A DNA stretch of 21,989 bases, from IMG/VR virus record IMGVR_UViG_3300033273_000112, positions 1 to 21,989 of that record; one strand, 5' to 3'. The DNA is from a virus. The translations under genes were made by a program, and so were the position numbers. The notes beneath the pieces were generated by a model that saw only the letters and a list, made by a program, of their open reading frames with translations, ran no database searches and had not been told where the DNA came from. The number at the start of each line of letters is the position of its first letter. Positions within the stretch are counted from its first letter, which is position 1. Positions 1 to 21,989 of the stretch are shown piece after piece.

Positions 1-83
1 TGATTCGGTGTGCGCTTGGGCTTGTTGTATCCACTAACCCCTGCACGTTCTAAGCGACTATCTTTCTTTTTCTTTTCAGCCAT
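1..83 (-). CDS. N-terminal fragment of small basic phage protein
   Basis: Only the first 27 codons are inside the window; the gene runs off the left edge. Its ATG overlaps the TAA stop of the upstream 265-residue gene (TAATG), as expected for translational coupling in this minus-strand virion operon. The visible residues start MAEKKKKDSRLERAGVSGYN and continue with KPKRTPN, a very basic lysine-rich start. From memory this opening resembles a family of roughly 90-residue conserved basic proteins in marine phages (annotated DUF6321, if I recall the number correctly). The role is unknown, and the match rests on 27 residues only. Confidence 0.6.
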   Translation of the reverse strand, partial: MAEKKKKDSRLERAGVSGYNKPKRTPN

Positions 84-880
84 TATAGGGTGTCTCCATT
101 TTTAATGTACACCATATCAAGCCCAGCAGAAACTTCGGCATTTGCACCCGCTGCATCCGATATTGCACGAACTTCTATGTCTGTTTTTTCAGTGAATTTT
201 AACGGAAAGTTGTATACCTGACGAATATCACCACCGTCGATCTGGATACCGAACTTGTCCTTAACCTGAAAAACTTCGCCATCGGGACGCGCAACAATAC
301 TGGCGGTTAAAAGTTTATTGGAAGTTGTACAAGCGGCAGTGACGTGTGTCTCGTAAAGATATGCGGTGTATCCCGCAGGGACAGTCCAAAGAGCCATTAA
401 AGTTTGATTGTCACCTATCGCAATCGTTGCATATTTATTAGCAGGGACACCTGCTGTGACTGTGCCTGTTCCGGCATATACAACCCCTGCGTTTTCACCA
501 CCTGATCCCGCAGAGCGAATGACCATGCGATTAATACGTAAAAATTCGTTTGTCGTATTTACTGCGGTCTGACCACTTAAAGTAACGGTTTCGTTGACTT
601 CGTTGTAGTCAGCGTCTAGGCCGTAAAGCTGAACAGTTCTTGCTCCTGTGCCTGCTGACGTATCATTTGCAGAAGAGCTAGAAACCTTTAACACACTTGC
701 AGATGAAAGATAAGAATACAAACCACCTTGCGCCCAAATCGTTTCGAGCGTGTTGTCGATGTCAGGATTGAACCCAAACTTAAACTGTGGGTAATGCCAA
801 GATATCTGACCACGCGCAACTTGAAGCTCGAATGGCTCGCTAGTGCCAACTCTAGATATAGAACTTACTTCACGAGCCAT
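83..880 (-). CDS. Virion structural protein, beta-rich
   Basis: A 265-residue protein rich in Gly, Ser, Thr, Ala and Val, with alternating polar and hydrophobic stretches typical of beta-sandwich virion proteins. There is no signal peptide or membrane segment. Segments such as VQLYGLDADYNEVNETVTL, FLRINRMVIRSAG and FPLKFTEKTDIEVRA match the style of a structural protein family seen downstream of capsid genes in many marine phages (recognised from memory, not by search). It is the fourth gene after the capsid terminator, following the 74-, 62- and 89-residue genes, and its stop overlaps the start of the next gene. Capsid decoration or head-tail exterior are plausible locations, but the exact role is not visible. 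Confidence 0.7.
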   Translation of the reverse strand: MAREVSSISRVGTSEPFELQVARGQISWHYPQFKFGFNPDIDNTLETIWAQGGLYSYLSSASVLKVSSSSANDTSAGTGARTVQLYGLDADYNEVNETVTLSGQTAVNTTNEFLRINRMVIRSAGSGGENAGVVYAGTGTVTAGVPANKYATIAIGDNQTLMALWTVPAGYTAYLYETHVTAACTTSNKLLTASIVARPDGEVFQVKDKFGIQIDGGDIRQVYNFPLKFTEKTDIEVRAISDAAGANAEVSAGLDMVYIKNGDTL

Positions 881-889
881 GAGAACCTC

Positions 890-1159
890 TTAGTTGTAAA
901 ACACCGTCATAGCGGTGATATTTGTAAACGCAGAAACATAGATGTCGCTGACACGAATGCCATCAGACGGAATGTTTACTGAGTGAGAGTCAGACGCTTT
1001 GAAGTCTAGATCAAGAACTGTAGAACCACCGTTGCCATCTGTAATGGTTAGGCGGGGCGCACCAGTAGTTGTTAGAACCTGAATCTGACGAATACGCGCA
1101 GGGCCAACACCTGCCGACCCCGTAGCTGTTAAACGTTTGGATTGTACATCAGAACGCAT
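890..1159 (-). CDS. Small beta-rich virion-type protein
   Basis: An 89-residue protein with the pattern of a single beta domain: basic start, then RIRQIQVLTTTGAPRLTITD, a Gly-rich turn (GNGGS), VLDLDFKASDSHSVNIPSDGI and a hydrophobic end. Small proteins of this make-up occur beside capsid and decoration genes in marine podo- and siphophages, so a minor structural role is likely by context. It starts 3 bases after the stop of the 62-residue gene and ends 9 bases before the start of the 265-residue gene. No enzymatic motif is seen. Confidence 0.65.
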   Translation of the reverse strand: MRSDVQSKRLTATGSAGVGPARIRQIQVLTTTGAPRLTITDGNGGSTVLDLDFKASDSHSVNIPSDGIRVSDIYVSAFTNITAMTVFYN

Positions 1160-1162
1160 CTA

Positions 1163-1351
1163 TCAGTCCTTTTTCTTTGGAGGACGACCACGCTTCTTTT
1201 TAACAGGCTTTTCTTCCCACGCCTCATTTACATCAGGTGTAGAAGGATCATCTGCTTTCAGCGTACCGTCTGAGTTACGTGCGCGAACCCTCTCTACGCC
1301 AATACCTCTGGCTGCGAGTTCTTCTGCGCTTGGCGGTTTAAACCTACTCAT
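1163..1351 (-). CDS. Small protein with AT-hook-like basic C-terminus
   Basis: A 62-residue protein. The N-terminus (MSRFKPPSAEELAARGIGVE) is mildly charged, the middle is acidic, and the C-terminus KPVKKKRGRPPKKKD contains RGRP flanked by lysines, the core of an AT-hook DNA-binding motif. A purine-rich ribosome site (AAGGTG) precedes the ATG. The gene lies between two beta-rich virion-type genes in the late operon. The AT-hook reading is suggestive only, because basic tails also occur in small virion proteins. The function is unknown. Confidence 0.6.
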   Translation of the reverse strand: MSRFKPPSAEELAARGIGVERVRARNSDGTLKADDPSTPDVNEAWEEKPVKKKRGRPPKKKD

Positions 1352-1359
1352 GCATCACC

Positions 1360-1584
1360 TTATGACGCTGAGATAGTCGCGCCTGTGTCGGAACGCTTCC
1401 AGTTTGTTCCGTCAGAGAAAGCTATGATAGCAGAACCTGCCGCGCCGTTAGATACATAAACGATTGTGCCAGCACCTGCAGAAGAAGCAGATGGAGCAGT
1501 TGCAACTGTGTATGTTGGAACTTTGATGTCACCAATGAAACCATCAGTAGATGTCACTGGGCCTGAGAATGTAGTTGAAGCCAT
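1360..1584 (-). CDS. Small conserved virion-associated protein
   Basis: A 74-residue Ser/Thr/Ala/Gly-rich protein beginning MASTTFSGPVTSTDGFIGDI and ending in ...AFSDGTNWKRSDTGATISAS. The SGPVTSTxGF start and the SDGTNWK motif recur in short proteins next to capsid genes in marine phages (from memory). It is the first gene after the capsid terminator and has its own 160-base leader holding an inverted repeat. AAGGGG just upstream of the ATG is a good ribosome-binding site. A structural or head-decoration role is inferred from position. Confidence 0.65.
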   Translation of the reverse strand: MASTTFSGPVTSTDGFIGDIKVPTYTVATAPSASSAGAGTIVYVSNGAAGSAIIAFSDGTNWKRSDTGATISAS

Positions 1585-1595
1585 ATTAATACCCC

Positions 1596-1627
1596 TTGCA
1601 CAAGGTTTCGCCTAGCAGTCTGTGCAA
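1596..1627 (-). other. Leader inverted repeat of the 74-residue gene
   Basis: TTGCACA (1596-1602) is the exact reverse complement of TGTGCAA (1621-1627), with an 18-base loop. It lies 12 bases upstream of the ATG on the minus strand, just beyond the ribosome-binding site. It could be an operator or an mRNA hairpin. No clear -35/-10 pair was found nearby. Confidence 0.35.
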
Positions 1628-1693
1628 CGTCAGGTGGGGCGGAATCCTGTCTGCAAGGCTAATGTTGCCCCAAACGCAGAATAGCATACTCCA

Positions 1694-1723
1694 GAAAAAA
1701 AGAAAGGGCTGCGTTAACAGCCC
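1694..1723 (-). terminator. Intrinsic terminator after the capsid gene
   Basis: Read on the minus strand, GGGCTG, loop TTAACG, CAGCCC forms a 6-bp GC-rich stem (plus-strand 1706-1723), followed at once by TTTCTTTTTTT (plus-strand 1694-1705). It lies 24 bases past the capsid stop codon, the expected place for a rho-independent terminator of the head-gene operon. Confidence 0.85.
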
Positions 1724-1747
1724 CTTCCAAAAGTTCTATTGAACTAA

Positions 1748-2653
1748 TTAGGCACCCGGAGAACCGTAGATACCTAGTGGATCAGACACACCGAATGAGT
1801 AACGCTCACGCGCTTTGTAGCGCACGTTACCCGTATCGAAGTCACCGTCCATAGATGTTGCCATTGGTGTACGCACGAAGTGCTTCATACCGTTTGGAAC
1901 GTCTGTGGTGATGAAGAAGGCATCTGTGTCAGTTAGGTAGTGGTTGACACGGTAACCTTCTGGGATCGAACCATTCGAACGCAATGCGTTGATGTCGTTA
2001 TCCGCTGTGCCTGTGCGTAGCTCTGTTTGCAACAAGCGAGTTGCAACGAACATAAGCGCAGGTGGAACGATCAACTTGCGAGGACGCGCAGCGATCAATA
2101 GGCCACGTTCGTCAGTGAACGCCGCAATATCGATAACCGCTTGTTCTAGCGATGTTTCGTTCAAGTCTGCGTTAACAGCAGGTTTGTTTGAGTTTGTGCC
2201 GCCCTCAACAGTTGGGTGGTTAGTCGCAAACAAGTATGATCCGTCACCTGATTGGAACGTATCAAAGCCTGTGTTCAACAAAGACGCAGCTTTAACCTGT
2301 TTCGTATACGCCATAGCGCGAGCCAAGGCTTTTGTATAACGAGCTGACAATGAGTCATACAGGTTATCTTCCATCGCTTCTTCAGTGATAGAGAAGCCCA
2401 TTGCAACCGTTTCGTGGTTGTAACGAGCAGTGAAGTGTTCTTGACCATTGTCATAAGAAATCGCTTGGCCTTCAGCTTTAACTGGGGCTGCTGCGAAACC
2501 AGACAATTTGACTTCCTCTTCGAAGCTACGTTCTGAGTTTTCAGTTTCGTAAATCTCTGCATGCTCGTTTTCGTACTGATCGTACTCAAGACCGAATAGA
2601 GCATTCAGACCGGGTAATAGCTCTTTAAGGAGCTGGGCGCGTGAAATAGCCAT
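1748..2653 (-). CDS. Major capsid protein (Mu gpT-like, HK97 fold)
   Basis: A 301-residue protein that forms the capsid shell. The sequence has the look of the Mu gpT-type major head subunit: MAISRAQLLKELLPGLNALF start, a helical segment with GFSITEEAMEDNLYD, the ARAMAYTKQVKAASLLNTGFD spine-helix-like stretch, FATNHPTVEGG, a PRKLIVPPAL segment, and an ending RERYSFGVSDPLGIYGSPGA. The length suits the family. A strong AAGGAG ribosome site precedes the ATG. Upstream, in order, lie the co-chaperonin, scaffold, 147-residue and decoration genes, and a terminator follows immediately, so it is the last and probably most highly expressed gene of the head operon. No proteolysis gene was seen in the window. 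Confidence 0.85.
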   Translation of the reverse strand: MAISRAQLLKELLPGLNALFGLEYDQYENEHAEIYETENSERSFEEEVKLSGFAAAPVKAEGQAISYDNGQEHFTARYNHETVAMGFSITEEAMEDNLYDSLSARYTKALARAMAYTKQVKAASLLNTGFDTFQSGDGSYLFATNHPTVEGGTNSNKPAVNADLNETSLEQAVIDIAAFTDERGLLIAARPRKLIVPPALMFVATRLLQTELRTGTADNDINALRSNGSIPEGYRVNHYLTDTDAFFITTDVPNGMKHFVRTPMATSMDGDFDTGNVRYKARERYSFGVSDPLGIYGSPGA

Positions 2654-2665
2654 TATCTATTCTCC

Positions 2666-3277
2666 TTATAAGCCAACGTTGTTTGTCATCTGGTGTGCGC
2701 CCGGATTGAACTTAACAAGTACATCTGGATACGCATCACTTGCAGGTGACACATGAGCAACAACACGGAATGCTGCCGCTGCGGTTTTCACTGTCGCATC
2801 CAATGCAGACGTTGAGTTACCTGTTGAGGTATCACCAGTCGATGTTGACTGTGCCGCTGCAAAGAATGTGTTCGCACCAATGATTGTTTGCGCTCCTGCA
2901 CCATCAAGCTGCGCTTGGAATAGTACGTTTGGATCGTCAACAACATAGGCTTTGATCGCATCACCATTAGATGTACCTGATGGATAATACTGAGCCTGTA
3001 CGAGTTGGCCTGAAGAGTTTACATATTCACAACCTACGAAAACGCCAATTGCGCCAACGCCTGTTGTGCCTGAAATGCTGTTCGAGGTCAGGTCTGCGCC
3101 TGTACCTGTTGCCAGCGCGATATACCCATCGGCCCCGATGATAACAGCTTGCCCATAAAATAGGTTAGTGCCTTCACCTGCAGGATCGATGAGATACTGG
3201 GACGTTGCCCCAGCGTATGGCTTTCCATCCGCACTGCGGACTGGACGAAGGCCATAAGGAGCTGCTGTAGTAGCCAT
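2666..3277 (-). CDS. Capsid decoration-type structural protein
   Basis: A 203-residue protein that begins MATTAAPYGLRPVRSADGKP and is dominated by Gly, Ala, Ser and Thr, with a beta-rich pattern and a low-complexity STSTGDTSTGNSTS stretch near residues 140-160. The 'APYGLRPVR..G.PY' opening is common to phage proteins encoded directly upstream of gpT-like capsid genes and annotated as decoration or structural proteins (from memory). It ends 12 bases before the capsid ATG. Surface decoration or cement function is an inference from position and composition. Confidence 0.7.
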   Translation of the reverse strand: MATTAAPYGLRPVRSADGKPYAGATSQYLIDPAGEGTNLFYGQAVIIGADGYIALATGTGADLTSNSISGTTGVGAIGVFVGCEYVNSSGQLVQAQYYPSGTSNGDAIKAYVVDDPNVLFQAQLDGAGAQTIIGANTFFAAAQSTSTGDTSTGNSTSALDATVKTAAAAFRVVAHVSPASDAYPDVLVKFNPGAHQMTNNVGL

Positions 3278-3329
3278 AGCTCTATTTCCTCACAATCTGA
3301 GTTTCAACCAAGCAAGCTCCCTCGAAAGG

Positions 3330-3773
3330 TTACTTGCCAAACGATGATCGTGTGCTTCGCTCTGGATTCAGAACGGGCATACGAGGGTCTGAGTTGCGCA
3401 AGTAGCTGTTGTCCACGGCTCGCATCTGGCTTGATGCCTGATCTAGCTGTGCTTCACGTCTAGCCTGCACGTTTTCGGTTGAGTTCTGACAAAGCAATAA
3501 CCCACCGACCTCAATATTGTCTGTAAATCGTGAATCGATATCAGACACAACTTGAAGGTTTGGATGATCTTCTGCACGAACAGGTGTCCATCCCTCACGA
3601 AATCTAGAAGAAACATTCGTATTGTCATTCTGTCCAAGTGTTGATGTGCGAATCCAACGGTATTCAATACCGGGTTTGGGTTCGGGGACAGGTAACATCG
3701 AAGGTCTCTGCCATGACACCTTGCGTTGGCCCGACTCGCGGGTCTCTGTAGTGCGTGAGTTTCGGTTCGACAT
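3330..3773 (-). CDS. Conserved phage structural-module protein
   Basis: A 147-residue protein with a basic, disordered-looking start (MSNRNSRTTETRESGQRKVS), a conserved core with WQRPSMLPVPEPKPGIEYRW, RFREGWTPVRAEDHP and the hydrophobic EVGGLLLC, and a basic C-terminus ending STRSSFGK. Proteins with this layout occur between scaffold and capsid genes in many marine phages, and none has a known activity to my knowledge. Its ATG overlaps the scaffold TAA stop (TAATG), so the two are probably translated together and it may act in head assembly. Confidence 0.65.
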   Translation of the reverse strand: MSNRNSRTTETRESGQRKVSWQRPSMLPVPEPKPGIEYRWIRTSTLGQNDNTNVSSRFREGWTPVRAEDHPNLQVVSDIDSRFTDNIEVGGLLLCQNSTENVQARREAQLDQASSQMRAVDNSYLRNSDPRMPVLNPERSTRSSFGK

Positions 3774-4747
3774 TATTTCATATCCTTCATTAATTGCGCC
3801 GCATATTGTTCATTTGTCAGACCAAGCCGCTTGGCGAGAGCGACCTGCGTTGAGGTCAGTTGCACTTTGCGTGGTTTTTTGCCGCTACGAGCAGCAGGGG
3901 CAACCACGTTGCCAGCTTGACGTTGGGGTGCAGATTCCTCAATTACAGGCCCATCATCAAACTTATCTGGGAACACGCGGCGAACCGCGTTGTCAATTTG
4001 ATTGTAATACTCTTCGCTTCTCGGATCAACACCGTTTCTAACGAGCTTCTCGTGTAGTCCGTAAGCGTACCCTGTCATTTCAGGGTCTTTTTCAAACCAA
4101 TCGTTTTTAGCCGCCCAATCCAACGCACGTTGATCGGGCTTTGGTGGCTGCGGTGTTTGCTGTTGATACTGCGGGTGCGCTACAGGCTGCTCCTGACGAG
4201 GCTGCGGCTTGTAGTTATCATAGCGTATCTTTTCAGTCTGTAACTCTGTTAGCTTTGACTGTGCTTCTATAAGCGCATCGGGATCGCCAGACTCGTAAGC
4301 AGCTTTGTATGCGGCTTTTGCCTTATCAAGCTCTGCAGCCACACGGCCTTTGGCTTGATTAACAAGAACACCTTCACCCTCTTCTAAGGTTTTAAGAAGT
4401 CTTTGATTCTCTTTCTGAACCTGCTCTGCATACTTGAGTGCCTCTTCTTGAAGTCGCGCTGCTTCTTCTTTTGCACGGCGTTCTTCATGGTACTCAAACT
4501 TTAACTGCTTAATGCGTTTTTGTACGCCTTCACTGTACTTCTCAACCTCATCGTCACTAGGGACTTGTGGTTCAGCGTTTTCGGCACGGCGAGGCTTACC
4601 CTTATCTTCTTCAGGCGTGTCGTCTACAACTTCGATTTCGAAACCGTCGTCACTATCGTCGGTATCTAATTGTTTTCCTTGGGCTTTTTCTAAAGCCTCC
4701 GCGACTGTCTCTTCTTCGAACTCTTGTTCTTCGGCTAGATTATTCAT
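3773..4747 (-). CDS. Capsid scaffolding protein
   Basis: A 324-residue protein with scaffold architecture. It has a strongly acidic N-terminus (residues 1-70, rich in E and D), then a long charged coiled coil (about 72-178), then a Pro/Gln-rich linker (about 180-206). A conserved segment with WAAKNDWFEKDPEMTGYA and EYYNQIDNAVRRVFPDKF lies at about 210-264, followed by a basic C-terminal helical tail (KKPRKVQLTSTQVALAKRLG onward, about 290-324). In phage scaffolds such a basic tail docks onto the capsid protein. The gene starts by ATGA overlap with the co-chaperonin gene upstream and is followed by structural genes and the major capsid gene. No protease domain is visible. Confidence 0.8.
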   Translation of the reverse strand: MNNLAEEQEFEEETVAEALEKAQGKQLDTDDSDDGFEIEVVDDTPEEDKGKPRRAENAEPQVPSDDEVEKYSEGVQKRIKQLKFEYHEERRAKEEAARLQEEALKYAEQVQKENQRLLKTLEEGEGVLVNQAKGRVAAELDKAKAAYKAAYESGDPDALIEAQSKLTELQTEKIRYDNYKPQPRQEQPVAHPQYQQQTPQPPKPDQRALDWAAKNDWFEKDPEMTGYAYGLHEKLVRNGVDPRSEEYYNQIDNAVRRVFPDKFDDGPVIEESAPQRQAGNVVAPAARSGKKPRKVQLTSTQVALAKRLGLTNEQYAAQLMKDMK

Positions 4748-5112
4748 GCGCGTGTGTACCCCCGTGGATCATCGACAACTGCTTCTACAGTGTCGTCGTT
4801 AATAAGTCTGAACTCTTTTCCATGAATCTTGAAGCGGGTGCCTGAATAAGAACGGAAGATCACAAAATCTCCTTCTTCACAGAACGCTCCATTTGGAAAT
4901 TTGTCTTTATCTGCATAGGCATCTGGGCCTAGCTTCATAACAAAACCGATGATCGATGCCGTTTCTTCTGCGGACTTGAGTCCATCCGGCATAAATACCC
5001 CACCTTCTGTTTTGTCGCTGACTTCGGGTACACCAATAAGGATTTTGTATCCTTGTGGTTTAGGCAGTTTAGAGGCTACCTTATCCTCTGTTTCTTTGTT
5101 TCCAGTATACAT
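4744..5112 (-). CDS. GroES-like co-chaperonin (Cpn10)
   Basis: A 122-residue protein expected to form a heptameric lid on host GroEL, as T4 gp31 does. Features: basic lead-in KPQGYKILIGVPE (about 18-30), a GroES-type mobile loop (about 31-50) carrying the GGVF tripeptide region at 37-40, which matches the GroEL-binding GGI(V)L of GroES, then IIGFVMKLGPDAY (the family's G.V..VG.G block), GDFVIFRSYSGTRFKIHGKEF (the VGDxVxF block) and an ending INDDTVEAVVDDP. It is longer than bacterial GroES (about 97 residues) and close to gp31 (111). AAGGT lies 6 bases before the ATG. It overlaps the scaffold start, so it is placed to be made together with scaffold and capsid, which suggests a job in capsid folding. 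Confidence 0.88.
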   Translation of the reverse strand: MYTGNKETEDKVASKLPKPQGYKILIGVPEVSDKTEGGVFMPDGLKSAEETASIIGFVMKLGPDAYADKDKFPNGAFCEEGDFVIFRSYSGTRFKIHGKEFRLINDDTVEAVVDDPRGYTRA

Positions 5113-5201
5113 ATTTTACCTTGCAGTGATTAGAGGCTCACAGATACCTTGCGTGGACTACCCACGAAGTTCTCCCAAGTTAGAAGTTACCTGAAAAGAT
5201 G

Positions 5202-5387
5202 TTATTGTTCAATATATCTCTTCTCAAGTTCACTTAGGTCTTGTTTTACAAACTGAAGCGCCTCGTTTCTCCCTACGATACGATTATACATCGCCATGTC
5301 TTCAGCTTGTCCTGACGCGAGAAAGTTCTTTATATCTTCCTCGTACTCATCAATCTTCCGCTTTAGCAGCGTGAAAACGTCATCCAT
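5202..5387 (-). CDS. Small charged helical protein after portal
   Basis: A 61-residue protein that is almost entirely predicted helix with many charged residues (MDDVFTLLKRKIDEYEEDIK and later ELEKRYIEQ). The ATG lies within the last codons of the portal gene (8-base overlap) and is preceded by AAGGGAG, so it is translationally coupled to the portal. Short helical proteins at this position occur in related phages without a known role. A head-assembly or connector accessory is possible but not shown. Confidence 0.6.
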   Translation of the reverse strand: MDDVFTLLKRKIDEYEEDIKNFLASGQAEDMAMYNRIVGRNEALQFVKQDLSELEKRYIEQ

Positions 5388-7806
5388 CTCCCTTCGTCAA
5401 CTCCTTCGCTATTTCGATACCAAGTTTTGCGCCTTCTTTCTGGTCTTCACGTTGTGATTTGTCCAGATCGGTAGCGAGTTTCACACCAAGACGCGCCCCT
5501 TCGCGTTGGTTCTCGGCGGAAATACGTTCTGCGTCGAGCTGTAGTTTAGCTGTATCCATTTGGATTTTATGCTGCAGCTCTTGCTGTTTCATCTGCAATT
5601 CCATCTGTTGCATTTGGACAACTGGGTCTTGCTGCTGTTGCTGGATTTGCTTTTGCTGCGCTTCCATCTGATCTTTCTGTAAGAGCTTCTCTGCGGCATC
5701 TTTTGCCAAGCGAGAGATTTCTACTTCAATATCTTCTGGTAACGGTTTATCTTCGTTTGGCATTTCTACGCCAAGCATCTTCTCAATCTCACGGCGGTAC
5801 TGGAACGCAACGTGTTCAGTGACGTGTGCTGCCATAGCCTGACCAATCGCTTGTGCAAATGGCGACTGACCAACAAGCTCCCGCATTTTCGGGTCTTGCA
5901 TTGCAGCCATATGCACTGCGATATGAGCTTCGTGGTCTTGGTACTTGAAGGCTTTGACTGGCTCTTGCTTCAAGAGCATCATGTTCTCAGTCACAGGATC
6001 AGCAGGCTTAATATCATCTGGTAGCTTGATGATGTCGTCTGCGTCTTGAATACCAAGAACTTCTAACATTTGGCGATGCAGCTTCCCCATATCGTATAAC
6101 TGAGGAGCTTGCTGAGAAAGCTGCAAAGCCGCCTGATACTGCATGATTCTTTGGGACATGGTTGCAGCATTAGGATCGGAAACAGGAATTACATCTACAC
6201 GAGCATCAAAGTCCCGTTGACGGTTAAAGTCACCATCCATCTCGTACGCATATTCGGCGGGCATGTAGTCACGGATGATACGCGCCAGCAAACGAAGTTC
6301 GTTTTTCATAGCTGCGTGTAGACGTGCCTGTACGCCTGACATGACTTTCATGGAACGCTCCATCAAAGCCAGAGTTGTACCCACAGGTGCCTGTGAGTTC
6401 ATGTCACCTACTTGGATGTCCGCAACTGAGCCAATACGTCTGCCCTCTTCGACAATGTTTCCAAGTAGCGAGTAGAGTACGCCTGACGGCTCCTTATAAG
6501 GGATGAACGTAATCGAATCACGTATAGCCCCACCCGGAACATCGACATCCCTGAACTCGCCCGGCATAAGAGGCGTGTCATCACCCTTGATCCTGAGACC
6601 ACGAGCTTTAAGACCTGCTGGCAAATTAGATAATGTACCAGCATCAATGAGCTGACGCAGTATTGAAGTCGCAGACTTAGCCAATCCCCCGATAAGGTGG
6701 ATAAGTCCCGTTCCATAGAAGCCAAGTCCCGGGAGATATTTGTAATGAACGAAGTGGAGTCGTTTCTTTTTCTTTCTGTCATCTTCATACCAATTCCGTC
6801 TGATTGCTAAAATCTCACGGGAAGTCTTGTCGATAGTGATGACGTAAGGACGTGCGATACCGTCTGGATCATCAAACTCCTCTGGCATGTTCATGGTGAC
6901 ATGCATCTCAAGGATTGTATGGCGATCATCATCTTCTATGACTGCATGCTCCCCATCAAGCTCGTCATATTTTTCTTGGATGTCTGAGAAATCTGGTTCT
7001 GGGTCAGGCAAGTCTACGTCACGGTAGAATCCTGCAACCTGCAACTCTAGTATCTCGTTAGATGTCTTCTTCATGATGTGCGTATACCGTGGGCATGACG
7101 CAAGGTCTGATGCACCGTAGGACGCAACAAAGTCTTCCGCTGGGACAAACATAGCCACAGGACGATCCTCTAGCGGATCATAGTAAACTTTCTTAAACGC
7201 TGAACCCGCAAGAGGGAGCTTGAACAGCATCTGCTCAGTCTCGTCGCGGTATTCTGTCATCTCCTCAGTCAGAAGATAGTTCATCTCTGTCTGGACTCTG
7301 TCTGCCTGATCTGTCTTCTCAGGTGTCAGTTTGCCCATAATCTTTGTTTTGACTGGGCCAGACGCAGGAAACAACTCTCCCATTGCTTGCGCTTGGAATC
7401 GAACAACTGCTTCGGTGAGTACTGGGTGAAACACACCAGAGGCACCTTGCCAAGGCTGGCTGCGTTCTTCGATCTTCATACCTAGTAGATCAAGACCTTT
7501 GACGTAGGCTCTCGCCCAATCCTGTCGAGACTCACGGTCAGACTCAAAGTCACCTACAAGTTCTGATGCCATAGACTGCAAAACAGCTTCATCGATAAAA
7601 TCGGCTAAGTTAGCGTCATGGTCAGGGCCGATAAGCTCTTCTGTTAGACTACCTTCAAAGTCTAAGATGACCCCACCATCTTCAGTTTCGATAGATACCG
7701 CATCGGGATTTACTATCTCTACTTCTATATTATCGGCTTCTTCTACAATATCCTCTGAGTTTACATTCTCAGGATCAAAAGGAACCATAGGCTTTTCGAC
7801 CGCCAT
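5380..7806 (-). CDS. Portal protein, large type, Q-rich C-terminal tail
   Basis: An 808-residue protein forming the dodecameric head vertex channel. After an acidic N-terminus (about 1-85) come portal-type blocks: SRQDWARAYVKGLDLLGMK, RSQPWQGASGVFHPVLTEAV, a GELFPASGPVKTKI segment, LPLAGSAFKKVYYDP, and LPGLGFYGTGLIHLIGGLAK followed by a GTLSNLPAGLKARGLRI loop, as in large podovirus-like portals. The C-terminus from about residue 714 is glutamine-rich coiled coil and ends in two similar segments (REGARLGVKLATDLDK and QKEGAKLGIEIAKELTK). It starts after AGGAG on the minus strand, with a 294-base gap upstream instead of terL. The length is at the upper end for portals. A phage of this type might have the barrel and tail fused here. 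Confidence 0.85.
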   Translation of the reverse strand: MAVEKPMVPFDPENVNSEDIVEEADNIEVEIVNPDAVSIETEDGGVILDFEGSLTEELIGPDHDANLADFIDEAVLQSMASELVGDFESDRESRQDWARAYVKGLDLLGMKIEERSQPWQGASGVFHPVLTEAVVRFQAQAMGELFPASGPVKTKIMGKLTPEKTDQADRVQTEMNYLLTEEMTEYRDETEQMLFKLPLAGSAFKKVYYDPLEDRPVAMFVPAEDFVASYGASDLASCPRYTHIMKKTSNEILELQVAGFYRDVDLPDPEPDFSDIQEKYDELDGEHAVIEDDDRHTILEMHVTMNMPEEFDDPDGIARPYVITIDKTSREILAIRRNWYEDDRKKKKRLHFVHYKYLPGLGFYGTGLIHLIGGLAKSATSILRQLIDAGTLSNLPAGLKARGLRIKGDDTPLMPGEFRDVDVPGGAIRDSITFIPYKEPSGVLYSLLGNIVEEGRRIGSVADIQVGDMNSQAPVGTTLALMERSMKVMSGVQARLHAAMKNELRLLARIIRDYMPAEYAYEMDGDFNRQRDFDARVDVIPVSDPNAATMSQRIMQYQAALQLSQQAPQLYDMGKLHRQMLEVLGIQDADDIIKLPDDIKPADPVTENMMLLKQEPVKAFKYQDHEAHIAVHMAAMQDPKMRELVGQSPFAQAIGQAMAAHVTEHVAFQYRREIEKMLGVEMPNEDKPLPEDIEVEISRLAKDAAEKLLQKDQMEAQQKQIQQQQQDPVVQMQQMELQMKQQELQHKIQMDTAKLQLDAERISAENQREGARLGVKLATDLDKSQREDQKEGAKLGIEIAKELTKGDG

Positions 7807-7867
7807 TCTAGTCTCCTAAATGTGTACACAAAGCAATAGTAACAGAAAATACTACCGCACGTCTAGT

Positions 7868-7907
7868 GGCGAGGCAGACCCATTTGGTGGGGAGGAGCTA
7901 CCTCGCC
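7868..7907. other. Inverted repeat in portal leader region
   Basis: GGCGAGG (7868-7874) pairs exactly with CCTCGCC (7901-7907) around 26 bases. It lies in the 294-base gap between the portal start and the plus-strand island. The rest of the gap holds the minus-strand terminator-like hairpin at 7955-7979 and the leader of the 8101 gene. I could not pick out a convincing minus-strand promoter for the portal operon. Confidence 0.35.
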
Positions 7908-7954
7908 GTGAGACGCTGAAGGGAGAGTCGCGCCTCATCTCGCAGTATAACGAG

Positions 7955-7979
7955 AAAAAAGAGGCCATAAAGACCTCTT
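7955..7979 (-). terminator. Minus-strand terminator-like hairpin
   Basis: Read on the minus strand, AAGAGG, loop TCTTTATGG, CCTCTT continues into a run of six T (plus-strand A run 7955-7960, partly shared with the stem). It lies upstream of the portal gene, so it would stop minus-strand transcripts arriving from the terminase side before the portal leader. The stem is only 6 bp and half AT, so this is moderate evidence. Confidence 0.5.
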
Positions 7980-8046
7980 AGTTCAGGGAGGAGCATAAAA
8001 ATGAAACGAATCCATCTTATATGCCTCATCGTACCACACTCACGTG

Positions 8047-8075
8047 TTGAATCAAAACTCTATTTTATGTAGAGT
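8047..8075 (+). promoter_or_regulatory. Weak candidate promoter plus hairpin for island
   Basis: TTGAAT (8047-8052) and TAGAGT (8070-8075) are separated by 17 bases, a weak sigma70-like pair. It coincides with the inverted repeat AACTCTA / TAGAGTT (8056-8062 / 8070-8076, 7-base loop), which could be an operator over the promoter or a leader hairpin. The start codon at 8101 follows GAGGTG at 8090-8095. Confidence 0.35.
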
Positions 8076-8100
8076 TGTCTGAGAGCAGTGAGGTGTATTC

Positions 8101-8334
8101 ATGGAAATGGCAAGCTATATAGATTTGCTTATCGGTCTTATAATCGCCGTAGGTGGATGGTGGTGTAAGCAACAACATGATGAATTGAAGCGCGTAACTG
8201 TTCTATTAAACCGTACTCGTGAGGAAATTGCCAAAGAGTATGTATCTGTAGCCCGACAACAATCCGATATGGATCGCGTCATTGACCGTCTTGACCGTTT
8301 AGAAGGGAAGCTGGATAGACTCATAGAAAGATAG
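8101..8334 (+). CDS. Small membrane-anchored coiled-coil protein
   Basis: A 77-residue protein. Residues about 5-22 form a single hydrophobic N-terminal transmembrane segment (YIDLLIGLIIAVGGWW), followed by a charged helical coiled coil to the C-terminus with heptad-like leucines (MDRVIDRLDRLEGKLDRLIE). One N-terminal anchor plus coiled coil is the layout of several small phage envelope proteins, including i-spanin-like and lysis-cassette proteins. The spanin assignment is not proven, because no o-spanin lipobox partner is seen. It is read opposite to the flanking terL and portal genes and is followed after 3 bases by the next plus-strand gene. Confidence 0.65.
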   Translation: MEMASYIDLLIGLIIAVGGWWCKQQHDELKRVTVLLNRTREEIAKEYVSVARQQSDMDRVIDRLDRLEGKLDRLIER

Positions 8335-8337
8335 GTT

Positions 8338-8805
8338 ATGGCTATCTTAGAGACTATTGCCGCCGCCAACGCGGCCTATTCGGTGATAAAAACCTGCATC
8401 TCTAACGGCAAAGAGACTGCAGACCTTATGTCTAATGTGGGTAAATTCCTCACAGCGGAGGAAGAACTCAAAGAAGCCGTCCAAAGAAAGAAAAATAGCC
8501 CCCTTACAGCCATTACAGGTGGTGCTGAAGGCGACTGGGAAGAGTTCCAACAACTCGAAAGAATCAAAGAACAGCGCAAAGAGCTGGAATCTTATATTCG
8601 TTTGTATGGAAGACCAGGCCAATGGGATAGGTGGATACAATGGCAAGCGGAAGCTAGAAAGCAAAGACAAGCTGCAAAGAAAGCGGCGGAGAAAAAACGC
8701 GAAGAACAGATTGAGCTTATACAAACTATTACTGTTATTACTCTTGCTGCAACAGGTGTTATTTTGGGGATATACTATCTTGGTTTGTATCTTGAGAGAT
8801 GGTAA
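8338..8805 (+). CDS. Phage protein with C-terminal membrane anchor
   Basis: A 155-residue protein with a soluble Ala-rich N-terminus (AILETIAAANAAYSVIKTCI), a helical middle with WEEFQQLERIKEQRKELESY and WDRWIQWQAEARKQR, a lysine/arginine-rich stretch (107-123), and one hydrophobic C-terminal segment at about 128-151 (ITVITLAATGVILGIYYLGL). It is therefore a predicted C-terminally anchored protein with a basic face. Similar uncharacterised proteins occur in many marine phage genomes (from memory). It starts 3 bases after the stop of the 77-residue membrane gene, so the two probably act together at the inner membrane. Lysis, injection or exclusion are all possible. Confidence 0.65.
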   Translation: MAILETIAAANAAYSVIKTCISNGKETADLMSNVGKFLTAEEELKEAVQRKKNSPLTAITGGAEGDWEEFQQLERIKEQRKELESYIRLYGRPGQWDRWIQWQAEARKQRQAAKKAAEKKREEQIELIQTITVITLAATGVILGIYYLGLYLERW

Positions 8806-8825
8806 ACGCTGGGCTGCGTATAGTA

Positions 8826-8851
8826 ACACAGGACAACTTCTTATCCTGTGT
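8826..8851. terminator. Hairpin between convergent genes
   Basis: ACACAGGA (8826-8833) and TCCTGTGT (8844-8851) form a perfect 8-bp stem with a 10-base loop. It lies between the end of the plus-strand island (8805) and the end of terL on the minus strand (8880), the usual place for a two-way terminator. No real T tract follows on either strand, so its strength as a terminator is uncertain. Confidence 0.5.
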
Positions 8852-8879
8852 AGTAATAGATTAATATGCGAAGCCTACG

Positions 8880-10451
8880 CTAATAGTATTCTCTCTTCCG
8901 ATAGTAAGGCTGCTCATCGTCCCACTCGTCAGTCGGAAGACGGATAAACCCACCCTGACGGAACCTCAATAGTGCCATCACAGTACTATCAACCAAGTCA
9001 TCGTTAGACATAAATGGGAATCCGGCAATTTCTTCCACTAGCTCGTCTGCCCAGCGGGTGGCTGGCACCCATGCCATGCCCGATGCGATGATATCTGCCA
9101 CAGAATTAAGCCTTGCGAGCTTGTCACCTGTCCCACGGTGGGGTGTATACTCCTGTACAGGTAGCCCCATACGCCGCATTTCCTGATAAATAGCCACACC
9201 AGAAGACTTTTTCTCCACAATAAACGCATCTGGCTCCCATTTGCGGTACTCATCCATGCATAAGTTCTTCAATTCGGGAAATTCTAGGCGTTCTTTGATA
9301 GAATCCAGCAAAATTAAGTGATGAGCGTTCTCATCTTCGTTAAAAAACACGCCCCACGTGGTAAGTGCGGTAAAATCGGCACGATTATGCTTCTCTGCGG
9401 CTGCGTCGAGGGACATAATCACGTATTCTACGGGTGGCGGGTTGTCATGGGGCCATATTCCCCACCATTCTCGCTTAATTATGGACGCTTCTTCAGCCGT
9501 AGGTTGTTGTTGGTACTGCGCATTCCACTGGAAGGCAGGCATAGACGCTTTTGTACGCTCTAGAGCAGCCAGATCAAAGAACTCAGGCCACAGTGGCTTC
9601 TTTATTGGCTTCCCATTCTCGTCATCTGCGTCGAGAATCGCGGGAAACTCCACGATCTCGTACTGATCTGCCATATCGTTCTTGACCATATCGTTAGTCA
9701 CACGCCCCGTGAGGTCATCCATGTGCCAACGTGTCTGGACTATGGCAACCCGACCACCCGGCATAAGGCGAGTACGTGCGCCGAAGGTGAACCACTCGTA
9801 TGCTTTCTCAAACACAGAGAAGTTTCCATTAATAACATCTTGCTCAGAGTGAGGATCGTCAACAAGCAACAGATCAGCACCGCGACCAGCAAGTGCTGAC
9901 CCAATACCACACGCAAAATACTCACCTCCAAAGTTTGTGTTCCACCTACCTGCCGACTTACTGTCCACCGCTAGACTAACTTCTGGAAATATGTCTGCGT
10001 ATGCGTCTGTAGCGATCAGGTTACGAACTTTCCGTCCGAAGTCTACCGCAAGGTCTGTGGTGTGGGACACCATCATCACCTTCTTGCCGGGATTCCGCCC
10101 AAGGAACCAAGCTGGGTAGAATATACTTACAAGCTGCGACTTACCGTGACGGGGTGGGATATTCACACAGACACGGTCTTTGGCCCCACTCTCCAACGCC
10201 ATAAGCTGATCCGCCAGTATCCGATGGTGTCTGCCCACCTTGTAGTCAGGCTGCATCCGCTTACAGAACTCAATCAGATCATCTCGTGACTTCTCCAACT
10301 CGCTCTCTTCTTCAAGCCGCCGCACCATGCTATCAAGAGTAGCCAGTGAACCATCAGTAGACTCGTCCAGCATAGCCAACATTTCTTCGTATTCGGCTCT
10401 GGTCAGCTTCAGCGGCTTACCTTTTGAGGGTTTAGATGTCTGTAAGTCCAA
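8880..10451 (-). CDS. terL: Terminase large subunit (ATPase and nuclease)
   Basis: A 523-residue DNA packaging motor. ATPase motifs: Walker A-like PPRHGKS (about 99-105), Walker B ADLLLVDDP (about 192-200) and coupling motif VQTRW (about 239-242). The C-terminal RNase H-like nuclease shows VIMSLDAAAEKHNRADF with catalytic-type Asp349, FIVEKKSSG with Glu413, and NDDLVDSTVMAL with the third acidic residue near 485-488. The start used here is TTG, and the next in-frame ATG is 69 bases downstream (10382), so the N-terminus is uncertain. It overlaps the end of the small-subunit gene by 20 bases. The portal is not adjacent: two opposite-strand genes intervene. Confidence 0.93.
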   Translation of the reverse strand: MDLQTSKPSKGKPLKLTRAEYEEMLAMLDESTDGSLATLDSMVRRLEEESELEKSRDDLIEFCKRMQPDYKVGRHHRILADQLMALESGAKDRVCVNIPPRHGKSQLVSIFYPAWFLGRNPGKKVMMVSHTTDLAVDFGRKVRNLIATDAYADIFPEVSLAVDSKSAGRWNTNFGGEYFACGIGSALAGRGADLLLVDDPHSEQDVINGNFSVFEKAYEWFTFGARTRLMPGGRVAIVQTRWHMDDLTGRVTNDMVKNDMADQYEIVEFPAILDADDENGKPIKKPLWPEFFDLAALERTKASMPAFQWNAQYQQQPTAEEASIIKREWWGIWPHDNPPPVEYVIMSLDAAAEKHNRADFTALTTWGVFFNEDENAHHLILLDSIKERLEFPELKNLCMDEYRKWEPDAFIVEKKSSGVAIYQEMRRMGLPVQEYTPHRGTGDKLARLNSVADIIASGMAWVPATRWADELVEEIAGFPFMSNDDLVDSTVMALLRFRQGGFIRLPTDEWDDEQPYYRKREYY

Positions 10452-11034
10452 GCTCTTTGTCCACGTCTATGGGGCCATCATCTGTTACATCTTCGTATTC
10501 GGCATCGTCTACGATCTCTACCATACTTGCGAGTTTCTGACGTAGTTGTTCTCGTAGCTCATCTGTAGACTGGTGGGTGACGGTCACCTCTGTACGCTCT
10601 GCGAACAGCCCAACCTCTCCAATCTTACCTAGCAACTCCAATGCCCGTATGCGTATCCGCGAATCAACGTTATCGCTTTCAAGAATCAGCTTGTTTGTCA
10701 CGAAGTTACGCACGTCTGCAGCGTTATCTACAACCTTATGACTAAACTTCTTGAGCATATCGTTTGCTAAAATGATCTCGGCGGGGGTCATCCGTGCTAC
10801 CCGCTTGGTCGTTGCAACCGCAGAAGTCTTTTTTGGGTCTTCGGCATAGGCCGTTGTCAATGCAGCGGCGGTATCTTGTGCCTCGGTATTGATGTCTATT
10901 TGCAACCCGTACTCCGATAAAAAGTTAACCGTTTCAGTAGCAGCCGCCGTTTTGTCAGCCAAGTCATCAAGCTCATGCTGAATCTTTGCGTTGCTCATCG
11001 GCACATCGGGTTCTGGTTCGATATGTAATGTCAT
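10432..11034 (-). CDS. terS: Terminase small subunit (probable)
   Basis: A 200-residue protein directly upstream of terL and overlapping it. An acidic N-terminal region is followed by a helical core (TPAEIILANDMLKKFSHKVV, then RIRIRALELLGKIGEVGLF) and a very acidic C-terminus (VDDAEYEDVTDDGPIDVDKE), a usual layout for small terminases, which bind the packaging site and regulate the motor. The ALELLGKIGEVGLF region resembles small-terminase cores. I place the start at the ATG at 11034, preceded by AAGGTGGG. The reading frame opens further at 11076, but that ATG lies inside the promoter spacer, so it cannot be on the transcript. The assignment rests mainly on position. Confidence 0.7.
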   Translation of the reverse strand: MTLHIEPEPDVPMSNAKIQHELDDLADKTAAATETVNFLSEYGLQIDINTEAQDTAAALTTAYAEDPKKTSAVATTKRVARMTPAEIILANDMLKKFSHKVVDNAADVRNFVTNKLILESDNVDSRIRIRALELLGKIGEVGLFAERTEVTVTHQSTDELREQLRQKLASMVEIVDDAEYEDVTDDGPIDVDKELGLTDI

Positions 11035-11055
11035 GTTACCCACCTTGTTTGTGCT

Positions 11056-11083
11056 ATTATAAAAAATTTTTCGCATATATCAA
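11056..11083 (-). promoter_or_regulatory. Strong sigma70-like promoter for terminase genes
   Basis: On the minus strand TTGATA (plus-strand 11078-11083) and a perfect TATAAT (plus-strand 11056-11061) are separated by 16 bases with an AT-rich spacer. Transcription would begin near 11049, about 15 bases ahead of the terS ATG at 11034. It points away from the plus-strand promoter at 11314-11341. Confidence 0.8.
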
Positions 11084-11116
11084 TCTGGGACTCCTATGCT
11101 GATTTTTGAATATGAA

Positions 11117-11289
11117 GGGGGGTGGGGGTACTTAGCGCGCCGAAAAGGGGTGGGGGGTAGCTTGAAAAATCCGGGATATTTATGGGCTTGGCGAAGAAAA
11201 TAGCCAGAAAACGAAAATTTTTGCGTAAAATAGTATGTATAACATTAGCGTAACGTCGAGCTGTACAGGGGGGTCGGGGGTAGGTGGGG
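11117..11289 (+). other. Two G-tract clusters in divergent intergenic region
   Basis: The roughly 385 bases between terS and the first plus-strand gene hold no believable gene. On the plus strand there are two G-run clusters. Cluster one has runs of 6, 5, 4 and 6 G at 11117-11122, 11124-11128, 11147-11150 and 11152-11157. Cluster two has runs of 6, 5, 2 and 4 G within 11268-11289. The first could fold as a G-quadruplex, though one loop is long. The spot between two divergent transcription units, next to terS, would also suit a packaging site or replication element, which is inference only. Confidence 0.5.
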
Positions 11290-11313
11290 TTAGCCATATA
11301 TAAATACGTTTGC

Positions 11314-11341
11314 TTGCGTTTAGTCACGTTTCGCGTATAAT
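11314..11341 (+). promoter_or_regulatory. Candidate promoter for right-arm genes
   Basis: A perfect TATAAT at 11336-11341 with TTGCGT at 11314-11319, 16-base spacing. The -35 match is partial (TTG only). Transcription would begin near 11348, just before two tandem hairpins (11351-11370 and 11372-11389), about 72 bases before the first ATG. Confidence 0.6.
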
Positions 11342-11350
11342 GGTTTACAT

Positions 11351-11370
11351 CAAGAACGATGATGTTCTTG
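11351..11370 (+). promoter_or_regulatory. Leader palindrome, operator or mRNA hairpin
   Basis: CAAGAAC (11351-11357), loop GATGAT, GTTCTTG (11364-11370) is a perfect 7-bp inverted repeat directly downstream of the predicted start site and one base before a member of the 18-base palindrome family. It could be a repressor operator or, with the next hairpin, a structured 5' leader. Confidence 0.5.
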
Positions 11371-11371
11371 T

Positions 11372-11389
11372 GTTAGCCAAACGGCTAAC
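11372..11389 (+). repeat. 18-bp palindrome, copy 1
   Basis: GTTAGCC AAAC GGCTAAC, perfect 7-bp arms. It lies 30 bases upstream of the ATG at 11420, in the leader after the promoter. Founding copy of the family described under the findings. Confidence 0.85.
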
Positions 11390-11419
11390 GGTTTCAACTG
11401 ACAATAAAGGATTTATACA

Positions 11420-12016
11420 ATGTCAGATATTACACTTTCAAAAGCGTTCCAATCAAAAATCTCTGCCACAGTCGGCCTGATTGAACAAGGTAAAAAGATT
11501 GAGGCAGATCGCATGGACGCATCGATCGCGGTATGGGAAGCGCTCGGCAAAATGGGCGTTAACAATATCGGGTTCTTAAATGCACCAAAGAAAAGCGAGA
11601 CTAATAACATGTGGATTGCTGCATACAATACTGTGTATGAGGGAATCGCTATTGATCTATACGGTGCTAAAACATTGGCTGCGCTGCGTGATGAATTGGT
11701 CGCGCGTAAACAGCCATTGATTGTTAGCGGTGGTCGCAAAAAAGGTATTGAGAAAACTAAGCTTTACCTGATGCAACAAGTCGGCAAAGCTTTGGGTCAG
11801 ATTCGCAAAGATATCTCTGAATATATCGACGCGGGCAATGCAAAGCCAAAAACTGAAACAGTCACAAAAACTGACAAAGATCGCGTGTTAGATCGCTGCG
11901 CGGATATCTTAAAGCAAATGAACAAGGCAAAGCCTGATGATAGCATGAACGCTGAAACACGCGCGATGTTCAAATCACTAAAGCCTGAACAGTTGCTTGC
12001 CAAGATTACCGCCTAA
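11420..12016 (+). CDS. Unrecognised early-region protein, 198 residues
   Basis: I do not recognise this protein. It is soluble, mixed charge, helix-rich (MSDITLSKAFQSKISATVGL onward), with a lysine-rich segment at about 102-113 (GGRKKGIEKTKLYL) and a low-complexity KPKTETVTKTDKD stretch near 141-154, followed by a short C-terminal helix ending SLKPEQLLAKITA. It is the first gene of the right arm, after the divergent promoter and two hairpins, and would be expressed early if this arm is the early region. An AGGATTTATACA leader just before the ATG is repeated in front of the next gene. Confidence 0.7.
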   Translation: MSDITLSKAFQSKISATVGLIEQGKKIEADRMDASIAVWEALGKMGVNNIGFLNAPKKSETNNMWIAAYNTVYEGIAIDLYGAKTLAALRDELVARKQPLIVSGGRKKGIEKTKLYLMQQVGKALGQIRKDISEYIDAGNAKPKTETVTKTDKDRVLDRCADILKQMNKAKPDDSMNAETRAMFKSLKPEQLLAKITA

Positions 12017-12028
12017 TCAACCAACGGT

Positions 12029-12046
12029 GTTAGCCAATCGGCTAAC
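12029..12046 (+). repeat. 18-bp palindrome, copy 2
   Basis: GTTAGCC AATC GGCTAAC. Here the arms extend to 10 bp each (GGTGTTAGCC and GGCTAACACC, 12026-12049). It lies 12 bases after the stop of the 198-residue gene and 27 bases before the next ATG. Confidence 0.88.
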
Positions 12047-12073
12047 ACCCTCAACCTTACGAGGATTTATACA

Positions 12074-12376
12074 ATGGCCAATAGAACTGACAAAATCGTT
12101 GATATCGTATCTGACGCAAAAAAAGAAGCGGCGGATATCGCACAATCAATTCAACATTTGATCGCGCTGCGCGATCTGCTTCGCGGCGCGCTGGTCGATG
12201 TAGAACACTGCGTCCAAACATCTATGTCTGCGTTTACTGACGCTGAGATAGCAAGCGCACATTGTGTCGATGATACCGATGCAATGCGTGACGATGCTGA
12301 GATCGCAACAGTCGCTGATATGCTTAATTGGGCAATGAATGAAAACGATGAGGTAATTGACGATGCTGATATCTAG
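12074..12376 (+). CDS. Small acidic protein, unknown
   Basis: A 100-residue protein, not recognised. The N-terminal half is helical and mixed (MANRTDKIVDIVSDAKKEAA, then QSIQHLIALRDLLRGALVDV). The C-terminal half is very acidic with repeated DAEIA/DDADI-like segments (FTDAEIASAHCVDDTDAMRD, DAEIATVADML, EVIDDADI). There is no membrane segment. The ATG follows the same GAGGATTTATACA leader as the gene upstream and lies 27 bases after palindrome copy 2. Acidic small early proteins can mimic DNA or bind host factors, but nothing here shows that. Confidence 0.65.
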   Translation: MANRTDKIVDIVSDAKKEAADIAQSIQHLIALRDLLRGALVDVEHCVQTSMSAFTDAEIASAHCVDDTDAMRDDAEIATVADMLNWAMNENDEVIDDADI

Positions 12377-12524
12377 AATACTCTGCTTGTTAATCTTCAT
12401 TGCATCCGCAATGATAATCGTCTCCGCGCCATATGCTCTTGGCGCGGGGGAAGCCGCCGCCGCTATTGTGTGCGCGACATTAATCGGTTTCTCCGCAATA
12501 ATGATTGCGTTTTGGAACACATGA
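12363..12524 (+). CDS. 53-residue two-helix membrane protein
   Basis: A short gene whose ATG lies inside the end of the acidic gene (14-base overlap), with GAGGT 8-9 bases upstream (12350-12354). The product is almost wholly hydrophobic: a first membrane segment at about 5-26 (RILCLLIFIASAMIIVSAPY), a short GAGE turn, and a second at about 31-51 (AAAAIVCATLIGFSAIMIAF), ending WNT. Two transmembrane helices with a tight turn resemble small holins or membrane-toxin-like phage proteins, but there is no lysis gene beside it. A terminator begins 6 bases after its stop, which supports it as the real last gene of the unit. Confidence 0.65.
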   Translation: MLISRILCLLIFIASAMIIVSAPYALGAGEAAAAIVCATLIGFSAIMIAFWNT

Positions 12525-12530
12525 ACTTTC

Positions 12531-12560
12531 GCCTCGGCCTTTTTGGTCGGGGCTTTTTTT
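12531..12560 (+). terminator. Intrinsic terminator ending first right-arm unit
   Basis: GCCTCGGCC (12531-12539), loop TTTTT, GGTCGGGGC (12545-12553) makes a 9-bp stem with two G-T wobbles, followed by seven T (12554-12560). It lies 6 bases after the stop of the 53-residue membrane gene. Confidence 0.88.
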
Positions 12561-12603
12561 GTGTCCGCTTTCGGCGAGACGCCAGTTACTTTAGGGGCGG
12601 ATG

Positions 12604-12739
12604 CCAGTTATGTTATTAGCGGCGAGCATGACGCGCTCACCAAGAATGCGCAGGTATTGTCACACACAACCACGTACAGACACGTACACGCACTGTTAGC
12701 CACGTGGCTAACACCGATCGAGACCAGTTATATTATTAG
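12604..12739 (+). repeat. Direct repeat pair CCAGTTATRTTATTAG
   Basis: CCAGTTATGTTATTAG at 12604-12619 and CCAGTTATATTATTAG at 12724-12739, one base different. A shorter CCAGTTA is at about 12582-12588. The copies are 120 bases apart and bracket palindrome copy 3. Confidence 0.6.
12695..12712 (+). repeat. 18-bp palindrome, copy 3
   Basis: GTTAGCC ACGT GGCTAAC, a perfect 18-base palindrome (the centre ACGT is itself symmetric). It is identical to copy 8 inside the VWA gene. Confidence 0.85.
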
Positions 12740-12756
12740 GAGTGAGGCATAAGCTG

Positions 12757-12840
12757 TTGATTTAAAACGATTGTTACCTTGTTTCTTTTTGGTCTGCAAA
12801 TTGTTACTTTTTAAGTTATTGATTTTAAACGATTGTTACC
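12757..12840 (+). repeat. 22-base direct repeat pair
   Basis: 12757-12778 and 12819-12840 are alike at 21 of 22 positions. Both run TTGATTT, an A/T-variable base, AAACGATTGTTACC. They are spaced 62 bases start to start. The ending TTGTTACC is the reverse complement of GGTAACAA, found further right in the same region, so this motif occurs in both orientations. Confidence 0.75.
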
Positions 12841-12945
12841 AATGTTTCCTATGTTTCCTTAAAATAATTACTTGAGAACATTTCTGTTCGGCCCTCTTTT
12901 TGCGATTCCATCAAGCATACCCAAAACCCTCGGCAAAGCCCCACA

Positions 12946-13038
12946 AAAAAGTAACATGGTAACATTCCTTTAATTTCAATGACTTAACAGGTAACACAGC
13001 ACGAAACCAAAAAGTAACAAGGTAACATTCCTTTATTT
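12946..13038 (+). repeat. 30-base direct repeat pair with GGTAACATTCCTTTA
   Basis: 12946-12976 and 13009-13038 share AAAAAGTAACA, a T/A difference, then GGTAACATTCCTTTA and a T-rich end, spaced 63 bases, nearly the same spacing as the 22-base pair on the left. The reverse complement of the second copy closely matches 12772-12793 (ATTGTTACC TTGTTTCTTTTT), so the region is an approximate large inverted repeat. A further GGTAACAT is at 13139-13146. Confidence 0.7.
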
Positions 13039-13045
13039 ACAGGCA

Positions 13046-13063
13046 GTTAGCCAATCAGCTAAC
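13046..13063 (+). repeat. 18-bp palindrome, copy 4 (one mismatch)
   Basis: GTTAGCC AATC AGCTAAC; the innermost pair is broken (C to A). It lies directly after the second 30-base repeat. Confidence 0.75.
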
Positions 13064-13194
13064 ACTTTTCCCCAACCCAAACCAATCAATACCCAGTGCA
13101 AGTATCGCCACATTTAGCCACGTTTCACCACAAAACTTGGTAACATACACAGGTTCACCAGAGTAAAATACATGTGTTCCAGATAAAATAAGTA

Positions 13195-13223
13195 TAGACA
13201 CAGACAGATACATATGATATTAT
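13195..13223 (+). promoter_or_regulatory. Good sigma70-like promoter for long operon
   Basis: TAGACA (13195-13200) and TATTAT (13218-13223) with exactly 17 bases between, each 5 of 6 to consensus. Transcription would begin near 13230, and the first gene follows at 13254 after GGAGG at 13244-13248. It is probably the promoter of the operon that contains the AAA+/VWA genes. Confidence 0.7.
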
Positions 13224-13253
13224 GTAAGTACAGTTAATCAATCGGAGGCTGTC

Positions 13254-13523
13254 ATGGCACAAGTACGTCCACATGTTTGTTCACCTATTTCAGGTGTTAG
13301 CCACACGGCTAACAGCAACGCCCATCGCAATGCTGAACGCACCGCTGAACTACTCGCGCTTGCGAACCAATACATAGCCGAATACGGCGCACCTGTTGTC
13401 TATCGCGCAGGCGCACGTAGGCTCGTCAATGACCGTATGCCTGCATCGTATGACCCACAAAATTCATACGGCAGCTACAACAAAACAAACCCTCATGTCT
13501 GCGCCAGATGGTCAGACAACTAA
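13254..13523 (+). CDS. Small unknown protein, first gene of operon
   Basis: An 89-residue protein, not recognised. RPHVC near the N-terminus and NPHVCARW near the C-terminus repeat a PHVC motif. Between them are a helical segment (AERTAELLALANQYIAEYG) and a basic stretch (GARRLVNDRMP). Residues 15-20 (VSHTAN) are encoded by palindrome copy 5, so the repeat has entered the reading frame without breaking it. It has a strong GGAGG ribosome site 5 bases before the ATG and a good promoter directly upstream. The two PHVC cysteine/histidine pairs could bind a metal, which is speculation. Confidence 0.65.
   Translation: MAQVRPHVCSPISGVSHTANSNAHRNAERTAELLALANQYIAEYGAPVVYRAGARRLVNDRMPASYDPQNSYGSYNKTNPHVCARWSDN
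13296..13313 (+). repeat. 18-bp palindrome, copy 5, inside coding sequence
   Basis: GTTAGCC ACAC GGCTAAC, perfect arms, read in frame as Val-Ser-His-Thr-Ala-Asn near the N-terminus of the 89-residue protein. Confidence 0.85.
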
Positions 13524-13537
13524 CCGCAACCCCAACC

Positions 13538-13555
13538 GTTAGCCACACAGCTAAC
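13538..13555 (+). repeat. 18-bp palindrome, copy 6 (one mismatch)
   Basis: GTTAGCC ACAC AGCTAAC. It lies 14 bases after the stop of the 89-residue gene and just ahead of the AAGGAG ribosome site of the zinc-ribbon gene. Confidence 0.78.
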
Positions 13556-13576
13556 ACTAACAAGGAGAACAATGTG

Positions 13577-13774
13577 ATGAATTATTGTATAGACTGCGGC
13601 GATCCCTTCCCACCAAAACGTGCGGAGCTAGGCTATTCAACTTGCCTATCATGTGGAGACGAACACGCACAACATGAACGCATGGGTTGGACAATCGTAC
13701 CCACGCCGAAGGGACATTACACGCGGATCACAAACCGCGAAGAACTGAAACATCTAAACCAGAAGTCGAGGTAA
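13577..13774 (+). CDS. Small C4 zinc-ribbon protein (DksA/TraR-like finger)
   Basis: A 65-residue protein. Cys pairs CIDC (residues 4-7) and CLSC (23-26) with FPPKRAELGYST between match the spacing of DksA/TraR-type C4 zinc fingers (CxxCG..IP..R....CxxC). There is no DksA coiled-coil tip. The rest (MGWTIVPTPKGHYTRITNRE) resembles the tail of short phage zinc-finger proteins. I choose the ATG at 13577 because AAGGAG (13562-13567) sits 9 bases upstream; a GTG at 13574 is possible. The reading frame continues upstream through the palindrome, but without a ribosome site. A role in nucleic-acid or RNA-polymerase binding is plausible. Confidence 0.7.
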   Translation: MNYCIDCGDPFPPKRAELGYSTCLSCGDEHAQHERMGWTIVPTPKGHYTRITNREELKHLNQKSR

Positions 13775-13950
13775 TGATGGAGGATAAAATTTACACAGTA
13801 GTAAAAGATTTGCGTCAGCCAAACCTGACCGAAGATCAACGTAACTTTTTACGGCACCATGAACTGTATCACGAAGCGTATACCGTGGCGCGTCAAATCA
13901 ATCAGTCTGAAAACAAAAATAGCAATGGAGAAAACAATGAACGCTATTAA
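13774..13950 (+). CDS. Small unknown protein, 58 residues
   Basis: Not recognised. It starts MMEDKIYTVVKDLRQPNLTE, is hydrophilic and helical, and has an HHELYHEAY segment in the middle and an Asn-rich end (SENKNSNGENNERY). The ATG overlaps the TAA of the zinc-ribbon gene (TAATG), and its own end overlaps the start of the DUF3150-like gene by 14 bases, so it is embedded in a coupled operon. HHELYH resembles HExxH-like spacing, but in so short a protein I do not call it a peptidase. Confidence 0.6.
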   Translation: MMEDKIYTVVKDLRQPNLTEDQRNFLRHHELYHEAYTVARQINQSENKNSNGENNERY

Positions 13951-14851
13951 CAACATCAACTCAACCGTTAGCCAACTGGCTAACAACACCGCAACGCTTT
14001 CATCAAGCGCAATGCTTGTGAAAGTAAACATCTCAAAGTGGGAGGGTCGCAAGTTTGACAAGAAAGCGTCAAACGACATCGTGGCATCAAACGGTGCCGA
14101 ACGCGGTGCAGCTAACGTACACAAGAAGCTGCTACCAAACAGTGACGCACTCAAGGCTATCATCGAACATGCATCGGCTATGCATCGCATACATACGCAC
14201 ATGACAATGCCTTGGGCTGACAAAGGTGATCGGCTGTTACCGACAGCGCAGTACATGAAGTACCACAACGAAATGACTGCACTGCAAAACAAGTTCTACA
14301 CTCTCGTAGATACGTTTCTGGATGATTACAATTTGAGTATCGCCGAGGCGCAAGTACATCTTGGCGATATGTACAACGACAAAGACTATCCGACAGTGGA
14401 TGAGTTACGTCAGAAATTCAAATGTGTGATTGCATACGCACCTCTACCTGAGAGCGGCGACTTCCGTGTGGATTTGCCGAAAGAGGCTATCGCCGAACTG
14501 CAATCTAGCTATGTCAACTATTATGAGGAGAAGGCAAAACAGGCAATGAATGACGTGTGGGAACGTCTGTACAAGGTGTTGAAGAACATGTCGGAGAAAC
14601 TCGACTACGCCGACAAGGAGAACAAAAAAGTTTTCCGCGATACACTCGTCTCGAACGTCACCGATATGATTGAACTGCTGCGTGTTAGCAATGTGACTAA
14701 CTCTGTTCAAATGACAGCAATGGCAGATCAACTCGAAGAGGCACTGATCGGAGTCACACCTGACGCACTACGTGAGGACGACTACTTCCGTGCCGAAACA
14801 AAACGTGCAGTGGACGCGGCAATCGCAGCACTGCCATCATTAGATATGTAA
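13937..14851 (+). CDS. DUF3150-like partner of AAA+/VWA pair
   Basis: A 304-residue protein that I match from memory to the DUF3150 family. Supporting blocks: SAMLVKVNISKWEGRKFDKK (a conserved N-terminal strand-helix with W.GRK.DKKAS), VHKKLLPNSDALKAI, THMTMPWADKGDRLLPTAQY (the most family-like block), FYTLVDTFLDDY, LGDMYNDKDYPTVDELRQKF, FRVDLPKEA and a long helical C-terminus. DUF3150 proteins are typically encoded beside CobS/MoxR-like ATPases and VWA proteins in phages, exactly as here (known context, my recollection). No catalytic motif is visible. The ATG at 13937 has GGAG 6 bases upstream; codons 11-16 are palindrome copy 7. Confidence 0.65.
   Translation: MNAINNINSTVSQLANNTATLSSSAMLVKVNISKWEGRKFDKKASNDIVASNGAERGAANVHKKLLPNSDALKAIIEHASAMHRIHTHMTMPWADKGDRLLPTAQYMKYHNEMTALQNKFYTLVDTFLDDYNLSIAEAQVHLGDMYNDKDYPTVDELRQKFKCVIAYAPLPESGDFRVDLPKEAIAELQSSYVNYYEEKAKQAMNDVWERLYKVLKNMSEKLDYADKENKKVFRDTLVSNVTDMIELLRVSNVTNSVQMTAMADQLEEALIGVTPDALREDDYFRAETKRAVDAAIAALPSLDM
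13967..13984 (+). repeat. 18-bp palindrome, copy 7, inside coding sequence
   Basis: GTTAGCC AACT GGCTAAC, perfect arms, read in frame as Val-Ser-Gln-Leu-Ala-Asn, codons 11-16 of the DUF3150-like gene, 28 bases after the ATG. Confidence 0.85.
14684..14701 (+). repeat. Degenerate copy of the 18-bp palindrome
   Basis: GTTAGCAATGTGACTAAC keeps 5-bp arms (GTTAG/CTAAC) and the 18-base length. It may be a decayed copy inside the DUF3150-like gene, or chance. A second such sequence, GTTAGCTTTGCGCCTAAC, is at 15114-15131 in the ATPase gene. Confidence 0.35.
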
Positions 14852-14873
14852 TTAGTCTTTGGAGGACAACAAA

Positions 14874-15965
14874 ATGAACAATGCACAAATGATGTATGCA
14901 CTAGACTTGGACGAAACTACTGACTTGATCTCAGCAGTTGGCACAGACGTGACTGTGGTTGCGCAGGGCGACATGGGTAACGGCAAGTCTTCAATGCTAA
15001 CCGTATTGGCACAGCGTCACCCCGATCATGTACCGATTTACTTTGACGGTACGAACAAAGACTTGGGCGACATGATGCTACCTGTGATCAAGGATGCCGA
15101 GACGAAAGGATATGTTAGCTTTGCGCCTAACGAAGAAATGGGCTTGCACCTAGACAAGCCTGTGATCCTGATGATCGACGAGTACGGCAAGGCTAATCCA
15201 TCGGTCAAGAACGCGCTGAACTTGTTGATGCAAGAGAGGCAGATGTGTGGCAAGAAACTACACCCAGACAGTATTGTCTTTGCGACGACAAACAAAGGCA
15301 GCGAGGGTGTCGGTGACATATTGCTACCGCACCAGTACAATCGTGTGACTGTGGTGCAAGTACGCAAGACCGACCATATGTCTTGGATCGAATGGGGTAT
15401 CAACAACGACATTGATCACACCTTACTTGGTTGGGTCAAAGATAATCCACAGTTGTTCGCCGCATACGAAGATGTGAAAGACCCAGAAGAAAACCCATAC
15501 ATCTTCCATCCGAAAGCATCGCGTAAACATTTCGTCACGCCTAGATCTCTTCATAAAGCGTCTAACATCTTACACAGACGCGCACACATGAATGACAAGA
15601 CACTGACGGCAGCGCTGATGGGTACCATCGGTGATCGTGGTGCGATGGATTTGATGGCGTTCGTGCGACTAGCCGACAAGCTACCTACCTTGCAGTCGAT
15701 CAAAGACGATCCGAAGAATGCACTCGTTCCTGACAGTGCGGCAGCGAAAGTCATGGTCGTGTATCGTACACTGGCAAGTCTGGAAAAAGATTGGCTCAAT
15801 GCGTGGATGGATTACTTGCCACGTCTGGATGCCGAGACACAGGGCTTGTTCGCTAATGGTGTCGGGTCACCGAAGTACAGCAAGCAAGCTATGGTGATGA
15901 CGAACAAGAAGTTCACCGATTGGGCAATGGCAAACAACTACATGTTTGCTGCGGATAAAGAGTAG
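14874..15965 (+). CDS. MoxR/CobS-like AAA+ ATPase
   Basis: A 363-residue AAA+ ATPase of the MoxR/CobS type. Walker A GDMGNGKS (32-39), Walker B VILMIDE (97-103) with the E for hydrolysis, the MoxR-like signature NLLMQERQMCGKKLH after it, sensor 1 IVFATTN (134-140), and an arginine-finger candidate in LLPHQYNRV (R157), in place of the more usual A..DRF. A helical lid region follows to the C-terminus. It would act as a hexameric remodelling ATPase whose co-factor is a VWA protein. The true start is the ATG at 14874, 8 bases after GGAGG. It is followed after a palindrome by the VWA gene. Confidence 0.85.
   Translation: MNNAQMMYALDLDETTDLISAVGTDVTVVAQGDMGNGKSSMLTVLAQRHPDHVPIYFDGTNKDLGDMMLPVIKDAETKGYVSFAPNEEMGLHLDKPVILMIDEYGKANPSVKNALNLLMQERQMCGKKLHPDSIVFATTNKGSEGVGDILLPHQYNRVTVVQVRKTDHMSWIEWGINNDIDHTLLGWVKDNPQLFAAYEDVKDPEENPYIFHPKASRKHFVTPRSLHKASNILHRRAHMNDKTLTAALMGTIGDRGAMDLMAFVRLADKLPTLQSIKDDPKNALVPDSAAAKVMVVYRTLASLEKDWLNAWMDYLPRLDAETQGLFANGVGSPKYSKQAMVMTNKKFTDWAMANNYMFAADKE
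15114..15131 (+). repeat. Degenerate palindrome copy in ATPase gene
   Basis: GTTAGCTTTGCGCCTAAC has the outer GTTAG/CTAAC arms and the 18-base length, but no inner arm match. It may be a decayed family member or chance. Confidence 0.25.
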
Positions 15966-15982
15966 TTAGCCGATTGGCTAAC
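15965..15982 (+). repeat. 18-bp palindrome between ATPase and VWA genes
   Basis: GTTAGCC GATT GGCTAAC, perfect arms. It starts on the last base of the ATPase stop codon (TAG) and ends 17 bases before the VWA ATG, just ahead of the ribosome site, the position that could control the ratio of the two partners. Confidence 0.88.
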
Positions 15983-15999
15983 AGAAATGGAGAACAACA

Positions 16000-17214
16000 A
16001 TGTTGATGCTTAATAATCTGACTGAGGAGCAACGGCTGTCAAAGGCCGTTGTCAAAATTATGGGTCATGCACCGTATCTATCTGCGGTGTTGATGATCGG
16101 CAAACGCCAGATCACAGACGATCCGAAAACAACAACTGCGTACACAAATGGCAAAGACGAGTTCTATTCACGTCAGTTTGTGGCGAAGCTAAACGATGCC
16201 GAGTTACGCTTTCTTGTGCTGCATGAGGTGTATCACAAACTGTACAAGCACCTGACCACGTGGAGACATCTCTGGAAGGAAGACCCACGCCGTGCCAATA
16301 AAGCCTGCGATCACGTGATCAACATCAAGATCGTAGACGAGTTCAGCCAAGACAAGTTCGCTACAATGACAGGCGCACTATCAACTGGCTGTTACGACAG
16401 AAAGTACGTGGGTATGAGTTCTCAGGAGGTGTACGACTTACTGCCAGAAGAATACGGCGGTGGCGGTGGTCGTCGTCGTGGTGACGATGAAGGTGAAGGT
16501 GGACAGGAGCCGTTCGACGATCACGATTGGGAAGCAGCCGAAGAAATGACTGACGAAGATAAGCGTGAGTTGGCACGTGAGATCGACGAAGCTGTGCGTC
16601 AAGGCAATACGGTTGCAGGTAAGATGGGCAGCGGTGGCAACCGTGACCTAGAAGATTTGCTGACACCACAAGTCGATTGGCGTGAGGTACTACGTGACTT
16701 CATCACAGACACGTGTGCAGGTAAAGACTTCAGCACATACAACAAGCTGAACCGTAGATATGTCGGCATGGGTGTCGCTATGCCAAGTGGTATCACCGAG
16801 CAGGTTGGCGAGTTGGTGTTGGCTGTTGACACGTCTGGTTCGATTGGTCGTACCGAGTTAGCCACGTGGCTAACGGAGATCAAAGAAATCTGCGACACGG
16901 TGCGTCCCGAAGCTGTACGCATACTATACTGGGATACGCGAGTATGTGCAGACGAGTACTACAGTGAACACGAACTGGACGACGTAGTGAAGTCAACTAA
17001 ACCTGCAGGGGGTGGTGGCACTGACGTAACATGCGTCACCGATTACCTCAAAGAAAAGCGCATCAACGCACAAGCAGCAATCGTTCTCACAGACGGATAC
17101 ATCTGGGGCGGTTGGGGTCAGTGGACTATGCCTGTGCTGTGGACAATCTTGGATAACGACAACGCTAATCCAGACTGCGGCAAGACAGTCCACATCAAGT
17201 CGAGGGATATGTAG
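16000..17214 (+). CDS. HExxH metallopeptidase-VWA fusion (DUF2201-like)
   Basis: A 404-residue protein with two domains. The N-terminal part (about 1-150) is the putative metallopeptidase region of DUF2201 proteins: LHEVYHKLYKH gives HExxH at 75-79, and RANKACDHVIN (about 98-108) matches the family's downstream A.D..IN block that holds a third ligand. A Gly/Asp/Glu-rich linker follows (about 152-205). The C-terminal VWA domain (about 270-404) has a complete MIDAS: DTSGS (277-281), GGTD with Thr341, and LTDG with Asp365. In known systems the VWA protein is the adaptor of the MoxR ATPase. GGAG lies 7 bases before the ATG. Palindrome copy 8 falls inside, encoding LATWLT (about 287-292). Confidence 0.87.
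   Translation: MLMLNNLTEEQRLSKAVVKIMGHAPYLSAVLMIGKRQITDDPKTTTAYTNGKDEFYSRQFVAKLNDAELRFLVLHEVYHKLYKHLTTWRHLWKEDPRRANKACDHVINIKIVDEFSQDKFATMTGALSTGCYDRKYVGMSSQEVYDLLPEEYGGGGGRRRGDDEGEGGQEPFDDHDWEAAEEMTDEDKRELAREIDEAVRQGNTVAGKMGSGGNRDLEDLLTPQVDWREVLRDFITDTCAGKDFSTYNKLNRRYVGMGVAMPSGITEQVGELVLAVDTSGSIGRTELATWLTEIKEICDTVRPEAVRILYWDTRVCADEYYSEHELDDVVKSTKPAGGGGTDVTCVTDYLKEKRINAQAAIVLTDGYIWGGWGQWTMPVLWTILDNDNANPDCGKTVHIKSRDM
16857..16874 (+). repeat. 18-bp palindrome inside VWA gene (copy 8)
   Basis: GTTAGCC ACGT GGCTAAC, identical to the copy at 12695-12712, read in frame as part of LATWLT, six residues after the MIDAS DTSGS. Confidence 0.85.
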
Positions 17215-17543
17215 TGGAGGGCAAATTAAAAGTTTTGATGCAGTATACGAACAATGCGCCTTGGCTAACAATCAGGCACATCTTGGTTATAGAGTACATC
17301 TTTAAGCATTGTGATGATGCAAAGCCAATACTGGCGAATGATATAAAGAAGTATCTTGGCCTAGATCAAAGCACAGCCGTTCGCATACTTCACTCTTTGG
17401 CTAACAACAGAAAAAGCAGAAGGAACAGGACATGCTTGAACTGGATAAATTATGAAATGTCCAAAGATGATGGCAGACATAGAGTGGTTACACTGAACAC
17501 TCTAGGTAGAAAAGTAATGAAAGATTATATGGAGAGCAACTAA
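17214..17543 (+). CDS. Winged-helix DNA-binding protein (MarR-like)
   Basis: A 109-residue protein with the layout of a MarR-type winged helix. Helix 1 holds IRHILVIEYIFKHC. The helix-turn-helix is ANDIKKYLGLDQSTAVRILH (42-61) and the wing is at about 77-92 (WINYEMSKDDGRHRVV). The C-terminal helix is TLNTLGRKVMKDYMES. DDGRHRVV.LN..GR is typical of MarR wings. The GTG start overlaps the VWA stop codon by one base, with GAGGG 7 bases upstream. Two half-copies of the palindrome (GGCTAAC at 17263 and 17399) lie in this gene. It is the best candidate in the window for a regulator of the operon or of the palindromes; this is inference. Confidence 0.65.
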   Translation: MEGKLKVLMQYTNNAPWLTIRHILVIEYIFKHCDDAKPILANDIKKYLGLDQSTAVRILHSLANNRKSRRNRTCLNWINYEMSKDDGRHRVVTLNTLGRKVMKDYMESN

Positions 17544-17794
17544 TGCCAAGACCACATAAAATGCATGACGCTATGTACGTGGGATTTAGAAGGTGTCGGG
17601 ATATTTTGGCAACTGCATCGGAAGAGGCACTGCGTGATTACCCCGACATGTACCCTGACTTTGATCCACGTACTTTGATCGAAAGCGATCTGCGTTACTA
17701 CTTACGAGAAATGAAAGACGTAATCATACGTGGTTTGCCAGACGAACCATTTTTTGACGACGAGTTTGAAGGAGATAACAATGGCAATGGGTAG
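17543..17794 (+). CDS. Unknown small protein with acidic tail
   Basis: An 83-residue protein, not recognised. A basic start (MPRPHKMHDAMYVGFRRCRD) precedes a helical middle with YPDMYPDFDPRTLIESDLRY and a strongly acidic, Gly/Asn-rich C-terminus (DEPFFDDEFEGDNNGNG). The ATG overlaps the TAA of the winged-helix gene (TAATG) and its end overlaps the next gene by 14 bases, so all three are coupled. It may be a binding partner of the winged-helix protein, by context only. Confidence 0.6.
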   Translation: MPRPHKMHDAMYVGFRRCRDILATASEEALRDYPDMYPDFDPRTLIESDLRYYLREMKDVIIRGLPDEPFFDDEFEGDNNGNG

Positions 17795-17972
17795 TAAGAC
17801 AAGCCGCACAGGGATCAATGCGACTGGTAAATCCAGAGCGAACCGTGGCTTCACACTTAGATCAGGACAGATCGATGGTGAAAAGAGAAGGTTCATCGAA
17901 CAAATCGGTGAACCACAAAACAGAAACGAGCGTCGAGCATTGAAAGCGATGCAGAAGAAAACAAGGAGATAA
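17781..17972 (+). CDS. Very basic small protein, 63 residues
   Basis: A 63-residue Arg/Lys-rich protein (MAMGSKTSRTGINATGKSRA, then RGFTLRSGQIDGEKRRFIEQ) ending in ERRALKAMQKKTRR. It is not recognised, but the charge suggests nucleic-acid binding. The ATG at 17781 follows AAGGAGATAACA, a leader found again, identical, before the next gene. The frame extends further upstream without a ribosome site, so the shorter start is chosen. Confidence 0.6.
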   Translation: MAMGSKTSRTGINATGKSRANRGFTLRSGQIDGEKRRFIEQIGEPQNRNERRALKAMQKKTRR

Positions 17973-17974
17973 CA

Positions 17975-19063
17975 ATGACACTAACATATACAGCATTCAA
18001 CACGTTCGAGGACGTGGTAAAGCACTACGAAGACGTGAAACCAATACGTGAGCGTGGAGATGGTACGAGCCGCAACGTGCGGCCTATCGGTGACCGTGCG
18101 CGTAAGTGGGAGACTATCCAGAAGATCAGCCGAAACTGCTACGTTATCAGTTGTGGACACGAACGTGGTAATGAGTTGTTCCCATACTGGGGAAACATGG
18201 AGTACGACGAAGACTTAGATAAACATGTACTTGTATCACATGGTGCGAAGCTAGAAGATTACGCACCGATTGTATGGCGCAAGCGTAAGGATGGTACAGT
18301 CACCGTCACCATTAACAATATGACAGGTACAGGGTACAGCATCTCACACTATTCCATGCTCGAAAGACACACGCCGAAGGGTATGGCGTTTGTCCACAAT
18401 GGGGATGGTAAGCAGTATATACGTCTGCTTAACAGTGGCACTGATCCTGACTACAGGTACAGCTTTCGAGGTAAGAAGTCAGATGATTTCTACCTTGCCA
18501 AGAACAAGACCGTGCCACGTGGGGAGTGGGTGAAGTATAAAGGTAGCGATGCACACTGGCACAAGTGGAAACGTCCGACTGATGACAATTCAGCTTTGAC
18601 ATTCATACAGACAAGTGTGGGTGTGTGGAGGCACGATGGTATATCTGGCCGTCCCTTACCAACAGGGCCGAAAGTAAACAAGACGCTGAAGGCTAAGTTC
18701 AAACCTGCGCTCGACAAATTTTTCGAATGGGGCATGACTATGACACCATTGCTACCACTAGGAATGGAGTACAACAGAGAGAAGATAGGTGAGATGCAAC
18801 GGTATTTTTGTGATCGTGAGAACCTGCATCACTACTCAGCTTGGCAATCAGAGTGGGCGCGTGAGATATTGAAAGACGAGAACCACCCAATGCGTCTGAA
18901 CTATTGGATCATGTTTGCGGAAAGCACAAGAGAGGGGTGGTATCTGAACGTGTCCTATCCGATCAAAGAGATAAAAACCAAAGAGGAGTTCAGCAGGATA
19001 CGTGCGCGGTACAATTCGTACATGAATAACAATGCAGGGTTTATGGTTAAATCCGAGCGTTAG
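17975..19063 (+). CDS. Unrecognised protein, 362 residues
   Basis: I do not recognise this protein. It has a charged start (MTLTYTAFNTFEDVVKHYED), a beta-rich middle (RKRKDGTVTVTINNMTGTGY, then HNGDGKQYIRLL), a GSDAHWHKWKRPTDDNSALT segment with clustered His/Trp, and a helical C-terminal half with YFCDRENLHHYSAWQSEWAR. There is no membrane segment, Walker motif or nuclease motif that I can identify. It starts 2 bases after the previous stop, with AAGGAG as the ribosome site (17963-17968). Its stop codon lies within palindrome copy 9. Together with the next 294-residue gene it forms the downstream part of the AAA+/VWA operon, so it may be a substrate or effector, which is inference from position only. 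Confidence 0.65.
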   Translation: MTLTYTAFNTFEDVVKHYEDVKPIRERGDGTSRNVRPIGDRARKWETIQKISRNCYVISCGHERGNELFPYWGNMEYDEDLDKHVLVSHGAKLEDYAPIVWRKRKDGTVTVTINNMTGTGYSISHYSMLERHTPKGMAFVHNGDGKQYIRLLNSGTDPDYRYSFRGKKSDDFYLAKNKTVPRGEWVKYKGSDAHWHKWKRPTDDNSALTFIQTSVGVWRHDGISGRPLPTGPKVNKTLKAKFKPALDKFFEWGMTMTPLLPLGMEYNREKIGEMQRYFCDRENLHHYSAWQSEWAREILKDENHPMRLNYWIMFAESTREGWYLNVSYPIKEIKTKEEFSRIRARYNSYMNNNAGFMVKSER

Positions 19064-19076
19064 CCACATGGCTAAC
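19059..19076 (+). repeat. 18-bp palindrome carrying a stop codon (copy 9)
   Basis: GTTAGCC ACAT GGCTAAC; the TAG stop of the 362-residue gene is read from within it. Confidence 0.87.
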
Positions 19077-19082
19077 ACTTGG

Positions 19083-19205
19083 TCGTAAGGCGTGAGTGCG
19101 TTGGGTCACTGGACACACATTGTATTACCCTTAACCACGTCAGTGTAAGTCTCGTTTAATCCTTACGAGTGGCTGCACACAGGGGGAGCTGTATATGGTT
19201 CCCCC
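19083..19205 (+). ncRNA. Candidate structured RNA in intergenic gap
   Basis: Between the 362- and 294-residue genes lie about 167 bases with nested complementarity. TCGTAAGG (19083-19090) pairs with CCTTACGA (19161-19168), and inside it CACTG (about 19107-19111) pairs with CAGTG (19141-19145). Downstream, GGGGGA (19182-19187) pairs with TCCCCC (19200-19205), a stem that extends with wobbles to about 9 bp. There is no T tract, so a terminator is unlikely. It could be a leader or a small RNA. The family is unknown to me, and the fold is read by eye. Confidence 0.4.
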
Positions 19206-19230
19206 ACCTCACTTAACAATGGAGAATGAT

Positions 19231-20115
19231 ATGAGTGAAAGACCTAGAACAGTAAGAGAACTTCTTGCAGAAGCGGAACATTTCTTACCAGAAAACATGA
19301 ACTGCCCGAACGCACAAGAGTTTGCCGAGGCAGTCGCTGAACAACTACGTGCAGAGTACGCACCCAAAGTAGCAACAGGTGTAGAGTGGTACATATACCG
19401 CAAAGAAGAACCGTTTGCTATGGGCTACGTTGGCTACGCCGATTACAAATACAGCGGCGATACCGAAAAAACTTACACAGTGTTCTCTCGCAAGATACAG
19501 AATGCCAAGTACGGTCATGGTCGTATGGAAAATTCTGCATCGACAAAACACTTTGACAAAGCGGTCAAGAACGCACGTAGATATCTGGTGCCGTATACAC
19601 TGCCAGAGATCATCAAAGCCACACGTAGTGATGCGCGAGATAAGTTTGGCAAACCTAAGAACGATGCAACCATTGCAGCTAAACATTCACGTCAGTTGTT
19701 GATTAGTGACTTTACCAAGGGTGAGAAGTCTGGCCTCGAAACAGAGTTGCGCCACTTGCTTGATACAGGCCACACGTTTGTAAACGAAGGGTTCAAGGCA
19801 GACCTTGTTACTATGTTTGCAGAATGGGATGTATCTAGAATTAAGGAACGTGAGAATCCTGTGGCAGACGTAGTGTACATCAAGCAGACACGTACAGGTG
19901 TACAGGTTGGCGTTATGCCTACGGTCAACATGACTAGCTATTTCTGGTCGAATGCAGAAGCCCAAGACTACACGTGGTATACACAAGAGGATACACCGCA
20001 GCACATTCTTGAAGGTATCACGAAACTGAACATGGTTCCGAGTGGGCATTTCGTCGATGGTGTTGGGTACAGACCAGAACATTTGGATAATGTTTACTAT
20101 GTCTACGCTCAGTAA
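19231..20115 (+). CDS. Unrecognised protein, 294 residues
   Basis: Not recognised. It starts MSERPRTVRELLAEAEHFLP (helical), then a Tyr-rich beta segment (VEWYIYRKEEPFAMGYVGYA), a basic helix-rich middle (around TKHFDKAVKNARRYL), and a C-terminus ending DGVGYRPEHLDNVYYVYAQ. There is no catalytic motif. I choose the ATG at 19231, which has GGAG 6 bases upstream; an in-frame ATG at 19195 lies within a GC hairpin and has no ribosome site. It is the last large gene of the stretch and the next gene overlaps its end. Confidence 0.6.
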   Translation: MSERPRTVRELLAEAEHFLPENMNCPNAQEFAEAVAEQLRAEYAPKVATGVEWYIYRKEEPFAMGYVGYADYKYSGDTEKTYTVFSRKIQNAKYGHGRMENSASTKHFDKAVKNARRYLVPYTLPEIIKATRSDARDKFGKPKNDATIAAKHSRQLLISDFTKGEKSGLETELRHLLDTGHTFVNEGFKADLVTMFAEWDVSRIKERENPVADVVYIKQTRTGVQVGVMPTVNMTSYFWSNAEAQDYTWYTQEDTPQHILEGITKLNMVPSGHFVDGVGYRPEHLDNVYYVYAQ

Positions 20116-20383
20116 AACACGTTCAAATAAAAATAAATATGTTGAATGGGTTGACGATAACCTTTACCATGTTTACATACAGCCTACCTCTTGTAGAGTA
20201 CGAGTTACATGTATTGGAGTTGCATGTGATGAAGTACCTACAGGGTGGTACGGTTCTGTAGACGAACTGCCACAGTGGATGCAAAGCAAGTTAGCCGCCC
20301 TGCTAATCAACCCTCATATAGAGGGCGCAGGGATGCGTAGAGACAGGCATACATTCACAGTAGTTGGAGGCGAGTGGAAATAA
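20099..20383 (+). CDS. Small unknown protein, 94 residues
   Basis: A 94-residue protein with a lysine-rich start (MSTLSKTRSNKNKYVEWVDD), a beta-rich centre (NLYHVYIQPTSCRVRVTCIG) and a helix (VDELPQWMQSKLAALLINPH) before a basic beta end (RDRHTFTVVGGEWK). The 'D.LP.WMQ.KLA.L' block appears in small phage proteins of unknown function (from memory). The ATG at 20099 overlaps the end of the 294-residue gene by 17 bases. An ATG at 20090 is an alternative, and the ribosome site is weak for both. A degenerate palindrome (GTTAGC...GCTAAT, 20290-20307) falls inside. Confidence 0.6.
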   Translation: MSTLSKTRSNKNKYVEWVDDNLYHVYIQPTSCRVRVTCIGVACDEVPTGWYGSVDELPQWMQSKLAALLINPHIEGAGMRRDRHTFTVVGGEWK

Positions 20384-20389
20384 TTTTTT

Positions 20390-20419
20390 CACACCTTCTA
20401 AAAAACGAAAGTTGGTGTG
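20390..20419 (+). other. Weak hairpin in gap before nuclease gene
   Basis: CACACC (20390-20395) and GGTGTG (20414-20419) pair around 18 bases, after a run of six T. No T run follows it on the plus strand, so it is probably not a terminator. Confidence 0.25.
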
Positions 20420-20464
20420 TTACAAAATAATTGTGGACACCAGTTACCAAAGGATGCAAGACTG

Positions 20465-20746
20465 ATGACCCCCGAGGCGAAAGTTAAAAAGAAGGTAGTA
20501 GCTATATTGAAACAGCATGACGCATATTTCTTTTACCCAGTAACAGGTGGGTATGGACGTAGCGGTGTGCCTGACATTGTAGTCTGCCACAACGGACGCT
20601 TCATAGGCATCGAATGTAAATCAGGGAAGAATAGACCTACACCTCTGCAACAAGCTAATCTTGATCAAATCGCAGAGACAGGTGGCATCGCCCTAGTAGT
20701 AAACGAGGAGAATATAACTGATGTTCAAGCACTCTTGAACTGTTAG
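20465..20746 (+). CDS. VRR-NUC nuclease, stand-alone
   Basis: A 93-residue protein made of little more than a VRR-NUC nuclease domain. Motifs: early glutamate in TPEAKVKKKVVAILKQH, GRSGVPDIVV with the catalytic PD (the D is metal-binding), ECKSGK (the E-x-K of the PD-(D/E)XK core), and a C-terminal helix beginning TPLQQANLDQIAETGGIALVV. Such single-domain phage VRR-NUC proteins are Holliday-junction or branched-DNA type nucleases in the family view. The ATG at 20465 has AAAGGA about 10 bases upstream. A GTG start at 20417 would lengthen it by 16 residues without a good ribosome site. Its TAG stop lies inside palindrome copy 10. Confidence 0.85.
   Translation: MTPEAKVKKKVVAILKQHDAYFFYPVTGGYGRSGVPDIVVCHNGRFIGIECKSGKNRPTPLQQANLDQIAETGGIALVVNEENITDVQALLNC

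Positions 20747-21989: not shown

Follow-up and report, generated by a model that had tools for sequence, protein, structure and literature searches.

Three adjacent genes of a phage genome fragment, hereafter D, A and V, encode a DUF3150-like protein, an AAA+ ATPase of the MoxR/midasin type and a zincin-like domain fused to a VWA domain, and genes of these three kinds are inherited together in phages and recur on plasmids. Our tentative reading, which we place a little short of an even chance, is that D, A and V form a single AAA+ remodelling machine of mobile elements in which A would be the motor, V a clasp acting through its MIDAS and D likely the adaptor, with a target probably in the DNA metabolism of the element. 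Two of the parts, A and V, are already known, and the third, D, is newly tied in here. It belongs with the A–V pair well beyond this phage, in other phages, on conjugative plasmids and probably in elements of the IncC type. The trio had been put forward in an earlier note as the leading candidate for an undescribed system. That description no longer applies, because A and V correspond to the core genes gp24 and gp25 of N4-like phages (PMC4193335), and a comparable pair from jumbo phages was described by Iyer et al. (2021) (PMC7824862).

The three genes and their products

The window, that is, the whole 21,989-bp IMG/VR virus fragment analysed, carries its structural and packaging genes in the leftward direction, with a portal-like gene at 5.4–7.8 kb and the terminase at 8.9–10.4 kb. 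A rightward non-structural operon begins at 11.4 kb and contains D, A and V, three intact co-directional ORFs that are each preceded by a GGAG Shine–Dalgarno-like site (Table 1). The composition of the trio at 13937–17214 and its motifs agree with what the earlier note had read from the DNA, as does its location in a non-structural operon. The same note had assigned the trio a promoter of its own, and this part is rejected: there are 22 promoter-like sites compared with 17.7 ± 4.3 in shuffled sequence, and a dedicated promoter is unsupported because such sites are equally frequent in the shuffles.

Table 1. Genes and predicted functional sites of the D–A–V trio (window coordinates).
Feature	Position	Strand	Basis or conservation
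D, DUF3150-like protein, 304 aa, predicted third component/adaptor	13937–14851	+	Pfam, hhalign, AF2 model
A, AAA+ ATPase, MoxR/midasin type, N4 gp24 homologue, 363 aa	14874–15965	+	phrog_1297, phmmer, PDB profile
Possible alternative start of A (TTG)	14859	+	ORF reading
Walker A GDMGNGKS, A residues 32–39	14967–14990	+	G35 in 62/62, K38 in 61/62
Walker B acidic pair D102 E103, in ILMIDE	15177–15182	+	D in 62/62; second position E, with D in 8 rows
Sensor-1 asparagine N140 of A	15291–15293	+	61/62, one row gapped
Arginine R224 of A, candidate sensor-2 or arginine finger	15543–15545	+	invariant, 62/62; role predicted
V, zincin-like domain fused to VWA domain, N4 gp25 homologue, 404 aa	16000–17214	+	PF13203, PF09967, phrog_1314, AF2
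Zinc motif HEVYH, V residues 75–79	16222–16236	+	H75 and E76 in 67/69, H79 in 68/69
D104 of V, candidate third zinc ligand	16309–16311	+	68/69; role predicted
MIDAS DTSGS, V residues 277–281	16828–16842	+	D277, S279, S281 invariant, 69/69
MIDAS threonine T341 of V	17020–17022	+	69/69
MIDAS aspartate D365 of V	17092–17094	+	69/69

The ATPase A is matched by phrog_1297 (“ATPase”) with E = 4.6e-42 in PHROGs and by N4 gp24 with 5e-9 in phmmer. The Walker A, Walker B and sensor 1 motifs of the MoxR class are all present and nearly invariant among its relatives. The AAA+ matches of A in Pfam lie below the cut-offs (14.1 bits for AAA_5, cut-off 22); AAA_5 is matched by 33 of 50 relatives of A at E ≤ 0.01, and the plasmid homologues score above its cut-off. 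The best solved relatives of the A profile in the PDB are the AAA domains of midasin (4e-19) and NorQ (0.0018). A is also related to CobS-type ATPases (hhalign E = 8.5e-9), and the searches did not place it outside the MoxR/CobS group to which the earlier note had assigned it.

Both domains of V score well above their Pfam cut-offs, as expected from the earlier proposal of a peptidase–VWA fusion: DUF2201_N (PF13203) is matched with 79.7 bits (cut-off 23.2, E = 3.5e-22) and DUF2201/VWA-like (PF09967) with 56 bits (cut-off 26.4, E = 5.7e-15). The protein carries the signature HExxHxxxxH...D and a complete MIDAS. It matches N4 gp25 (phmmer, 3e-17) and phrog_1314 (3.3e-84), a PHROGs family labelled “HNH endonuclease”. 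No PDB sequence was matched by the V profile. In the AlphaFold2 model, residues 266–404 resemble VWA domains with Z of about 13, and V ends with this fold; the MIDAS domain of MDN1 is among the best Foldseek matches of V, where many VWA domains score alike.

The third protein, D, matches DUF3150 (PF11348) weakly, with 19.8 bits and thus under the curated cut-off of 24.9, and for this reason we call it DUF3150-like and regard it as a remote relative. The same family is matched by 54 of 63 relatives of D, at best with 1e-7, and the profile of the D family aligns with canonical DUF3150 over the N-terminal half (hhalign E = 4.6e-7). The AlphaFold2 model of D (pLDDT 82.8) is predicted to consist of long helices (residues 103–145 and 182–222) and short strands, and it matches the model of a viral DUF3150 protein, A0A6J7WV52, with a TM score of 0.80. 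A sequence search of the PDB with D gave no match, and the structure search gave no significant match beyond helical bundles of a common kind, a negative that carries no weight. A 275-aa gene adjoining an AAA-ATPase in Mycobacterium phage Dylan showed a weak structural similarity to D (E = 0.02), but there is no V in that phage and the gene was not used as a relative. We found no mention of DUF3150 in the open-access literature.

Co-inheritance in phages and relatives on plasmids

IMG/VR was scanned independently with V and with D, and the D–A–V arrangement was then found by profile searches. The order D–A–V is present in 135 fetched viral loci, which represent approximately 60–70 distinct lineages, while other loci in the clade are cut by contig ends. 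The co-occurrence of the three genes is far above chance, which bears out the expectation of the earlier note that they stay together in related phages, and each of ten contigs of 58–66 kb contains exactly one D. There are 106 distinct complete triples, including those of cyanophage MinM2 and three plasmids, and they correspond to 63 clusters of V at 90% identity. In the more distant MinM2 the trio is rearranged (MoxR...DUF3150...VWA). HTVC027P and DSL-LC04, which are relatives by terminase, contain no V, so that not all members of the wider group of phages carry the trio.

The two better known components track each other in evolution more closely than they track D. The distance correlation between A and V is r = 0.86, compared to 0.43–0.83 for A or V with control genes. 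The correlations of D with A (0.64) and with V (0.69) are no better than those of D with control genes (0.57–0.72). This pattern suggests that A and V constitute the core and that D is an addition to it. At least 692 phage records contain a V-like protein. A hidden D was sought in the whole records of N4, DrSchubert, S-TIM61, D505 and a Rhizobium phage, all of which have V, and none was detectable, indicating that D is not required everywhere.

In N4, gp24 and gp25 count among the 14 genes that form the core of N4-like phages, belong to the middle transcripts and are without known function (PMC4193335). They are homologous to A and V, adjacent and in the same A–V order, and retain all zinc and MIDAS residues, but their identity is only about 20% and a D is not detectable. 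A MoxR and metallopeptidase-vWA pair with the same two-protein architecture was assigned to jumbo phages (group 2.2) by Iyer et al. (2021), who proposed a role in virion assembly; the available part of that study reports no third component, and the proposed role is unsupported by the gene context found here (PMC7824862).

Outside phages, relatives of D were found on 44 plasmid records, chiefly from Burkholderiales. All ten plasmid loci that we read have the order A–D–V, and in six of the ten, T4SS genes lie within a few kb. Additional A–D–V operons are present in Cupriavidus, a Cloacimonadota genome and others, and one of the scans of genome contigs yielded only three loci. Canonical DUF3150 proteins exceed the cut-off in 8 of the 398 Pseudomonadota genomes sampled, and relatives of these proteins are found on 1,168 plasmid records, of which 978 are typed as conjugative. 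A VWA protein is located near the DUF3150 gene in all six genome loci read and an AAA_5-type ATPase in five of them; when two plasmids are included, the counts are 8 of 8 for the VWA protein and 7 of 8 for the AAA+ ATPase. RecT and YqaJ are found at two of the six genome loci. On the IncC plasmid the ATPase gene is followed by an unknown gene, ssb, bet, an exonuclease gene, DUF3150 and VWA, and on pPHE24 the order is ATPase, DUF3150, VWA. Of the six VWA partners in genomes, five have HExxH ahead of the VWA domain and one (locus L214) lacks it. Our search of the open-access literature found nothing on the IncC operon.

The IncC-type genes thus resemble the phage trio in having three remotely homologous components, with HExxH and MIDAS in most of the VWA partners, and differ from it by their CobT-like VWA proteins, their gene order and their ssb–bet–exo operon. 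Judged by profile comparison, A, D and V are likely all homologous to the AAA+, DUF3150 and VWA proteins of the canonical branch. The hhalign scores of A and D are those given above, and the link through V is the weakest (2.4e-4, probability 44%, with the two HExxH motifs aligned). It is conceivable, and we advance it with more reserve than the machine itself, that the D–A–V of phages, the A–D–V of Burkholderiales plasmids and the IncC-type AAA+/DUF3150/VWA genes all belong to a single ancient remodelling machine with three components, which would serve DNA recombination and replication in mobile elements. In such a machine DUF3150 would be a dedicated adaptor, and the zincin domain would repeatedly have given up proteolysis to become a clasp without catalysis.

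The zinc site and the MIDAS of V

The conservation of V was assessed in 69 proteins from phages and plasmids, and eight more plasmid or genome copies extended the set to 77. The MIDAS is kept in 77 of 77 copies. The zinc signature HExxHxxxxH...D is intact in every phage copy examined and has been lost independently twice on plasmids, in the Paraburkholderia dioscoreae/PGU19 lineage (LKVMQ, with D104Q) and in Variovorax (ATVLH). The ratio dN/dS could be measured in the first of these two lineages, where a comparison of two Paraburkholderia copies lacking the zinc motif gave 0.089 for V, 0.035 for A and 0.040 for D. The value for V signifies that the protein is still under purifying selection without the zinc site. 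With the MIDAS never lost and the zinc site dispensed with in two plasmid lineages, remodelling rather than proteolysis appears to be the constant activity, and we conclude from the sequences that AAA+/MIDAS action would be the constant function and proteolysis an optional one.

The MoxR–vWA pairs of bacterial ternary systems have been linked to biological conflict, and the earlier note raised this link for the trio. The VMAP MoxR–vWA ternary conflict systems of Kaur et al. (2020), which are characterized by rapid vWA evolution, likewise combine a third component with MoxR and vWA, and their genes are arranged as in the phage trio (PMC7159879). The trio differs in lacking a VMAP domain, a C-terminal effector on V and accelerated vWA evolution. 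D has no VMAP-type Pfam match up to E = 1 and V ends in the VWA fold, and assignment to the VMAP systems was rejected. Over 103 close pairs of V, the identity is 0.929 in the VWA domain compared to 0.924 in the peptidase domain, such that the VWA evolves no faster than the rest of V and a general VWA hypervariability is rejected as well. PADLOC models matched D, A and V of the window with 0 families. Given this result, the lack of fast evolution in the VWA and the core position of the genes in phages, neither a defence or conflict system nor the proposed link to conflict is supported.

Site of action, proposed mechanism and alternatives

At every viral locus where both are visible, the trio and the packaging genes are encoded on opposite strands (same strand in 0 of 34 and 0 of 32). 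The genes downstream of the trio in viral loci encode VRR-NUC, DNA polymerase A, a PD-(D/E)XK nuclease and a helicase-like protein. In Vibrio phage D505 the A–V pair is followed by a Dda helicase and a DNA polymerase, in the Rhizobium phage V is followed by DNA polymerase I, and primases are also among the DNA-metabolism neighbours. There are exceptions: the A–V pair of cyanophage S-TIM61 lies amid structural genes and Hsp20, and in a Vequintavirus the MoxR gene does not adjoin V. To our knowledge, the non-structural or early regions of phages always contain replication genes, and proximity to such genes therefore carries moderate weight at most and is weak alone. The viral neighbours combined with the ssb–bet–exo genes of IncC suggest action in DNA recombination or replication.

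In the mechanism that we propose, A would assemble into a hexameric motor and V would be its VWA co-chaperone, with the MIDAS gripping a protein through a divalent metal. The zincin-like N-domain of V may serve as a second substrate-binding element, possibly one that cleaves in most copies, and D, likely the adaptor, would either give the machine its target or dock the machine onto it. ATP hydrolysis in A, transmitted through V within a physical complex, would pull or twist the target apart, as in Mdn1/midasin and NorQ–NorD. The logic of motor and clasp is suggested by midasin and NorQ being the best PDB relatives of A and by MDN1-MIDAS being among the best structural matches of V. In these two known systems an AAA+ motor and a VWA/MIDAS partner likewise remodel a target; they differ in that their targets are known and that no zincin domain or DUF3150 partner is noted (PMC13036017, PMC8837202). 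The action would fall into the early or middle phase, that of DNA metabolism, and would most likely concern a nucleoprotein complex of recombination or replication that belongs to the element or to its host.

The machine could alternatively serve host takeover or counter-defence by extracting or cleaving a host protein, for example from a transcription, replication or defence complex. The non-late position of the trio opposite the packaging genes, the middle-phase expression of the N4 pair, the zinc site retained by all phage copies and the presence of the genes on plasmids that enter new hosts, several of them conjugative, are compatible with such a role. We nonetheless consider it unlikely, as PADLOC recognized none of the three proteins of the window, the pair is core and slowly evolving in phages with a VWA no faster than the rest, and plasmid copies persist without the zinc site. 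The persistence of these copies also bears on a regulated metalloprotease, to which D would deliver a substrate for unfolding by A and cleavage by the zincin domain of V. Conservation of HExxHxxxxH...D across the phage copies agrees with this scheme, but the site is lost in two plasmid lineages, in the measurable one of which purifying selection continues, and HExxH is absent from one canonical DUF3150 partner while the MIDAS is never lost, which makes a regulated metalloprotease improbable.

A function in metal insertion or as a cofactor chaperone, in the manner of CobS–CobT or NorQ–NorD, appears quite improbable. The relationship of A to CobS-type ATPases and NorQ would fit, and a study of archaeal tailed viruses treated viral AAA+/VWA pairs as CobST, proposed that they hijack the host CobN to raise cobalamin, and remarked that cyanophage “CobT” carries a peptidase annotation (PMC8651126). 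Against the assignment of our proteins as cobaltochelatase subunits, Pfam up to E = 1 lists neither CobT nor CobT_C for V and no CbbQ_C for A, and there is no cobalamin gene in the neighbourhoods read. Very improbable in this clade is a virion-assembly chaperone with proteolytic processing, for which the jumbo-phage study offers a proposal and the precedent of the MoxR–vWA pair of Acidianus two-tailed virus (PMC7824862) and S-TIM61 a pair near structural genes, because the trio is never on the strand of the terminase and packaging genes, N4 gp24 and gp25 are middle genes absent from the listed virion proteins (PMC4193335), and plasmids that carry the trio build no virion.

The remodelling machine that we favour joins two separate unknowns, the core genes gp24 and gp25 of N4-like phages and the uncharacterised AAA+/DUF3150/VWA genes of IncC. 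The results argue against the annotation of gp25-like proteins as “HNH endonuclease” and against a virion-assembly role for the A–V pair in this phage group. If the proposal is correct, the machine would be expected to act in DNA recombination or replication and to depend on the MIDAS, and at least some copies should manage without zinc catalysis.

Plasmid copies without the zinc motif and divergence of the VWA part

Plasmids carry copies of V, the zincin-like and VWA fusion protein of the trio, in which the HExxH motif is destroyed and the MIDAS is intact (table). In a Paraburkholderia pair, the motif-less V gene is under purifying selection. Among the closest relatives of the window (L003, L007 and L010), the VWA part of V is more diverged than its neighbours, and the comparison of the window with L003 gave 0.78 for VWA, 0.98 for the AAA+ ATPase (A) and 0.97 for the DUF3150-like protein (D). 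The divergence of these sequences hints at local recombination.

Coexisting DUF3150 branches and labels of gp25-like proteins

A trio of the D type and a canonical DUF3150 gene are both present in genome G445 (contigs C181 and C55), and the two branches thus coexist in one genome. Proteins resembling N4 gp25, to which V belongs, are labelled "HNH endonuclease" in PHROGs (phrog_1314) and RefSeq (N4 gp25 and relatives), and "homing endonuclease" in one phage; the Pfam matches listed for V comprise the zincin-like domain and VWA, with HNH absent from the list.

Repeated palindrome and unassigned genes

The palindrome GTTAGCC-N4-GGCTAAC is repeated in the window in 9 perfect and 2 one-mismatch copies, confined to the rightward non-structural half and mostly with gene starts nearby. 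With up to 2 mismatches allowed, 14 were found in the window compared to 0.03 expected. The palindrome has an orientation, with adenine following the left arm in 10 of 11 copies, and when translated it reads V-S-H-T-A-N or V-S-Q-L-A-N at protein N-termini. Close relatives share the palindrome, with 27 of 219 loci containing it, and the array could represent operators or an RNA hairpin.

Judged by its position and its resemblance to annotated GroES genes of MinM2 (a cyanophage with a rearranged trio), HTVC027P and DSL-LC04, the 122-aa product looks like a GroES-type co-chaperonin. Pfam and PHROG searches with the 362-aa and 306-aa proteins yielded nothing significant; these conserved proteins may act in the same pathway as the trio.

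Locations of V copies, palindromes and unassigned genes
Feature	Location	Remark
Plasmid V	L183 10911-12188	HExxH destroyed, MIDAS intact
Plasmid V	L227 3911-5233	HExxH destroyed, MIDAS intact
Plasmid V	L184 8938-10224	HExxH destroyed, MIDAS intact
Plasmid V	L232 4438-5724	HExxH destroyed, MIDAS intact
Palindrome copies	window 11372, 12029, 12695, 13046, 13296, 13538, 13967, 15965, 16857, 19059, 20742	18 bp each
122-aa gene	window 4744-5112	among structural genes; GroES-type co-chaperonin candidate
362-aa protein	window 17975-19063	downstream of trio; conserved in 39/74 representative loci
306-aa protein	window 19195-20115	downstream of trio; conserved in 52/74 representative loci
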